Below the pieces are notes generated by a model. The model did no database searches. It was not told the origin of the DNA and was given only the letters and a program-made list of their open reading frames with translations. The position numbers and the translations under genes were made by a program. A stretch of DNA of 64,000 nt from Lysobacter niastensis (GTDB taxonomy: Bacteria > Pseudomonadota > Gammaproteobacteria > Xanthomonadales > Xanthomonadaceae), in NCBI RefSeq assembly GCF_015453285.1, contig NZ_JADLZT010000006.1, positions 124,001 through 188,000 of the forward strand. Direction: 5' to 3'. Positions 1-64,000 of this stretch are shown here, piece after piece; positions within the stretch are counted from its first letter, which is position 1, and each line of letters opens with the position of its first letter.

Positions 1-682
1 CCTTGCGGCCGTTGAACGGGTTGTCGGCGGGGACACTGCCATCGAGGTTCAGGCGCACCAGCTTGCCCTGCAGCATGTCGAGCTTCTGCGCGGTCGGGCG
101 ATCGTTGCGCTCGCCCTGGCTGATGAACATGTGGCCCTTGCCGTCGAAGACGATGCGCGAGCCGAAGTGGTTGGGGCCGACCAGCTTGGGTTGCTGCTGG
201 TACACGCGACGCACGTCGCTCAGGCCGGAATCGCCTAGCGTGGCGATCGACACGGCGGTGCCGGCGCTCCCGTCCGGGCCCGGTTCGGAGTAGCTCAGGT
301 AGATGCGCCTGCTGGTGGCGAAGTCGGGCGCAAGCACGACATCGAGGAGGCCGCCCTGACCTTCGGCCCACACCTGCGGCACGCCGGACAGCGGCGCAGA
401 CAGCGCACCATCGGCGGACACACGGCGCAGGCGTCCCGGGCGTTCGGTCACCAGGAATCCGCCGTCGGACAGCAGCGCGACCGACCACGGGTGTTCGAGG
501 CCAGATGCGATCGTGGTGACGCGGACGGCGCCGTTCTTGCTCGACACCTCCTGCGACGGCAACTGCTTCGGCGCCGCGGTTGAGGCAGTCGTGGCCGAGG
601 CGGCTTCATTCATCGGCGCCTGGCAGGCGGCAAGGGCCAGCGACAAACCGAGGGCGATCAGTGTGCGATTGGAAGGAAGCAT
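1..682 (-). CDS. PQQ-dependent sugar dehydrogenase lipoprotein (partial, C-terminus off window)
   Basis: The first 227 residues are visible and the rest lies left of the window. Residues 1-20 form a lipoprotein signal ending LAAC, with Cys20 as the likely lipidated residue, so the protein probably sits in the periplasm on a membrane. From about residue 52 the pattern matches soluble aldose dehydrogenases of the YliI/GdhB beta-propeller type: 'GLEHPWSVALL', 'GGFLVTERPGRL', 'GGLLDVVLAPDF', 'FGSRIVFD', 'ISQGERND' and 'KLVRLNLDGSVP'. The family oxidises aldose sugars with PQQ and calcium. The start is the ATG at 680-682, the only one that places a signal peptide. It lies 76 bases beyond the end of the ABC exporter gene on the same strand. 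The exact substrate is unknown. Confidence 0.85.
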   Translation of the reverse strand, partial: MLPSNRTLIALGLSLALAACQAPMNEAASATTASTAAPKQLPSQEVSSKNGAVRVTTIASGLEHPWSVALLSDGGFLVTERPGRLRRVSADGALSAPLSGVPQVWAEGQGGLLDVVLAPDFATSRRIYLSYSEPGPDGSAGTAVSIATLGDSGLSDVRRVYQQQPKLVGPNHFGSRIVFDGKGHMFISQGERNDRPTAQKLDMLQGKLVRLNLDGSVPADNPFNGRK

Positions 683-758
683 GTGGCAGTTCCGTCGTAT
701 GGATAAGGGAAGCGTAGCGAAATCCCGTCGATCATATCGGGCAGGTGTTGGCGGCATT

Positions 759-2621
759 TCAGCGATAGCCCGAAGCCTGCAGTTCGAACAGTTCGGCATA
801 GCGGCCGCCCTGTCGAAGCAATTGCTCGTGTGTGCCGCTGGCCTCGAGGCGTCCTTCGGCGAGAACCAGGATCCGGTCGGCCATGCGCACGCTGCTGAAG
901 CGATGCGAGATCAGCACGGCGGTCTTGCCTTCCGACAGTTCCTTGAAGCGCTGGAACACTTCGAACTCGGCTCGCGCGTCCAGTGCCGCCGTCGGCTCGT
1001 CGAGGATCATCACCTGCGCATCGCGCATGTAGGCGCGGGCGATCGCGATCTTCTGCCATTGTCCTCCGGAGAGGTCGACGCCGGTCTTGAAGCGTCGGCC
1101 GATCACCTGGTCGTAACCCTGCGGCAGGGTTTCGATCACCTCGTCGGCCATCGCCCGGCGCGCAGCGTCGCGGACGCGCTCGCGGTCGCCCATCGCATCG
1201 ATCTGGCCGACGCCGATGTTCTCGCCGGCAGTCAGGTGATAGCGGACGAAGTCCTGGAAGATCACTCCGATGCTGGCGCGCAGTTCGTCCAGGTCGTATT
1301 CGCGCAGGTCTCGGCCGTCCAGCATGATGCGGCCTTCGTCGGGGTCGTACAGGCGCGCGAGCAGCTTGACCAGCGTGGTCTTGCCGGCGCCGTTCTCGCC
1401 GACCAGCGCGAGCACCTCGCCGGCGTGCAGCTCGAAGCTGAGGTTGCGCAACGCCCAGCGTTCGGCGTCTGGATAACGGAAGCCGACATTCTCGAACACG
1501 AAGCCACGCGCGATCGGGCGGGGCACGGCTAGCGGATTAGCCGGGGAGACGATCTCCGGCTGGATCTCGAAGAACGAGAACAGATCATCGAGATAGAGCG
1601 CCTGCCCGGCGACCTGCGAGAAGCCTACCAACAGTCCTTCGAGCAGCTGGCGCAGGCGGCGGAAGCTGCCGGCGAGGAAGGTAAGGTCGCCGATGCTGAA
1701 GTCGCCCCTGACCGTGCGCCAGGCGATGTAGGCATAGGCGAAGTAGTAGCCCAGCGTGCCCAATGCCGCCAGCAGCGTGCCCCACACGGCGCGTCGGCGG
1801 GCGAGGGCGCGATTGGCCCGGAAGAACTTGTCGGCCAGTTCGCGGTATCTGGAAATCAGATAGCGATGGAGGTTGAAGATCTTCACCTCCTTCGCTGTTT
1901 CCACGCTCGCGCCCATCTGGCGTACGTACTCGAGCTGGCGACGTTCCGGCGTCCAGGCGAAGTTGAGCGAATAGCCCAGCGCATTGAAGTGCGCTTCGCC
2001 GACGAAGGCCGGCACCAGCGCCACCGCCAACAACGCAATCAGCCATGGCGCGTACACGAGCAGGCCTGCGGCGAAGCTGAGGACGGTGATCGTGTCCTGC
2101 ACCTGGCCAAACAACTGGCTCATCAGGTTCATGCGCCCCATCGTCTGCCGGCGCGCGCGGTCCAGCTTGTCCTGCAGGTCCGGATCCTCGAAATCCTCCA
2201 GGTCGAGCGTCGCGGCATGCTCCATCAGCCGCACGCTGGTCGCGTTGGTGAACAGTTCCGACAGCAGCGCATCGCCGTAGCTGATCAGCCGGCCCAGCAG
2301 GTCGGATCCGATCGCCAGTGCGAACTCGACCACCAGCAGCCATGCGAGCGTGTCGAGCTGGTCGCTGTGCCAGGCCGCGCCGACCGATTCGAACTGCACG
2401 CCCGCTGCGACCAGGCGTACCGCTTCGTCGATGATGAGCTTGCCGACATAGAGCGTCGCGATCGGCAGGAACGCCCTCACCACGCGAAGTCCCAGCGTGG
2501 TGAGGGTCAGGCCCGGGCTGGTGCTCCAGATCTGCCGCAGAAAGGGCGGCAAGTTGCGCAGCGCATCGAAGCGCTCACGAAGGCTGGGTTTCCCGGATGC
2601 GGGTATGGCAGATGACGACAT
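759..2621 (-). CDS. ABC transporter, fused permease and ATPase (620 aa)
   Basis: This is a half-size ABC exporter with a transmembrane domain first (about residues 20-345) and a nucleotide-binding domain second (about 375-610). The ATPase motifs are complete: Walker A 'GENGAGKT' near residue 406, Q-loop 'FQDF', signature 'LSGGQ' near 517, Walker B 'VMILDEP', D-loop 'ALDA' and H-loop 'ISHRFSS'. Such proteins work as homodimers or heterodimers in the inner membrane and export lipids, peptides or drugs. The membrane part resembles the group near bacteriocin and multidrug exporters rather than MsbA, which is encoded separately in this window. No partner gene shows the substrate. The start ATG lies at 2619-2621. 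Confidence 0.9.
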   Translation of the reverse strand: MSSSAIPASGKPSLRERFDALRNLPPFLRQIWSTSPGLTLTTLGLRVVRAFLPIATLYVGKLIIDEAVRLVAAGVQFESVGAAWHSDQLDTLAWLLVVEFALAIGSDLLGRLISYGDALLSELFTNATSVRLMEHAATLDLEDFEDPDLQDKLDRARRQTMGRMNLMSQLFGQVQDTITVLSFAAGLLVYAPWLIALLAVALVPAFVGEAHFNALGYSLNFAWTPERRQLEYVRQMGASVETAKEVKIFNLHRYLISRYRELADKFFRANRALARRRAVWGTLLAALGTLGYYFAYAYIAWRTVRGDFSIGDLTFLAGSFRRLRQLLEGLLVGFSQVAGQALYLDDLFSFFEIQPEIVSPANPLAVPRPIARGFVFENVGFRYPDAERWALRNLSFELHAGEVLALVGENGAGKTTLVKLLARLYDPDEGRIMLDGRDLREYDLDELRASIGVIFQDFVRYHLTAGENIGVGQIDAMGDRERVRDAARRAMADEVIETLPQGYDQVIGRRFKTGVDLSGGQWQKIAIARAYMRDAQVMILDEPTAALDARAEFEVFQRFKELSEGKTAVLISHRFSSVRMADRILVLAEGRLEASGTHEQLLRQGGRYAELFELQASGYR

Positions 2622-2712
2622 GCGCCGATTCTGCCCGCCCCGCGATGATGGCCGGTGAATGCCGCCGGCAGGAGACGCGCCACCACGCGATCAGTGGCGC
2701 GCTCGAAGGGGC

Positions 2713-3543
2713 TCAGAAACGGTAGACGTAGCCCAGGCGCAGGCCGCTGTCATTGAAATCGACATTGCCGGAGAAATCCGACTTGTCGGCATCGACACTG
2801 ATCTTGCTGGTCGTGTAGTCGAGCAGGAAGCCCGAGCGGTCCCAAGGGAACCACTCGACGCCGATGCGGCCGAAGTAGACGTCGCCGTCGACATCGTTGA
2901 CGTTCATCGAGAAATAGCCGGCATCGGCGGACATGCGCCAATCGTCGGCGAAGGCCCAGCGCCAGCTGCCACCGATGGTCGGCGCGGGCAGGTCGGCAGA
3001 GACATCGTTGCTGATCGCGCCGCCCACCTGGTTGCCGCTGGAGTCGATATCGAGCGACAGGCCCAGCTTCATCCGGTACCAGAGCAGGCCCACGCGCGGC
3101 CCAAGGGCCCAGGTCTCATTGTTGGCTGCCCACCACACGTAGTAGGCCTCGTAGGAGTCGATGTCGAAGTCGACGCGCACGGTGCTCTGGGCCTCGTAGA
3201 CGGTGCCATCGAACTCGAAGGTGCGCTGGGTCTGACGGGTCTTGTCGGAGCTTTGCGTGTAGTAGGAGAGGCCGAACTCGTGGTTTTCCCAGGGGCGCCA
3301 GGTGAGACCGAGGTTGGCGATGATGTTGTCGTTGTCCAGACCCAGGTCACGCTCCAGGTCGATGGGCGTGCCGCGCTCGGTTTCGCCGTCGGCACGGATT
3401 TCGGTATCGAACTTGCTGACATAGCCGCTCAGCCGGAAGCTGAAGGTGTCCAGCGGCTCGACCGCCAGCGCGGCGGACGGCATCAGGGTCAGGAGGGAAA
3501 AACAGGCGGCACCTGCGATTGCTTGGCGCGTCGACAACGGCAT
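2713..3543 (-). CDS. Predicted outer-membrane beta-barrel protein (276 aa)
   Basis: A Sec signal peptide (hydrophobic to about residue 27, ending SAALA) is followed by alternating hydrophobic and polar strands rich in Tyr, Trp and Gly. The chain ends 'LGYVYRF', a terminal aromatic typical of BAM-inserted barrels. Aspartates are frequent, for example 'RDLGLDNDNIIANLG' and 'NVNDVDGDVYFG', so bound divalent ions are possible. The size fits an 8-10 stranded barrel. I recognise no specific porin or enzyme family. It stands alone between the ABC exporter gene (same strand) and divergent fumarase. Confidence 0.75.
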   Translation of the reverse strand: MPLSTRQAIAGAACFSLLTLMPSAALAVEPLDTFSFRLSGYVSKFDTEIRADGETERGTPIDLERDLGLDNDNIIANLGLTWRPWENHEFGLSYYTQSSDKTRQTQRTFEFDGTVYEAQSTVRVDFDIDSYEAYYVWWAANNETWALGPRVGLLWYRMKLGLSLDIDSSGNQVGGAISNDVSADLPAPTIGGSWRWAFADDWRMSADAGYFSMNVNDVDGDVYFGRIGVEWFPWDRSGFLLDYTTSKISVDADKSDFSGNVDFNDSGLRLGYVYRF

Positions 3544-3736
3544 GGCGAGCTCCCCGTGGGTGGATGCGCGGCCGGCATGAGGCCACGTTACGCCCGGTCA
3601 AACGTTCCATGCGGTCCGTGGCGGACACGTGAAGGCTTGGCCGCCGGTCGCTCGGCGGGTGAAGCGTGGGGTGTCCCGACCGCGCTCCCGTCCCAGCCGC
3701 TAAAATACCGGCCCCAACCGCCAGTCCCAGCCCGCC

Positions 3737-5296
3737 GTGAGTCCAAGCCAGTCCCCGAGCCGCCCGGTCGCCGGTCAGCCCGTCTCGATCCGCCAGGAAG
3801 ACCTGATCCAGTCGATCGCCGACGGCCTTCAGTACATCAGCTACTACCACCCGGTCGACTACATCCGGAACCTCGCCGCCGCCTACGAGCGCGAGGAGTC
3901 GCCGGCAGCCAAGGACGCTATCGCGCAGATCCTGATCAACTCGCGCATGTGCGCCGAGGGTCACCGCCCGATCTGCCAGGACACCGGCATCGTCACGGTG
4001 TTCCTTGAGATCGGCATGAACGTGCGCTGGGACGACGCCACGATGGGCGTGGAGGAGATGGTCCACGAGGGTGTGCGCCGCGCCTACAACCACCCGGACA
4101 ACAAGCTGCGCGCCTCGGTGCTGGCCGACCCTGCCGGCAAGCGCACCAACACGAAGGACAACACGCCGGGCGTGGTCAACGTGAAGGTCGTCCCGGGCAA
4201 CACGGTCGAGGTGATCGTCGCGGCCAAGGGCGGCGGTTCGGAAGCCAAGAGCAAGTTCGCGATGCTCAACCCGTCCGACTCGATCGTCGACTGGGTGCTC
4301 AAGACCGTGCCGACGATGGGCGCCGGCTGGTGCCCGCCGGGCATGCTCGGCATCGGCATCGGCGGCACCGCCGAGAAGGCGATGCTGCTGGCCAAGGAAG
4401 CACTGATGGAGCCGATCGACATCACCGAGCTGCAGGCTCGCGGCGCGTCCAGCCGTGCAGAGGAGCTGCGCCTGGAGCTGTACGACAAGGTCAACGCGCT
4501 GGGCATCGGCGCGCAGGGCCTGGGCGGCCTGACCACGGTGCTGGACATCAAGGTCAAGGACTACCCGACCCACGCCGCCAACCTGCCGGTGGCGCTGATC
4601 CCCAACTGCGCCGCGACCCGCCACGCGCACTTCACGCTCGACGGCAGCGGCCCGGTGATGCTGGATCCGCCGTCGCTCGCCGACTGGCCGGAGCTGACCT
4701 ACGACGCCTCCAAGGGCCGCCGCGTCAATCTCGACACGGTGACGAAGGAGGAAGTGGCCAGCTGGAAGCCGGGCGAGGTGCTGCTGCTCAACGGCAAGCT
4801 GCTCACCGGCCGCGATGCCGCGCACAAGCGCATGGTCGACATGCTCAACAAGGGCGAGGAACTGCCGGTCGACCTCAAGGGCCGCTTCATCTATTACGTC
4901 GGCCCGGTCGATCCGGTGCGCGACGAAGTCGTGGGCCCGGCTGGCCCGACGACGGCCACGCGCATGGACAAGTTCACCGAGCAGGTGCTGGCGCAGACCG
5001 GCCTGATGGGCATGGTCGGCAAGGCCGAGCGCGGCCCGGCAGCCATCGAGGCGATCCGCAAGCACGGCTCGGCCTACCTGATGGCGGTCGGCGGTGCGGC
5101 CTATCTCGTGTCCAAGGCGATCAAGGCGGCCAAGGTCGTCGGCTTCGCCGATCTCGGCATGGAAGCGATCTACGAGTTCGACGTGCAGGACATGCCGGTG
5201 ACGGTGGCCGTGGATTCCACAGGCGAGTCGGTGCACAAGACCGGCCCGCGCGAGTGGCAGGCGCGCATCGGCAAGATCCCGGTCGTCGTCGAATAA
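3737..5296 (+). CDS. Fumarate hydratase class I (single-chain, 4Fe-4S; 519 aa)
   Basis: The protein converts fumarate to malate in the TCA cycle. It is the oxygen-sensitive iron-sulphur class: three cysteines in the expected contexts probably hold the 4Fe-4S cluster, Cys80 in 'RPICQDTG', Cys199 in 'AGWCPPG' and Cys291 in 'NCAATRHAHF'. The alpha-type domain (about 15-300) and the beta-type domain (about 330-510, with 'GRDAAHKRM' and 'GPTTATRMD') lie in one chain, as in FumA/FumB and TtdAB relatives. The start is GTG at 3737, since no ATG precedes the conserved N-terminus. A TAAAAT box lies about 30 bases upstream. A terminator follows at 5322. Tartrate dehydratase is the main alternative. Confidence 0.93.
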   Translation: MSPSQSPSRPVAGQPVSIRQEDLIQSIADGLQYISYYHPVDYIRNLAAAYEREESPAAKDAIAQILINSRMCAEGHRPICQDTGIVTVFLEIGMNVRWDDATMGVEEMVHEGVRRAYNHPDNKLRASVLADPAGKRTNTKDNTPGVVNVKVVPGNTVEVIVAAKGGGSEAKSKFAMLNPSDSIVDWVLKTVPTMGAGWCPPGMLGIGIGGTAEKAMLLAKEALMEPIDITELQARGASSRAEELRLELYDKVNALGIGAQGLGGLTTVLDIKVKDYPTHAANLPVALIPNCAATRHAHFTLDGSGPVMLDPPSLADWPELTYDASKGRRVNLDTVTKEEVASWKPGEVLLLNGKLLTGRDAAHKRMVDMLNKGEELPVDLKGRFIYYVGPVDPVRDEVVGPAGPTTATRMDKFTEQVLAQTGLMGMVGKAERGPAAIEAIRKHGSAYLMAVGGAAYLVSKAIKAAKVVGFADLGMEAIYEFDVQDMPVTVAVDSTGESVHKTGPREWQARIGKIPVVVE

Positions 5297-5321
5297 CGCG
5301 CTGCACGATCGCGGTACGCAG

Positions 5322-5354
5322 GAAGCCCGGGCATGTCCCGGGCTTCTCGTTTTC
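5322..5354 (+). terminator. Rho-independent terminator after fumarase
   Basis: A 10-bp perfect stem GAAGCCCGGG/CCCGGGCTTC encloses a 5-base loop and is followed by a short T-rich run (TCGTTTTC). It lies between convergent fumarase and patatin genes. Confidence 0.75.
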
Positions 5355-5375
5355 CGGTGAAAATGAAGCCGCCCG

Positions 5376-6332
5376 TTACAGTCGGGTGGCCAGTGCGGCG
5401 AGCTTGGCTTGCGTGGCTGCGTCGATCAGATAGTTCCGGGCCAGGGTCTCCAGCGCGGCGATGTTGGTCGCGCTGACATCGTCCAGGTCGTCCAGTCCGG
5501 CCAGCAGTTCGGCCTGCAACCGGAAGTAACCATCGCCGACCAGGTGCTGCGCGATGTAGTCGACGGCGTCGGTGCTGCCATCGAACAACACGTCGATGAT
5601 GGGGATGGCCCATTCCACCGCGCCCCATTCCTGCGCGGATTTCAGGTCGATCGGACGGTTGCGCTCGCCGCTGCCCACCGACAGCACCACCAGGTCCTGT
5701 GCGCTGTCGACGCGCGCATCCTTGCGCAATGCTTCGGCGATGGCGCACGCGGTCGGATTGTTGGCCACGACACCGCCATCGATCATCGCGCGGCGATGGC
5801 CCTCCACCTTCATCGGGTGCGCGGGAAAATAGGTGGGTGCGGCCGAGGATGCGCGGCAGACCTCCCACATCGGCAGGTCCGCATGCTCGGGCTTGAAGCT
5901 CTTGAACACGATCGGCGTGCGCGAAATCGTGTCGTAGCTGGTGATCAGCAGGGGCTTCTTCGCCTGTCCCAGCGTCGCGGCGCCGAAGACTTTCTTCAGC
6001 ACCTTTTCCAGGCCCTTGCCGTCGTAGCGGGGCGCGGAGATGCCCTGGGTGAACATCCGGCCGGCGCGGGACCACAGGCGTCCGGCCATGCCCGGGAAGA
6101 TGTCGTGGCCCTGTTCGCGGTACAGCTGCGCCAGTTGACCGGGCGGAAAACCGAGTGCGAGCCCGCAGGCGATGATCGCGCCGGTCGAGCTGCCCGCCAG
6201 CAGGTCGAAGCTCTTGAGGATGCCAGGCTTGCCGGCGTGGATGAGCGCGTCCTCGACGCCACCGAGCCACAGGCAGCTGACCAGGCCGCGTATGCCGCCG
6301 CCGTCCAAGGATAGGATGCGGCGCATCTTCAT
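5376..6332 (-). CDS. Patatin-like phospholipase/acylhydrolase (318 aa)
   Basis: This is a patatin-fold serine hydrolase acting on acyl-ester lipids. The glycine-rich oxyanion motif 'DGGGIRG' is at residues 10-16. The nucleophile elbow 'GSSTG' (47-51) carries Ser49, and the catalytic Asp is Asp185 in 'IDGGVVANNPT'. There is no signal peptide, so it is predicted to be cytosolic. The CapV and plant patatin subgroups share the 'RILSLDGGGIRG' start. I chose the ATG at 6330-6332 because GGGAGA sits 7 bases before it and it begins just before the core domain. No cyclase or CD-NTase gene lies nearby, so an anti-phage CBASS role is not supported. A second, different patatin is at 56031. Confidence 0.85.
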   Translation of the reverse strand: MKMRRILSLDGGGIRGLVSCLWLGGVEDALIHAGKPGILKSFDLLAGSSTGAIIACGLALGFPPGQLAQLYREQGHDIFPGMAGRLWSRAGRMFTQGISAPRYDGKGLEKVLKKVFGAATLGQAKKPLLITSYDTISRTPIVFKSFKPEHADLPMWEVCRASSAAPTYFPAHPMKVEGHRRAMIDGGVVANNPTACAIAEALRKDARVDSAQDLVVLSVGSGERNRPIDLKSAQEWGAVEWAIPIIDVLFDGSTDAVDYIAQHLVGDGYFRLQAELLAGLDDLDDVSATNIAALETLARNYLIDAATQAKLAALATRL

Positions 6333-6432
6333 CGTGACGTCTCCCTGCACTCCCTGCATTCCTTCTCCAGCATCCGGCAATGGGACGTCATGATCCGCGA
6401 CGCCGGTCGCACAGCCTGCGAACCGGCGGCGC

Positions 6433-7614
6433 TCAGTACCACTCCAGCAGCGAGACCCCCAGTCCGACATAGGTGGCGCGGTGGTTGTAGTCGATCAGGC
6501 TCTCGCCATAGCCGTCGAACACCTGCAGATGGCCGCGCAGGCTGTTGTGGATCGGGAAGCCCCAGTCGAACTGCACGGCGCCATGAGAGCGATCGCCGCC
6601 CCGCAGCGAGTGGCGGCCCATCAGCGCGAACTCGTGGCCGTCGTACCGGTAGACCAGCGTGGCGTCGGCACGCCCGGCGTAGTCCTGGATGTCAGGGTTG
6701 TTGTCGTCGGCACCACTCTCCGGCACTCGCCACCAGGGCCGGACCGTCAGCGCCCAGTTCTCGCGGTCGAGCCCGACCATGCCGATGACGCGGTTCCAGC
6801 TGCGCGAAAGCGGATTGGCGCGGCCGTTGGATTGATGGTTGAAGCTGACGCCCGCCATCCGCCCGTTCCAACCCCCGAGCCGATAGTTGTTGCGGAACAT
6901 CAGCATCACTTCGGGCTCGTAGTTGGTCTCGCGGAACGGCCGTGAGGTCTCCGGGCTGTAGACCTGCCAGTGCGAGCTCTGGGTGTAGGCCATCCACAGG
7001 TCGCCGTTGTCGCCGAACATGTTTTCCCAGGCCTTGGTCTTGAAGCTCAGCTGGAACTTGGCCTCGAGCGCGTCGACCGGGATCGGTTCCTGCACCGTGT
7101 TGAGCGGATTGGGCGAAAGCGGCGTCTCGTTGGGACTGCTGCTCCAGAACGCGGGCAGCAGGTAGACCGGCTTGTACGCCCGGAAGTTGAAGATGCCGAG
7201 CTTGGAATCGCGGGCCAGCTCCCAGCGGCTGTCGAGCAGCGAGCCCTTGCCGGCATTGGCGATCGCGCTTCGCAGCGGATCGTCATGGACGTAGAGGTCG
7301 CCCTGCGTTGGCGATGTGGCCTCGGTGGGTTCGGTCGGCTGGATCTGGTCGGCGAGCTCCAGGTTCTTCTGGATCGCGCGCGCCTCCTTGGCCGCGATGT
7401 CGGCGCGTTGCGTGTCGCGCGCGCTGCGGCCGAGGGCGGCGTCGTAGCAGGCCAGGCGATCGGCATCGATATTGATCGAGAGGCACGCTTCGGGAGTGGC
7501 GGGCGTGGCCGGCGTCTGGGCATGGACCGGTTGGGGAGCGGCGGAGGCCGCAGCCAGCAACAGGATCGTGGGTCGGAGAGTTGGGAGACTGTCGCGCTTG
7601 AAAGCTGGCGTCAT
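6433..7614 (-). CDS. pldA: Outer-membrane phospholipase A1 (OMPLA; 393 aa)
   Basis: This calcium-dependent outer-membrane enzyme hydrolyses phospholipids misplaced in the outer leaflet. The catalytic motif is 'H260-Q-S262-N-G', and 'SRSWN274R' supplies the third active-site residue, as in E. coli PldA. A signal peptide ends near residue 32 (VHA). An N-terminal periplasmic extension of about 140 residues precedes the barrel, which ends in the aromatic 'LLEWY'. The extension holds 'CLSINIDADRLACYDAALG', a pattern seen in several xanthomonad envelope proteins. The start ATG is at 7612-7614. The gene follows the DUF456 gene on the same strand. Confidence 0.93.
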   Translation of the reverse strand: MTPAFKRDSLPTLRPTILLLAAASAAPQPVHAQTPATPATPEACLSINIDADRLACYDAALGRSARDTQRADIAAKEARAIQKNLELADQIQPTEPTEATSPTQGDLYVHDDPLRSAIANAGKGSLLDSRWELARDSKLGIFNFRAYKPVYLLPAFWSSSPNETPLSPNPLNTVQEPIPVDALEAKFQLSFKTKAWENMFGDNGDLWMAYTQSSHWQVYSPETSRPFRETNYEPEVMLMFRNNYRLGGWNGRMAGVSFNHQSNGRANPLSRSWNRVIGMVGLDRENWALTVRPWWRVPESGADDNNPDIQDYAGRADATLVYRYDGHEFALMGRHSLRGGDRSHGAVQFDWGFPIHNSLRGHLQVFDGYGESLIDYNHRATYVGLGVSLLEWY

Positions 7615-7705
7615 GCGTCGCTCGGTGGCGTATCGGTTTTTCGCTGGCAGTCTGGCATCGCCACACTGCCTCGATAGTGAATGTCGGCCCGGTATTTTCG
7701 GGCGG

Positions 7706-8191
7706 TCAGACGAACCAGGCCAGCGCGAACAGGCCGACCATCGCGAAGGCGAGGCCGAGCTTGAGCACCACGCCGAAGACGATGCCCAGCCACGTGCCGA
7801 AGCCCACGCGGGTGGCATGCAGCACTTCGCGGCCATGGATGAGCTCGCCCGCGAGCGCACCCACGAACGGACCGACGAACAGTCCGAGCGGACCGAAGAA
7901 CAGGCCCGCCAGCGTGCCGAGCATCGCCCCGGCCACGGCGAGCTTGCTGGCGCCCACCCGCTTGGCGCCCATCGAGGTGGCCAGGAAATCGATGCCGAGG
8001 GAGAGCAGGGTCAGCAGGCCCAGGATCACCAGCGGGATCCATCCGACCTGCTGGAAGTCGCCGGCCCAGGCGGCCAGCAGCATGCCGGCGAATACGAGGG
8101 GCAATCCCGGCAGCGCGGGCAGCACGGTGCCTGCGATTCCGACCAGGATAAGCAGGCCTGCCAATACGTAATAAATAGGTGTGGGGTCCAT
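7706..8191 (-). CDS. DUF456 family membrane protein (161 aa)
   Basis: The protein is almost wholly hydrophobic, with about four to five membrane helices and glycine-rich repeats ('GIAGTVLPALPGLPLVFAG', 'AGAMLGTLAGLFFGPLG', 'GPFVGALAGEL'). This layout and the 'LPALPGLPLVF' start are the DUF456 family signature. The family has no established function. It lies upstream of pldA on the same strand with a 91-base gap and is divergent from the cold-shock gene. Confidence 0.85.
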   Translation of the reverse strand: MDPTPIYYVLAGLLILVGIAGTVLPALPGLPLVFAGMLLAAWAGDFQQVGWIPLVILGLLTLLSLGIDFLATSMGAKRVGASKLAVAGAMLGTLAGLFFGPLGLFVGPFVGALAGELIHGREVLHATRVGFGTWLGIVFGVVLKLGLAFAMVGLFALAWFV

Positions 8192-8403
8192 TCCGTAATC
8201 CGTTCTTGGGGCGACTTTGCACGGATTGCATTTTCATCCGGTGCGGGGTACCGTGCGGTCGCTGTGTTTGCCAGGGTCACCGTGAATCGTGGCCCGATGC
8301 GGTTGATCCATCGATCCGCTACATCGTTGCACCTCGCTTCCTCCTTGCAACCAGCACGCGTCGTAAACGCGCTTACAACCAATGTTCCAAGGAGAAAGTA
8401 TAA
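8192..8403 (+). promoter_or_regulatory. Intergenic leader upstream of cold-shock gene
   Basis: These 212 bases separate the divergent DUF456 and cold-shock genes. A strong ribosome site AAGGAG lies 9 bases before the cold-shock ATG. I see no clear sigma-70 promoter, so the length of the untranslated leader is not defined. Cold-shock genes often carry long structured leaders, and this stretch has room for one. That is inference from the family. Confidence 0.35.
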
Positions 8404-8616
8404 ATGTCGAACAACCGCGAAACCGGTGTCGTCAAGTGGTTCAACGACGCTAAGGGCTTTGGCTTCATCAGCCGCGAGAATGGCGAAGACGTTTTCGTGC
8501 ACTTCCGCGCCATCCAGTCCCAGGGCTTCAAGAGCCTGAAGGAAGGCCAGAAGGTCACCTTCACGGTCGTCCAGGGTCAGAAGGGCCTGCAGGCTGACGC
8601 CGTCGAGCCGATGTAA
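8404..8616 (+). CDS. Cold-shock protein, CspA family (70 aa)
   Basis: A single cold-shock domain (OB fold) fills the protein. It has both RNA-binding motifs, RNP1 'KGFGFI' and RNP2 'VFVHF', and the usual start '[15 protein letters not shown]'. It binds single-stranded RNA and DNA and melts RNA structure. The chain length is typical. The AAGGAG ribosome site is excellent, and a strong terminator begins 43 bases after the stop, so it is a single-gene unit. Whether it is cold-induced or constitutive cannot be told from sequence. Confidence 0.96.
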
Positions 8617-8659
8617 TCAAAAGAGGCCTGGCGCGGTTTTCCGCGCATGGGACTTCAGG

Positions 8660-8690
8660 AAAACCCGGCCTCGGCCGGGTTTTCTTTTTT
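8660..8690 (+). terminator. Rho-independent terminator after cold-shock gene
   Basis: The inverted repeat AAAACCCGGCC/GGCCGGGTTTT with a very short loop is followed by TTCTTTTTT. It is a textbook intrinsic terminator. Confidence 0.9.
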
Positions 8691-8747
8691 GCTTTCTCCA
8701 AAACAGCAGCGGCGGCCCAGATGGGCCGCCGCCGGCAGTGCCAGGCC

Positions 8748-9860
8748 TCAGTTGAGTGACGGCGTGTTCTCGGCGAAATACTCGTGGTTATCGGCGTTGT
8801 TGAGCGCGCCATTGGGATCCGTGGCCGCGAGGTTTCTCGCCCCGGTCTGGCCGTAGACGACGTCGTCGGTGCCAGCGACCACATTGAAATGACTCATTTC
8901 ATGGATCAGGGTGCCGGCCTTGGAATCCGTGCCGGTGCGAGGTGCGGTCCAGAAGGCCCTGCAGACGAAGATCTCGTATTCCCGGGTCGGGTACACGTAG
9001 GCGTAGTAATTCTGGTTGCAGCCGCAGTTGATCGTGACCTGGCCATTGTTCTGGTCGATGGCCGCATCGATCGCGACGAAGTGCTGGCTTGCCGTGTTGA
9101 AGCGCGACGTGGTGTAGGCGCCGAACCACGTCGTGTAGCGCGACCCCGGTGTGCCGGCGGCAAGGTATCCCTTGGCGTTCTCGGCGTATCCGCGCGCCGA
9201 TACCACCGCGTCGCCGGCACCGTTGATCTGGGTAGTCGAGCAGCCCTTGTAGGTCACGCCGTTGACGACCGTGCCACCGGTCCCCGGCTTGCCCTTGCCG
9301 GCAGTGCCATTGCCCTTGGCCGCGCCAAGCTGGTCGGCGCCATCCACCCAGAGCCGCAGCGGAGCGCTTTGGGCGAGCATCGGAAGCCCGTTGCCCTGCT
9401 GGAGCATGCTGCCGTCCGACAGCGAAGCGTGCTGCAACGGCGAGCGGAAGGTGACGACGTACTCGCCGGTCTTCGACAGGTCGTAGGCGCTCGACAGGTC
9501 GACCACGCGACGCAGGGTTTCGCCGGCACGGAGGATCGTGAAGTCGGCCGCCTGCGGCAGGCCGCGCTTGATCAGGGCGCCTTCGTATTGGACTGCGACG
9601 CCGTCCCGGCTGACGCCGAAGAGTTTCGAATCGATGAACTCCGACGGCAGTTCCCAGTTGGGAACGCGCACGGTGTGCCGGCTGGTGTTGGTCACGGTTA
9701 CCTCGATCGCGCCGAGGAAGCCTCCCGCCTGCGCCGGTGCGGCCACGACGCTGATGCGCAGGGGATTGGTCTTGGCGAGAGGAGGTGCGGCGGTGGCGGC
9801 GGCAACGGCGCCGGCCAGGACGGCAGCGCCGGAAACGACGTGCATGAGGCGGAATTCCAT
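8748..9860 (-). CDS. Secreted M35-type (aspzincin) zinc metalloendopeptidase (370 aa)
   Basis: The zinc site is 'H320-E-M-S-H324' followed by 'GTDDVVYG' (330-337). This is the aspzincin arrangement of deuterolysin and peptidyl-Lys metalloendopeptidases, in which an Asp is the third ligand. A signal peptide ends near residue 25 (ATAA). A beta-rich propeptide-like region of about 150 residues precedes a Gly/Lys linker (about 180-197) and the catalytic domain. Four cysteines (C207, C279, C281, C300) could form disulphides in the mature enzyme. The C-terminus 'NADNHEYFAENTP' is also conserved in the peptidyl-Lys group. It is probably a secreted protease with a removable pro-domain. The cleavage specificity (Lys in P1') is only inferred. 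Confidence 0.88.
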   Translation of the reverse strand: MEFRLMHVVSGAAVLAGAVAAATAAPPLAKTNPLRISVVAAPAQAGGFLGAIEVTVTNTSRHTVRVPNWELPSEFIDSKLFGVSRDGVAVQYEGALIKRGLPQAADFTILRAGETLRRVVDLSSAYDLSKTGEYVVTFRSPLQHASLSDGSMLQQGNGLPMLAQSAPLRLWVDGADQLGAAKGNGTAGKGKPGTGGTVVNGVTYKGCSTTQINGAGDAVVSARGYAENAKGYLAAGTPGSRYTTWFGAYTTSRFNTASQHFVAIDAAIDQNNGQVTINCGCNQNYYAYVYPTREYEIFVCRAFWTAPRTGTDSKAGTLIHEMSHFNVVAGTDDVVYGQTGARNLAATDPNGALNNADNHEYFAENTPSLN

Positions 9861-10146
9861 TCGAAACCCCCGGAGTGTGTTGGTGAGGCCCGCGGACGCG
9901 GACCGGCCGACACTAGCCGGATGAGGCTCGCCGCGCAGTGACGGGAACCCGACGGGCGGGCGTCAAAATATGCGACCGCTTCCAGATTTTGTGATAAAAA
10001 AACCGCTGGTCGGTTTATTTGGCCATTCCATCCGCTATTTTATGCCGCATGTCGGCTGTATTGGCCGCCGTCGATCTCGGGGATGACGGTAGCGCCCAGC
10101 CCGGGCGTCAGGGGAAGGAAAGGACAAGGACAGGGGGAGGGGACGC
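9861..10146. promoter_or_regulatory. Divergent intergenic region, metallopeptidase / minor-pilin operon
   Basis: These 286 bases hold the control region for both divergent units. The stretch 9960-10050 is clearly A+T-richer than its surroundings. It contains the hairpin AAACCG-CTGGT-CGGTTT at 10000-10016, extended by A/T pairs on both sides. GGGGGAGGGG lies just before the fimT ATG. I found no convincing consensus -35/-10 pair and no sigma-54 site. Confidence 0.5.
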
Positions 10147-10707
10147 ATGCGCGCTCTATCGCGCGGTTTCACGCTGGTGGAACTACTGGTCACCTTGGCT
10201 GTGGCGGCGATCCTGCTCGCCATGGCGACGCCGTCGTTCGCCGACCTGCTGCGTGCCAATCGTCTGGCAGCCGCCAACAACGCGCTGGTCACGGCACTGA
10301 ATGTCGCGCGCGCCGAAGCGCTGCGCAGGGGCCAGCCTGTCACTGTCTGCGCCAGTACCAATCAACGCTCCTGCAGTGCCAGCACCGACTGGGCCACCGG
10401 CTGGGTGGTATTCCAGGATACGGCCATGAGTGGCACGCCCGCGGCTCCCGCTAGCAGTTCGGGCGCCGATTACGAAAGCCGGATGGTGTCGGTGTCGGCC
10501 GCGACCGATGCAGGGTTCACGCTTACCGGCGCCGACCAGTGGTACCGCTACTCGCCCACCGGCACCCTCAGCTGGAGCACGGCAGGAACCCTTGGCGAGC
10601 GCAGCTTCGTCCTGCGCAACAGCCTGTGCCGCGGCAACCAGCTCCGCAGGATCACCGTCAACCGCATCGGCCGCATTCGCAGCGCCGCGGAGTCGTGCAC
10701 TCAATGA
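10147..10707 (+). CDS. fimT: Type IV minor pilin FimT/FimU family (GspH domain, 186 aa)
   Basis: This is a class III prepilin: a short leader ending in Gly, then 'FTLVELLVTLAVAAILL', so PilD would cut before Phe and methylate it, with Glu at +5. A GspH-type globular domain follows, with 'ALRRGQPVTVCAS' as its hallmark. The two Cys of 'CASTNQRSC' and later Cys residues may pair. It heads the six-gene operon and probably helps prime pilus assembly or bind DNA during competence, as FimT does in related bacteria. The stop overlaps the pilV start (ATGA). Confidence 0.9.
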   Translation: MRALSRGFTLVELLVTLAVAAILLAMATPSFADLLRANRLAAANNALVTALNVARAEALRRGQPVTVCASTNQRSCSASTDWATGWVVFQDTAMSGTPAAPASSSGADYESRMVSVSAATDAGFTLTGADQWYRYSPTGTLSWSTAGTLGERSFVLRNSLCRGNQLRRITVNRIGRIRSAAESCTQ

Positions 10708-11177
10708 AAACCTCACGCACACAACGAGGCTTCAGCCTGATCGAAGTGCTGGTCGCGCTGGTGGTCACGACCATGGGGCTGCTGGGACTCGCGTCGCTTC
10801 AGCTGTTGTCGATCAAGACCCAGCACAACGCCTTCATGCGCGGCCAGGCTACGCAGCTCAACCACGACATGATCGAGCGGATGCGCGGCAACTGCGCCGC
10901 GGCGCTGGTCGGGTCCTACAACCTGGCACTGACCGGCACGCCCGGCTCCGGCACGGATCTGCCCAGCACCGATCTGCGGCAGTGGCGGGCACGCATCGCC
11001 CAGGCGCTGCCGGAGGGCACCGGTTCGATCGCCGTCAATGCCACCACCCGGGTGGCCACCGTAACCGTGCGCTGGAACGACGCGCGCGGCGACCAGGGTG
11101 CCGAGAACGCGCCGCTGGTTGCCGGCGATCCAGCGTTGCTGACCTTCAGCGAGAGCACGCGCCTATGTACCCAATGA
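10704..11177 (+). CDS. pilV: Type IV pilus minor pilin PilV (157 aa)
   Basis: The prepilin leader MKTSRTQRG is followed by 'FSLIEVLVALVVTTMGLLGL', the PilV signature (Glu at +5, then 'MGLLGLASLQ'). The globular part includes 'MIERMRGN' and ends 'TRLCTQ'. It is an inner-membrane protein and a minor component of the pilus-priming complex. The start ATG at 10704 overlaps the fimT stop by four bases, which fixes it. Translation is probably coupled. Confidence 0.92.
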   Translation: MKTSRTQRGFSLIEVLVALVVTTMGLLGLASLQLLSIKTQHNAFMRGQATQLNHDMIERMRGNCAAALVGSYNLALTGTPGSGTDLPSTDLRQWRARIAQALPEGTGSIAVNATTRVATVTVRWNDARGDQGAENAPLVAGDPALLTFSESTRLCTQ

Positions 11178-12343
11178 TGCGGACGTCGCAGATTGCGAAT
11201 AAGCGGAACGGATTCCGTCCGTCACTCGGGCGTACCGTGGGCCTGTCGCTGATCGAACTGATGGTGGCGATGGTCCTGGGCCTGCTGCTGCTGGGCGCGG
11301 TCCTGCAGGTCTACCTGTCGACCAAGATGACCTTCGTCGCCCAGGACCAGAAGTCCGGCGTCGAGGAAACCGGCCGCTATGCGCTGGAGTTCGTTGCCCG
11401 TGACGTGCGGATGGCCGGACTGACCGGCTGCGCCAGCCGGACCATGCCGGGCGCGCAGTTCCCCGTTACCAACTATCTCAACGGCGGCACCGCGTTCCCG
11501 TGGCAGTTCACGGCCGCGATCATGGGGTTCGAAGCCAATGGCAGCGCCCCCGGGAGCACGCTGACGCTGGCGGCCAGCGATCCTGCGCCCGGCGGTACGT
11601 GGAACGCCACCTTGCCGCAGACGCTGCGCGACTTGAACCTGGCGATCCCGGGTTCGGATGTGCTCCTGCTCGGTGGCATCGGCGCGCAGACCTGGCCCCT
11701 GGTCGACCCGTTCAACAGCGGCTCGCAGATGTTCGTGCAGACCGGCAACGACATTTCGCTGGGCGACGTGTTGTTCGTCACCGACTGCGCGCAGGGCATG
11801 ATCTTCCAGGCCACGAACGTGACCCAGGCCGGCGGCAGGACCAACGTGGTCGGGTCCAACGGCAACACGGTGTCGCCCGGCAACGCCAGCAACATTGCCG
11901 GCAACGGCCCCAACGGCAGCGCCTTCCGCGACGGCGCGATGATCGCCCGTGCAACCAGCACGGCGTACTTCATCGGTCGCGGCTCCGGCAATGCACCGTC
12001 GCTGTTCCGCGCGACGCTGCTGGCTCCGGACAGCACTCCCAACCAGCGCCAGCTGCGCGCGGAGGAACTGGTAAGCGGCATCGAGTCCATGCAGCTGCTC
12101 TACGGCGTGGACAGCGACGGCGACTTCGCCATCAACAGCTACCAGACCGCGGCCGGCGTCACCGACTGGAGCCAGGTCCGCACCGTGCAGATGTCGGTGC
12201 TGGCCCGGGCGCAGGAGAACAGCCTCGCGCAGGACGACTCCGCCACCTATTCGCTGGCGGGAACCACCGTCAATCCAGTCGATGACCGCCGCCAGCGCCG
12301 CGTGTTCTCCATGACCATTTCGCTACGGAACCGCCTGCCATGA
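11165..12343 (+). CDS. pilW: Type IV pilus minor pilin PilW (392 aa)
   Basis: A longer leader of about 27 residues ends in Gly before 'LSLIELMVAMVLGLLLLGAV', with Glu at +5. The large beta-rich domain and 'YALEFVARDVRMAGLTGC' (about residues 72-90) are typical of PilW. Length and position fit pilV-pilW-pilX. The start could be the ATG at 11165, which has GAGAG about 10 bases upstream, or the ATG at 11174, which makes an ATGA overlap with the pilV stop. I prefer 11165 for spacing. The stop overlaps the pilX start. Confidence 0.9.
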   Translation: MYPMMRTSQIANKRNGFRPSLGRTVGLSLIELMVAMVLGLLLLGAVLQVYLSTKMTFVAQDQKSGVEETGRYALEFVARDVRMAGLTGCASRTMPGAQFPVTNYLNGGTAFPWQFTAAIMGFEANGSAPGSTLTLAASDPAPGGTWNATLPQTLRDLNLAIPGSDVLLLGGIGAQTWPLVDPFNSGSQMFVQTGNDISLGDVLFVTDCAQGMIFQATNVTQAGGRTNVVGSNGNTVSPGNASNIAGNGPNGSAFRDGAMIARATSTAYFIGRGSGNAPSLFRATLLAPDSTPNQRQLRAEELVSGIESMQLLYGVDSDGDFAINSYQTAAGVTDWSQVRTVQMSVLARAQENSLAQDDSATYSLAGTTVNPVDDRRQRRVFSMTISLRNRLP

Positions 12344-12867
12344 CCGCGCGCCCGATGCTTCCCATCCCTGCACGTCGCGTTCCTGCGCATCGCGCCCGCG
12401 GTTCGGTGCTGATGATCAGCCTGATGATCCTCATCGTGCTCACGCTGCTGGTGCTTGCCGCCATGCGCGGGTCGACGCTGATGGAGCGTCTGGTCGGCAA
12501 CTCGCGCCAGCTCGACCAGGCCTTCCAGACCACCGAAGCAGCGCTGCGACACGGCGAAGGGCTGGTCGACGGAACCTTGCCGAACGTACTCACCGCCAAT
12601 GGCTGGTACCACTACGCCGCCAAGCCCGCGCCGGACTTCAGCACGCCGACCGCGTGGGACGCGGGCGGCAACGGCAAGATCAGTTACTCCATCGACGGCG
12701 CGAACGCGCAGATCGCGATCGAGGAACTGCCTCCCGTGCCAGATCCAGGTGGCGGCCTCAATCCGACCGAACAGCCGCAGGAAACCACGGTGTACAGGAT
12801 CAGCGCGCGTGGCTACGGCCAGCGCGGCGACACCTTCGTGATTCTGCAAACCACCTACCGGCGTTGA
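12340..12867 (+). CDS. pilX: Type IV pilus assembly protein PilX (175 aa)
   Basis: A basic N-terminus is followed by 'RGSVLMISLMILIVLTLLVLAAM', the PilX variant of the prepilin helix that lacks the Glu at +5. The next segment 'ERLVGNSRQLDQAFQTTEAALR' (helical stalk with 'AFQAAE'-type motif) is also PilX-like. It bridges the minor pilins and PilY1 at the pilus tip. The ATG overlaps the pilW stop (ATGA). Confidence 0.9.
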   Translation: MTARPMLPIPARRVPAHRARGSVLMISLMILIVLTLLVLAAMRGSTLMERLVGNSRQLDQAFQTTEAALRHGEGLVDGTLPNVLTANGWYHYAAKPAPDFSTPTAWDAGGNGKISYSIDGANAQIAIEELPPVPDPGGGLNPTEQPQETTVYRISARGYGQRGDTFVILQTTYRR

Positions 12868-12887
12868 CCGAGGGGCAGGGGGACGAC

Positions 12888-15800
12888 ATGAAATCGAGCA
12901 TGTGGGGCGCGCTGTCGGCGACGGCGCTGGTTCTGGGCATCTCGGCGTTGACGCCGGGCAAGGACGTCCAGGCCGGTATCGCACAGCAGCCACTGACTAT
13001 CGGCACGCGGGTCAAGCCCAACCTGATGCTGGTGATCGACAACTCCGGCAGCATGGACGGCGAGGGCCTGTATCCCACCAACGACGGCGCGTTGTGGTGG
13101 GACACGGGCAACCGCGGCTTCTGGGGATCCTCCAGCGGTCGAGGCGGTGGCGCCGGACTCAACTTCAACAATGTCGGCGACGCCAACAGCACGTGGAAGA
13201 AGTACGTCTACCTGTTCCCCGTCGAGCCGCGCATCTACGCCGATGCCGACAACGACCACTTCGCGGTTCCGCCGACCCTGGAGTTCGCGTTTGCGCGAAG
13301 CCCGGACTACAACGGTCAGTACTACAACCCCGCCGTGACCTATGCGCCATGGCCGAGCGAAGGCGCCACGACCTTCGCGGCTGCGACGCCCGCGGCGGTC
13401 AAGACCGATCCCCTCGGCACGACCACGATCAATGTCACCGGCAACGTGACGCACTCGTTCCGACTGCACCCGGGCATGCACAAGCCCGATGGCACGGCGA
13501 TGCGGACCAACGAGCTCACCAACAACAACGACGTCGTTGGGCGGAACTACGACTTCACCTACAAGGTCGCGACGTACTACAGCCGCCGTACTGAGGCTTC
13601 GGCCTACACCGTAGGCGGCAACAACTACAACTGCTCGACGCCGGCCCCGGCGGCTTATGCGGCGTTCTTCTCCAATCCGGGCTCGGCGAGTTTCAGCAAC
13701 GGCGTCGTGGCGCTGGCGCCGGACGGCTACTGCCTGACCCGCACGGAGATCGCGTCGGGCACGCCGGAGATGCAGAACTTCGCCAACTGGTTCCAGTACC
13801 ACCGCAAGCGCCACCTGGCGCTGCGCGCGGGCATGGGCGAAGCGTTCAACGACATCAGCGGGATCCGTTTGGGCGGCACGCCGATCAACAATCGCCCCAA
13901 CAACGTCACGATGTACGACTTCGATACCCAGCGCAGCAGCGTCTACGACTGGTTCTACGGCATCGGCGGCAACAACGGCGGTACTCCGAACCGTGAAGGC
14001 CTGAAGTTCGCGGGCGACCAGTTCGACAGCACCAGCACCGGCATCGTCCAGCACGCCTGTCAGAAGAACTTCGTCCTTCAGTTCACCGACGGCTTCTCCA
14101 CTCCCAGCACGTCCTCGGGCGTCGGCAACGCCGACAACAACAAGGGCACGCCGTATCAGGACGCCTACAGCAACACCATCGCCGACATCGCGATGAAGTA
14201 CTACACGCGCATCCGCACCGACCTGGCCAGTGGCCAGGTGCCGGTGCCGGTGGGTTGCCGCGCCGCCAATCGCGACCCGCAGCTGGACTGCAACTCCAAT
14301 CCGCACGTGAACCACTACGGCATTACGCTCGGCGCGCAGGGCAACATCTTCGGCGTCACGCACCAGCGCGTGGCCGACGCGTACACGGCGGCCCCGGCGT
14401 GGGTCGATCCGACCGCGCAGCGCAGCCCGGTGCAGGTCGACGACCTGTACCACGCCTCGGTCAACGGCCGCGGCGAGATGCTCAACGCGCGTTCCAGCAC
14501 CGAACTGACCAACCGTCTGCGCCAGGCGCTGGAGTCGATCATCTCCAACTCGGAAGGCTCGGGCTCGCGCACCGCATCGTCGTCCACGCGCGCCGGCGGC
14601 GGCTCGCTCCTGTTCCAGGCGCATTTCGACGCCTCGCAGTGGACCGGTGAGCTCGCCGCCCACGAGATCCAGACCGGCGGTACGGTCTCGTCGACCCCGC
14701 GCTGGAGCGCGGCCGGGTCGATACCGGCGCACGGCGTCCGCAACATCTATTTCCGCAATGCGTCAGGCCAGCGAACGTCGTTCGCATGGGATCAGCTGAC
14801 GACCGCCCAGCAGGCCTCGTTCAACCTCAATCCGGCCAATACCTCGCAGAGCGACGGCGCCGGGCAGCGCCGCGTCGCCTGGATCCGCGGCGACCGCTCC
14901 GTGCAGGGCGTGCCGACCCCGGGCACGGTGCGGCTGCGTGAGCGTGCCTCGTCGCTGGGTGACATCGTCAACTCCAGTCCGCGTTACGTCGGCACCGACA
15001 ACTTCGGTTACGACCGCCTGCCTTCGGGTGCCGATGGCCGCGATTCGTACCAGGCGTTCCGGTTCGGCAAGGCCGACCGCACGGCGATGGTCTACATCGG
15101 CGCCAACGACGGCATGCTGCACGCGTTCCGTGCGTCCGACGGCGTCGAGCAGTGGGCCTTCATCCCGTCCGAGTTCATGGCTGCCGGTCTCGGCCAGTCG
15201 CCGGCCCTGGCCCAGTTGCCGCGCAGCGATTACACGCACCGCTATTACGTCGACGGACAACCCGTTGCTGGCGACGCTTACTTCGGCAATGCGTGGCACA
15301 CGGTGCTGGTCACGACGATGGGCGCGGGTGGCCGCAGCATCGTCGCCATCGACGTAAGCAACCCGACCGCGGCGACCGCACCGGAAGTGCTGTGGGAGTT
15401 CACCCATCCCGATCTCGGGTATGTCATGGGTCAGCCCAGCATCCAGCGCATGGCCAACGGCCGATGGGCGGCGATCTTCGGCAGCGGGTATGGCCTCAAC
15501 AAGTCGGCCAAGCTTTTCATCGTCGATATCGAGACTGGCGAGCTGATGACCGGCCCGGCCAACGCGCGGGCGCCGATCGACACCGATCCGGACTACAACC
15601 CAGCGAGCAATCCAGCGAACGGCCTGTCGCCCCCGTACCCGGTCGATACCAACGGCGATTCCGTCATCGACATGATCTACGCGGGCGACCTGATGGGTAA
15701 CCTGTGGCGGTTCGACGTCGACTCGAGCTCGACCAACAACTGGCGCGTCCATCACGGCCAGGCCAACGATCCGCGCCCACTGGTCACCGTCTGCGCATCC

Positions 15801-16580
15801 GGCAACGTCAACAACATCTATGCGTGCCCGGCGGCCAGCCGCCAGCCGATCACCGTGCGTCCGGTGGTGGGCCGTGGCCCGTATGCCGCAGGCCAGACGA
15901 TCTACTTCGGCACCGGCAAGTTCTTCGAAGACGGCGACAACTCCCTCACCGCCGGTGCGACCGGTCCGGTGCAGAGCTTCTATGCCATCTATGACGACAA
16001 CGCCAACAACCGCGCCGTGGTCGCTGGTCGCAGCGAACTGCTGCAGCAGACGATCCAGAACGAGGTGACGCTGCCCAACGTGGGGTCGTACCGGGTGACC
16101 TCGCGCAATGCGCTGACCACCAGCCACAAGGGCTGGTACGTCGACCTGATCTACAGCGCAGCCGGGTTCCTCGGCGAGCGCGTCGTAGCCGATCCGGTGC
16201 TGCAGGGCGGCCGCATCATCTTCACGACGCTGATGCCTGGCGACGCCTGTAGCGGCGGTTCCGACGGCTGGCTGATGGAATTGCAGGCCCGCGACGGCGG
16301 CCGCTTCGACAGTCCGATCCTCGACATCAACGGTGATGGTCTGTTCACCGTCTCCACGCCGGGCAACCAGGGCGACACGATCACCCACAACAACCAGCAA
16401 GTGCCGGCGTCCGGCGTCAAGTCGACGGTGGGCGGTCTGCAGACGCCGAGCATCATCAACGTGCCGGGACAGGGCCTGCAGAAGAAGATCATGTCGGGCG
16501 CCACTGGCAACATCCAGGAGGTCGGCGAACGCGACACTCTGCCGCGCGGCCGCACGTCCTGGAGGCAGTTCTGGCCATGA
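12888..16580 (+). CDS. pilY1: PilY1-type pilus tip adhesin with VWA and PilC beta-propeller (1230 aa)
   Basis: A signal peptide (cleaved near residue 30) is followed by a von Willebrand A-type region whose MIDAS start 'VIDNSGSMDGEG' lies near residue 48. The C-terminal half (about 700-1200) is the Neisseria PilC/PilY1 seven-bladed propeller. It has two EF-hand-like calcium loops: D920-T-N-G-D-S-V-I-D928 in 'PVDTNGDSVIDMIYAGDLMGNLWRFD', and D1146-I-N-G-D-G. In Pseudomonas PilY1 the matching loop controls pilus extension and retraction by calcium. Here it should act at the pilus tip in adhesion, twitching and surface sensing. The gap from pilX is 20 bases, and the start follows AGGGGCAGGGGG. 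Its stop overlaps the pilE start. Confidence 0.95.
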   Translation: MKSSMWGALSATALVLGISALTPGKDVQAGIAQQPLTIGTRVKPNLMLVIDNSGSMDGEGLYPTNDGALWWDTGNRGFWGSSSGRGGGAGLNFNNVGDANSTWKKYVYLFPVEPRIYADADNDHFAVPPTLEFAFARSPDYNGQYYNPAVTYAPWPSEGATTFAAATPAAVKTDPLGTTTINVTGNVTHSFRLHPGMHKPDGTAMRTNELTNNNDVVGRNYDFTYKVATYYSRRTEASAYTVGGNNYNCSTPAPAAYAAFFSNPGSASFSNGVVALAPDGYCLTRTEIASGTPEMQNFANWFQYHRKRHLALRAGMGEAFNDISGIRLGGTPINNRPNNVTMYDFDTQRSSVYDWFYGIGGNNGGTPNREGLKFAGDQFDSTSTGIVQHACQKNFVLQFTDGFSTPSTSSGVGNADNNKGTPYQDAYSNTIADIAMKYYTRIRTDLASGQVPVPVGCRAANRDPQLDCNSNPHVNHYGITLGAQGNIFGVTHQRVADAYTAAPAWVDPTAQRSPVQVDDLYHASVNGRGEMLNARSSTELTNRLRQALESIISNSEGSGSRTASSSTRAGGGSLLFQAHFDASQWTGELAAHEIQTGGTVSSTPRWSAAGSIPAHGVRNIYFRNASGQRTSFAWDQLTTAQQASFNLNPANTSQSDGAGQRRVAWIRGDRSVQGVPTPGTVRLRERASSLGDIVNSSPRYVGTDNFGYDRLPSGADGRDSYQAFRFGKADRTAMVYIGANDGMLHAFRASDGVEQWAFIPSEFMAAGLGQSPALAQLPRSDYTHRYYVDGQPVAGDAYFGNAWHTVLVTTMGAGGRSIVAIDVSNPTAATAPEVLWEFTHPDLGYVMGQPSIQRMANGRWAAIFGSGYGLNKSAKLFIVDIETGELMTGPANARAPIDTDPDYNPASNPANGLSPPYPVDTNGDSVIDMIYAGDLMGNLWRFDVDSSSTNNWRVHHGQANDPRPLVTVCASGNVNNIYACPAASRQPITVRPVVGRGPYAAGQTIYFGTGKFFEDGDNSLTAGATGPVQSFYAIYDDNANNRAVVAGRSELLQQTIQNEVTLPNVGSYRVTSRNALTTSHKGWYVDLIYSAAGFLGERVVADPVLQGGRIIFTTLMPGDACSGGSDGWLMELQARDGGRFDSPILDINGDGLFTVSTPGNQGDTITHNNQQVPASGVKSTVGGLQTPSIINVPGQGLQKKIMSGATGNIQEVGERDTLPRGRTSWRQFWP

Positions 16581-16999
16581 AGACGACCGCCACGCGCGCC
16601 GCGATGCGCGGCATCACCCTGATCGAGCTGATGATCGTGGTGACGATCATCGCGATCCTGGCCGCGATCGCCTACCCAAGCTACGAGGAGCAGGTCCGCA
16701 AGACGCGCCGGGCCGAAGGCAAGGCCGCGCTCAATGAGGTGGCCAGCCGGCTGGAGCGATGCTTCACGCGATTCAATGCGTACAACGCCGCAGGGTGCAA
16801 CGGCGTCGACCAGATGACTTCGGAGAACGACTGGTACCGGGTCAGCGCCAGCGCCATCTCGGCGAGTGCCTACACACTGCAGGCGGTTCCGCAGCGCGGC
16901 CAGGCGACCAGCGATACCAAGTGCGGGACTCTGACACTGACGCATGTCGGGGTGCGCGCGCAGAGTGGTACGCCGCCGAGCGGGTACCAGTGCTGGTGA
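16577..16999 (+). CDS. pilE: Type IV minor pilin PilE (140 aa)
   Basis: The leader MKTTATRAAMRG is followed by 'ITLIELMIVVTIIAILAAIAYPSY', the classical prepilin helix with Ile rather than Phe/Met at +1 and Glu at +5. The rest is a small globular head. Cys residues (in 'ERCFTRF', 'AAGCNG', 'TKCGT' and the terminal 'YQCW') can form the usual disulphide-bounded D-region. It is the last gene of the minor-pilin operon, starts inside the pilY1 stop (ATGA), and is followed 27 bases later by a strong terminator. Confidence 0.92.
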   Translation: MKTTATRAAMRGITLIELMIVVTIIAILAAIAYPSYEEQVRKTRRAEGKAALNEVASRLERCFTRFNAYNAAGCNGVDQMTSENDWYRVSASAISASAYTLQAVPQRGQATSDTKCGTLTLTHVGVRAQSGTPPSGYQCW

Positions 17000-17026
17000 C
17001 GGACTCGCTCCGGAGCACCGGCAATG

Positions 17027-17061
17027 ACAAAGGCCCGCGAATCGCGGGCCTTTGTTTTTTC
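17027..17061 (+). terminator. Rho-independent terminator of minor-pilin operon
   Basis: A perfect 12-bp stem CAAAGGCCCGCG/CGCGGGCCTTTG with loop AAT is followed by TTTTTTC. It ends the fimT-pilE operon. Confidence 0.92.
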
Positions 17062-17080
17062 TACTGCGACCGCGCAGTGA

Positions 17081-17560
17081 TCACTGCGCCCAGGCGCGAC
17101 CGTTGTAGACGCGAACATAGGAACCCTGGCGGATGCCATCCAGATCGGTCTGTGTAACGACCGTGGTGCGGCCGTCGTTCATGCGCACATAGACGTTATA
17201 GGAAGCCGACGTGTTCTTCTGGATTGCATTGCCGGCCACCGCGCCGCCCACTGCGCCGACCGCGGCCGATACGTTCTGGTTGCCCTCGCTGCCGCCGGTA
17301 TGTCGCGAAATCTCGTGACCCGCGACGGCGCCGACGATACCGCCGAGTACCGCGCCGGTGGCGCCAGGCGCGCTGCTGCCGCTGGTGACCTGCTCCACCC
17401 GCGTCACTGTGCCGCAGTCGTAGCAGTTGGCCGTGCTTCCACCGTAAGTCGACTGGGGGTAACTGCTGTAGCCCGATGATGGCGAAGTAGCGCAGCCGGC
17501 GAGCGCCAAGGCAGTCGCAGTAGCTGCAGCGGCAATACGAAAACGGGTGCGACCATTCAT
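17081..17560 (-). CDS. Glycine-zipper 2TM lipoprotein, SlyB/17-kDa antigen type (159 aa)
   Basis: The N-terminus is a lipoprotein signal ending 'LALAGCAT'. A Tyr/Ser-rich linker leads to two glycine-zipper helices ('GAVLGGIVGAVAGHEISRHTGG' is the first) that likely insert in a membrane. The C-terminal part ('YNVYVRMNDGRTTVV ... GSYVRVYNG') matches the SlyB-like outer-membrane lipoprotein pattern. Family members help keep outer-membrane integrity under stress. I chose the ATG at 17558-17560 because AAGGAG lies 6 bases before it. It converges on the pilin operon terminator. Confidence 0.88.
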   Translation of the reverse strand: MNGRTRFRIAAAATATALALAGCATSPSSGYSSYPQSTYGGSTANCYDCGTVTRVEQVTSGSSAPGATGAVLGGIVGAVAGHEISRHTGGSEGNQNVSAAVGAVGGAVAGNAIQKNTSASYNVYVRMNDGRTTVVTQTDLDGIRQGSYVRVYNGRAWAQ

Positions 17561-17721
17561 GACGAACTCCTTGATGAGGATTGGTCGCGGCGACACGTGT
17601 CGCTGCGTGACTCCAAACCTAGACGGGGGCCCGTGAACAGTCCTTCAATCGCGACGCGAAGTGTCAACGCCGTGTGATCGCCGCGCACTGGCGTCGCGCG
17701 CGGCGATGGGAAAGCGCGGTA

Positions 17722-18168
17722 TCAGCCGCGGAAATCCTGATGGCAGGCCTTGCAGCCTTCGCCGATGCTCTTGACGGTGTTGCCGACGCCTTCGCAGTTG
17801 AGCGGCGGGTTGGCCAGCGCTGCATCGAGCGTGCCGCGGATCTTGCTGGCGTGATCGCGGAATCGCGGATCGTCCTTCAGGTCGGCGAAGGCCGGCTCCA
17901 GGTTGTCGGTCATGGTGCGCAGTGCCTTCAGGTGCGGCAGCGTGTCCGTGGCGGCGCAGCGGTTCTCGGAGACACGGTCCTTGAGCTGGCCGAGGTGCCA
18001 CTGCTGCACCTGCATGACGCTGTCGGGGAAGTGATCGCGGCGCGCGTCGATCGCGCGCATCGCCATCACCGTGGCGATGACGCCGATCACGAGGCCGATC
18101 AGGAACAGGAACAGGTATCGGGTGGCGTGGCTCTTGCGGACGGCGGTGCCGGCCTGTGGATCGCTCAT
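17722..18168 (-). CDS. Membrane-anchored cytochrome c'-like protein (148 aa)
   Basis: An N-terminal membrane helix (about residues 18-38) anchors a mainly helical periplasmic domain ending in a single c-type haem site, C139-K-A-C-H143, five residues before the C-terminus. A haem site at the extreme C-terminus of a four-helix domain is typical of cytochrome c'/c-556. Two extra Cys (71 and 125) could form a disulphide. The role may be binding of NO or other small gases, or electron transfer, but that is inference. GGAGA lies 7 bases before the ATG at 18166-18168. It is divergent from tcdA. Confidence 0.75.
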   Translation of the reverse strand: MSDPQAGTAVRKSHATRYLFLFLIGLVIGVIATVMAMRAIDARRDHFPDSVMQVQQWHLGQLKDRVSENRCAATDTLPHLKALRTMTDNLEPAFADLKDDPRFRDHASKIRGTLDAALANPPLNCEGVGNTVKSIGEGCKACHQDFRG

Positions 18169-18267
18169 GACATCTTCTCCTTGACTCTGCGGTCGCGACG
18201 TGGCCGCACCTTATCACGGCCGCTGCGGGCAGGCGGTGGCATTGGGCGCGCCGCTACAATGGGCGGC

Positions 18268-19080
18268 ATGAACGATGTGACTTTGACTTTGGACCCTGCC
18301 TGGCAGGAACGGTTCTCCGGTGTCGACCGTTTGTATGGTGCCGGCTCGGTGGCTCGTTTCGCCGCCTGCCGTGTGGCGGTGGTGGGCATGGGCGGCGTCG
18401 GGTCGTGGGTCGTGGAGGCGCTCGCGCGCAGCGGCATCGGGCACCTGACGCTGATCGACGCCGATGACCTTTGCGTGTCCAACACCAACCGCCAGTTGCC
18501 GGCATTGGCGGGGCAGTACGGCCGTTCCAAGGTCGAGGCGATGGCCGAGCGTTGCCGCGCGATCAACCCGCTGATCACGGCGGAATCCGTGTCGAGTTTC
18601 GTCACGCCGTCGAACCTGTCCGAGATGCTGGACCGTGGCTTCGATCTGGTCATCGACGCCTGCGACAGCTTCCGCACGAAGGTCGAGATGGCAGCCTGGT
18701 GCAGACGCCGCAAATTGCCGCTGATCGTGGTGGGCTCCGCTGGCGGGCGCACCGATGCGACCCTCGTGCGCGTTCGCGACCTGTCGCGCACCGAGCACGA
18801 TGCGATGCTGGCGCTGGTGCGCAAGAAATTGCGCAGCGAGTTCAACTTCCCGAAGAACGCCGATCGCTACTTCGGCATCTCCGCGATCTATTCGCTCGAG
18901 AACGTCAAGTATCCGCAGCCCGACGGAACGGTGTGCGGCGTCCGGCCGCAGGCCAGCGGTGATGCGGCGCTCAAGCTCGATTGCGGTGTCGGCCTCGGTG
19001 CTGCGACGCACATCACCGGCACGTTCGCGTTTGCCGCCACCGGACGTGCGCTGGAGTTGCTGTTGAAGAAAAAGGCGTAG
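18268..19080 (+). CDS. tcdA: tRNA threonylcarbamoyladenosine dehydratase TcdA (270 aa)
   Basis: This E1-like ThiF/MoeB-fold enzyme cyclises t6A37 to ct6A in ANN-decoding tRNAs, using ATP. The nucleotide site 'VVGMGGVGSWVVEALARSGIG', the 'LIDADDLCVSNTNRQ' segment and 'DACDSFRTKVEMAAWC' all fit the TcdA/CsdL group. The protein begins with the family motif 'WQERFSGVDRLYG'. I took the ATG at 18268. An in-frame ATG at 18259 would add three residues. A TACAAT box sits only 7 bases before 18268, so the mRNA may have almost no leader. Confidence 0.93.
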   Translation: MNDVTLTLDPAWQERFSGVDRLYGAGSVARFAACRVAVVGMGGVGSWVVEALARSGIGHLTLIDADDLCVSNTNRQLPALAGQYGRSKVEAMAERCRAINPLITAESVSSFVTPSNLSEMLDRGFDLVIDACDSFRTKVEMAAWCRRRKLPLIVVGSAGGRTDATLVRVRDLSRTEHDAMLALVRKKLRSEFNFPKNADRYFGISAIYSLENVKYPQPDGTVCGVRPQASGDAALKLDCGVGLGAATHITGTFAFAATGRALELLLKKKA

Positions 19081-19086
19081 CGAACC

Positions 19087-19854
19087 TTACGCGGCGGCGA
19101 GACCGAAAAGCCGTTCCGCGTTGCGGGAGGTAGCTTCGGCCAGTGTCTCCGGTGCAGTGCCGCGCAGCCCGGCGATGACGTCCAGTATCCGCGCCAGCCG
19201 CGCCGGTTCGTTGCGTTGGCCCCGGATGTCCACGTCGGGCTGGTCGGGTGCATCGGTTTCCAGCAGCAGATACTCGAGCGGCATCGTCGCCACCAGCCGG
19301 CGCAGCCGGTTGGCGCGGTCGTAGGTCACCGGACCGCCCAGGCCGAGCAGGAACCCTGCCTTCCACAATTGCCTGGCCTGCTCCTCGCTGCCGGAATAGC
19401 TGTGCACGACGCCGCGCAGGCCGCCGACGTTGCGGATCGCCGAGATCACGTCGTCGACCGCACGGCGCGCATGCACGATGACCGGCAGGTCGAACTCGCG
19501 CGCCAGGCGCAGCTGGCCTTCGAAATAGTGGCGTTGCAGGTCGCGATCGAGTCCCTCGATGAAGTAGTCGAGGCCGCATTCGCCAACCGCGACCGGATTT
19601 TCCCTGTCGATCCATTCGCGCAACTGCTGGAGGTGTTCGTCGCGATGCGATGCCAGGTACATCGGGTGCAGGCCATAGGCGGGATGCAGTCCCGCATCCG
19701 CACGGCACACGTCGCGAAGCTTCGGCCACCCGGCAGCGTCCACGGCCGGCACGACCTGGCGGGTCACGCCGGCTGCGCGCGCGCGTGCAACCACTGCCGC
19801 GCGGTCGCCGTCGAACTCAGGTGCATCGAGGTGGCAGTGGCTGTCGAACAGCAT
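19087..19854 (-). CDS. TatD-family metal-dependent hydrolase (255 aa)
   Basis: A TIM-barrel amidohydrolase with the TatD metal ligands in order: 'DSHCHLD' (HxH), 'VGECGLD' (Glu), 'VIVHAR', 'GVVHSYSG' and 'LETDAP' (Asp). Family members are Mg-dependent 3'-5' exonucleases or DNases acting on single-stranded nucleic acid and peroxide-damaged DNA. The length is typical. It ends six bases from the tcdA stop (convergent) and lies 5 bases downstream of the small membrane protein gene on the same strand. The exact paralogue (TatD, YcfH or YjjV) is not assigned, though YjjV-like features seem likeliest. Confidence 0.92.
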   Translation of the reverse strand: MLFDSHCHLDAPEFDGDRAAVVARARAAGVTRQVVPAVDAAGWPKLRDVCRADAGLHPAYGLHPMYLASHRDEHLQQLREWIDRENPVAVGECGLDYFIEGLDRDLQRHYFEGQLRLAREFDLPVIVHARRAVDDVISAIRNVGGLRGVVHSYSGSEEQARQLWKAGFLLGLGGPVTYDRANRLRRLVATMPLEYLLLETDAPDQPDVDIRGQRNEPARLARILDVIAGLRGTAPETLAEATSRNAERLFGLAAA

Positions 19855-19858
19855 GGCG

Positions 19859-20065
19859 TCAGCGCGGTGGCTGGATCACGTCCTTGCGCTTCTTGAAGTT
19901 GGCGAGCAGCAACGTGCCCAGGCCCAGCAGCAGTTCGTCGGCGAACGGAACGAAGTCGGGCACGACCAGATCGATCACGAATAGCGCGGCAGTCAGCATG
20001 AAAAGGCGCGGGTAGCTGAGCTTGCCGAGGAAGCCGAGCAGGGGGGCGGTCAGGGGGTTGGCCAT
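19859..20065 (-). CDS. Small two-helix membrane protein, probable DUF6116 (68 aa)
   Basis: The small protein has two hydrophobic stretches ('LFMLTAALFVIDLVV' and 'FADELLLGLGTLLLANF') and a basic tail 'KKRKDVIQPP'. I recognise it as a conserved short xanthomonad protein of the DUF6116 type, from memory only. It precedes the TatD gene with a 4-base gap, so they are probably co-transcribed. The ATG at 20063-20065 is chosen. An in-frame GTG at 20074 would add three residues. Confidence 0.7.
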   Translation of the reverse strand: MANPLTAPLLGFLGKLSYPRLFMLTAALFVIDLVVPDFVPFADELLLGLGTLLLANFKKRKDVIQPPR

Positions 20066-20226
20066 GGGGCACACAGTTTGACGGCGGTCGCAAAGACGCT
20101 AACACGCTCCTTAACGGCGTTCACAGATGCGTCGGTCTGATGTTAAAAAATCGGCAGCCGTTCAGCTTGCGAATGATCGAATGGCGCCATCCAACAACAG
20201 CGGGTTGCCCCCCGCAGAGGCCTGAA

Positions 20227-21033
20227 ATGAACAAGAACTTGCTTGCAGTTGCGCTGGCTTCGCTGCTCGTGGGCGGCGTGGCCGTTGCGGCTTTCAATAG
20301 CTTCAAGAGCAACGACAACCCGCAGGCGGCCGGCACGGCCTCCGATGCCCAGCTGGCCGGGCAGGGCGGCGACGTCGCCGCGAACGGCGCCATCCAGGGC
20401 GTGGAATACGCCGACGTCGTCAACGTGAAGCCGATTACGGAGAAGGAACCGCAGTACGCCCAGGTCATCGGCACCGAGCCGGTCCGCGAGACCAGCACCA
20501 CTTCGACCCCGCGTGAGGTCTGCCAGGACGTGGTCGTGCAGGAGCGCGCCCCGGAGCGTGACGGCAACGTCGGCGGCACCGTGGCCGGTGCCGTGATTGG
20601 CGGCCTGGTCGGCAATCAGATCGGCGACGGCAACGGTCGCAAGGCCGCTACTGCCGCGGGTGCTGTGGCCGGTGGCTTCATTGGCAACCAGGTCGACAAG
20701 CGCCACGTCGGCGGCAAGGTCGTCAACCGCACCGAGCGCCAGTGCCACACCACGACCTCGACGTCGCAGTCCTCGAAGGTGGTCGCCTACAACGTGACCT
20801 ACCGCAATCCGGACGGCACCACCGGCACGATGCGCGTCGGCAGCAAGCCGGGCAACCGCATCCCGCTGGGCGACGACGAGAAGGTGGTCGGCTACGATGT
20901 CACCTACCGTTACCAGGGCCAGGAGCAGACCGTGCGCATGGACGAGCGTCCCGAAGGCAATCGCCTGCCGGTGATCGACGGCCAGGTCGTGACCCAGACC
21001 GCTTCGGCTTCGAGCGGCACCTCGCGCGGCTGA
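20227..21033 (+). CDS. Glycine-zipper 2TM domain protein, exported (268 aa)
   Basis: A signal-like N-terminal helix (MNKNLLAVALASLLVGGVAV) leads to an exported domain. A glycine-zipper helical hairpin at about 120-160 ('GGTVAGAVIGGLVGNQIGDG', 'AGAVAGGFIGNQVDKR') matches the Rickettsia 17-kDa/2TM family. After it come two similar beta repeats, 'VAYNVTYRNPDGTTGTMRVG' and 'VGYDVTYRYQGQEQTVRM', an internal duplication. It probably acts at the cell envelope. The function is not known. GAGG lies upstream of the ATG and a strong terminator follows. Confidence 0.85.
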   Translation: MNKNLLAVALASLLVGGVAVAAFNSFKSNDNPQAAGTASDAQLAGQGGDVAANGAIQGVEYADVVNVKPITEKEPQYAQVIGTEPVRETSTTSTPREVCQDVVVQERAPERDGNVGGTVAGAVIGGLVGNQIGDGNGRKAATAAGAVAGGFIGNQVDKRHVGGKVVNRTERQCHTTTSTSQSSKVVAYNVTYRNPDGTTGTMRVGSKPGNRIPLGDDEKVVGYDVTYRYQGQEQTVRMDERPEGNRLPVIDGQVVTQTASASSGTSRG

Positions 21034-21057
21034 TCCACGCGGGCAACATCGAGTCAG

Positions 21058-21089
21058 GAAGGGCCGGAGCGATCCGGCCCTTCTTTTTT
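21058..21089 (+). terminator. Rho-independent terminator after glycine-zipper gene
   Basis: Stem GAAGGGCCGGA/TCCGGCCCTTC with loop GCGA, followed by TTTTTT. Confidence 0.92.
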
Positions 21090-21205
21090 GTGCGCTGTAC
21101 GCGGCCGCATTGTGCGCGATCACCGCGCTGGAAGCGGTTTCCCGGCCTTACCCCGAGTCGCGGCCATTCATTACAATGGCGATCTTTCCCACGACCGAGT
21201 ACGCC

Positions 21206-22369
21206 ATGGCCCTGCACCCGTACGACCTCTACGACGTCCGCTCCCTGCTCACCGATGAGGAGCGCGCCGTGCAGGATACGGTGGCACGGTTCAGCGACGA
21301 GCGCGTGATCCCGATCATCGGCGAGGCCTTCGACCAGGGCCGCTTTCCGAAGGAACTGGTCGGCGAGATCGCCGAACTGGGCCTGCTGGGTTCCTCGCTG
21401 CCGGAAAAGTACGGCTGTGCCGGCCTCAATGCGGTCAGCTACGGCCTGATCTGCCAGGAGCTGGAACGTGGCGACAGCGGCATCCGCAGCTTCGTCAGCG
21501 TGCAGTCCTCGCTGTGCATGTACCCGATCTACGCCTACGGCAGCGAAGAACAGCGCCAGCGCTGGCTGCCGGACATGGCGGCGGGTAAGGTCATCGGCTG
21601 CTTCGGCCTGACCGAGCCGCATGGCGGTTCCGACCCGGCCAACATGAAGACCAACGCGCGCCGCGACGGCGGCGATTGGATCCTCAACGGTTCCAAGATG
21701 TGGATCACCAACGGCAACCTCGCCGACATCGCGATCGTCTGGGCGCAGACCGACGAGGGCATCCAGGGCTTCATCGTCGAAAAGGGCATGCCCGGTTTCG
21801 CCGCCCAGGAAATCAAGCACAAGATGAGCCTGCGCGCATCGGTGACCAGCTCGCTGTTCTTCGACAACGTGCGCGTGCCGGACGCCAACCGCCTGCCCAA
21901 CGTGAAGGGCCTGAAGGGTCCGCTGGGCTGCCTGACGCAGGCGCGCTACGGCATCACCTGGGGCCCGATCGGTGCTGCGATCGCATGCCTGGACGAGGCG
22001 CTGAACTACTCCAAGGAGCGCATCCTGTTCGACCGTCCCGTGGCGGCCACGCAGAGCGCGCAGATCAAGCTCGCCGAGATGTCGCGCCGGATCACGCTGG
22101 CGCAGCTGCTGGTGCTCCAGCTCGGCCGCCTGAAGGACGCCGGCAAGATGCAGCCGCAGCAGGTGTCGCTGGCCAAGTGGAACAACTGCCGCATGGCGAT
22201 CGACATCGCGCGCGAGTGCCGCGACCTGCTGGGCGGCGCCGGCATCACCACCGAGCACGCAGCGATCCGCCACGCGCTCAACCTCGAATCGGTCATCACC
22301 TACGAGGGCACCGAGACCGTGCACCAGCTGGTGATCGGCCGCGAGCTGACCGGCATCAGCGCGTTCTGA
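21206..22369 (+). CDS. gcdH: Acyl-CoA dehydrogenase, glutaryl-CoA dehydrogenase type (387 aa)
   Basis: FAD flavoprotein of the acyl-CoA dehydrogenase fold. Signatures include 'GCFGLTEPHGGSDPANMKT' (FAD/substrate loop), 'RYGITWGPIGAA' and the catalytic base Glu367 in 'TYEGTETVHQLVIGRELTGI'. The last motif and the overall length match glutaryl-CoA dehydrogenase, which oxidises and decarboxylates glutaryl-CoA to crotonyl-CoA in lysine and tryptophan breakdown. Electrons go to ETF. I took the ATG at 21206, which begins at the conserved N-terminus. A TACAAT box lies about 30 bases before it. Confidence 0.92.
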   Translation: MALHPYDLYDVRSLLTDEERAVQDTVARFSDERVIPIIGEAFDQGRFPKELVGEIAELGLLGSSLPEKYGCAGLNAVSYGLICQELERGDSGIRSFVSVQSSLCMYPIYAYGSEEQRQRWLPDMAAGKVIGCFGLTEPHGGSDPANMKTNARRDGGDWILNGSKMWITNGNLADIAIVWAQTDEGIQGFIVEKGMPGFAAQEIKHKMSLRASVTSSLFFDNVRVPDANRLPNVKGLKGPLGCLTQARYGITWGPIGAAIACLDEALNYSKERILFDRPVAATQSAQIKLAEMSRRITLAQLLVLQLGRLKDAGKMQPQQVSLAKWNNCRMAIDIARECRDLLGGAGITTEHAAIRHALNLESVITYEGTETVHQLVIGRELTGISAF

Positions 22370-22477
22370 CCGGAGGCCCCGTCGTCGGACGGGGCGGGCG
22401 GCCCGGGACCATGACGCATCGTCATCGTCCATGGACCGGTGTGCAGTGACGTCGCGTCGCGGCATGAGGAGCGGGCA

Positions 22478-23029
22478 GTGCAGATACCTGATGTCCAGCT
22501 GGAAACTGAACGTCTGCTCCTGCGCCCACCGCAGGGGCAGGACTTCGAGGCGTGGGCCGAGCTCATGGCCGATGTTGAACGCACGCGCTACATCGGCGGC
22601 ACGCAGCCACGATCGTTGGCGTGGCGTGGTCTGATGACGATGGTCGGGTCGTGGGCCGTACTCGGATTCGGCATGTTCTCCGTCATCGAAAAGTCCAGCG
22701 GTCGCTGGATTGGCCGCGTGGGTCCGTGGCAACCCGAGGGCTGGCCGGGTACCGAGGTCGGCTGGGCCATTGCGGGCGGTGCCGGTGGCAAGGGCTACGC
22801 CACGGAAGCGGCGACGGTCGCGATCGACTGGGCCTTCCAGACCCTGGGCTGGTCGGAAGTCATTCACACCATCGATCCCGCCAACGCTGCATCGAAGGGC
22901 GTTGCGGCCAAACTCGACTCGCGCTACCTGCGCATGGGGCGCCTGCCTGCGCCGCATGACGCCAACGAAGTGGAAGTCTGGGGCCAATCGCGCGAAGAGT
23001 GGTTCGCACGCAGGGAGCAGCGCACGTGA
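22478..23029 (+). CDS. GNAT-family N-acetyltransferase, RimJ/RimL type (183 aa)
   Basis: The chain starts with the RimJ-like 'LETERLLLRPPQGQDFEAWAELM', and the acetyl-CoA-binding region is 'GWAIAGGAGGKGYATEAATVAIDWAF', where the Q/R-x-x-G-x-G/A loop is present as GGKGYA. The substrate is unknown: a protein N-terminus or an amino group on a small molecule. I chose the GTG at 22478 because GAGGAG lies 6 bases before it. The stop overlaps the next gene's GTG start, so the two form a translationally coupled pair. Confidence 0.87.
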   Translation: MQIPDVQLETERLLLRPPQGQDFEAWAELMADVERTRYIGGTQPRSLAWRGLMTMVGSWAVLGFGMFSVIEKSSGRWIGRVGPWQPEGWPGTEVGWAIAGGAGGKGYATEAATVAIDWAFQTLGWSEVIHTIDPANAASKGVAAKLDSRYLRMGRLPAPHDANEVEVWGQSREEWFARREQRT

Positions 23030-23667
23030 TCACTGTCTACGGGTATTCCAGTTCGGGCAATTGCCACAAGCTGCGACTGATGCTGACGCAGCTGCGCCGC
23101 GAGTTCCGCTGGGTCGAGATCGACAGCACGTCCGGCGGGACGCGCACCCCCGAGTACCTGGCGAAGAACCCCAACGGCAAGGTGCCGATGATCGAGGCCG
23201 ACGACGGCCGCATCATGACGGAGTCGAACGCCATCCTGTGCTGGCTGGCCGAGGACACCGCCTTCTGGAGCGGCGACGCCTGGCAGCGAGCGCAGGCGCT
23301 CAGCTGGATGTTTTTCGAGCAGTACAGCCATGAGCCCTACATCGCCGTCGCACGCTTCATCCGCGGCTGGACGCCGCTGGATTCGCCGCGCCGCGCCGAC
23401 CTGCCGAAGCTGCGCGAGCGCGGCCAGTTGGCGCTGGCGGTGATGGAGCTGCACCTGCAGCAGCATCCATGGTTCAGCGGTGGCGATTACGGCGTGGCCG
23501 ACATTGCCCTGTTCGCCTATACCGATGTCGCCGACGAGGGCGGCTTCGACCTGGCGCCGTACCCGGCGATCCGCGACTGGCTGCTGCGTGTGCGCAGGAC
23601 GCCCAATTTCATTGCGATGCCCTTGCCTCCGGTGGAAGCAGCGTCGCGCATAGCACTGCCTGACTGA
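23026..23667 (+). CDS. Glutathione S-transferase family protein (213 aa)
   Basis: The N-terminal thioredoxin-fold domain ('ITVYGYSSSGNCHKLRLML', 'NPNGKVPMIE', 'MTESNAILCWLAE') carries the cis-Pro (V-P) and E-S glutathione contacts. The C-terminal helical domain includes 'GGDYGVADIALFAYTDVADEGG', with the family's N-capping Asp. It probably conjugates or reduces electrophiles with glutathione in the cytosol. The start is the GTG at 23026, overlapping the acetyltransferase stop (GTGA), with AGGGAG upstream. Confidence 0.92.
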   Translation: MITVYGYSSSGNCHKLRLMLTQLRREFRWVEIDSTSGGTRTPEYLAKNPNGKVPMIEADDGRIMTESNAILCWLAEDTAFWSGDAWQRAQALSWMFFEQYSHEPYIAVARFIRGWTPLDSPRRADLPKLRERGQLALAVMELHLQQHPWFSGGDYGVADIALFAYTDVADEGGFDLAPYPAIRDWLLRVRRTPNFIAMPLPPVEAASRIALPD

Positions 23668-23710
23668 ATATTCCTATTGAGCTCCCCCGGAACGGGGAGT
23701 GGAGTCGACG

Positions 23711-25990
23711 ATGTCCGCACAGCAGTACGCCGTACCGAATCCGATCCCGGCCCGCATGAAGGGCCTCAACCGCGCCGAAATCTGCGACGTCAACTTCGTG
23801 GAGTTCGTGAAGCATTGGAACGGCCGCGCCGATGCGCGCCCCGCCTTGGGCGAAGCGGTGCTCGATGGCAGCGCCCTCGACGCGCGCGGTTTCCTGGAGC
23901 TGTTCGAGTCGCAACTGATCAGTCGCCATCTCGACCTGATGGCTCGCGTGCTGCGCGTGCAGAACAAGGTCTTCTACACGATCGGTTCCAGCGGCCATGA
24001 AGGCAACGCGATGGTCGCGCGGCTGACGCGCCACACCGATCCGGCGTTCCTGCATTACCGCTCCGGCGGCTTCATGGCCGAGCGTTTCCGCAAGCTGCCC
24101 GGCATGGATCCGATCATGGACTCGGCACTGAGCTTCGCCGCCAGTGCGGAGGACCCTGCCAGCGGCGGCCGCCACAAGGTGTGGGGCAGCAAGCCGTTGT
24201 GGGTGTTGCCGCAGACCTCGACCATCGCCTCGCACCTGCCCAAGGCGCTGGGCACGGCGGTCGCCATCGAAACCGGCAAGCGCCTGGGCCACGCGCTGCC
24301 GATTCCCGACGACAGCATCGCGATCTGCTCGTTCGGCGATGCCTCGTCCAACCATGCCACCGCGCAGACCGCATTCAACGCGGCCGCGTGGACGGCCTAC
24401 CAGAAGCTGCCGGCGCCGGTCCTGTTCGTCTGCGAGGACAATGGCATCGGCATCTCGGTGAAGACGCCGTCGGGCTGGATCGCCAACCGTTTCCAGCACA
24501 TGGACGGCCTGGACTACTTCTTCGCCGATGGCCTGGACCTGGCCAACGGCTACGGCGACGTGCAGAAGGCGGTCGAGCATTGCCGCCGCACCCGTCGCCC
24601 GACGTTTCTGCACCTGAAGACCACCCGCATCATGGGCCACGCCGGCACCGACTTCGAGATCGAGTGGCGCTCGGTCGAGGAACTGTGCGCGGTCGAAGCG
24701 ACCGACCCGCTGCTGCGTTCGGCCGCCATCGCGATGGAGTCGGGCCTGATGAGTCGCGATGAAGTGCTTGCGCTGTATGAGGAAACGCGCCGCAAGTGCT
24801 TCGCTGCTGCCGATCACGCCGACCGCACTCCCAAGCTCGACAGGCTGGAGGACGTGATCGCGCCGCTGGCGCCGTATTCGCCGGCAGCGGTGAAGCAGGA
24901 GGCCGAGCGCGCCGATTTCCCGCAGCGCCGGCTCGAGGTATTCGGCAGCGAAGCCAAGCTGCCGGAGAACCAGCCGCCACGGCATCTCGCCATCCAGATC
25001 AACAACGCGCTGCACGACATCTTCGCCAAGTATCCGGAGACCCTGCTGTTCGGCGAGGACGTCGCGCAGAAGGGCGGCGTGTACACGGTGACCAAGGGCC
25101 TGCAGAAGGCATTCGGCCCGCGGCGCGTGTTCAACACGCTGCTTGACGAGACGATGATCCTAGGTATGGCGCAGGGCTTCGCCAACGTCGGCCTGCTGCC
25201 GATCCCGGAGATCCAGTACCTCGCGTACTTCCACAACGCCTGCGACCAGATCCGTGGCGAAGCGGCGTCGCTGCAGTTCTTCAGCAACAACCAGTACGCC
25301 AACCCGATGGTCGTGCGCATCGCCGGCCTCGGCTACCAGCGCGGCTTCGGCGGCCATTTCCATAACGACAACTCGATCACCGCGCTGCGCGACATCCCTG
25401 GTCTGGTGGTGGGTTGTCCGTCGCGCGGCGACGATGCCGCGACGATGCTGCGCACGCTGACCGCGCTGTCGAAGGTGGATGGCCGCGTCAGCGTGTTCCT
25501 GGAGCCGATCGCCCTGTACATGACCAAGGACCTGTACGAGCCCGGCGACGGCGGTTGGCTGACGGCCTATCCGAAGCCCGATGAAGCCATGACCCTGGGC
25601 GAAGGCCGCGTGTACGGCGAAGGCAACGACGACCTGGTGATCTTCAGCTATGGCAACGGCGTGCCAATGAGCCTGCGCGCCGCCCGCGCCATCGAGAAGA
25701 AACACGGCTGGAAGACCCGCGTGGTTGACCTGCGCTGGCTGGTGCCGCTCAACGAGGAATACATCCGCGAGCAGGCGCGCACCGCCAAGCGAATCCTGAT
25801 CGTCGACGAAGGCCGGCACAGCGCCGGCGTGGGCGAGGGCGTGGTGACCGCGATCGCCGAAGGTGGATACGCCGCACGGCCGTTCCAGCGTGTGGTCGGC
25901 GAGGACACTTACACGCCGCTCGCAGGTGCTGCATTCCTGGTGATTCCGTCCGATGAAGACGTGATCGCCGCCGCCGACCGCCTGGCCTGA
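23711..25990 (+). CDS. 2-oxoacid dehydrogenase E1, fused alpha and beta subunits (759 aa)
   Basis: A single chain joins an E1-alpha-like half (about 60-390) to an E1-beta-like half (about 420-755). The alpha half has the thiamine diphosphate motif starting GDAS near residue 209 and ending near 'ALCEDNGIGIS'-like 'FVCEDNGIGIS'. The beta half has 'LFGEDVAQKGGVYTVTKGLQ', 'VFNTLLDETMILGMAQGFA' and 'VDEGRHSAGVGEGVVTAI'. This matches branched-chain or acyl-transferring 2-oxoacid dehydrogenases (2-oxoisovalerate type). No E2 or E3 gene lies nearby, so its partners are encoded elsewhere. GGAG lies before the ATG. Confidence 0.88.
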   Translation: MSAQQYAVPNPIPARMKGLNRAEICDVNFVEFVKHWNGRADARPALGEAVLDGSALDARGFLELFESQLISRHLDLMARVLRVQNKVFYTIGSSGHEGNAMVARLTRHTDPAFLHYRSGGFMAERFRKLPGMDPIMDSALSFAASAEDPASGGRHKVWGSKPLWVLPQTSTIASHLPKALGTAVAIETGKRLGHALPIPDDSIAICSFGDASSNHATAQTAFNAAAWTAYQKLPAPVLFVCEDNGIGISVKTPSGWIANRFQHMDGLDYFFADGLDLANGYGDVQKAVEHCRRTRRPTFLHLKTTRIMGHAGTDFEIEWRSVEELCAVEATDPLLRSAAIAMESGLMSRDEVLALYEETRRKCFAAADHADRTPKLDRLEDVIAPLAPYSPAAVKQEAERADFPQRRLEVFGSEAKLPENQPPRHLAIQINNALHDIFAKYPETLLFGEDVAQKGGVYTVTKGLQKAFGPRRVFNTLLDETMILGMAQGFANVGLLPIPEIQYLAYFHNACDQIRGEAASLQFFSNNQYANPMVVRIAGLGYQRGFGGHFHNDNSITALRDIPGLVVGCPSRGDDAATMLRTLTALSKVDGRVSVFLEPIALYMTKDLYEPGDGGWLTAYPKPDEAMTLGEGRVYGEGNDDLVIFSYGNGVPMSLRAARAIEKKHGWKTRVVDLRWLVPLNEEYIREQARTAKRILIVDEGRHSAGVGEGVVTAIAEGGYAARPFQRVVGEDTYTPLAGAAFLVIPSDEDVIAAADRLA

Positions 25991-26000
25991 GGCCGCGCTG

Positions 26001-27953
26001 ATGTGCGGTCTTGCCGGTCTGCTCCGCCCGACTCCGGACACGGGGGCGGATCGGCTGTCTGCGCTCGCCCGGGCGATGGGCGATGCGATGCTGCATCGCG
26101 GCCCGGACGACAGCGGCGTGTGGGCCGACGAACAGACCGGCATCGCGCTCGCGCATCGGCGCCTCAGCATCCTCGACCTGTCGCCACTGGGCCATCAGCC
26201 GATGGCCTCGGCCGATCAACGCTTCGTCGTCGCCTACAACGGCGAGATCTACAACTTCGCCGAACTGCGCGAGGTGCTGGTCGCGCGCGGCCATGCGTTC
26301 CGTGGCCATTCCGACACCGAAGTGTTGTTGGCAGCAGCGGTGGAGTGGGGCGTCGAGGACGCCATTGCCCGCTGCAACGGCATGTTCGCGATCGCGTTGT
26401 GGGACCGCCAGGAGCAATGCCTGTGGCTGGCACGCGACCGTGTCGGCAAGAAGCCGCTGTATTACGGATGGGCCGGCGACACGTTCGTGTTCGGCTCCGA
26501 GCTCAAGGCACTCTGGCAGCACCCCGCGTTCGACAACCCGGTCGATCCGGACTCGCTGGCGCTGCTGTTGCGGCTTGATTACATCCCGGCGCCGCACGCG
26601 ATCCATGCCGATACCTTCAAACTGCTGCCCGGTTCGCTGTTGCGGATGGATGCACGCACGGTTGCGGTCGGTGCGAAGTCGCACGATCCCGCACGCGACC
26701 AGCGCCGCTACTGGGATGCACGCGAACGGATGGCCGCGGCGATCTCGCAGCCATTCACCGGCGACGTGCTGGAGGCGGAGAACCGGCTCGACACGCTGCT
26801 GCGCGATTCGGTGGCGCTTCGCATGGTCGCCGACGTGCCGGTCGGCGTGTTCCTTTCGGGCGGCACCGATTCGTCGATCGTGACCGCGCTGATGCAGGCG
26901 CAGAGCCGGCATCCGGTGCGCACCTTCACGATCGGCTTCGAGCGCTCGCACCACGACGAAGCGCACCTGGCGCGCGAAGTGGCCGAGCACCTGCACACCG
27001 CGCATACCGAACTCTATGTCAGTGGTGCCGATGCACTGGCCGTCGTTCCGACGCTACCGGCGATGTTCGATGAGCCGTTCGCCGACGCCTCGCAGGTGCC
27101 GACCGCGCTGGTAGCGCGTCTGGCGCGCACGGCTGTGACGGTGGCCTTGTCCGGCGACGGCGGCGACGAGTTGTTCTACGGATACAAGCGCTACGACCGC
27201 GCGATTCGCAACTGGCGCTGGCAGCGCCGCATCCCTGCGCCGATCCGGAACGCACTGGCGCGCAGCGCCAGGCAGCATGGCGAGGCTTCGCGCACGGGCG
27301 GATTCGCAGCGCTGGCCGCGGAGATGGGCGCACGCGGCATCGGCGACGTTTACCGCCAGCGCATTGCGCGTTGGCGCGATCCGGCTCGCGCGGTCACCGG
27401 TTCGAAGCTGCCGGAAACCTTCTACGACCAGCCCGATCCGTTGCGCGGCGCCGGCACGCCGGCCGACGCGATGATGCTCGCCGACTTCGCCACGTACCTG
27501 CCCGACGACCTGCTGTGCAAGGTCGACCGCACCAGCATGGCGGTGAGCCTGGAGGCGCGGGCTCCGCTGCTGGACTGGCGCGTCGCCGAGTTCGCGTGGT
27601 CGTTGCCGCTGGAGTTCAAGCGTCATACCTCGGGCAACAAGTACCTGCTCAAGCAGGTGCTGCGCCGCTACCTGCCGGACAGCATGGTCGATCGCGGCAA
27701 GCGCGGCTTCGGTGCGCCCGTCAGCCAGTGGTTGATCGCCGACCTGCGCGAGTGGGCGGCAGCTCTGCTCGACGAGAACCGTCTGCGCGAGCAGGGGTAC
27801 TTCGATGCCGGAGCGGTGCACGGACTATGGCAGCAGTTCCTCGGCGGCGAGCGCAAATGGCACACGCACCTGTGGAATGTGCTGATGTTCCAGGCCTGGC
27901 AGGAGCATTGGCGCGCGCAGCGGGCGAGAGTGGGCGCCGGCGCGGCCGGTTAA
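26001..27953 (+). CDS. asnB: Glutamine-hydrolysing asparagine synthetase (AsnB, 650 aa)
   Basis: Cys2 of 'MCGLAGLL' is the class II glutaminase nucleophile, with 'HRGPDDSGVW', 'RRLSILDLSPLGHQPM' and 'YNGEIYNF' in the same domain (1-220). The synthetase domain has the PP-loop 'FLSGGTDSS' near residue 286, 'LSGDGGDELFYGYKRY' and 'CKVDRTSMAVSLEARAPLLD'. It makes Asn from Asp, ATP and glutamine. The same family includes amidotransferases of polysaccharide and antibiotic clusters, so the substrate is not certain. It lies 10 bases downstream of the E1 fusion gene on the same strand, so the two may be co-transcribed. Confidence 0.93.
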   Translation: MCGLAGLLRPTPDTGADRLSALARAMGDAMLHRGPDDSGVWADEQTGIALAHRRLSILDLSPLGHQPMASADQRFVVAYNGEIYNFAELREVLVARGHAFRGHSDTEVLLAAAVEWGVEDAIARCNGMFAIALWDRQEQCLWLARDRVGKKPLYYGWAGDTFVFGSELKALWQHPAFDNPVDPDSLALLLRLDYIPAPHAIHADTFKLLPGSLLRMDARTVAVGAKSHDPARDQRRYWDARERMAAAISQPFTGDVLEAENRLDTLLRDSVALRMVADVPVGVFLSGGTDSSIVTALMQAQSRHPVRTFTIGFERSHHDEAHLAREVAEHLHTAHTELYVSGADALAVVPTLPAMFDEPFADASQVPTALVARLARTAVTVALSGDGGDELFYGYKRYDRAIRNWRWQRRIPAPIRNALARSARQHGEASRTGGFAALAAEMGARGIGDVYRQRIARWRDPARAVTGSKLPETFYDQPDPLRGAGTPADAMMLADFATYLPDDLLCKVDRTSMAVSLEARAPLLDWRVAEFAWSLPLEFKRHTSGNKYLLKQVLRRYLPDSMVDRGKRGFGAPVSQWLIADLREWAAALLDENRLREQGYFDAGAVHGLWQQFLGGERKWHTHLWNVLMFQAWQEHWRAQRARVGAGAAG

Positions 27954-27967
27954 CGCCGAACCGCTCG

Positions 27968-28837
27968 CTAGCGTTCCAGGCCGCTCTTGAGGGGGAGCTC
28001 CCGAACGGCCCCGGATTCCAGCCGCAACGGCTGCTCGGCGCGTTCGAGCGGCAGCACGGCGAGGGCAAGGTGGTGGCCGCCGGCCGCCGCCTGGGCCACG
28101 AGTTTGCCGAGTACGGCGGATTCGCCACTCACGTCGGTGCCATCCGGCGCAGGGGCCGATGCCTCCAGCAATACCAGTCCCCGCTTCGCCTGGCCGAGGA
28201 AATGCGTGCGCGCGACGATCTCCTGGCCCGGGTAGCAGCCCTTCTTCACGCTGAAGGCCTGCAGCCGCTCCAGCGACAACTGCTGCGGCGTCCAGTGCTC
28301 CACCTGTGAAGCCGGCAAGCGAGGCAGCCCGTGCGCGAGGTCGTAGGCCTGCCAGTGCGAAACGGCATCGGCATCGGCTGGCGCGGCGTCGGACGAGATG
28401 CGGACCGTGCGCGGACCGCCCTCCGCGCTGAAATCGAGCTCGATCCCCGCTGCCGCGTCGCCCGCCAAGGCAGGGCCTCGCGCATGTGCAGGTCTCGTGA
28501 AGCCTCCCTGGACACGTAGGTCGTCGCGGACCGCGATCGCGACCTTGCTGCGGAATACGAACCGCTGCAGCGCTGCGGCGAGGTTGCCCGGGTCGGCGTC
28601 CGGCACGACCAGCCAGATGGCTTCATCGGACAGTTTCAGCAAGGCGAACAACGCGATAACGCGTCCCTTGGGCGTCAGCCATCCGCTCCAGTGCCACTGA
28701 CCGGGCTCCAGCGCGGCGACATCGTTCATGAACTGTGCCTGCGCGAAAGCCGCCGCATCGCGTCCGGTGAGGGCGATCAGGCGATGGTCGGGCAGGGCGA
28801 AGGCGAGGCCGGACGAGGCCTGCGGGTTGTCATGCAT
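27968..28837 (-). CDS. ygfZ: Folate-binding protein YgfZ (Fe-S cluster repair/assembly, 289 aa)
   Basis: The signature 'KKGCYPGQEIVARTHFLGQAK' is unique to the YgfZ/IBA57 family. The fold is GcvT-like with folate-binding residues. The family helps maintain certain 4Fe-4S enzymes, which fits its position divergent from the succinate dehydrogenase genes. I took the ATG at 28835-28837. An in-frame ATG at 28855 would add six residues. Neither has a strong ribosome site. It converges on asnB with a 14-base gap. Confidence 0.93.
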   Translation of the reverse strand: MHDNPQASSGLAFALPDHRLIALTGRDAAAFAQAQFMNDVAALEPGQWHWSGWLTPKGRVIALFALLKLSDEAIWLVVPDADPGNLAAALQRFVFRSKVAIAVRDDLRVQGGFTRPAHARGPALAGDAAAGIELDFSAEGGPRTVRISSDAAPADADAVSHWQAYDLAHGLPRLPASQVEHWTPQQLSLERLQAFSVKKGCYPGQEIVARTHFLGQAKRGLVLLEASAPAPDGTDVSGESAVLGKLVAQAAAGGHHLALAVLPLERAEQPLRLESGAVRELPLKSGLER

Positions 28838-28863
28838 GGGGGCGGGATTTAACATTCAGCGCC

Positions 28864-29031
28864 GTGATCATAGGCCAAACCACTCCCTCCGCAGCGCCGG
28901 ACGCACCCGAGACACCGGAACAAGCACCGGTCCCGGGCGATACGAAGGCGAAGGAGTTCGGCGGGCGCGAAGGCCCCGAGCCGACCCGCTACGGCGACTG
29001 GGAAAAGAACGGCCGCTGCATCGACTTCTGA
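28864..29031 (+). CDS. Succinate dehydrogenase assembly factor 4-like (DUF1674, 55 aa)
   Basis: This short GTG-started frame ends in the family signature 'GPEPTRYGDWEKNGRCIDF'. That is the conserved C-terminus of SDHAF4 (Sdh8/DUF1674), with the invariant 'RYGDWE.NGRC.DF'. The first 30 residues are Pro/Ala/Glu-rich and likely disordered. In mitochondria and bacteria the factor binds the FAD-loaded SdhA and protects it before joining SdhB. The frame ends 60 bases before sdhC and shares its strand. The GTG at 28864 is the only start in reach, because the in-frame sequence before it holds no ATG. Confidence 0.85.
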   Translation: MIIGQTTPSAAPDAPETPEQAPVPGDTKAKEFGGREGPEPTRYGDWEKNGRCIDF

Positions 29032-29091
29032 CGCGTCACCACGCGTTCCCGCCACGCGGCCCTGCCGCCCAGCCGAGAGACCGCCAAGCCC

Positions 29092-29487
29092 ATGGCGAAT
29101 CGCGAACGTCCCTTGTCACCGCATCTGCAGGTTTACCGCTGGCAGGTGCAGATGGTGACCTCGATCCTGCACCGTGCGACTGGTGTCGTCCTTTCCGTCG
29201 GCAGCCTGCTCGTCGTGTGCGGCCTGATGTCCCTGGCCAAAGGACCTGAAGCCTGGGGCCACTTCACCGCCTTCGCGCGATCGGGATTCGGCTTCCTGAT
29301 CATGTTCGGCTGGAGCTGGTCGCTGGCCTACCACTTGCTCAACGGCATCCGCCACCTGATGCAGGACGCCGGCATGGGCTATCGCATCGAGCAGTTCGTG
29401 CGCAGCAGCTGGATCTCCATCATCGGCAGCCTGGTGCTCACAGCGCTGATCTGGATGGCCGCGATGATGCAGGGAGGTGCGGCATGA
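29092..29487 (+). CDS. sdhC: Succinate dehydrogenase cytochrome b556 subunit SdhC (131 aa)
   Basis: Three membrane helices follow the family motif 'RPLSPHLQVYRWQVQMVTSILHRATG'. The haem-ligand region 'AYHLLNGIRHLMQD' gives the histidine on the second helix. It anchors complex II and forms part of the ubiquinone site. It is the first subunit of the sdhCDAB operon. The ATG at 29092 follows a weak ribosome site. The stop overlaps the sdhD start. Confidence 0.95.
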   Translation: MANRERPLSPHLQVYRWQVQMVTSILHRATGVVLSVGSLLVVCGLMSLAKGPEAWGHFTAFARSGFGFLIMFGWSWSLAYHLLNGIRHLMQDAGMGYRIEQFVRSSWISIIGSLVLTALIWMAAMMQGGAA

Positions 29488-29876
29488 GCAGCCAGAATCG
29501 TTTGCGCAATCCGCTGAAGACCGCACGCGGTCTCGGCTCCGCAAAGGAAGGCACGGGCCACTTCATCGTCCAGCGCGTGACCGCGGTGGCGCTGGTGTTC
29601 CTGTCGCTGTACGTCATCGCCCTGATCGTGAACCTGATCGGCCACGACTACGAGTACGTGCGCCACAGCGTCGCCAGCCCGTTCAACGCGGTGCTGCTGG
29701 TCGCGTTCCTGATCGCCACGTTCTGGCACATGAAGCTGGGCCTGCAGGTGATCATCGAGGACTACGTCCATACCCCGTGGGTGGCGGTTGCATCGCAGCT
29801 CGCGGTCGTTTTCGTTTGCGTAATCGCCGCTGTTGCCAGCGTGCTCGCCGTCATCCGCATCGCGCTGGGAGCCTGA
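29484..29876 (+). CDS. sdhD: Succinate dehydrogenase membrane anchor SdhD (130 aa)
   Basis: Three membrane helices are seen, with 'GLGSAKEGTGHFIVQRVTAVAL' at the start and 'FWHMKLGLQVIIEDYVH' on the second helix, the SdhD pattern with the quinone-site Tyr/Asp in 'EDYVH'. It partners SdhC in complex II. ATGA overlap with sdhC, and a 3-base gap to sdhA, place it firmly in the operon. Confidence 0.95.
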   Translation: MSSQNRLRNPLKTARGLGSAKEGTGHFIVQRVTAVALVFLSLYVIALIVNLIGHDYEYVRHSVASPFNAVLLVAFLIATFWHMKLGLQVIIEDYVHTPWVAVASQLAVVFVCVIAAVASVLAVIRIALGA

Positions 29877-29879
29877 TTC

Positions 29880-31673
29880 ATGGCCGCCGCTTACAAGATT
29901 CAAGAGCACACCTTCGACATGATCGTGGTCGGCGCCGGTGGCGCCGGTCTGCGCGCCACCTTCGGCCTGGCCCAGAAGGGCCTGAAGACCGCGTGCATCA
30001 CCAAGGTCTTCCCGACCCGTTCGCACACCGTGGCCGCCCAGGGCGGCGTGGCCGCCGCGCTGGCCAACATGGGCGAAGACGACTGGCGCTACCACTTCTT
30101 CGATACCGTCAAGGGCTCGGACTGGCTGGGCGACCAGGACGCGATCGAGTACATGTGCAAGGAGGCCATCCCGGCGATCATCGAGCTGGAGCACTACGGC
30201 GTTCCGTTCTCGCGCACCGAGGAAGGCAAGATCTACCAGCGCCCGTTCGGCGGCATGACCACGCGCTTCGGCGAAGGTCCGCCGGCGCAGCGCACCTGCG
30301 CCGCTGCCGACCGTACCGGTCACGCGATCCTGCACACGCTCTACCAGCAGTCGCTGGCGCATGACGCGCAGTTCTTCATCGAGTACTTCGCGCTCGACCT
30401 GATCATGGACGCCAACGGTGCCTGCCGCGGCGTGCTGGCGCTGGACATGGCCGAAGGCACGCTGCACCTGTTCCGTGCCCAGGGCACGGTGCTGGCGACC
30501 GGCGGCTACGGCCGCGCCTACTTCTCCGCGACCTCCGCCCATACCTGCACCGGCGACGGCGGCGGCATGGTGCTGCGCGCCGGCCTGGCGCTGCAGGACA
30601 TGGAGTTCGTGCAGTTCCACCCGACCGGCATCTACGGCGCCGGCTGCCTGATCACCGAAGGCGTGCGTGGCGAAGGCGGCATCCTGCGCAACAGCAACGG
30701 CGAGCGCTTCATGGAGCGCTATGCGCCGAGCGTGAAGGACCTTGCCCCGCGCGATATGGTCAGCCGCGCGATGACGATGGAAATCCGCGAAGGCCGCGGC
30801 GTCGGCGAGCACAAGGACCACATCCTGCTCGACCTGACCCACCTGGGCCCGGAAGTCATCCACGAGAAGCTGCCGGGCATCGCCGAGTCGGCGCGCATCT
30901 TCGCCAACGTCGACGTCGAGAAGCAGCCGATCCCGGTGATCCCGACCGTGCACTACAACATGGGCGGCATCCCGACCAACTACCACGGCGAAGTGGTGCA
31001 GCTGAAGAACGGCAACCCGGACGAAGTCGTGCCGGGCCTGTACGCGATCGGCGAAGCCGCCTGCGTGTCGGTCCACGGCGCCAACCGGCTGGGCTCCAAC
31101 TCGCTGCTCGACCTGGTCGTGTTCGGCCGCGCCGTGGCCAACCGCGCTGCCGAGACGGTCAAGCCGGACGGCAAGCAGGCCAAGCTCGCGAGCGATGCCT
31201 GCGATGCCGCGCTGGCGCGCCTCGACAAGCTGCGCAACGCCAACGGCGGTACGCCGACCGCGGTTATCCGCGACAAGATGCAGCGCACCATGCAGGCCGA
31301 CGCCGCGGTGTTCCGCACCGGTGAGACGCTGTCCGACGGCGTCAAGAAGATGCGCGAGATCCATGCGTCCTTCGCCGACGTCAAGGTCGCCGACCGTTCG
31401 CTGATCTGGAACTCCGACCTGATCGAAACCTACGAACTGTCGAACCTGCTCGATCAGGCGCTGGTGACGATTGTTTCCGCCGAGAACCGCACCGAGTCGC
31501 GTGGCGCCCATGCCCGCGAGGACTTCCCGGATCGCGACGACGCCAACTGGCAGAAGCACACCCTGTGCTCGGTCGACGAGGCGGGCAACACCAAGATCGA
31601 TTACCGCCCGGTGCACATGTACACGTTGACCGACGACGTGTCCGTGGTTCCGCCGAAGAAGCGCGTCTACTGA
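29880..31673 (+). CDS. sdhA: Succinate dehydrogenase flavoprotein SdhA (597 aa)
   Basis: The FAD-binding start '[20 protein letters not shown]' is followed by '[11 protein letters not shown]', whose His is the covalent FAD attachment site. Other active-site parts are '[21 protein letters not shown]', '[15 protein letters not shown]' and '[19 protein letters not shown]'. The C-terminus '[19 protein letters not shown]' is complete. The enzyme oxidises succinate to fumarate. FAD loading is expected to use SdhE (32558) and the SDHAF4-like factor (28864). Confidence 0.97.
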
Positions 31674-31692
31674 TTCCGGAGCGAATACGATC

Positions 31693-32475
31693 GTGGCCGA
31701 ATTTACCCTCCCGAAGAATTCCCAGATCCAGAAGGGCCGTCACTGGTCGGCGCCGGGCGCCAAGCAGCCGCGCACCTTCAAGGTCTATCGCTGGAACCCC
31801 GACGACGGCATGAACCCGCGCGTGGACACCTATGAGGTGGACATGGCGACCTGCGGCCCGATGGTTCTGGACGCGCTGATCAAGATCAAGAACGAGATCG
31901 ACCCGACGCTGACCTTCCGTCGCTCCTGCCGCGAGGGCATCTGCGGCTCGTGCGCGATGAACATCGACGGCACCAACACGCTCGCCTGCACCAAGGCGAT
32001 CAGCGACTGCGAGAAGGGCGAGGTGCCGATCTATCCGCTGCCGCACATGCCGGTGGTGAAGGATCTGGTGCCGGACCTGACCCACTTCTACGCGCAGTAC
32101 GCATCGATCAAGCCGTGGCTGCGCACGCAGAGCCCGGCGCCGTCGGACCGTGAGCGCCTGCAGTCGCCGGCCGACCGCAAGAAGCTCGACGGTCTGTACG
32201 AGTGCATCCTGTGCGCGTGCTGCTCGACCAGCTGCCCGAGCTACTGGTGGAACGGCGACCGTTACCTGGGCCCGGCGATCCTGCTGCAGGCCTACCGCTG
32301 GATCATCGACTCGCGCGATGAAGACACCGGCGCGCGTCTGGACGACCTGGAAGATCCGTTCAAGCTGTACCGTTGCCACACCATCATGAACTGCGCGCGT
32401 ACCTGCCCGAAGGGTTTGAACCCGGCGCAGGCGATCGGCGAGATCAAGAAGCTGATGCTGGCACGCCGGGTCTGA
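31693..32475 (+). CDS. sdhB: Succinate dehydrogenase iron-sulphur subunit SdhB (260 aa)
   Basis: The 2Fe-2S site is '[21 protein letters not shown]'-like (three Cys plus the fourth after the loop). The 4Fe-4S and 3Fe-4S sites lie in '[17 protein letters not shown]' and '[17 protein letters not shown]'. It carries electrons from SdhA to the quinone site. The start is GTG at 31693, the first plausible start after sdhA. Residues 1-30 form a slightly longer basic N-terminus than in E. coli. Confidence 0.96.
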
Positions 32476-32504
32476 TCCGGCGCGGGGCAGTGAGGCAGAT
32501 TAGG

Positions 32505-32530
32505 GAAGGGCGCACGCGAGTGCGCCCTTT
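32505..32530 (+). terminator. Possible attenuating hairpin between sdhB and sdhE
   Basis: Stem AAGGGCGCAC/GTGCGCCCTT with loop GCGA, followed by only TTTCTC. The T-run is short, so it probably lowers rather than stops transcription into sdhE-ygfX. Confidence 0.5.
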
Positions 32531-32557
32531 CTCACGAGAGCTGAAGGGAAGACGCGC

Positions 32558-32812
32558 ATGAGCGAAGCCGACGAAATCGAACTGCGTCGCCTGCGCTGGA
32601 AATGCCGGCGCGGCATGCGCGAACTGGACCAGCTGTTTGGCCGCTATCTCGATCGTTCCTGGCGCCAGGCTTCCGAGTCCGAGCGCGGGATTTTCCTAAG
32701 ATTGCTGGAAATCGAAGACGATAAGCTCTGGCACTGGTTCATGGGCCATGACGCGCCGACCGATGCCGAGCTCGCCGGACTTGTCGAACGCATCCGCAAC
32801 CTGCCGCCTTGA
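32558..32812 (+). CDS. sdhE: FAD assembly factor SdhE (84 aa)
   Basis: The small helical protein has '[23 protein letters not shown]', where RGMxELD is the conserved contact to flavoprotein SdhA in SdhE/YgfY/SDHAF2. It promotes covalent FAD attachment to SdhA. Its place directly after sdhB fits. GAAGGGAAG lies upstream of the ATG. The next gene (ygfX-like) begins inside it. Confidence 0.95.
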
Positions 32813-33209
32813 GTGGCGACCGTCGCTCCTGCTGGTGGCCATGCTGGCCTGCCTGGGCGTGCTGGCCGCGGTGTCCGTGACCCTGAGCGGCGTTCCTCTG
32901 GCAGGGTCGCTGCCGACGGCGTTCCTGGCCGTGGTCGAAGGCGTGCGGCTGGGCAGAAGGGAATTGCGCCGGCCGGCGCGGTCGCTGGTTATCGCCGGGA
33001 CAACGGCCACCCTCGATGGTTTGCCGATAAAGGACGTGCTCGTCCGCTGGCGCGGGCCGATGGTCTTCATGCGCTTCCGCGACGCGCAGGGCCGCTGGCA
33101 ACGCCTGGTCTGGTGGCCTGACACGCTCGATGCCCGTGGCCGTCGTGAACTGCGGCTGGCCATTCCGGTCCAAGGCGGTGCCCAGCTACCGTCTTCGATG
33201 GCATCCTAG
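32748..33209 (+). CDS. YgfX-like (CptA) small membrane protein (up to 153 aa)
   Basis: After about 22 residues comes the YgfX start '[21 protein letters not shown]', then a second hydrophobic helix, then a soluble part '[16 protein letters not shown] ... [21 protein letters not shown]' that fits the family's C-terminal domain. sdhE-ygfX pairs are known in enterobacteria, where the two proteins are linked functionally (YgfX is also called CptA). The start is unclear: the first ATG at 32748 overlaps sdhE by 65 bases, and no ribosome site is seen for it. In-frame ATG codons at 32763 and 32841 are alternatives. Confidence 0.65.
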
Positions 33210-33215
33210 TCCGCT

Positions 33216-34452
33216 ATGTTCAAACCCATCCCCGTCGCCATCGGCCTGCGCTACCTGCGCGCCAAACGCCGCAATGGCTTCATCTCCTTCATCTCCCTGG
33301 CCTCGATCGCGGGTATCGCGCTCGGCGTGATGGCGCTGATCACCACGCTGGCGGTGATGAGCGGCTTCCAGCGCGAGATCCGCGACCGCATGCTGCAGAT
33401 GGCCGCCCACGCCACCGTCAGCGCCTATGGCGAGCCATTGACCGACTGGCAGCGCGCCGTGGACCGGGCCGTCGCCGATCCGCGCGTGGCCGGCGCCGCG
33501 CCGTACATCGAGAAGGAAGCGCTGCTCTCGGGCACACGCAACCAGCCCGCGATGGTGCGCGGTGTGCTGCCGTCCGAAGAGGACAAGGTCTCGGTGCTGG
33601 CCGGCAAGATGGTGCAGGGGCGGCTCGATTCGCTGGCGCCCGGCAGCTTCAACATCGTGCTCGGCAAGGAGCTGGCACTGTGGCTCGGCGTGAACGTCGG
33701 CGACAGCGTGCTGATGACCACCTCCGACTTCCGCAGCACGCCGCTGGGCGCGGTGCCCCAGTTGAAGCGGTTCACCGTCAGCGGCATTTTCGAGGCCGGG
33801 TACAACGAGTTCGACAAGGGCCTGGCCGTCGTCAACCTCCACGACATGCAACGCCTGCTGCGCATGGGCGAGGGCGTCACCGGCGTCCGCCTGAAGCTGC
33901 ATGACATGGACAAGGCCTGGGACGTGGCGCGCGACCTCGCGCTCAGCCTGGGCGGTCCGTTCCGCGTCAGCGACTGGACCAGCGAGAACGCCAACATGTT
34001 CCGCGCCCTGAAGATGGAAAAGACCATCATGGCGATCCTGCTGTCGCTGATCATCGCGATGGGCGCCTTCAACCTGGTCAGTTCGCAGGTGATGCTGGTG
34101 ACCGACAAGCAGGCCGACATCGCCATCCTGCGCACGCTCGGCCTCACGCCGCGCGGCGTCATGCAAGTGTTCGTCGTGCAGGGCTCGCTGATCGGCGTCA
34201 TCGGTACCGTGCTGGGCGTCATCGGCGGCATCGTGCTGACGCTCAACCTCAGGCACATCCTCAAGGCGATCGAGGCGATCCTCGGCGTGCAGCTGCTGCC
34301 TGAAGACGTCTACTACATCACCGGCCTGCCGACCGACCTGCAGGCGAGCGACGTCACCATCATCGCCTGCGTGGCCTTGGCGATGGCGTTCCTGGCGACG
34401 ATCTACCCCGCCTGGCGCGCCGCGCGCACGGCACCGGCGGAGGCGCTGCGCT

Positions 34453-34460
<8 letters not shown>
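33216..34460 (+). CDS. lolC: Lipoprotein-releasing ABC permease (LolC/LolE/LolF family, 414 aa)
   Basis: The N-terminal helix lies in '[28 protein letters not shown]', followed by a large periplasmic domain (about 50-270) and three C-terminal helices of the FtsX/MacB fold. '[19 protein letters not shown]' is the family start. With LolD it extracts mature lipoproteins from the inner membrane to LolA. Only one permease gene stands beside lolD here, which suggests the single-permease LolF form. Its stop overlaps the lolD start. Confidence 0.93.
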
Positions 34461-35178
<718 letters not shown>

Positions 35179-35181
35179 ACC

Positions 35182-37521
35182 ATGGCTGCAGCGGCAGGGA
35201 CGCCGCGTTTCGGGATCGGCAGCGCTTCGGCGTTGCTCGCCGGTATCTGCGCCGGGCTGTGGTTGCCGGTGCGGCCGCCATGGCCGCTTTCGCTGCTTGC
35301 GCTGCTGGCCGGTATTGGGCTGTGGGGATGGCGCTTCACCCGGCAACCCGGTGCGCGCCGCCTGTCGGGTGCGCTGCTGCTGGGCTTCGGTCTGGCCAGC
35401 CTGCATGCCGCCCACGCACTGTGGCTTCAACTGCCGGTGTCGTGGCAGAAACACGATGCCATCGTCAGCGGGCGCATCATCGACTTGCCGGTGCATGAGC
35501 CCCGACGCACGCGCTTCCTGTTCCGTGTCGCCAGCGATGCCGCGCAGCCGGCGCGATTGCGTGGCCGGCTGCTGCGGCTGGCCTGGTACGACGACGACCC
35601 TGGCCTCCGCGCCATGATCAAGGCCGGTACGCGCTGGCGATTGCCGGTGCGCATTGGCACGCCGCGAGGACTGCGCAACCCGGGCGGGTTCGATGCCGAA
35701 AAGCACGCCATGGCGCAGCGGATCACCGCCGTCGGATACGTGCGCGAGCCATCCCTGGCGCAGGCGCTTTCGACTCCGACGGGACTCTCCGCCTGGCGCG
35801 AAACGATGTCGGAGCGGATTCGAGCCGGCGTGGCTTCGCCATCGTCCCGCTTCATTCGCGCCCTCGCGTTGGGCGACACGCGCGCATTGAACGACGCCGA
35901 CTGGAACACGCTGCGCGCCGATGGTCTGACTCACCTGATCGCGATATCCGGTTTCCATGTCGGGTTGGTGGCCGGATTCTTCGCCCTGGCGTTGAAGAGC
36001 CTGTGGTGGCTGTGGCCGGCACTCGGACGCCGCTGTCCGCGCCCGGTGGCGGCTGCAGCGGCCGCCATGTGCGGGTCGGCCGGATATGCGGTGCTGGCGG
36101 GCGCATCGCTGCCTACCGTGCGCACGATGCTGATGATCGCCGTCGTTGCGGCCGTCACGTGGTCCAGACGTCCGCGGCGGGCCATCGATACCTTGGCGCT
36201 GGTCGCGATGACGGTGCTGCTGATCGATCCGCTGGCCGTGCTGGGCGCGGGCTTCTGGCTGAGTTTCCTGGGCGTGGCGTGGCTGGTGTGGTGCCTGTCG
36301 GATGGCGTGCGCAGGCCACTGCGGGAAGCATGGAAGGAGTTCCTCGCGGCGCAGGGTGTCGCAACGCTGGGACTGCTGCCGTTGAGTGTCGTGCTGTTCG
36401 GACAGGCCTCGCTCGCGGGGCCGCTGGCCAATCTGGTGGCCGTGCCATGGTGGAGCCTGGTCGTGGTGCCGCTGTCGCTGCTGGGTACCGGCCTCGAAGC
36501 GTTGAATGCCGGTGCCGGCTCGTGGGCATGGCGAGCTGCTGCGTGGTGTTTCGACCTCAGCTGGCCGATGTTCGAACGTCTCGCCGCCAGTCCGCTGTCG
36601 CTGCTGTGGTTGCCCGAACCGGTGTGGCTGGCGCTGCCCCTGGCGATGCTCGGCGCGTTCTGGTGGTTGTTGCCGCGCGGCGCTCCGGGCAAGCCGCTGG
36701 CATTGCTCCTATGGCTGCCGTTGCTCTGGCCCGATCGGCGTCTACCCGCGCCTGGCGACGTCGAACTGACCGTGATCGATGTGGGGCAGGGGTTGTCGGT
36801 GCTGGTCCGCACCTCCCACCACGCGCTGCTGTACGACATGGGACCCGCGGTGCGGGATGGATTCGATGCCGGCGAGCGTGCCGTGGTACCGGCGCTGCAT
36901 GCGCTGGGCGTGTCGCGACTCGACCGTGCCGTCGTCAGCCATGGCGACAACGACCATGCTGGCGGGCTGGACGCGGTCCGGGCCGAGTTCCCGCTCCGGC
37001 AGGTGGCTGCGCCGGAAGGGGCGGGGGTGCCCGGAACGCAGCCTTGTCGGGCCGGGCAGGCATGGTCGTGGGATGGCGTCCGGTTCCGCTTCCTGCATCC
37101 TGATGAACACTTTCCCTACCTGGGCAACGAGGCCAGCTGCGTCCTGCGCATCGAGGGTGCGCATGGCGCCGCGCTGCTGACGGGCGATGTCGGCGAAGTC
37201 ATCGAGCGGCGCCTGTTGCGCGCCCAGCCTTCGGCACTGAAGGCGGATGTGGTGCTGGTCGCGCACCACGGCAGTGCCGGCTCGTCCGATCCGGAGTTCA
37301 TTGCCGCCACCGGTGCCCGGCAGGCCGTGGTGTCGAGCGGGTTCGGCAACCGCTTCGGCCACCCGCGTCCGGAAGTGCTTGCGCGATGGCGGCAGGCCGG
37401 CGCGGAGGTCCACGACACGGCACGGGAAGGCGCGCTCGGTATCCGGATTCAGGAAAACGGGGTGGCGGTGGAAGCGCGACGACGGGCACACCCGCGCCTA
37501 TGGGATGCCACCCGGAGGTAG
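35182..37521 (+). CDS. comEC: DNA uptake channel protein ComEC/Rec2 (779 aa)
   Basis: The protein has an N-terminal DUF4131 domain with two to three helices, then a multi-helix competence domain (about 215-480, with 'FIRALALGDTRALNDADWNTL' and 'LIAISGFHVGLVAG'). A C-terminal metallo-beta-lactamase-like domain (about 525-760) follows, with 'VDVGQGLSV'-type 'IDVGQGLSV' and 'SHGDNDHAGGLDAV' near 586. It forms the inner-membrane channel for incoming single-stranded DNA. With the pilus genes at 10-17 kb it supports natural competence. The start is 3 bases after lolD. Confidence 0.94.
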   Translation: MAAAAGTPRFGIGSASALLAGICAGLWLPVRPPWPLSLLALLAGIGLWGWRFTRQPGARRLSGALLLGFGLASLHAAHALWLQLPVSWQKHDAIVSGRIIDLPVHEPRRTRFLFRVASDAAQPARLRGRLLRLAWYDDDPGLRAMIKAGTRWRLPVRIGTPRGLRNPGGFDAEKHAMAQRITAVGYVREPSLAQALSTPTGLSAWRETMSERIRAGVASPSSRFIRALALGDTRALNDADWNTLRADGLTHLIAISGFHVGLVAGFFALALKSLWWLWPALGRRCPRPVAAAAAAMCGSAGYAVLAGASLPTVRTMLMIAVVAAVTWSRRPRRAIDTLALVAMTVLLIDPLAVLGAGFWLSFLGVAWLVWCLSDGVRRPLREAWKEFLAAQGVATLGLLPLSVVLFGQASLAGPLANLVAVPWWSLVVVPLSLLGTGLEALNAGAGSWAWRAAAWCFDLSWPMFERLAASPLSLLWLPEPVWLALPLAMLGAFWWLLPRGAPGKPLALLLWLPLLWPDRRLPAPGDVELTVIDVGQGLSVLVRTSHHALLYDMGPAVRDGFDAGERAVVPALHALGVSRLDRAVVSHGDNDHAGGLDAVRAEFPLRQVAAPEGAGVPGTQPCRAGQAWSWDGVRFRFLHPDEHFPYLGNEASCVLRIEGAHGAALLTGDVGEVIERRLLRAQPSALKADVVLVAHHGSAGSSDPEFIAATGARQAVVSSGFGNRFGHPRPEVLARWRQAGAEVHDTAREGALGIRIQENGVAVEARRRAHPRLWDATRR

Positions 37522-37586
37522 GCGATTGCGACGGCTGGGCTATCCTATCGGCCAGTTTTGATACGGCCACGGGCCGGGGGTTGCGA

Positions 37587-38225
37587 GTGCTGGAACTGGT
37601 CAAGGCCGGCGGTTGGCCGATGATTCCGCTGCTGTTGCTGTCCGTGCTGGCACTGACGCTGATCGTCGAGCGCGCCTGGACCCTGCGACGCGTCACTGTG
37701 TTACCCCCCGCGCTGGGCAAGGAAGTGCGCGCCTGGGCCTCGACCGGCAAGCTGGATCCGGCCCACATCGAGACCCTGCGCAAGACCTCGCCGCTCGGCG
37801 AACTGCTCGCCGCCGCGCTCGATGTCCGCAACCGCCCGCGTGACCAGATCCGCGAACGCATCGAGGATGTCGGCCGCCACCTGGTCCACAAGATGGAGCG
37901 CTACCTCAACACGCTCGGCACCATCGCCGCGGCCGGTCCGCTGCTGGGCCTGTTCGGTACCGTCGTCGGCATGATCCAGATGTTCCTCGGCATCCTCGAC
38001 CACGGCATCGGTGACGTGAACCAGTTGGCCGGCGGCATCGGCAAGGCGCTGGTGTGCACCGCCGCCGGCATGATCGTCGCGATCCCGGCGCTCATCGCCC
38101 ATCGCTGGTTCCGCGGCCGCATCGGCGAGTACATCGTCTCGATGGAGCACGAGGCGATCCAGCTGATGGACACCATCGACGCACGACCGCCCGCCGGCGC
38201 CGTGCGCGCGCAGAACGCGGCCTGA
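37587..38225 (+). CDS. exbB: MotA/TolQ/ExbB proton channel family protein (212 aa)
   Basis: Three membrane helices, with 'LGTIAAAGPLLGLFGTVVGMIQMF' and 'ALVCTAAGMIVAIPALIAHRWF' as the ExbB hallmark. With the ExbD-like next gene it forms a proton-driven energy transducer, probably for TonB-dependent transport. The start GTG at 37587 ('LELVKAGGWPMIPLLL') fits family N-termini. TTG at 37581 is an alternative. It is 65 bases after comEC. Confidence 0.9.
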   Translation: MLELVKAGGWPMIPLLLLSVLALTLIVERAWTLRRVTVLPPALGKEVRAWASTGKLDPAHIETLRKTSPLGELLAAALDVRNRPRDQIRERIEDVGRHLVHKMERYLNTLGTIAAAGPLLGLFGTVVGMIQMFLGILDHGIGDVNQLAGGIGKALVCTAAGMIVAIPALIAHRWFRGRIGEYIVSMEHEAIQLMDTIDARPPAGAVRAQNAA

Positions 38226-38237
38226 GGCCTGCGACCG

Positions 38238-38681
38238 ATGCGCATCCGCGACCACCGCGCCTTCGATGAGCCGGACATCAACCTGGTCCCGTTGATCGAC
38301 GTGATCCTGGTGCTGATCATTTTCTTCGTCGTCACGGCGACGTTCGACGCGCGCTCGGTGCTGAAGCTGGAGCTGCCGCGTGCCACGGGCGAGCAGGCCA
38401 GCGATCCGGTCAAGGCGCTGATCGTCCTGGTGAACGCCGACGGCCGTTACTTCGTCGACGATCGCGAAGTGCTGCGCGACGACGTCGAAACGCTCAAGGG
38501 CACCATCAGTGAGGTCGCCGGCAGCGATCGCGACCGCCCGGTACTGCTTCGCGCTGACGCTCGCACGCCCTACCAGTCCGTCGTCACCGTCTACGACGCG
38601 CTCGGGCAGCTGGGCTTCCGCCGGATCATGAGCGCGACCGCACCGCAGACCCGCGAAGGCGCTGCAGGGGCCGGCAAGTGA
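38238..38681 (+). CDS. exbD: ExbD/TolR biopolymer transport protein (147 aa)
   Basis: One N-terminal helix holds the conserved Asp in 'NLVPLIDVILVLIIFFVVTATF', the proton-carrying residue. A periplasmic ExbD/TolR domain follows ('VLLRADARTPYQSVVTVYDAL'). It works with the ExbB-like protein 12 bases upstream. Position before msbA and lpxK is the usual xanthomonad order. Its stop overlaps the msbA start (GTGA). Confidence 0.92.
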   Translation: MRIRDHRAFDEPDINLVPLIDVILVLIIFFVVTATFDARSVLKLELPRATGEQASDPVKALIVLVNADGRYFVDDREVLRDDVETLKGTISEVAGSDRDRPVLLRADARTPYQSVVTVYDALGQLGFRRIMSATAPQTREGAAGAGK

Positions 38682-40426
38682 GCGACAACGTGTCGCCCTG
38701 GAAGACCTACCGCCGCCTCACCGAGTTCGTCACTCCGTACCGCGGCATTCTTCTCGTCGCGCTGATGGGCCTGCTGATCGAGGCCGCCGCCGCCGGTGCG
38801 TTCACCTGGCTGATGAAGCACGTCGTCGACGAGACTTTCATCAGCCGTAACGACCGCCTGAAGGTGCTGCTGCCGCTGGCGATCGTCGGCATCTTCGTCG
38901 TTCGCGGCATCGCCGGCTACCTGACCGACACCTCGATGGCGCGCGCCGGGCGCAGCATTGCCCGCGACCTGCGGATCATGGTGCTCGGCAAGTACCTGCG
39001 ACTGCCGGGGCTGCGTTTCGACAGCGAGCCGGTCGGCTCGATGCTGACGCGGCTGGGTTCGGACAGCGACCAGGTGGCGCAGGCCGCGATCGACGCCGGC
39101 AAGGTGATGCTGCAGCAGTCGCTGCAGGTCGTGGCGATGCTGGCGGTCATGCTCTTTTATAGCTGGCGCGTGACGGCGGCGATCCTGCTGCTCGGTCCGG
39201 TGCTGGCGTGGATGATGGACACGGTGGGCCGGCGCTACCGCCGCATCGGTCATCGCATCCAGGAAAGCGGCGCACAGCTGCTGCAGTCGGCTGACCAGGC
39301 GCTGTCCAACCAGCAGGAGGTCAAGGTCTACGGCGCGCAGCCGACCGAGCTGGCCCGTTATCGCGGCCAGGCTGATCACCATCTCAAGCTCAGCCTGAAA
39401 GTCGAGTCGACCCGCAGCATCTCGTCGGCAGTAGTGCAGCTGGTGGGTGCGATCGGCCTGGCGCTGCTGCTGTTCTTCGCGGGGCGCGAAGCTTCGCACG
39501 GCCGCCTGACCGCGGGCGATTTCGTCGCCCTGATGACCTCGATGCTGGCGATCATTCCGGCGTTGAAGCAGCTGACCAACGTGCAGGGCATGCTCCAGCG
39601 CGGCGTGGCTTCGGCCGAGCGCCTGTTCAACGTGCTCGATGCATCGGACGAACCCGACAGCGGTACGCGCCCCCTTGATCGCGCGAAGGGCGTGATCGAG
39701 TTCCGCGACGTCGTCGCGCGCTACCCGGGCCAGCCGAAGCCGGCGCTGTCCGACATCAGCTTCGAGGCCCGGCCGGGCACGGTGACGGCCATCGTCGGCC
39801 GTTCCGGCAGCGGCAAGTCCACGCTGATCAAGCTGATTCCCCGCTTCTACGACACCGAAGCGGGGCAGATCCTGCTTGATGGCCATCCGCTCGAGGAATA
39901 CCGCCTGGCCGACCTGCGCCGCCAGATCGCGCTGGTGGGCCAGCAGGTGATGCTGTTCGACGGCACTGTCGCGGCCAACGTCGCCTACGGCGAGCTGCAG
40001 GACGCATCGCCCGAGGCACTGGAGCAGGCCGTGCGTGGCGCCAATGCGATGGAGTTTGTCGAGCACCTGCCCGAAGGCCTGCAGACCTCGATCGGCAGCA
40101 AGGGCGGGCGCCTGTCCGGCGGCCAGCGCCAGCGCCTGGCGATCGCGCGGGCCATGTTGAAGGACGCGCCGATCCTGATCCTCGACGAGGCCACCGCCGC
40201 GCTCGACACCGAGTCCGAGCGCCTGGTGCAGGACGCGCTCAACCACCTGATGCCGAACCGCACGACGCTGGTGATCGCCCATCGGTTGTCCACGATCGAG
40301 CACGCCGATCAGGTGCTGGTGCTCGACCGCGGCCGGATCGTCGAGCGCGGCACGCACTCCGAATTGCTGGCCCATGCCGGGCTGTATGCTCATCTGCATC
40401 GCATGCAGTTCCGCGAGGCGGAATGA
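38678..40426 (+). CDS. msbA: Lipid A export ATP-binding/permease MsbA (582 aa)
   Basis: A six-helix ABC exporter membrane domain (to about 320) precedes the ATPase with Walker A 'GRSGSGKST' near residue 374, '[16 protein letters not shown]', Walker B '[12 protein letters not shown]' and '[12 protein letters not shown]'. Next to lpxK and kdsB it is clearly MsbA, which flips core-lipid A across the inner membrane. It starts with GTG at 38678 and its stop overlaps lpxK. Confidence 0.96.
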
Positions 40427-41487
40427 CCGGGCCATCCAAGAACAGCTCGCGCGGGGCAGTGCCCGCCTACTGGTACGGCGACGCGCCGGTCCCACTGCTG
40501 GCCCGGCTCCTTTCCGGCATCTACGCCGCGCTGAGCGGATTGCGGCGCCGGCTCTATCTTCGCGGCTGGTTGCGCCGCCGGCATCCCGGCGTGCCGGTGA
40601 TCGTGGTGGGCAACATCACGGCGGGCGGTTCCGGCAAGACTCCGTTGACCATTGCCCTGGTGGAGCGTCTGCGGAGTGAGGGTTGGAACCCGGGCGTGGC
40701 CAGCCGTGGCTACGGACGCGACGAGCGTTCGCGTTCCCTCTGGGTGGAAGCGGGTACCGATGCTGCGAGTGCCGGTGACGAGCCGGTACTGATCGCGCGT
40801 CGCACCGGCGTGCGCATTCGTGTCGATCGCGACCGCGCTGCCGCGGCGCAGGCGCTGGCCGAGGCCGGCTGCGACGTGGTGATCTGCGACGATGGCCTGC
40901 AGCACTACCGCCTCGCGCGCGACGTCGAGATCGAAGTCGTCGACGGCCGGCGACGCTACGGAAATGGCCAGTTGCTGCCCGCAGGACCGCTGCGCGAACT
41001 GCCAGAGCGGGCGCAACGCTGCGATTTTCGTGTGGTGAACGTCGCCAACGGCGGCAACGGCAATGGCAACAGCGATACCGGCTTTGGCGAGTGGCCCATG
41101 CGGCTGCTTTCCGACCAGGCGGCGCCGCTCACCGGCGTGCGTGCGCGAAGGCTGGCGTCGTTCTCCGGGCAGCGCGTGCATGCGGTGGCCGGCATCGGCG
41201 ATCCCGAGCGCTTCTTCACGATGCTGCGCGGCTACGGCATCGCCGTCGTGCCGCACGCGTTCGCCGATCATCATCGTTACGTGGCCGAGGACTTCGAGTT
41301 CGGCAGTCCGTTGCCGGTGCTGATGACCGAAAAAGACGCGGTGAAATGCGCCGATTTCGCCAACGACCTCACCTTCAGTGTGCCGGTGCGCGGCGAATTG
41401 CCCGAGGCATTCTGGGTGTCGCTGCTGGACCGGCTTGCCCGCAAGCGCGAGTCCCTGCGCGGCGGCGACATTCCCACAGATCGATAG
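40423..41487 (+). CDS. lpxK: Tetraacyldisaccharide 4'-kinase LpxK (354 aa)
   Basis: The P-loop '[21 protein letters not shown]' near residue 60 is the unusual LpxK Walker A. 'ASRGYGRD', '[12 protein letters not shown]', '[20 protein letters not shown]' and 'MTEKDAVKC' are also typical. The enzyme adds the 4'-phosphate in lipid A synthesis at the membrane surface. It overlaps msbA by four bases. kdsB begins 12 bases later. Confidence 0.96.
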
Positions 41488-41499
41488 GGAGCAGGACCC

Positions 41500-42267
41500 A
41501 TGGACGACTTCGTCGTCGCGATACCGGCACGCCATGCCGCCTCACGCCTTCCCGGCAAGCCGTTGCGCCTGCTGGCCGGAGAACCGCTGGTGCTGCACGT
41601 CGCGCGCCGCGCACTGGCCGCTGGCGCACGCGAAGTCTGGGTGGCTGCAGACGACGAGCGCATCGCGGCGGCACTGGATGGCTGCGGCGTGCGGGTCGCC
41701 ATGACGTCCACGTCGCACGCGTCCGGCACCGACCGCCTGGCCGAGTGCGCGCGCATCGCCGGATGGAGCGACGACACCGTGGTCGTGAACCTGCAGGGCG
41801 ACGAGCCGTTCGCACCAGCCGCCGGTATTCGCGCGGTTGCGGAGCTGATGCACGCCGGCACGTCCGAGATGGCGACGCTGGCAGCGCCTGTGACCGACGT
41901 CGAGACCTTGCTGGATCCCAACGCGGTCAAGCTGGTGCGTGCCGGCGACGGCCATGCGCTGTACTTCAGTCGTGCGCCGATTCCGTGGCCGCGCGACGCC
42001 TTCGCCCGCGACCGCACGCGGATGCCCGAGCATGGCGAGTGGCTGCGCCACATCGGCATCTATGGCTATCGCGCAGGCTTCCTGCAGCGCTTCACCGCGC
42101 TGCCGCCGGGCCGTCTGGAGCAGATCGAATCGCTGGAACAGCTGCGCGTGCTCGAAGCCGGTTTCCGAATCTCGGTCGGTATCACGCCGGAAGCATTCCC
42201 GCCCGGTGTCGACACGCCCGAGGACCTGGCCCGTGCCGAAGCACGCATCGCCAGTGGACATGGCTGA
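41500..42267 (+). CDS. kdsB: CMP-KDO synthetase KdsB (255 aa)
   Basis: Nucleotidyltransferase of the Kdo pathway, with '[23 protein letters not shown]' (CTP loop), '[15 protein letters not shown]', '[10 protein letters not shown]' (metal Asp) and '[15 protein letters not shown]'. It activates Kdo with CTP for LPS inner core assembly. GGGAGCAGGACCC lies before the ATG. The common Trm112/YcaR gene between lpxK and kdsB is absent here. Confidence 0.96.
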
Positions 42268-42760
42268 GCCTGTTCCCATCCGCCTCCTCATCGTCTGCCT
42301 CGGCAATATCTGCCGCTCGCCGGTAGCCGAGGGCGTGTTGAGGCCGCGGATTGGCATGTCCACGCTGGCCGGCCGGGTGGAGCTGGATTCGGCCGGTACC
42401 GGCGACTGGCATGTCGGGCAACCGCCCGACCGCCGTGCCATCGCCAATGCGGCCGAGCATGGAGTCGACATCTCGGGACTCCGCGCGCGGCAACTGGGAG
42501 CGCAGGACTACCAGCGCTTCGATTGGCTGTTGTGCGCCGACAGGGCCAACCTTCGCGACGTGCGTGCCCGCATGCCCGCGGAATGTCATGCGCAGGCCGC
42601 GTTGCTCCTGGAATGGGCCGGCGTCGAGGCCGATGGCGAGGTTCCCGACCCCTATACCGGCGGTCCGGCCCAGTTCGAACACGTGTTCCATCTACTCGAC
42701 CGCGCCGCCGACGGCGTCATCGCGCGCCTCCGCCACGAGTACCCGGATCGCCGCAGATAG
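42260..42760 (+). CDS. Low-molecular-weight protein tyrosine phosphatase (166 aa)
   Basis: The P-loop '[10 protein letters not shown]' (residues 10-19; Cys and Arg of CX5R) and the general-acid loop 'VPDPYTGG' (Asp near 128) define the family. These enzymes dephosphorylate bacterial tyrosine kinases that control polysaccharide export, or act on arsenate. The gene overlaps kdsB by eight bases, so it is probably translated with it. No kinase gene lies nearby. The C-terminus is basic. Confidence 0.92.
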
Positions 42761-42932
42761 ACGGCCGTTCAGGGCGGGTTTGCCGGGGCGGTCCGATCGC
42801 GGCCGCGCCTTGTGCTGACGCATAATCGGCCCAATCCATGTCGATGCCCTCCGCCACGCACGTTGTCGCGTTTCAACCGCCATCCGTTCCGGGCGGCCGC
42901 CGGCCGGCCGTCGCAGCGGGGCGCATTCCTTC

Positions 42933-44804
42933 ATGAGCAAGCCCGAACTTCCGGCCTTCGACGGCAAGGCCTTCGCCAAGAACCTGAGCACCGCTCCCGG
43001 CGTCTACCGGATGATCGCGGACGACGAAGGCGTGCTGTACGTCGGCAAGGCGAGTGCGCTGAAGAATCGCGTCTCCAGCTATTTCAACGCGACGCCGAAG
43101 TCCGCGCGGATCATGGCGATGCTGGCGCAGACCGCGCGCATGGAGGTGACGGTCACGCGCACCGAGTCCGAAGCGCTGATCCTGGAAAACCAGCTGATCA
43201 AGTCGCTGAAGCCGCGTTACAACGTCCTGCTGCGCGACGACAAGAGCTACCCCTACGTGCTGATGACCCAGGAGCCTTGGCCTCGGATCGCCATGCATCG
43301 CGGGCCGCGTGCGGTTCCGGGACGCTACTTCGGTCCCTACGCCAGCGTCGGGGCAGTCCGCGACACCCTCAACCTGATGCACAAACTGTTCAAGCTGCGC
43401 AGTTGCGAGGACAGCGTGTTCCGCAACCGCTCGCGGCCGTGTCTCCAACACCAGATCGGTCGTTGCAGCGCGCCGTGCGTCGGCCTTGTGCCGGCGCGCG
43501 ACTATGCCGAGAGCGTGAGGCGTTCCGGGCTGTTCCTGGAAGGGCGCAGCGACGAGCTCAGCGACGAGCTGGTCAAGTCGATGGAGGCAGCCAGTGTCCG
43601 CCTGGACTTCGAAGAGGCGGCGCGGCTGCGCGACCTCGTCGCCTCGATCCGCAGCCTGCAGGCGCGGCAGTACGTGGACGGCCGCGCGGCCGACCTGGAC
43701 GTGCTCGCGATCGCCATGCAGGGGGCGTCTGCCTGCGTGCTGCTGTTGGCGTTTCGCGACGGCCGCAACCTCGGTACGCGCGCCTTCTTCCCGAAGACCA
43801 ACGGCAGCGAGAATCCGGAGGAAGTGCTGGCGGCGTTCGTATCCCAGTACTACGGCGAGCAGCAGCCTCCGGGCGAAATCGTCATCGACCGTGATATCCC
43901 GGATCGTGAGCTGATCGAGCACGCGCTGTCCGCCGCTGGCGAGCGCAAGGTGCAGCTGAAGTACAGCGTGCGCGGCGAGCGCGCCGGTTACCTCGACCTC
44001 GCTCGACGGAACGCCGAGATGTCGCTGGCCAGCGAACGCACCAGCCATGCCGCGCAACACCTCCGGGCCGACGCGCTGCGCGAAATGATGGGCATGTCGG
44101 CGTTGCCGTCGCGGATCGAATGCTTCGACATCAGCCATACGATGGGCGAGGCCACGGTGGCGTCGTGTGTCGTGTTCGATGCCGAAGGGCCAGTGCGCGG
44201 ACAATATCGCCGCTACAACATCACCGGCATCGAGCCGGGCGACGACTACGCCGCGATGCACCAGGCGATCGAACGACGGTTCCGCCGTGCGGTCGAGGAG
44301 GGCGGGGTGATGCCCGATATCCTGCTGATCGACGGCGGCGCAGGCCAGGTCGCGCAGGCTCGGGCTGCGCTTGATGATCTTGGTGTCGAAGGAGTGGCGC
44401 TGATGGGCGTCGCCAAGGGGCCGGCGCGACGCCCGGGCGACGAGGAACTCCTGCTGCCGGACGGCCGCTCGATGCGGCCGGGTGCGGATTCCCCGGCACT
44501 GCAGTTGATCCAGCAGGTCCGCGACGAGGCCCATCGTTTCGCCATCACCGGGCACCGCGGCCGCCGCCAGAAGGCGCGGAGCAGCAGCCGGCTCGAGGAT
44601 ATTCCCGGCATCGGGCCGCGCCGCCGCGCTAATCTGTTGCGGCATTTCGGCGGCCTGGGTGGCCTCAAGGCGGCGGGGGTCGAGGAGATCGCGCGGGTGG
44701 ACGGCGTCAATGCCGCCCTTGCCGAGCGCATCTATGCGACCCTGCACGGACTGGAAGCGCCAGAATCGAACGAACCGACCAGCAGTACGCGGAGCGAAGG
44801 ATGA
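42933..44804 (+). CDS. uvrC: Excinuclease ABC subunit C, UvrC (623 aa)
   Basis: The GIY-YIG nuclease domain begins 'APGVYRMIADDEGVLYVGKASALKNRV'. The UVR motif 'SDELSDELVKSMEAASVRLDFEEAARLRD' (about 205-235) binds UvrB. The RNase H-like second nuclease domain has 'ECFDISHTMGEATVASCVVF' and 'DILLIDGGAGQV'. Two helix-hairpin-helix motifs end it ('IPGIGPRRRANLLRHFG'). It makes both incisions in nucleotide excision repair. The stop overlaps pgsA (ATGA). Confidence 0.97.
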   Translation: MSKPELPAFDGKAFAKNLSTAPGVYRMIADDEGVLYVGKASALKNRVSSYFNATPKSARIMAMLAQTARMEVTVTRTESEALILENQLIKSLKPRYNVLLRDDKSYPYVLMTQEPWPRIAMHRGPRAVPGRYFGPYASVGAVRDTLNLMHKLFKLRSCEDSVFRNRSRPCLQHQIGRCSAPCVGLVPARDYAESVRRSGLFLEGRSDELSDELVKSMEAASVRLDFEEAARLRDLVASIRSLQARQYVDGRAADLDVLAIAMQGASACVLLLAFRDGRNLGTRAFFPKTNGSENPEEVLAAFVSQYYGEQQPPGEIVIDRDIPDRELIEHALSAAGERKVQLKYSVRGERAGYLDLARRNAEMSLASERTSHAAQHLRADALREMMGMSALPSRIECFDISHTMGEATVASCVVFDAEGPVRGQYRRYNITGIEPGDDYAAMHQAIERRFRRAVEEGGVMPDILLIDGGAGQVAQARAALDDLGVEGVALMGVAKGPARRPGDEELLLPDGRSMRPGADSPALQLIQQVRDEAHRFAITGHRGRRQKARSSSRLEDIPGIGPRRRANLLRHFGGLGGLKAAGVEEIARVDGVNAALAERIYATLHGLEAPESNEPTSSTRSEG

Positions 44805-45394
44805 AGTTGACGGTACCGACCATGCTGACCCTGCTGCGGATCGTGCTGATCCCGGTACTGGTTCTGGTGTTCTACCTTCCCTACAAATGGACCAATTTCG
44901 CCGCGGCTTTCATCTTCGCGCTGGCTTCGATCACCGACTGGCTGGATGGCTGGATCGCGCGCCGTTACAACCAGTATTCGGCGTTTGGCGCTTTCCTCGA
45001 TCCAGTGGCCGACAAGCTGATGGTGGCCACCGCCCTGGTGATCATCGTGCAGGGCCACCACACGGTATGGATGGCGTTGTGGGCGGCGGTCATCATCGGT
45101 CGCGAGATCGCCGTCTCGGCGTTGCGCGAGTGGATGGCGGAGCTCGGGCAGCGCGCGCGCGTCGCCGTGGCGAATGTCGGCAAGATCAAGACTGTGGTGC
45201 AGATGGTCGCACTGCTATGCCTGCTGTATTCGGTGACGCCGGATTCGCAGGCGCGTGCGGACATCTGGTTGGGTGAACAGATATTCAGGATCGGCGACTG
45301 GCTGCTTGCCGCGGCTGCGCTGCTGACGCTGTGGTCCGGATTCGAATATCTCCGGGTGGCTTGGCCAGTCTTGCGCGACGACGTCCGTTCATAG
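44801..45394 (+). CDS. pgsA: CDP-diacylglycerol--glycerol-3-phosphate 3-phosphatidyltransferase PgsA (197 aa)
   Basis: An integral membrane CDP-alcohol phosphotransferase. The catalytic motif D-G-x2-A-R-x8-G-x3-D-x3-D is complete in 'DGWIARRYNQYSAFGAFLDPVADK'. The N-terminus 'PTMLTLLRIVLIPVLVLVFYLP' and the length are typical. It makes phosphatidylglycerophosphate for PG and cardiolipin. The ATG overlaps the uvrC stop, the common uvrC-pgsA pairing, and tRNA genes follow. Confidence 0.95.
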   Translation: MKLTVPTMLTLLRIVLIPVLVLVFYLPYKWTNFAAAFIFALASITDWLDGWIARRYNQYSAFGAFLDPVADKLMVATALVIIVQGHHTVWMALWAAVIIGREIAVSALREWMAELGQRARVAVANVGKIKTVVQMVALLCLLYSVTPDSQARADIWLGEQIFRIGDWLLAAAALLTLWSGFEYLRVAWPVLRDDVRS

Positions 45395-45466
45395 AAAATG
45401 TGCGCATCGCGAACGGTGCAGTGTTCGACGGTCGATCCGGTGGTGGCACACTGGATTGGGCAGCAA

Positions 45467-45490
45467 GGAAGGTCTGGCGACGGACCTTCC
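45467..45490 (+). terminator. Hairpin between pgsA and tRNA-Gly promoter
   Basis: Perfect 8-bp stem GGAAGGTC/GACCTTCC with an 8-base loop. It lacks a T-run, so it may be a weak or factor-dependent end of the uvrC-pgsA transcript. Confidence 0.4.
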
Positions 45491-45506
45491 GGGAATGAAA
45501 AAAGTG

Positions 45507-45534
45507 TTGACACTTTTCGTTCCATGCCTAAAAT
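45507..45534 (+). promoter_or_regulatory. Sigma-70 promoter of tRNA-Gly
   Basis: TTGACA at 45507-45512 and TAAAAT at 45529-45534 are separated by 16 bases. This is the closest match to consensus found in the window. Transcription would start near 45541, six bases before the tRNA. Confidence 0.85.
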
Positions 45535-45546
45535 GTCGCTTCCTCT

Positions 45547-45622
<76 letters not shown>

Positions 45623-45628
45623 GTTTCG

Positions 45629-45660
45629 AACAAGGCCCCGTACGCGGGGCCTTGTTGTTT
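45629..45660 (+). terminator. Terminator-like hairpin after tRNA-Gly
   Basis: Perfect 12-bp stem AACAAGGCCCCG/CGGGGCCTTGTT with loop TACG, followed by GTTT. It may end the tRNA-Gly transcript ahead of tRNA-Cys. Confidence 0.7.
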
Positions 45661-45704
45661 CCGGCCCCACGCTGCGTCGGGCGCCGATTTGTGAAAGAAT
45701 CGTC

Positions 45705-45726
45705 CGGCGATTCGCTCGGCGATTCG
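45705..45726 (+). repeat. Tandem 10-base repeat upstream of tRNA-Cys
   Basis: Two exact copies of CGGCGATTCG at 45705-45714 and 45717-45726, spaced by CT, end 9 bases before the tRNA-Cys gene. They occupy the place where a promoter spacer and -10 would lie. Confidence 0.7.
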
Positions 45727-45735
45727 GAAGTCACC

Positions 45736-45809
45736 GGCCTGGTGGCAGAGTGGTTATGCAGCGGATTGCAAATCCGTCTATGCCGGTTCGATTCCGACCC
45801 AGGCCTCCA
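45736..45809 (+). tRNA. tRNA-Cys (GCA)
   Basis: 74 bases including CCA. The acceptor stem is GGCCTGG/CCAGGCC, and the anticodon loop ATTGCAAAT reads GCA. The T-arm GGTTCGATTCC is standard. Confidence 0.97.
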
Positions 45810-45814
45810 AATAC

Positions 45815-45848
45815 AAAAGCCCGGCTGAGAAGCCGGGCTTTTGCTTTT
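45815..45848 (+). terminator. Rho-independent terminator after tRNA-Cys
   Basis: 12-bp stem AAAAGCCCGGCT/AGCCGGGCTTTT with loop GAGA, followed by GCTTTT. Confidence 0.85.
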
Positions 45849-45912
45849 CGGTCGAACTGGCAGGCGGGTATCAGCGCCGAGGGGCGCTCGCGTAAGCTAG
45901 TCGAGACATCCT

Positions 45913-45999
45913 GCCCGGATGGCGGAATCGGTAGACGCAGCGGACTTAAAATTCGCCGGCCTCGCGGCCGTGCCGGTTCGATCCCGGCTCCGGGCACCA
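45913..45999 (+). tRNA. tRNA-Leu (TAA)
   Basis: 87 bases including CCA, with the long variable arm of class II tRNAs (CCGGCCTCGCGGCCG region). The acceptor stem is GCCCGGA/TCCGGGC, and the anticodon loop CTTAAAA reads TAA. Confidence 0.96.
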
Positions 46000-46112
46000 T
46001 CAGTTGCAACTGCCCATTCATATCGGCGCGGGATCCTTGGCTGTTCGACCGCCACTGGCCCTAGAATGAATCGGGGAGATGCCCGCAGCGGGCATCGGCA
46101 GCGGGGGAACGA

Positions 46113-47393
<1,281 letters not shown>

Positions 47394-47449
47394 CGCCCTC
47401 CGGAACGCGGCGCGGGTATGCTTCAGGCAGCCCGCCCTGAGCCGGATGG

Positions 47450-49072
47450 ATGATGCGCTACGCCCTCTATGCGTTCTGCCTGGCCGCCACGCTCGGTTCG
47501 GCCCTGATGAGCGTGCGTTCGCCGGGCTGGTTGTGGGGCCTGGGCGTGTTCGGCGTGCTCGCTGCGCTGGGCACCTGGGACGTGCTGCAACGGCGCAGCA
47601 CGCTGCGGCGCAACTATCCCGTGCTCGCGCATTTCCGTTACGGACTCGAGTCGATCGGGCCGGAGATGCGCCAGTACTTCATCGAGGCCGATACGGCTGA
47701 AGTGCCGTTCTCACGCGAGCAGCGCGCCCTGGTCTACCAGCGCTCCAAGTCGGTCAGTGACGTGCGTCCTTTCGGTACGTTGCAGGACGTGTACGGACCG
47801 GATTACGAGTGGATCAATCATTCGCTGCTGCCCGCGCCGCATGTCGGCCACGATTTCCGAATCATGGTGGGCGAGGGCACGGCCCATCCCTATTCGGCCA
47901 GCGTCTTCAACATCTCGGCCATGAGCTTCGGCTCGTTGTCGGCCAACGCGATCCGCGCGCTCAACCACGGCGCCAGGCTGGGCGGCTTCTATCACGACAC
48001 CGGCGAAGGTTCGATCTCCCCTTATCACCGTGAGTACGGTGGCGACCTGGTCTGGGAGATCGGTTCCGGTTACTTCGGCTGTCGTAACGCCGATGGAAGC
48101 TTCAATGCGGAGCGCTTCGCCGAGAACGCGCGCGACCCGCAGGTGAAGATGATCGAGATCAAGCTCTCGCAGGGCGCCAAGCCGGGGCATGGCGGCGTGC
48201 TGCCGGCCGCGAAGGTCAGCGCGGAGATCGCATTGACGCGTGGCGTGCCGATGGGCGTGGACTGCGTGTCGCCGGCGCAGCACAGCGCCTTCGACTCACC
48301 GTTGGGTTTGCTTCAGTTCGTGGCTCGCTTGCGGGAGCTGTCCGGCGGCAAGCCTGTGGGATTCAAGTTCGCGGTCGGACACCCTTGGGAGTGGTTCGGG
48401 ATTGCCAAGGCGATGCTGGAGAGTGGCCTGCTGCCGGACTTCATCGTCGTCGACGGGGCGGAAGGCGGAACCGGCGCCGCGCCTGCGGAGTTCATCGACC
48501 ACGTCGGCGTGCCGATGCATGAGGCGCTGATGCTCGTGCACAACACGCTCGTCGGCCTGGACCTGCGCAAGCGACTCCGTATCGGCGCAGCCGGACGCAT
48601 CACTAGTGCTTTCGACATCGCGCGCACGATGGCGATGGGCGCGGACTGGTGCAACTCGGCGCGCGGCTTCATGTTCGCGCTGGGCTGCATCCAGTCGCAG
48701 AGTTGCCATACCGATCGCTGTCCGACCGGCGTGGCGACGCAGGACCCGCGACGCTGGCGCCATTTGGATGTGTCGGACAAGGCGGTACGAGTCGCTGCCT
48801 TCCAGCAGAACACGCTGAAGGCACTGCGCGACCTGTTGTGTGCGGCGGGTCTGGAGCATCCGCAGCAACTGGGGCCCGAACACATACTGCGGCGGGTTTC
48901 GCCGATCGAAGTGCGATCGCTCGCTGCGCTCTATCACTTCCTCAAGCCGGGCGACCTGCTCGGCGGGATTCCCGAGCACGCGGTGTTCCGTGCGTTCTGG
49001 GCGGGCGCGCGCAGCGATTCGTTCGCCGCACCGGAAAAGGTCCAGGCGATGCGCGCGAGCAAGTCGGTCTAG
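47450..49072 (+). CDS. FMN-binding glutamate synthase-like protein, membrane-anchored (540 aa)
   Basis: Two N-terminal hydrophobic helices ('YALYAFCLAATLGSALMSV', 'GWLWGLGVFGVLAALG') precede a domain homologous to the FMN-binding central part of GltB. 'MSFGSLSANAIRALNHGARLGG', 'DTGEGSISPYH', 'AKPGHGGVLP', 'GAEGGTGAAPAEF' and 'IGAAGRITSAFDIARTMAMGAD' are seen. An iron-sulphur site is likely in 'CIQSQSCHTDRCPTGVAT'. It lacks the glutaminase domain, so it is not a full glutamate synthase. Its true substrate is unknown. It converges on arsC. Confidence 0.85.
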   Translation: MMRYALYAFCLAATLGSALMSVRSPGWLWGLGVFGVLAALGTWDVLQRRSTLRRNYPVLAHFRYGLESIGPEMRQYFIEADTAEVPFSREQRALVYQRSKSVSDVRPFGTLQDVYGPDYEWINHSLLPAPHVGHDFRIMVGEGTAHPYSASVFNISAMSFGSLSANAIRALNHGARLGGFYHDTGEGSISPYHREYGGDLVWEIGSGYFGCRNADGSFNAERFAENARDPQVKMIEIKLSQGAKPGHGGVLPAAKVSAEIALTRGVPMGVDCVSPAQHSAFDSPLGLLQFVARLRELSGGKPVGFKFAVGHPWEWFGIAKAMLESGLLPDFIVVDGAEGGTGAAPAEFIDHVGVPMHEALMLVHNTLVGLDLRKRLRIGAAGRITSAFDIARTMAMGADWCNSARGFMFALGCIQSQSCHTDRCPTGVATQDPRRWRHLDVSDKAVRVAAFQQNTLKALRDLLCAAGLEHPQQLGPEHILRRVSPIEVRSLAALYHFLKPGDLLGGIPEHAVFRAFWAGARSDSFAAPEKVQAMRASKSV

Positions 49073-49078
49073 GGCGGA

Positions 49079-49432
49079 TCAGTCCAGCAGTTCGAGCACG
49101 CGCTCGGGCGGGCGACCGATCACGGCACGGCCATCGTGGACAAAGATCGGGCGCTCGATCAGCCGCGGGTGCGCGACCATCGCTTCGATCAGCACGTCCT
49201 CCGACAGCGTCGGGTCGGCGAGGTTCAGCGCGGCGTACTCGTCCTCGCCGGTGCGTAAGAGGTCACGTGCAGCGATGCCGAGCTGTCCCAGCAGTTCGCG
49301 CAGCTGAAATGCCGATGGCGGCATTTCGAGGTAGGTGACGATTTCGGGCTCGATGCCGCGTTCGCGCAGCAGTTCCAGCGCGCCGCGGGACTTGGAGCAG
49401 CGCGGATTGTGGAATAGGCGGGTTGCGGTCAT
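49079..49432 (-). CDS. arsC: Glutaredoxin-dependent arsenate reductase, ArsC family (117 aa)
   Basis: The short thioredoxin-fold protein carries the catalytic Cys in 'FHNPRCSKSRGALELL', with 'LIERPIFVHDGRAVIGRPPERVLELL' providing the two conserved Arg. It reduces arsenate with glutathione/glutaredoxin, or it may be a YfgD/Spx-like relative, as many chromosomal copies lie outside ars operons. No arsR or arsB is near. The start ATG at 49430-49432 excludes the tRNA-Val that lies upstream. Confidence 0.85.
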   Translation of the reverse strand: MTATRLFHNPRCSKSRGALELLRERGIEPEIVTYLEMPPSAFQLRELLGQLGIAARDLLRTGEDEYAALNLADPTLSEDVLIEAMVAHPRLIERPIFVHDGRAVIGRPPERVLELLD

Positions 49433-49470
49433 TGCGCGATCCTCATGAACGCGGCCGAAGGGCGTTGACA

Positions 49471-49505
49471 GAAAAACGAAAGGCCGGCTTGCGCCGGCCT
49501 TTCGC
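49471..49505 (-). terminator. Rho-independent terminator of tRNA-Val
   Basis: On the minus strand the stem CGAAAGGCCGGC/GCCGGCCTTTCG is followed by TTTTTC. It lies eight bases after the tRNA. Confidence 0.88.
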
Positions 49506-49512
49506 CTGGATC

Positions 49513-49587
49513 TGGTGGGCGGTACAAGTTTCGAACTTGTGACCCCTGCCGTGTGAAAGCAGTGCTCTACCGCTGAGCTAACCGCCC
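49513..49587 (-). tRNA. tRNA-Val (CAC)
   Basis: 75 bases including CCA. The acceptor stem is GGGCGGT/ACCGCCC, and the anticodon loop TTCACAC reads CAC. The T-arm AAGTTCGAAACTT is standard. Confidence 0.96.
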
Positions 49588-49675
49588 AAATCTCGTTAGG
49601 GCGCAAAGTTTACGGGGGCGAGGCGATTGAGGCAAGCAGGTCCGTGCAATCGGCCCTGAATCGACGCCCGCGGGT

Positions 49676-50530
49676 CTACTCCAGCTGCGATTGTGCGTAG
49701 GCCGCATCCAGCGCTTCCATCGCATCGACCGGCTTCAGCTTGGCCGCCTTTTCGTAGGCGGCCGCGGCAGCATCCTCCTGCTTGTCCCCGTGCAGCAGCA
49801 TCAGCACGTTGCCATGCTCGATATGCGCGATGGGGGAGTCGGGCGTCAGTTTCAGCGCGGCCTTGATGTGCTTGTCGGCCTCGGCCGCCTTGGCGCCATA
49901 CGTCAGCCCCCCGATCATCGCGCCGACCTTGCCGATGATCTCGGCGTGGTACAGCGCCATCGCGGTGTGCGCTTCTGCATGCTTGGGGGCCAGTTCGAGC
50001 GCCTTGTCGAGCGAGGTGCGGACCTTGCCGGCGATGCCCGCCTTCAAGGCCTTGGCGATGCTCAGGCCCTGGCTGTACCGGCCCAGGGCGAAGGCGTGGC
50101 GGTAATGGCTGTTGGCTTCGTCCGGCAGTGCCTTGATGGCCGCTTCGGCCAGCTTCGCGGCCTGCTCGAAGCGCTTGAGCTTCTCCGCGTCGTCGTCGAC
50201 CAGATAGGTGGCATGGATGCCCAATGCCTTGACCGCGATCGATGCGCCCACCGGGCCGAGCATCTCGCTCGCATCGAATGCTGCCTTGAAGTCGCCGTGG
50301 TGGAACGCGCGCCAGGCATCCTGCAGCTCCGCCGCCAGGCCGTCGCCATCGAGTCCCTTCGGCGCGGCCTTGCCGGCGGCCGCGATCAGGGCGGCCGCGC
50401 GCTTGGGGTCGGGGTAGGGCTCGGCGTCGCCGGCGTGTAGCTTCGGCCAGGCCTTCTTCAGCGCGTCGCCGGCATAGGCGAAGCCCTTGGCGTCGTGGGG
50501 AAACGCGGCCCAACTGGATTTGGCTGCCAT
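49676..50530 (-). CDS. TPR-like helical repeat protein of unknown function (284 aa)
   Basis: Basic N-terminus 'MAAKSSWAAFPHDAKGFAY', then alpha-helical repeats with tetratricopeptide-like spacing ('LDKALELAPKHAEAHTAMALYHAEI', 'IKAALKLTPDSPIAHIEHGNVL', 'AYEKAAKLKPVDAMEALDAAY'). There is no signal peptide, so it is probably cytosolic and acts in protein contacts. I do not recognise a named family. The ATG at 50528-50530 is followed by the conserved-looking start. It is divergent from the phasin-like gene. Confidence 0.75.
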   Translation of the reverse strand: MAAKSSWAAFPHDAKGFAYAGDALKKAWPKLHAGDAEPYPDPKRAAALIAAAGKAAPKGLDGDGLAAELQDAWRAFHHGDFKAAFDASEMLGPVGASIAVKALGIHATYLVDDDAEKLKRFEQAAKLAEAAIKALPDEANSHYRHAFALGRYSQGLSIAKALKAGIAGKVRTSLDKALELAPKHAEAHTAMALYHAEIIGKVGAMIGGLTYGAKAAEADKHIKAALKLTPDSPIAHIEHGNVLMLLHGDKQEDAAAAAYEKAAKLKPVDAMEALDAAYAQSQLE

Positions 50531-50667
50531 GTGCGGTCCTTGTCGGCGGAGGGAGGCCCGCAGCATCCGCCACGGTACGGGCGTCAGGCAAGGGGTAGTG
50601 TGTTTGCTCGGCGGCCCGCCGGCAGAGTGTCCTGCGAAACGGCCCCCCGGCCGACAGGAGCGAGACC

Positions 50668-51066
50668 ATGGCCCCCCGTCGCAAGCCCCCCGTCCACCAC
50701 GAGACCTCCCTGCGTCATGTCTGGCTGGCCAGCCTTGGCCTGGCCGTGATGGCGCGGCGCCAGACGCTGCGTGCCGGCGAGCGGGTGGTCGTGCAGGCCG
50801 ACGGCCTGCGTCGTCGTGCACTGGCGATGGCCGACGACGCGCGTTCCAGCGTCATTGGAGGCCTGGATAGCGTGCGTGGACAAGTCGAGCCGAGGGTCGT
50901 GCAGTTCAGCACCGAGGTCGAAGCCCGTCTGGCCCCGGTGCTCGACAAGCTTGGACTGAAGCCCGCTTCGCGTAAGCGTCCGGCGCGAAAGACGGCAGCC
51001 CGCAAGCGTCCGGCCGGCAAGGCAACTGCCCGCAAGCCCGCAAGCCGGGCAACACGCCGGGCCTGA
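50668..51066 (+). CDS. Small phasin-like protein with basic Ala/Lys/Arg tail (132 aa)
   Basis: Residues 1-90 are predicted helical ('VIGGLDSVRGQVEPRVVQF', 'VEARLAPVLDKLGLK'). The last 40 residues are a low-complexity tail of R/K-P/T-A units ('KRPARKTAARKRPAGKATARK'), like the DNA-binding tail of PHA-granule PhaF-type phasins and histone H1. AGGAG lies 8 bases before the ATG. It may tie granules to DNA, but that is inference. A terminator follows. The longer phasin at 55386 has a similar tail. Confidence 0.55.
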   Translation: MAPRRKPPVHHETSLRHVWLASLGLAVMARRQTLRAGERVVVQADGLRRRALAMADDARSSVIGGLDSVRGQVEPRVVQFSTEVEARLAPVLDKLGLKPASRKRPARKTAARKRPAGKATARKPASRATRRA

Positions 51067-51083
51067 GGCGACTGGCAACACGA

Positions 51084-51111
51084 CGCCTCGCGCAATGCGG
51101 GGCGTTTTTTT
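51084..51111 (+). terminator. Rho-independent terminator after phasin-like gene
   Basis: Stem CGCCTCGC/GCGGGGCG (one G-T pair) with loop GCAAT, followed by seven T. Confidence 0.85.
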
Positions 51112-51130
51112 GGGGATGCCCAGCGGCGGT

Positions 51131-51757
51131 TCAGTCGATGTAAGCGCGGACCAGCGTGTTGAGATGCACGCGTTCGGCGTCCCGCAGGAACGGCGCCAGC
51201 AGCATCATCACCTGCACGATGCCGTCGCGGATCGCAGCCTGCTCGTCGCGGTCGCCGCGGGCGGCGGCGTAGTTGAGCCAGAACGTGGCGATGACCAGCA
51301 CGTTGGTCGCCGTCGCCGCGAGTTCGTCCTTGGAGGCCCGCATCACGCCGGCCTGCGAAAGGCCACGCATGACCGCGTGGGCCTGTTCGTCAGCGCGCTT
51401 GAGGATGCGGGCGAAACGCAGTCGCAGCCGACGGTTGCGGCTGAGGATCTCGACCAGGTCCCGGTGCAGGAAGCGATAGTCCCAGATGCACTCGAACACC
51501 AGGTGCAATTGCAGCCATATGTCCTCCAGGCCAGGCAGCCGCCCTTCCGGCGCGGACAGGGCACTGTCCATGCGCTCCTCGAAGCGCGCGAACAGCTGCT
51601 CGATGATGTCGTCCTTGTTGCGGAAGTGGTAGTAGAGGTTGCCCGGGCTGATTTCCAGCTCGTCGGCGATGTGGTTGGTGGTGACGTTCGGCTCGCCCTG
51701 CGCGTTGAACATGGTCAACGCGGTGTCGAGGATGCGCTGGCGCGTCTGTTTCGCCAT
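51131..51757 (-). CDS. TetR/AcrR family transcriptional regulator (208 aa)
   Basis: The TetR N-terminal helix-turn-helix is clear: 'RILDTALTMFNAQGEPNVTTNHIADELEISPGNLYYHFRNKDDII'. The C-terminal helical ligand-binding domain is not assigned to a known group. The gene lies 28 bases downstream of the acyl-CoA-binding protein gene on the same strand, and upstream of these the acyl-CoA reductase gene diverges. Regulation of that reductase by acyl-CoA or a fatty acid is therefore a reasonable guess, as for FadR/FabR-type TetR proteins. Confidence 0.93.
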   Translation of the reverse strand: MAKQTRQRILDTALTMFNAQGEPNVTTNHIADELEISPGNLYYHFRNKDDIIEQLFARFEERMDSALSAPEGRLPGLEDIWLQLHLVFECIWDYRFLHRDLVEILSRNRRLRLRFARILKRADEQAHAVMRGLSQAGVMRASKDELAATATNVLVIATFWLNYAAARGDRDEQAAIRDGIVQVMMLLAPFLRDAERVHLNTLVRAYID

Positions 51758-51785
51758 GGGGGACGGGGCGACGGTATGCCGCGGC

Positions 51786-52043
51786 TCAGCCGCGGAGCTT
51801 CTTCACGAGGTCGACGTACTTCTTCTTGGCCTCGTCCTGGCCGGTGCCCTTCAGCTTCGACCAGGCTTCGTACTTGGCGGTGCCGACGAAATCGAAGAAA
51901 CCGGGCTTGGGGCCGCTGACATCGCCTTCCGAGCCCTGCTTGTAGAGTGCGTACAGGCGCAGCAGCGTCTCGTTGTCCGGGCGTTCCGGCAGCAGTTGGA
52001 CGTCCTTGGCGGCCTGCTCGAATGCCTGCTGTAGATCGGACAT
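51786..52043 (-). CDS. Acyl-CoA-binding protein, ACBP family (85 aa)
   Basis: A four-helix acyl-CoA-binding protein. Hallmarks are 'LYALYKQGSEGDV' and 'FVGTAKYEAWSKLKG', holding the Tyr/Lys residues that grip the CoA phosphates. This family is common in eukaryotes and rarer in bacteria. It would sequester long-chain acyl-CoA in the cytosol and deliver it to enzymes. It is divergent from the fatty acyl-CoA reductase gene, 155 bases away, and upstream of a TetR regulator. GGGAGGGGG precedes the ATG. The length is typical. Confidence 0.93.
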   Translation of the reverse strand: MSDLQQAFEQAAKDVQLLPERPDNETLLRLYALYKQGSEGDVSGPKPGFFDFVGTAKYEAWSKLKGTGQDEAKKKYVDLVKKLRG

Positions 52044-52198
52044 GACAACGCCCCCTCCCGGTCAGATTGGTCTGGGCATTACCGCACGCGTTGCCGGGGT
52101 GGTCAATACGCAGGGGAATTGTTCGGCGCCATCGGCTCTGGCAAGTTAGTGGCCATGACGCCGCCGCGGGCGGCCCCGACTGGGGACAGGGAGAGGGC
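52044..52198. promoter_or_regulatory. Divergent control region between ACBP and acyl-CoA reductase
   Basis: These 155 bases contain both promoters. On the minus strand TTGACC (52101-52106 reversed) is a plausible -35 for the ACBP-tetR pair. I see no clear TetR-type palindrome by eye. GGGAGAGGGC lies just before the reductase ATG. Confidence 0.4.
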
Positions 52199-54187
52199 AT
52201 GAGTTACTTCGTCACCGGCGCGACCGGGTTCGTCGGGCGCTTTCTGGTCAGCAAGCTGCTCAAGCGCAAGGGCACGATCTACGTGCTCGTTCGCAAGGAT
52301 TCGCATAAAAAGCTCGACGCCATCGCCAAGAAGATGGAATGGGACCGCAAGCGCGTGGTCCTGGTCGACGGCGACATGACCGAAGGCAAATGCGGCGTGA
52401 GCGCCGCGCAACTGCGCTCACTCAACGGCAAGGTGAAACACTTCTTCCATCTCGCCGCGATTTACGACCTGACCGCCAAGGCGGAGCCGCAGCGGTTGGC
52501 CAATGTCGAAGGCACGCGCAATGCGCTGGACCTGGCCGCTGCCATCGGCGCTGGCGTGTTCCACCACACCAGTTCGATCGCCGCCGCGGGCCTGTATCCA
52601 GGCGTTTTCCGCGAGGACATGTTCGATGAGGCCGAAGGGCTCGACGATCCGTACCTGCGCACCAAGCACGAATCCGAAGGGCTGGTGCGGCAGGAAAAGC
52701 GCCTGAAGTGGCGCATCTACCGGCCGGGCATGGTCGTCGGGCACTCGCAGACGGGCGAGATGGACAAGATCGACGGCCCGTACTACTTCTTCACCTTCCT
52801 CAAGAAACTGCGCGAGATGATGCCGCCGTGGATGCCGATGCTCGGCCTCGAAGGCGGGCGGATCAATGTCGTTCCCGTCGATTACGTCGTGGATGCCATG
52901 GACCACATCGCGCACAAGCCGCGGCTGGATGGCCATTGCTTCCACCTGGTCGACCCGGAGCCCATGCGCGTGGGTGAGGTGCTCAACACGTTCGCCCGCG
53001 CCGGCCACACGCCGCAGATGACGATGCGCCTGGACGCTCGCATGTTCGCGTTCGTTCCGGGAAGCGTGCGCAACGTGGTCGGCAACCTGCCGCCGGTGAA
53101 GCGCTTCGTCGGCATGCTGCTGCGCGATTTCAAAGTTCCGAAGGAAACGCTGAAGTTCATCACCTATCCAACGCGCTTCGACAATCGCGAAGCCGAGCGC
53201 GCACTGCGCGGCAGCGGCATCCAGGTGCCGAAACTCGAGGACTACGCCTGGCGCCTTTGGGACTACTGGGAGCGCCATCTCGACCCCGACCTGTTCGTCG
53301 ATCGCACACTGAAGGGCAAGGTGCGCAACAAGGTCGTGGTGATCACCGGCGGTTCGTCGGGCATCGGCCTGGCGACCGCGCAACGCGCGGCGGAAGCAGG
53401 GGCGATCACGATCATTGTCGCGCGTGGCGAGGATGAGCTGTTCAAGGCGCGCGATGCGATGAACGCGGCCGGCGGCAAGGTGTTCGCCTACAGCGCCGAC
53501 CTGTCCGACATGGCCGATTGCGACCGCCTGGTCAAGGCCGTGCTGGACGAGCATGGTCGCGTCGACATCCTGATCAACAACGCCGGGCGCTCGATCCGCC
53601 GCTCGATCGAACTCAGCTACGACCGCTTCCACGATTTCGAGCGGACGATGCAGCTCAACTACTTCGGCAGCCTTCGCCTGATCATGGGTTTCCTTCCGGG
53701 CATGACGCAGCGACGGAAGGGTCACATCATCAACATCAGTTCGATCGGCGTACTGGCGAACTCGCCGCGCTTCTCGGCCTATGTCGCGTCCAAGGCCGCG
53801 CTCGATGCTTTCAGCCGCTGCGCGCAGGGCGAACTGTCTGGCAAGGGCATCTGTTTCACCACGATCAACATGCCGCTGGTGAAAACGCCGATGATCGCAC
53901 CGACCAAGATGTACGAGAGCGTGCCGACGCTGACCACGGAAGAGGCCGCAGACCTGGTGGTCAAGGGCATCATCGAGCGGCCGAGTCGCATCGCCACGCG
54001 CCTTGGCATCTTCGCGTCGGTGGTCAACGCACTGGCGCCAAAGGCCTACGAGGTGGTGATGAACACCGCCTTCGAGCTGTTCCCGGATTCGGCCGCCGCC
54101 AAGGGCGACAAGAAGGCGCTGAAGGACGAGCGCGTCAGTAACGAGCAGATTGCGTTCGCCGCGCTGATGCGCGGCGTGCACTGGTAA
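52199..54187 (+). CDS. Two-domain fatty acyl-CoA reductase (alcohol-forming, 662 aa)
   Basis: The N-terminal domain (1-370) is an extended NAD(P)H-binding reductase: 'FVTGATGFVGRFL' at residue 4, and catalytic Tyr152-x-x-x-Lys156 in 'YLRTKHESE'. The C-terminal domain (375-662) is a classical SDR: 'TGGSSGIGLATAQRAAEAG' at 383, Ser in 'INISSIGVL', Tyr528/Lys532 in 'YVASK'. Size, layout and many segments ('RIYRPGMVVGHSQTGEMDK', 'NEQIAFAALMRGVHW') match the Marinobacter acyl-CoA reductase Maqu_2507. That enzyme reduces acyl-CoA through aldehyde to fatty alcohol with NADPH. The divergent ACBP gene supports an acyl-CoA substrate. Confidence 0.88.
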   Translation: MSYFVTGATGFVGRFLVSKLLKRKGTIYVLVRKDSHKKLDAIAKKMEWDRKRVVLVDGDMTEGKCGVSAAQLRSLNGKVKHFFHLAAIYDLTAKAEPQRLANVEGTRNALDLAAAIGAGVFHHTSSIAAAGLYPGVFREDMFDEAEGLDDPYLRTKHESEGLVRQEKRLKWRIYRPGMVVGHSQTGEMDKIDGPYYFFTFLKKLREMMPPWMPMLGLEGGRINVVPVDYVVDAMDHIAHKPRLDGHCFHLVDPEPMRVGEVLNTFARAGHTPQMTMRLDARMFAFVPGSVRNVVGNLPPVKRFVGMLLRDFKVPKETLKFITYPTRFDNREAERALRGSGIQVPKLEDYAWRLWDYWERHLDPDLFVDRTLKGKVRNKVVVITGGSSGIGLATAQRAAEAGAITIIVARGEDELFKARDAMNAAGGKVFAYSADLSDMADCDRLVKAVLDEHGRVDILINNAGRSIRRSIELSYDRFHDFERTMQLNYFGSLRLIMGFLPGMTQRRKGHIINISSIGVLANSPRFSAYVASKAALDAFSRCAQGELSGKGICFTTINMPLVKTPMIAPTKMYESVPTLTTEEAADLVVKGIIERPSRIATRLGIFASVVNALAPKAYEVVMNTAFELFPDSAAAKGDKKALKDERVSNEQIAFAALMRGVHW

Positions 54188-54203
54188 ATCCGCGAACGAG
54201 GGT

Positions 54204-54227
54204 GTGCCGGACTAGAAGGTCCGGCAC
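54204..54227. terminator. Hairpin between convergent genes, spanning a stop codon
   Basis: Perfect 9-bp stem GTGCCGGAC/GTCCGGCAC with loop TAGAAG lies between the reductase and the nuclease-like gene and includes the stop of the latter. There is no T-run, so termination is only possible. Confidence 0.4.
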
Positions 54228-55192
54228 TGCAGGAAGCGGACCGGGCGAGTGCTGCCGGCCGGCGGTTGCAGGTGCAGTCGCGACACCCGCAGCGTCTCGT
54301 AGCGCTCGAGGACCGCGCAGATGTCGTTGACCGGGTCGCCGTCGTCCTCACGCAGGTACACCACCAGCGTCGAGCGCGTCGACCACATGACCCGTTCGAT
54401 GCCCGGCACGGCGGAAACGCCGCGGATGACCTCATTGCGCTCGAACTCCTCGCGATTGGGGTCGGCGGGTGCCGGAGCGGTCATGCCATTGACGGCGGAC
54501 TTGGCCGGCGCCGCGGCCTCGCGGGCGGGGGCGTCAGGCGCGGCAACTGCTGCCTCCGTCGCGGCCGGCGCGGACGGTTCCTGCGATGGCTTGCGGGCCA
54601 GCAGCGCGGCCAGTACTGCGGCCAGGACGAACCCGAGTATGAGGGCGGCCCCCCAGGCGATCGCGGTTTCGCGCGCAGTACGCGCCTGGGCCTGGTTGGC
54701 GAGGTCGTTGTGCAGCGTGGGCGGCAGCAGCGGTTTCACCAGCGTCCACACCGCATTGCCGTCATACAGTTCGATGCCGGAAGCCGCCTTGCGGGCGTCG
54801 GCTTCGATCGTGCCGGGCGTGGCGAGAATCCCGCCCGCGGCGCCGTGGAAGCGGATGCCGTCGGCCAGTTCACGGACCATGGGTGTGGTGATGCGGTAGT
54901 TCGCCCCCTGCTTGCACGACAGCAGCCAGAGTCGGCCCTCGCGATTGAGGCGGAGGTCGGCTTCCAGGCCACGCTCGGCCGCGTCCTCGATCGATTCGGC
55001 AACGAACCCGCGTGGCTGCAGTGCTTCGATCACCAGGCGTGAAAACTCGCGCCAGCGCATCGCGGACAGTGCCTCGATGCCGGCGCGTGCTTCCGATTGC
55101 TTGCGGCGAACCAGCCACAGATAGGCGGTAAGGGCGACGCCGAGCAGTACGGCGATGATCAGCGCGGTGGTGACGGAGAACCCGTTGAGCAT
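54212..55192 (-). CDS. Membrane-anchored restriction-endonuclease-like protein (Mrr/PDDEXK, 326 aa)
   Basis: An N-terminal helix (about residues 8-27) anchors a PDDEXK-like domain (about 35-165): 'MRWREFSRLVIEALQPRGFVAE', 'GLEADLRLNREGRLWLLSCKQG' (Asp, then S-C-K-Q as the E/QxK part), 'RITTPMVRELADGIRFHGA' and 'GGILATPG'. A second membrane helix (about 180-200) and an Ala/Pro linker lead to a C-terminal domain of about 80 residues, Cys-containing. The fold suggests an Mrr-type nuclease on the cytosolic face, but activity is not shown. The stop lies in a hairpin. It converges on the acyl-CoA reductase gene. Confidence 0.72.
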   Translation of the reverse strand: MLNGFSVTTALIIAVLLGVALTAYLWLVRRKQSEARAGIEALSAMRWREFSRLVIEALQPRGFVAESIEDAAERGLEADLRLNREGRLWLLSCKQGANYRITTPMVRELADGIRFHGAAGGILATPGTIEADARKAASGIELYDGNAVWTLVKPLLPPTLHNDLANQAQARTARETAIAWGAALILGFVLAAVLAALLARKPSQEPSAPAATEAAVAAPDAPAREAAAPAKSAVNGMTAPAPADPNREEFERNEVIRGVSAVPGIERVMWSTRSTLVVYLREDDGDPVNDICAVLERYETLRVSRLHLQPPAGSTRPVRFLQCRTF

Positions 55193-55277
55193 TCGGTCGA
55201 CGCCAATCCCTTGGAGGTGCGCGACTATAACCCCAGTCCCGGCGCGTGACGCGTGGAGACGGTCACGGCTTCAGGGA

Positions 55278-55348
55278 CGAAAAAGAAAGCCCGCCAGTCC
55301 GGAACCGTAAGGGGAGGGGAGCATACGGAGGAGCGGACTGACGGGCTT
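55278..55348 (-). terminator. Long-loop terminator after phasin gene
   Basis: On the minus strand AAGCCCGTCAGTCCG and CGGACTGGCGGGCTT pair across a loop of about 31 bases. A T-rich run (TTCTTTTT) follows. The large loop makes it atypical. Confidence 0.65.
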
Positions 55349-55385
55349 GTCTGGTGCCCGGACGACGGCCGGGTTGAAGCGGATT

Positions 55386-55949
55386 TCAGGAAGCAGGTGC
55401 GGCCGGGGCCTTCCTGGTAGCGCGGCGGGGCGCCTTCTTGGCGGCGGCCTTGCGCGGAGCCTTGGCAGCGGTGGTCCTGGCTGCAGGGGTCTTCGCGGCC
55501 TTGCGTGCCGGAGCGCCACCCTGCTTGCGCAGTTCGGCGGTCAGTGCGTCGACGCGGCGGCTGAGTTCGTTGAGGTCGTCGCGGCCCGGCACGCCGAGCT
55601 TGACGAGGGCGCGCTGCACGCGTTCTTCAAACACCTTTTCCAGCCGATCCCACGTGTCGGTGGCGCGCTCACGCGCCTGGCCAACTTTCGATTCGACGGC
55701 ATCTCGCACCGCATCGGCTTGGCCGCCCGCGAACTTGCGCGCGGTCTGCTCGAGCGTGAGTCCTTCCTTGACCAGAGCCTCGAACAATTTCGTTCCTTCG
55801 GCCTGGGCACGGCTGAAGGCGCCGACGCCGGCCAGCCAGATCTGCTGTGCCGATTCGCTCAGGCTGCGGGACAGGCGCTCGGCCTGCTGTTGTGCATTGG
55901 CCGATCCGGCCGTGGACTTCTTCGCGGTCTTCTTGAACTTGGCAGCCAT
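55386..55949 (-). CDS. Phasin family protein (PHA-granule associated, PhaI/PhaF-like; 187 aa)
   Basis: A helical phasin domain (about 20-115) contains 'IWLAGVGAFSRAQAEGTKLFEALVKEG', the signature of poly(hydroxyalkanoate) granule proteins. A short coiled coil with 'DLNELSRRVDALTAELRKQ' comes next, then a basic Ala/Lys/Arg tail ('KAPRKAAAKKAPRRATRKA') like histone H1 and PhaF. It coats lipid inclusions and may link them to DNA. No PHA synthase lies in the window. The start ATG is at 55947-55949. Confidence 0.9.
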   Translation of the reverse strand: MAAKFKKTAKKSTAGSANAQQQAERLSRSLSESAQQIWLAGVGAFSRAQAEGTKLFEALVKEGLTLEQTARKFAGGQADAVRDAVESKVGQARERATDTWDRLEKVFEERVQRALVKLGVPGRDDLNELSRRVDALTAELRKQGGAPARKAAKTPAARTTAAKAPRKAAAKKAPRRATRKAPAAPAS

Positions 55950-56030
55950 GTTCGCTCCGCCGAAGGGCGTGGTCGTGGTGCAGCCACATTGGCCCCGCGG
56001 TCTAGAGCTTTCACACCAGCCTGAGCGACG

Positions 56031-57293
56031 TCAGTGCGTGCCGCGTCGCCGCGTCCTGCTGGCCGGCTTGCGGGCAACCATGTGTTCGACGTCGTCCAGC
56101 GCACGTTTCAGGCGCGCGGTCGTTTCGGTGTGGCGGGAGGGCGGCGCGATGCCGTCCAGGACCGACCGCTTCTCGTCGGCCAGGATCTCGTCGCGCAAGC
56201 GGATGCCGTTGGCGGCCAGTTGCGGGCGCAGCGTCTCGGCGTTCCGGCGCAGGTCGGCCAGCGTGTTGCGGTAGGCGAGCTCGCAGATCCTGCGTCGCGA
56301 GGAGAAGCTGAAGGCATTGGTGAAGAACATCTCGCTGTCGCGGGCGTTGGGCTCGAAGACCAGCTGGTCGATGTTCGGATACTGCTGGCTGTAGCGGGCC
56401 AGTCCCACCTGCATGCGCGATTGCAGCAGCGTGCGGAAGGTCTGCGAGAGAACGGTAGGCAGCCCGCCCGCAGCCAGGCTGCGATCGTGGTCGACGGGCA
56501 TGCCCTCGTTCTGGTTGAAAGGCACCAGCGGGTTGATGCCGATCATCAGGTCGATGTCCTGATCCAGCACGACCGAGGCATGCATCGTGCGGCGCAGTGC
56601 GCCGTCGACGAAGTGGCGGCCCCGGATTTCCACTGGCGGATACAGGGCGGGCAGGGCGGCGCTGGCCTGCACCGCCTGCGAGATGGGTACGTCTTCCCAG
56701 CCAGGGCCGCCGAACTTGACGGCTTCGCCGCTATCGAGGTCGACGGCCACCACGTAAAGCGGTGCGGACAAGTCGCGGAAATCGTTGCTACGGCCGCGCC
56801 GGGTGAACACGTCGCGAAGGAATTCCTCGATCTGACTGTTGTCGAACAGGCCGTTCGGCACGAGTCCACCGAAACGGGTGATCAGGTCGGCCCAGCGCGC
56901 TTCCCGCGGTGCGAACAGCAGCTCGCTCCACCATTGCGTGGCGAGTCGCGGCAGGCTGGCGGCGCGGCGAAGATACTCGTAGATCGCCGGCCGCATGAAC
57001 GTGTCGGGCCGGAATTGCACGTCGTCGCTGTCGCCGGTGATGAAGATCCGGCACATCTCGGCGGTGTCCATGCGGTTGGCCAGACCGGCCGCCAGGAAAG
57101 CACCGCTGCTGACGCCGACATAGCAGTCCAGCCGATTGAGGTCGAGTCCCTCGAACGCCTCGTCGAGGGCGCGTAACGCCCCCAGCTCGTACATGCCGCC
57201 GATCGGCCCGCCGCCGGCGACCGCCAGTCCGATACGGGCCTTGGCGCCGGAGGGCTTGCTCGCCCGTTGCCGGGCGGTGTGGATGGACAGCAT
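56031..57293 (-). CDS. Patatin-like phospholipase (420 aa)
   Basis: The patatin core starts 'IGLAVAGGGPIGGMYELGAL', with the oxyanion glycines at about 27-32. The nucleophile elbow 'GVSSG' (60-64) gives Ser62, and 'HFVDGALRRTM' gives the Asp. 'ARDSEMFFTNAFSFSSRRRICELAYRNTL' near the end is typical of a bacterial patatin group often found near phasins. The N-terminus is basic with no clear signal. It may act on membrane or granule lipids. The ATG at 57291-57293 follows a weak site. It is divergent from the next gene. Confidence 0.87.
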   Translation of the reverse strand: MLSIHTARQRASKPSGAKARIGLAVAGGGPIGGMYELGALRALDEAFEGLDLNRLDCYVGVSSGAFLAAGLANRMDTAEMCRIFITGDSDDVQFRPDTFMRPAIYEYLRRAASLPRLATQWWSELLFAPREARWADLITRFGGLVPNGLFDNSQIEEFLRDVFTRRGRSNDFRDLSAPLYVVAVDLDSGEAVKFGGPGWEDVPISQAVQASAALPALYPPVEIRGRHFVDGALRRTMHASVVLDQDIDLMIGINPLVPFNQNEGMPVDHDRSLAAGGLPTVLSQTFRTLLQSRMQVGLARYSQQYPNIDQLVFEPNARDSEMFFTNAFSFSSRRRICELAYRNTLADLRRNAETLRPQLAANGIRLRDEILADEKRSVLDGIAPPSRHTETTARLKRALDDVEHMVARKPASRTRRRGTH

Positions 57294-57385
57294 GGAGGCG
57301 GACACACTACGACGGAACTGGTCCCGAGTGTAGCCCAGCCCGTGGCTTGCGCCGGGCCGGGGCCGGGCCCGATGATCAGGGCGCG

Positions 57386-58114
57386 ATGTCCAGGACCCGC
57401 GACCTCCCCGCAAGACTCGGCTGCCTGCTGGCACGCCATCAGGTCCTGCACGACCACGAACGGGAACCGCGCAACCGGTTGCGCTGGCTGCCGGAGCTGC
57501 GCCGCTGGCAGACGCAGCGACTGGAAGCGAGTTTCGACCGGTTCCTGCGCGATCCGCGCCGCCGTCCGGCCGCGCAGTTCTTCCTCACCGATGTCTACAA
57601 CGACAACGACTTCAGCCGCCGCGATGCCGATATCGCGAAGGTGCTTCCGATGATGCAGCGCCTGCTGCCGGGGGCTCTGCTGGCCACGGTCGCCGACGCC
57701 ATCGAATTGGGCCTGCTGACCCATGCCCTCGACCTGCGGATGGCGCAGGTGCTGGAGGAGATCGCACCGGACCGGCGCCGTCTCGATGCTGTGCTCTATG
57801 CAGAGGTGTACCGGAGGTGCGGGCTACCGCGCCTGCGTGGGCACCAGGTCGCACTGCTCGCAAAGGTCGGCATCGACCTGGGGCGGGCCATGCGGCTGCC
57901 GGGGGTGTCGATGCTGCTGAAACTCTCGCGAGGTCCGGCCCGGGCGGCCGGACTGGAGGAACTCCAGGGCTTCCTCGAACGCGGCTTCGCCGCGTTCGGT
58001 GCATTGGGGGATGCCGGCGCCTTCATCGCCGAGATCGAGGCCGATGAGCGCGAAGTCTTACGCCGGCTCTTCGCCGGGGATCCCCGGCCGTTCGGGATGA
58101 CCCGCGTCGAGTGA
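57386..58114 (+). CDS. Conserved hypothetical protein, helical (242 aa)
   Basis: The protein is mainly alpha-helical and basic, with the segment 'FFLTDVYNDNDFSRRDADIAKVLPMMQRLLPGALL' (residues about 62-96), which looks strongly conserved. 'LTHALDLRMAQVL' and 'YAEVYRRCG' follow. No signal peptide or membrane helix is seen. I recall similar proteins in other gammaproteobacteria but cannot name the family. CAGGG lies before the ATG at 57386. It is divergent from the patatin gene and converges on the PHA-system gene. Confidence 0.7.
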   Translation: MSRTRDLPARLGCLLARHQVLHDHEREPRNRLRWLPELRRWQTQRLEASFDRFLRDPRRRPAAQFFLTDVYNDNDFSRRDADIAKVLPMMQRLLPGALLATVADAIELGLLTHALDLRMAQVLEEIAPDRRRLDAVLYAEVYRRCGLPRLRGHQVALLAKVGIDLGRAMRLPGVSMLLKLSRGPARAAGLEELQGFLERGFAAFGALGDAGAFIAEIEADEREVLRRLFAGDPRPFGMTRVE

Positions 58115-58120
58115 GCGGCG

Positions 58121-58399
58121 TCAGGTAAAGCGTTCGTCCAGCACTCGGCGGATTTCGGCCTCGATGGGGCCCTTCAGCGCGCCGAGCAGGAACCCGAGCT
58201 GGGCCGTCACCCGCAACTGCTGCGGTTCCAGTTCGATGTGGCCGTCGACGCCACTGCGATTGAAGTGCAGGGTGCTGTCGCCGTCCCACGCGTATTCCAT
58301 GCCGAACCGCTCGGAGAGCTTGTCGGCCACTTCCTGCACAGCCTGATGGGCCTGATTGGGTGCCAGCGAATGCGCGTGGCGGATATCGATCTTCGACAT
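58121..58399 (-). CDS. Polyhydroxyalkanoic acid system family protein (92 aa)
   Basis: The short protein ('MSKIDIRHAHSLAPNQAHQAVQEVADKL' start, 'LRVTAQLGFLLGALKGPIEAEIRRVLDE' end) matches the PHA_gran_rgn family, found near phasins. It is about the size and shape of a START-like half-barrel. The function in granules is not established. GGGAGGAC lies before the ATG at 58397-58399. It is on the same strand as the phasin and patatin genes but separated by the hypothetical gene. Confidence 0.85.
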   Translation of the reverse strand: MSKIDIRHAHSLAPNQAHQAVQEVADKLSERFGMEYAWDGDSTLHFNRSGVDGHIELEPQQLRVTAQLGFLLGALKGPIEAEIRRVLDERFT

Positions 58400-58464
58400 G
58401 GGTCCTCCCGAGTGGCGCCTATTGTGCGCGTCGAAGGTGACGGCATCCAAGTGTGCGCGGCGTC

Positions 58465-59283
58465 ATGTTAGATTGCCGCGGCGTGGAAGCCCTCAGACTT
58501 CGATTCCAGAACCGACCCCATGCCGACCTGGCCTTGAGCCCGGGCGTGCATGCGCTTGGCATCGACCGCAGCGGCGATGCCGTGCTGGTCCATGAACTGG
58601 ACGAAGCGGTCGCCCAACTGTGCGTGGACCGCCGTGGCGTATGGCTCCAGGTGCGCGCGGGTGTCCGGGGGCTGCACGTCAACGGCCGCCCGGTCAGGCG
58701 CATGGCGATGCTGCGGGTAGGCGACGCGATCTACGTCAATGGCGTCGAACTGATGCTGCTCGGCAACGAGCCGCTGCCCGTCCCGCGCAGCACCGCACAG
58801 GGGAACAGCGAGGCGCGCATGGTCCTGCGCGGTGTGGGCGGCCTGCATCACGGCCGCGCATATTCGCTGGATCAGCCGCGCGTCGTCGGCCGCGCTGCCG
58901 ATTGCGACATCCGTATCAACGAACCCGCCTTTGCCGAGCACCATGCGCGGCTGGAACCGCACGCCGATGGCGTGGTCCTGCGCGATGCCGGTTCGGCCGA
59001 CGGCAGCCTGGTCAATGGCGTGGCGGTGCGCGATGCCCTGCTTCGGCCTGGCGACCAAGTCGTGTTCGACCTTCAGCACCGCTTCGTGATCGAGGCTCCG
59101 GTCGGACGCGCGACGACAAGCCATGCATCAGGTGTGGTCAGGCCCGACCCGGTCGTCTCCGATACCCGCGACGAAGGCACTCGTCCGCTACCGCGGCCGA
59201 TGCGCAGGATGCCGTGGCTTTTGCTGGCGGCACTGCTGATGGCCGCCGTGCTCAGCCTGCTGCTGCTGTACGGCGCGCGCTAG
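58465..59283 (+). CDS. FHA-domain protein with C-terminal membrane helix (272 aa)
   Basis: The FHA domain lies at about residues 120-205: 'RVVGRAADCDIRINEPAFAEHHARLEPHADGVVLRDAGSADGSLVNGVAV'-type order, with the GR, S/H and N-G phosphothreonine-binding elements. An upstream half (1-100) looks like a degenerate FHA fold ('GLHVNGRPVRRMAMLRVGDAIYVNG'). A single membrane helix ends the chain ('WLLLAALLMAAVLSLLLLYG'). The start may be ATG at 58465 or GTG at 58483. TTAGAT lies just before the GTG. The 3' end overlaps msrQ by 32 bases. Confidence 0.83.
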   Translation: MLDCRGVEALRLRFQNRPHADLALSPGVHALGIDRSGDAVLVHELDEAVAQLCVDRRGVWLQVRAGVRGLHVNGRPVRRMAMLRVGDAIYVNGVELMLLGNEPLPVPRSTAQGNSEARMVLRGVGGLHHGRAYSLDQPRVVGRAADCDIRINEPAFAEHHARLEPHADGVVLRDAGSADGSLVNGVAVRDALLRPGDQVVFDLQHRFVIEAPVGRATTSHASGVVRPDPVVSDTRDEGTRPLPRPMRRMPWLLLAALLMAAVLSLLLLYGAR

Positions 59284-59914
59284 GGCTGTTGGCCCTGCGC
59301 AGCCGCTTCCAGAGCCTCCAGCCCAGCAGCACTGCGAGGATCCCGGCATAGAGTGCCGGTTCGCGGATGTCGGATTTCACCAGCCACCAGAAATGCAGCA
59401 CGGCTAACACGCCAATCACGTAGACGAGGCGATGCAGTTGCGCCCAGCGCTTGCCCAGTCGCCGGATCGCGGCCTGGGTCGAGGTCGCGGCCAGCGGCAA
59501 CAGCAGCAGCCACGCGGTGAAGCCGACCGTGATGTAGGGACGCTTGGCGATCTCTTCGAAGATCTGCGTCCAGTAGCCGCGCAGGTCCAGCACGAGATAG
59601 GCCGTGAAGTGCAGCGTCGCATAGAAGAACGTGTACAGCCCGAGCATGCGGCGGAAGCGCAGCAACACGGTCTGCCCCGTCAGCTGGCGTAACGGCGTTA
59701 TGGCCAGCGTGATCATCAGGAAGCGCAGGGCCCAGAGGCCGAGGCGATGTTCGATCTCGGCGACGGGATCCGCCCCCAGTCCGCCACTGCCTGTCAGCCA
59801 TTCCTGGCGGATCTGCCAGCCCAGGATCGCGGCCGGCACCAGTGCGAGCAGGTGGACGGCGGTCTTTACGCCAAAGATGGCTCGCGTACCGGGACGCCAG
59901 GTCGCGGTCGCCAT
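59252..59914 (-). CDS. msrQ: Haem-binding membrane subunit MsrQ (220 aa)
   Basis: Six membrane helices of the ferric reductase-like (YedZ) fold with conserved histidines in 'ATLHFTAYLVLDLRGYW', 'RWAQLHRLVYVIGVLAVLHFWW' and 'EIEHRLGLWALRFL'. It passes quinol electrons to periplasmic MsrP. The ATG at 59912-59914 overlaps the msrP stop, so the two are coupled. The C-terminal 32 bases overlap the convergent FHA gene. Confidence 0.94.
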   Translation of the reverse strand: MATATWRPGTRAIFGVKTAVHLLALVPAAILGWQIRQEWLTGSGGLGADPVAEIEHRLGLWALRFLMITLAITPLRQLTGQTVLLRFRRMLGLYTFFYATLHFTAYLVLDLRGYWTQIFEEIAKRPYITVGFTAWLLLLPLAATSTQAAIRRLGKRWAQLHRLVYVIGVLAVLHFWWLVKSDIREPALYAGILAVLLGWRLWKRLRRANSPSARRTAAAG

Positions 59915-60882
59915 CAGAACCACTTCTTCAGGTCCATGCCGGCGTACATGCCGCCCACCTGGTCGGCGTAGCCGTTGAACAGGCGGGTGGGGATCCGCTC
60001 TGCGAACAGCTTGCTGGCGGTGCCCGAGATGCGGCGCTCGGTCTTCTGGCTCCAGCGGGGGTGGTCCACGTTCGGATTCACGTTGGAGAAGAAGCCGTAC
60101 TCGCTGGACTGCGCGTCATGCCAACTCGTTTCAGGCATCTTCTCGACGAAGGTGATCGCGACGATGGACTTGATGCTCTTGAAGCCGTACTTCCATGGCA
60201 CCACCAGGCGGATGGGCGCGCCATTCTGCTGCGGCAGCGGTTTGCCGTAGAGGCCGGTGGCGAGCAGCGTCAAGGGATGCATCGCCTCATCTATGCGCAG
60301 CCCTTCGCGGTACGGCCAATCGAGCGCCGGATAACCGATGCCTGGCATCTGCTTGCGATCGGCGAGGGTGGTGAAGGCGACGTACTTCGCCTGCGAGGTG
60401 GGCTGGAAGCGCTTGAGCACGTCGGCGAGCGGTACGCCGAGCCACGGGATCACCATCGACCAGCCCTCGACGCAGCGAAGCCGATAGATGCGTTCCTCAG
60501 GCGTCAGCCCTTTGATGAGATCTTCCAGCGCGACCCGCCCCGGCTTGGCGCAGTGTCCGCCGACCGCCACGGTCCACGGACTCGTGCGCAGCGTGCGCGC
60601 CGCCCGCGAGGGATCCGCCTTGTTGGTGCCGAACTCGTAGAAATTGTTGTACGTGGTGACATCCTCGTAACGCGTGAGCGTTTCGGACGTCCGGAATCCC
60701 GAGCGCGCCTGCTCGGGCGTGATGGTGACCTTCGGCGGGGGCGGTGGGTCGGCATCGGCACAACCCGCCAACCCCAGGGCCGGCGAAGCCGCCAGGGCGG
60801 CGAGCAGTCGCCGCCGCTCGCGGTACACCGACTCGTCGGTGATTTCGGCGGCGGGAATCTTCAGGGTATCGCGCAGCGACAT
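59914..60882 (-). CDS. msrP: Periplasmic methionine sulfoxide reductase MsrP (molybdoenzyme, 322 aa)
   Basis: The Mo-cofactor ligand Cys137 lies in 'RLRCVEGWSMVIPWLGV'. 'GGHCAKPGR' and 'VPWKYGFKSIKSIVAI' are further sulfite-oxidase-fold signatures. The N-terminus has twin arginines ('RERRRLLAALAASPALGLAGC'), a Tat-type signal. The 'LAGC' at 38-41 could also make it a lipoprotein. It repairs oxidised methionine in envelope proteins. The ATG at 60880-60882 is chosen. TATATT lies about 40 bases upstream on this strand. Confidence 0.95.
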   Translation of the reverse strand: MSLRDTLKIPAAEITDESVYRERRRLLAALAASPALGLAGCADADPPPPPKVTITPEQARSGFRTSETLTRYEDVTTYNNFYEFGTNKADPSRAARTLRTSPWTVAVGGHCAKPGRVALEDLIKGLTPEERIYRLRCVEGWSMVIPWLGVPLADVLKRFQPTSQAKYVAFTTLADRKQMPGIGYPALDWPYREGLRIDEAMHPLTLLATGLYGKPLPQQNGAPIRLVVPWKYGFKSIKSIVAITFVEKMPETSWHDAQSSEYGFFSNVNPNVDHPRWSQKTERRISGTASKLFAERIPTRLFNGYADQVGGMYAGMDLKKWF

Positions 60883-61030
60883 GACAGGCTCCGGCAGCGC
60901 TGGGGGGCGGGCTGCATCAGCAATATAGAGGTCTTTGCCGGGCAAAAAGTTGCGATGGAAACCATGAATCCGTTGTCTGTTGCACTGCGGCATACTAGGT
61001 CTTCACCCCCTAATGCCGATGGAGCGTTTC

Positions 61031-62116
61031 ATGTCCCGCGCCTACAACTTCAGTGCCGGCCCCGCGACCCTTCCCGAACCGGTGCTGCAGCAGGCGCAGG
61101 CGGAAATGCTCGATTGGCACGGCGTCGGCGCGTCGATCGTCGAACTCAGCCATCGCGGCCCGGAGTTCATGCAGGTGGCGCAGGAGGCCGAGGCCGACCT
61201 GCGCACGCTGATGTCGATTCCGGACGATTACGCCGTGCTGTTCCTGCAGGGCGGCGCGACGACGCAGCAGGCACTGATCGCGCTGAACTTTGCCGATCCG
61301 GGCCAGTCGGCCGACTACGTGATCACGGGGCACTGGGGCAAGACCGCCCTCAAGCAGGTCAAGCCGTATGTGAATGCAACCGTTGCCGCCAATGGCGAAG
61401 CGGGCGGCTTCCGCGACATTCCCGCCCGCGGTGAATGGAAGCTGTCCGACGATGCGGCGTACGTGCATTACACCGCCAACGAGACCATCCATGGCGTCGA
61501 GTTCCGCGATATTCCCGACGTCGGTTCGACGCCGGTGTTTGCAGACTTCAGCTCGTCGATCGCCTCCGAACCGCTGGATGTGTCCAGGTTTGGCCTGATC
61601 TATGCCGGCGCGCAGAAGAACCTCGGCCCGGTGGGCGTGGCCGTGGTGATCGTCCGTCGCGATCTGCTCGAACGCGCCGGCCAGCCGCGCGCGGAGATCC
61701 TCGACTACCGCGCCCACGTCAAGGGCGAATCCATGCTCAACACGCCGCCGACCTGGAACTGGTATCTGGCCGGCCTGGTGTTCAAGTGGATGATCAAGGA
61801 AGGCGGCGTCGCCGAGTTCGCCAAGCGCAATGCGCGCAAGGCGGCAGCGCTGTACGAGGTGATCGACGGTTCCGGCGGGTTCTATCGCAACGAAGTGGCG
61901 GCGCCCGTGCGCTCGCGCATGAACGTGCCGTTCTTCCTGCACGACGAGGCGCTCGACAAGCCGTTCCTGAAGGAAGCGGAGGCCGCCGGCCTGATCTCGC
62001 TCAAGGGACATCGCGCGCTCGGCGGCATGCGCGCTTCGATCTACAACGCGATGCCCGAGGAAGGCGTGCAGGCGCTAGCCGCCTTCATGCGCGACTTCCA
62101 GCAACGGAACGGGTAA
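61031..62116 (+). CDS. serC: Phosphoserine aminotransferase SerC (361 aa)
   Basis: PLP-dependent class V aminotransferase with '[21 protein letters not shown]', '[15 protein letters not shown]', 'ADFSSSI' and the PLP lysine in '[12 protein letters not shown]'. It acts in serine and pyridoxal phosphate synthesis. It is first in the serC-pheA-hisC run. GGAG lies 7 bases before the ATG at 61031. An in-frame ATG at 61013 is less likely. Confidence 0.96.
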
Positions 62117-62122
62117 GTGGCA

Positions 62123-62149
62123 CAGCCGGCGCCTCGTGGGCGTCGGCTG
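62123..62149 (+). other. Stem-loop in serC-pheA gap
   Basis: An 11-bp stem (one G-T pair) CAGCCGGCGCC/GGCGTCGGCTG with loop TCGTG lies between serC and pheA. It has no T-run. It may tune read-through or RNA stability. No leader peptide or Phe-rich frame is present, so classical attenuation is not supported. Confidence 0.45.
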
Positions 62150-62172
62150 CGGCCGCGTAAGGTAACGGGACA

Positions 62173-63309
62173 ATGAAAAGCAAGACTCCTAAAACGAAGC
62201 AACCCGCCGAGAAAAAGGCGCCGGAGCAACCAGGCTTGGACCTGGCCACGCTGCGCGAGCGCATCGACGGCATCGATCGCCACATCCAGGAGCTGATCGC
62301 CGAGCGCGCACAGTTCGCCAACCAGGTAGGCAAGGCCAAGGGCAAGCTGGCCGCCGCGGTCGATTATTACCGGCCAGAGCGCGAGGCCCAGGTCTTGCGC
62401 CGTGTCGTCGACCGCAACGATGGCCCGCTCAACGACGAAGTGCTGGTGCGGCTGTTCCGCGAGATCATGTCGGCCTGCCTGGCGCAGCAGGAGCCCTTGA
62501 AGATTGGCTACCTGGGGCCGGAAGGCACGCACTCGCAGCAGGCCGTCTACAAGCACTTCGGCCATTCGATCCACGGGTTGCCGCTGTCGAGCATCGAAGA
62601 GGTGTTCCAGGAAGTGGAGGCGGGCCATGCCGACTTCGGCGTGGTGCCGGTGGAGAACTCCACCCAGGGCACGATCCAGTCGACCTTGGACATGTTCCTC
62701 ACCTCGAAGCTGAAGATCTGCGGCGAGGTCGAACTTCGCGTTCACCAGCACCTGCTCTCGCGCAACGGCCGAATCGAGGATATCGAACGCGTCTACTCGC
62801 ACCCGCAATCCTTCGCCCAGTGCAAGGCATGGCTGCGCCAGTACCTGCCCAAGGCGGAGAAGATCCCGGTTTCCAGCAACGCCGAAGCGGCGCGCCGGGC
62901 GCGCAATGCCGAGGACGCCGCGGCCATCGCCGGCATCAGTGCCGCGAACGTCTACGGCCTGAAGTCCGTCGCTGGGCCGATCGAGGACCGGCCCGACAAC
63001 ACCACGCGCTTCCTGGTGATCGGTCGCGAGCTGTTTCCGCCCTCGGGCAACGACCGCACCTCGCTGCTGGTCTTCATCAAGGACCAGCCCGGCGCGCTCT
63101 ACCATGTGCTGGCACCGTTCGCGAAGCACGGCCTGAGCATGAACCGCATCGAGTCGCGGCCCGGCCACACCGGCCTGTGGCAGTACGCATTCTTCATCGA
63201 CGTCAGCGGTCACGTGCATGAGGAAGCGATGCGCCATGCAGTCGACGAACTCGACGAGTACGCGCAGGAAGTGAAGGTGCTGGGCTCGTACCCGGTCGCG
63301 ATCGCATGA
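62173..63309 (+). CDS. pheA: Bifunctional chorismate mutase/prephenate dehydratase PheA (P-protein, 378 aa)
   Basis: A Lys/Pro-rich N-terminal extension (1-20) precedes the chorismate mutase domain (about 22-108: 'LRERIDGIDRHIQELIAERAQF'). The prephenate dehydratase domain follows ('IGYLGPEGTHSQQAV', 'VPVENSTQG', 'NTTRFLVIG'). An ACT regulatory domain with the Phe-binding 'ESRP' is at about 300. It makes phenylpyruvate and is probably inhibited by Phe. The stop overlaps hisC. Confidence 0.96.
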   Translation: MKSKTPKTKQPAEKKAPEQPGLDLATLRERIDGIDRHIQELIAERAQFANQVGKAKGKLAAAVDYYRPEREAQVLRRVVDRNDGPLNDEVLVRLFREIMSACLAQQEPLKIGYLGPEGTHSQQAVYKHFGHSIHGLPLSSIEEVFQEVEAGHADFGVVPVENSTQGTIQSTLDMFLTSKLKICGEVELRVHQHLLSRNGRIEDIERVYSHPQSFAQCKAWLRQYLPKAEKIPVSSNAEAARRARNAEDAAAIAGISAANVYGLKSVAGPIEDRPDNTTRFLVIGRELFPPSGNDRTSLLVFIKDQPGALYHVLAPFAKHGLSMNRIESRPGHTGLWQYAFFIDVSGHVHEEAMRHAVDELDEYAQEVKVLGSYPVAIA

Positions 63310-64000
63310 GCGCGCCAGCGATCCACGGCAGCGACGATCGCGCCGATTTCGACGAGGCCTGGTTCGCGGCACGTGCGCAACCGGGCGTGCAACGCCTGCG
63401 CGCCTACGATCCGGGGCACGACCTGGTGGCATTGCGCCGCAGATTCGGCGAATCGCAGCTGGTCGAGCTGGGGTCCAACGAGAATCCCTACGGCCCGTCG
63501 CCTGCGGCCAGGCAGGCGATCGTCGAGCAGTTGCACGCGATCCATCGCTATCCCGATCCGCTCGGTGGCGACTTGAAGCGGGCGCTGGCGGCGAAGCATG
63601 GCGTGCTGACGTCGCAGATCCTGCTGGGCAATGGATCGCATGAGTTGCTGATGCTGCTGGGCCAGGTGTTTGCCGGACCGGGTGACGAGGTCGTGTTCTC
63701 GCGCTACGGATTTGCCGTGTTCGCGCTGTCGACGCAGGCCGCCGGTGCCACCGCGCGCGTGGTCGAAGCGCTGCCGCGCGAGCATCTCCTGATGCCGCTT
63801 GGCCATGATCTCGAAGCGATCGCATCCTCCATTACCGCGCAGACCAGGCTGGTCTACCTGGCCAATCCGAACAATCCGACCGGCACCTGGTTTGGACGGG
63901 AAGCGTTCGCGGCGTTCATGGCCCGCGTCCCGCGCGAGGTCATCGTCGTGATGGACGAGGCCTATGCCGAAATGGCCGATGCCGACTCGGACGCGGCGAC
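63306..64000 (+). CDS. hisC: Histidinol-phosphate/aromatic aminotransferase, HisC family (partial)
   Basis: The first 231 residues of a PLP aminotransferase of fold type I are visible. 'ELGSNENPYGPSPAARQAI', 'YLANPNNPTGTWF' and 'VMDEAYAEMAD' are the HisC motifs. The PLP lysine lies beyond the window. After pheA, with an ATGA overlap, it probably transaminates phenylpyruvate or imidazole acetol phosphate. The frame runs off the right edge. Confidence 0.9.
   Translation, partial: MSAPAIHGSDDRADFDEAWFAARAQPGVQRLRAYDPGHDLVALRRRFGESQLVELGSNENPYGPSPAARQAIVEQLHAIHRYPDPLGGDLKRALAAKHGVLTSQILLGNGSHELLMLLGQVFAGPGDEVVFSRYGFAVFALSTQAAGATARVVEALPREHLLMPLGHDLEAIASSITAQTRLVYLANPNNPTGTWFGREAFAAFMARVPREVIVVMDEAYAEMADADSDAA

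Follow-up and report, generated by a model that had tools for sequence, protein, structure and literature searches.

Maqu_2507 of Marinobacter is a reductase with a two-domain layout and a length similar to that of the fatty acyl-CoA reductase (FAR) analysed here, and we take it to be the acrB of that genus. Maqu_2507 has a role in wax-ester synthesis (PMC6308636, PMC11948995), which we propose below for FAR too, the two being likened by layout and length. In Marinobacter atlanticus, deletion of the homologues of farA and acrB left little wax ester (PMC6308636); a scheme of the wax-ester pathway is given in PMC11948995. FCR1 (Rv3391) of Mycobacterium tuberculosis, a different phylum, is also a fatty acyl-CoA reductase, with 650 residues and 40% identity to Maqu_2507 (PMC3522743). 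On beta- and gammaproteobacterial scaffolds from Antarctic sediment, genes for an acyl-CoA-binding protein (ACBP), a Maqu_2507-like SDR and phasin/PHA proteins are described near ws/dgat, and cluster III of the wax-ester/triacylglycerol synthases (WS/DGAT) in that study includes Xanthomonadales sequences (PMC10351704).

The window is a stretch of 64,000 nucleotides of Lysobacter niastensis (contig NZ_JADLZT010000006.1, positions 124,001 to 188,000). FAR (662 aa, alcohol-forming) lies on its plus strand at 52199-54187, from the ATG to the end of the stop codon. A 155 bp region (52044-52198) separates it from an oppositely directed pair on the minus strand, ACBP (85 aa, 51786-52043) and a TetR-type regulator (208 aa, 51131-51757). 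An earlier note on this DNA had placed the trio at 51131-54187 in divergent orientation, and all three genes were found there. FAR is a full-length member of the NF005539/PRK07201 family (1001 bits, cut-off 549; residues 1-662 on positions 1-657 of the 657-position NF005539 profile), which bears out the Maqu_2507 type of layout that had been suggested for it. Its N-terminal Rossmann half (residues 5-234) matched PF07993 with an E value of 1.5e-49, and its C-terminal half (residues 378-568) matched PF00106 with 4.2e-52. In an alignment of 38 FAR sequences, the Tyr-x3-Lys pairs Y152/K156 and Y528/K532 were invariant, and so was the greater part of the two glycine motifs (T6, G7, G10, F11 and G13; T383, G384, G388, I389 and G390). 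The predicted structure (mean pLDDT 80.7) matched both R-domain and SDR structures, residues 4-269 matching the R domain 4u7w and the part from residue 375 on matching SDRs. The Pfam matches and invariant residues confirm two reductase domains, each with a nucleotide site and a Tyr-x3-Lys pair, as had been claimed. From its family, FAR is predicted to be a four-electron reductase that converts acyl-CoA to alcohol.

ACBP is the sole PF00887 match in the genome and spans the whole model (positions 1-76 of 76, E 5.6e-30, 103.8 bits, above the gathering score); its best phmmer match to the solved ACBPs had an E value of 1.1e-19. TetR starts 28 bp behind it. The gap between the two was -20 to 60 bp in 63 of the 69 loci that have both genes, and they are probably co-transcribed. 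TetR matched PF00440 (E 1e-12) and, in its C-terminal domain, PF13972 (E 1.9e-43). The nearest solved proteins by both sequence and fold, 3nnr (Maqu_3571; E 1.5e-40, TM 0.88) and 3rh2 (Sama_0099; E 4.7e-35, TM 0.89), are likewise PF13972 TetR proteins and were deposited under titles that name no function; the remaining listed matches of the structure comparison were lower-scoring TetR folds. FadR, PsrA and PvrA are acyl-CoA-sensing kinds of TetR regulator. The window TetR scored 28.5 bits against the NCBIfam FadR model (cut-off 200) and 24 bits against the PsrA model (cut-off 300), and its match to 7w2o (the same sequence as 7w2q, titled PvrA) was confined to residues 4-63.

We evaluated the arrangement in 80 loci fetched by FAR similarity, 77 of which remained after leaving out 3 that lacked the FAR start. 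ACBP was looked for divergently within 1000 bp, and TetR within 1500 bp, upstream of FAR. By this distance test, 67 loci had divergent ACBP and TetR, 1 had TetR only and 9 had neither; in four of the nine (L065, L066, L076, L078) an ACBP and/or TetR match lay more distantly or on the other strand. Unlike the window, the loci of the Hahella (L069) and Parendozoicomonas (L081) FARs had no ACBP or TetR match in the part examined. The divergent arrangement is old and beyond chance, and the trio pointed out in the earlier note is conserved. Some genomes have FAR away from ACBP-TetR: the distance is 9-11 kb in the five g9 genomes, about 270 kb in G091 and about 90 kb in G005, and G011 has them on different contigs.

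The genome also encodes a WS/DGAT, on the minus strand of another contig (L090:9516-11057). This protein matched TIGR02946 (434 bits, cut-off 310) and both PF03007 and PF06974, and is homologous to 6chj, a structure whose deposited name is diacylglycerol O-acyltransferase. Its sequence HHSYADG fits the WS/DGAT motif HHxxxDG (PMC11948995). A WS/DGAT was seen in the examined flank of FAR at 10 of the 80 loci, and at no locus where FAR was at least 73% identical. In some relatives, including Wenzhouxiangella, it shares a cluster with FAR at a distance of about 3-10 kb, and a phasin match, TetR and ACBP lie between the two in L058, L064 and L072 (Wenzhouxiangella) and in L061 and L080 (MAGs). The distance was at most 15 kb in 19 of 31 hand-picked same-contig pairs.

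We further surveyed 200 order-mates, with a strict subset of 125 genomes at least 97% complete. In this subset, counting genomes and not correcting for shared ancestry, FAR and WS/DGAT were both present in 68 and both absent from 57, with no discordant genome; the weakest calls among the 68 were G166 (WS/DGAT at E 9.6e-6) and G114 (FAR from fragments). TetR was found in those 68 and in G106, where the site has neither FAR nor ACBP, and ACBP was spread more widely than the other three. Across all 200, phi was 0.94 for FAR and WS/DGAT, 0.91 for FAR and TetR, and 0.58 for FAR and ACBP. ACBP occurred in 28 of the 65 FAR-negative genomes, and its tie to FAR is thus loose, whereas that of TetR is tight. 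The earlier suggestion that ACBP feeds FAR agrees with the kept adjacency (67 of 77 loci) and is weakened by this looseness.

The intergenic region was aligned with those of 20 of the 67 relatives (120-175 bp, FAR identity at least 80%). Two conserved promoter-like units were seen in these 21 regions. On the plus strand, the FAR unit (52115-52149) reads GGAATTGT ... CTCTGGCAAGTTAG; on the minus strand, the ACBP-TetR unit has GGTCAA, corresponding to a -35 TTGACC, and GGCATTACCGCACG as the extended -10. Each has the look of a promoter of its own, and when the genes are split up, as in the g9 genomes, each unit travels with its own gene. With up to 3 mismatches allowed, the FAR unit occurred nowhere in the genome except at its own site; therefore, no regulon was found by using it as a marker. 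A search for an operator gave no palindrome of fixed spacing in the intergenic region, and no common one was seen by eye upstream of ACBP, FAR and WS/DGAT where these lie apart. Two candidate operators were rejected. The inverted repeat GTCAAT...ATTGTC, whose spacing varies between species (9, 10, even more than 20 bases), is read as two back-to-back -35 elements, and GCAT...ATGC at the ACBP -10 is not conserved in more distant relatives. A single shared operator is not general, since FAR and ACBP-TetR are separated in g9, G091, G005 and G011.

The domains, the conserved active sites, the arrangement, the co-occurrence of FAR, WS/DGAT and TetR, and the linkage in some relatives make it likely that the trio belongs, with the distant WS/DGAT, to a module for storing wax ester, a neutral lipid. 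As judged from its family, FAR would reduce long-chain acyl-CoA with NADPH to fatty alcohol within one polypeptide, and WS/DGAT would esterify this alcohol with a second acyl-CoA, forming a wax ester, as its family and phyletic pattern suggest. ACBP may buffer acyl-CoA and supply both enzymes. TetR would repress its own operon, and probably FAR too, from the shared region, and acyl-CoA or a related lipid may release it. The enzymes and the pathway are of a known kind; the role, ligand and operator of TetR are predictions. Counting against the module are the separate contig of the genome's own WS/DGAT, the ability of such enzymes to make triacylglycerol without alcohol, the 9 of 77 loci without the divergent arrangement, the distance between FAR and ACBP-TetR in g9, G091, G005 and G011, the orphan TetR of G106, and the loose tie of ACBP.

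The earlier note had taken fatty alcohol to be the end product. A self-contained module whose product is free alcohol (or aldehyde), for example as a lipid that is secreted or goes into the membrane, and in which ACBP feeds FAR, would fit the adjacency of the trio and the flanks without WS/DGAT in the closer relatives. We consider this very improbable, because WS/DGAT agrees with FAR in 125 of the 125 best-assembled genomes and some relatives have the two in one cluster; among 135 FAR-positive genomes, the only one lacking WS/DGAT was G182, which is 81% complete. It is also unlikely, though slightly less so, that FAR serves mainly triacylglycerol or other lipid turnover, such as disposal of excess acyl-CoA, with wax ester as a minor product: WS/DGAT enzymes can use alcohols, diacylglycerol or both (PMC11948995), but triacylglycerol synthesis requires no fatty alcohol, and the tight co-occurrence of FAR with WS/DGAT would be left unexplained. 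The phasins alongside raise polyhydroxyalkanoate metabolism as the setting of the locus. A phasin gene lies downstream of FAR (55386-55949, minus strand; PF05597, E 8.2e-45), a position in which tblastn gave a match at many loci, and on the other side of the trio is a weak phasin-like gene with a Lys/Ala-rich tail (50668-51066, plus strand; E 6.9e-4, 20.1 bits, below the gathering score of 28.8), whose position parallels the phasin match between TetR and WS/DGAT in L058, L061, L064, L072 and L080. This storage reading was rejected, and we give it hardly any credence, since the genome has no PHA synthase above the cut-off (best PF07167 match E 6.8e-4, 20.7 bits against 23.7), phi between FAR and PhaC was 0.13 in the 200 genomes, and phasin was above the cut-off in 154 of them as against 47 for PhaC (25 of these at E<1e-30). 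Another frequent neighbour of FAR is a patatin-like phospholipase (56031-57434, minus strand, start uncertain; PF01734, E 1.7e-29), which adjoins FAR in L061 too.

The reach of TetR is a separate matter. It is possible, although we doubt it, that TetR controls only ACBP and itself (or general acyl-CoA pools) and is a mere neighbour of FAR. TetR stays beside ACBP in the inspected genomes where FAR sits elsewhere, and in G106 an ACBP-type promoter unit survives ahead of the orphan TetR. In that genome, which no longer has FAR, ACBP or WS/DGAT, TetR is still 91% identical, a hint that it has another target or that the others were lost only recently. However, a PF13972 TetR of this kind is missing from 27 ACBP-positive genomes of the strict subset (completeness 97% or more), and none of them has FAR or WS/DGAT, so that TetR follows these two and not ACBP. 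Within the favoured wax-ester module, we would put forward only tentatively that TetR is a dedicated wax-ester switch, passed down through the order as one unit with the FAR and WS/DGAT genes, and that it would read acyl-CoA buffered by the ACBP of its own operon and tie wax storage to acyl-CoA supply, with the PF05597 phasins coating wax-ester droplets in the absence of PHA synthase.

The statement that no function had been described for such a trio in xanthomonads holds in part. A similar association is in print, as the Antarctic scaffolds carry the same four gene kinds as here; in the window's genome WS/DGAT is unlinked and TetR belongs to the pattern, whereas the main text of that report never names TetR (PMC10351704). 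Our literature searches gave no report on wax ester in Xanthomonadaceae or, by titles, Lysobacter, and no work joining ACBP, fatty acyl-CoA reductase and Xanthomonas. The search for fatty acyl-CoA reductase with Lysobacter gave only work on Streptomyces alpiniamides, and that for ACBP, fatty acyl reductase and TetR in bacteria only insect work and a fatty-alcohol engineering review; among the matches listed, no title or abstract opening named a TetR regulator of wax-ester synthesis. By the pattern seen here, many bacteria of the order would be expected to store wax ester. It also makes TetR a specific candidate regulator, which bears on how bacteria choose between making wax and membrane lipid.

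The trio of genes in the window consists of FAR, the two-domain fatty acyl-CoA reductase (52199-54187, plus strand), and, separated from it by 155 bp, the divergent pair of ACBP, the acyl-CoA-binding protein (51786-52043, minus strand; PF00887), and TetR (51131-51757, minus strand), which starts 28 bp behind ACBP. The earlier note had given FAR two reductase halves, each with a Tyr-x3-Lys pair, and this was borne out by the domains PF07993 and PF00106 and by the invariance of both pairs in an alignment of 38 sequences. NF005539 matched FAR over its full length (1001 bits, cut-off 549). A structure search with the AlphaFold2 model of FAR (mean pLDDT 80.7, pTM 0.55) returned thioester-reductase R domains and SDRs, while in the sequence search the R domain 4u7w covered residues 4-269 and SDR matches began near residue 375. 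The ACBP is an ordinary protein of its family, with the sole PF00887 match in its genome, and the PF13972 C-terminal domain is present in the window's TetR as in all 33 aligned members. Just behind FAR lies a gene for a restriction-endonuclease-like Mrr_cat protein (54212-55192; PF04471), a position that it also holds in many Lysobacter-type loci.

We surveyed the arrangement in the best 80 of 582 confirmed FAR-similar loci, among the closest of which were named Lysobacter (FAR identity 86-88%), in keeping with a Lysobacter-like source of the window; three lacked the FAR start, leaving 77. The divergence from ACBP and TetR that the earlier note described in the window was kept directly upstream of FAR in 67/77 loci, with TetR only in one and neither gene in nine (L035, L036, L040 from Chiayiivirga, L065, L066, L069, L076, L078, L081). 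In L065, L066, L076 and L078, an ACBP and/or TetR match was found farther off or on the opposite strand. The trio is thus real and conserved. Both genes were present in 69 loci, and in 63 of them the gap from ACBP to TetR was -20 to 60 bp. Among the cases inspected, the two genes adjoined even where FAR stood apart (genomes G005, G011 and G091, the last with FAR on contig C3 ~270 kb away from the pair, and the g9 genomes G101, G180, G190 and G195). Since ACBP and TetR stay paired where FAR is elsewhere, they appear to form one unit and FAR a second. In genome G160, TetR was matched as two pieces in different frames (C3:46172-46796; residues 1-135 and 153-208) and FAR scored in separate pieces inside one 679-aa frame (C3:47347-49200), reflecting either sequence error or decay in that single genome.

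Alignment of 21 intergenic regions showed the conserved blocks ggCATcAcA-CAcG and GGTCAA, which we interpret as the minus-strand promoter of ACBP. On the plus strand, the FAR block (52115-52149; GGAATTGT...CTCTGGCAAGTTAG) comprised ATTGT-N14-TCTGGCA and, behind it, a less strictly kept acgTAG; ATTGT and CTCTGGCA were each conserved in at least 85% of the regions, and the 14-base spacing to TCTGGCA was fixed. The distance between the two inner blocks varied, and each block still accompanied its own gene where the genes are apart, in the g9 genomes; for these reasons the blocks look like promoters. A TetR operator was not located in the 21 aligned regions or the g9 upstream regions. Judged by eye, the FAR block makes a poor sigma-70 promoter, its -10 included, and faintly resembles an ECF (RpoE-type) promoter. 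It was found once in its own genome at up to 3 mismatches.

In one common set of 200 genomes from the order, we also searched for FAR, ACBP, the wax-ester/triacylglycerol synthase WS/DGAT, the PHA synthase PhaC, phasin and TetR (E <=1e-25). FAR was positive in 135, being over the cut-off in 130 and fragmentary in five (G026, G038, G114, G123, G138). Ignoring shared ancestry, as in all counts of this survey, FAR and WS/DGAT occurred together in 134 genomes (FAR only 1, WS/DGAT only 4, neither 61), FAR and TetR in 129 (FAR only 6, TetR only 2, neither 63), and FAR and ACBP in 128 (FAR only 7, ACBP only 28, neither 37). All five genomes discordant for FAR and WS/DGAT (G076, G157, G168, G182, G196) were below 97% completeness. 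Among genomes of 97% completeness or more (n = 125; contamination unfiltered and ancestry ignored), FAR and WS/DGAT agreed in every case (68 with, 57 without), and TetR agreed with both in 124, the sole exception being G106. Weak calls were WS/DGAT in G166 (E 9.6e-6) and the FAR of G114, in two fragments. In the family of the window's genome (36 genomes, 13 genera), FAR, ACBP, WS/DGAT and TetR were all present in seven genera and all absent from five, and TetR stood alone in the genus of G106. In family f12, FAR, WS/DGAT and TetR were found in the same 4 of 33 genomes and ACBP in 30. ACBP genes of three f12 genomes that have neither FAR, WS/DGAT nor this TetR lie in loci L094-L096 (G031, G039, G115). 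Because ACBP occurs in f12 without the other three, it must serve some other purpose in those bacteria.

At one site (L108; G106:C1:1060000-1073000), G106, the single genome representing its genus, retains TetR (91% identity) along with ArsC and the restriction-like gene. FAR and ACBP are absent there, and only ~200 bp (L108 6982-7186) separate the restriction-like gene from TetR; this leftover DNA, in front of the orphan TetR, bears a TTGACC...TGCACTAATG unit resembling the ACBP promoter. Genome-wide, no ACBP or WS/DGAT match was found in G106, and its best FAR-model match was weak (E 4.9e-35). The joint absence supports one pathway for FAR, ACBP and WS/DGAT.

The window's own genome has one WS/DGAT (PF03007) match by profile search (C15:140142-140924), within a 513-aa protein by longest frame (L090:9516-11057, minus strand). 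Against TIGR02946 (cut-off 310) this protein reaches 434 bits; the two Pfam domains of WS/DGAT and the motif HHSYADG are present in it, and it is matched by the solved structures 6chj and 7nxg. With this protein as tblastn query, a match was found in the available flank of 10 of the 80 loci. Upstream DNA of 5 kb or more is included in 55 of the 80, and two of the ten matches were pieces at the locus end (L048, L055). The gene order WS/DGAT, phasin match, TetR, ACBP, FAR was seen in L058, L061, L064, L072 and L080, with 2.8-3.4 kb from the WS/DGAT end to FAR, and in L065 the two were 0.2 kb apart without a TetR match. Pfam confirmed WS/DGAT, a TPR protein, TetR, ACBP, FAR and a patatin in L061; its phasin is a tblastn match only, and no family was found at that place in the two plus-strand frames scanned. 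Among 31 same-contig FAR-WS/DGAT pairs hand-picked from the matches listed, a selection and not a rate, 19 were less than 15 kb apart (3.2-10.2 kb) and 12 at least 78 kb. The window retains the TPR, phasin-like, TetR, ACBP, FAR and patatin parts, with WS/DGAT elsewhere. It includes a phasin (55386-55949; PF05597) and a weak phasin-like gene (50668-51066), though no PHA synthase match above cut-off was found in the genome. In the order sample, phasin (PF05597) was over the cut-off in 154/200 genomes and PhaC (E<1e-30) in only 25.

Wax esters are a known product of two-domain FAR and WS/DGAT (PMC6308636, PMC11948995, PMC3522743), and ACBP, a Maqu_2507-like SDR and phasin/PHA genes have been described near ws/dgat (PMC10351704). 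New here are the order-wide co-occurrence, the regular membership of TetR and, in the Lysobacter type, a WS/DGAT that is unlinked. On the best reading, the trio belongs to a storage pathway of an ordinary kind, of which the regulator is the one testable element, with control of the pathway by TetR as the prediction.
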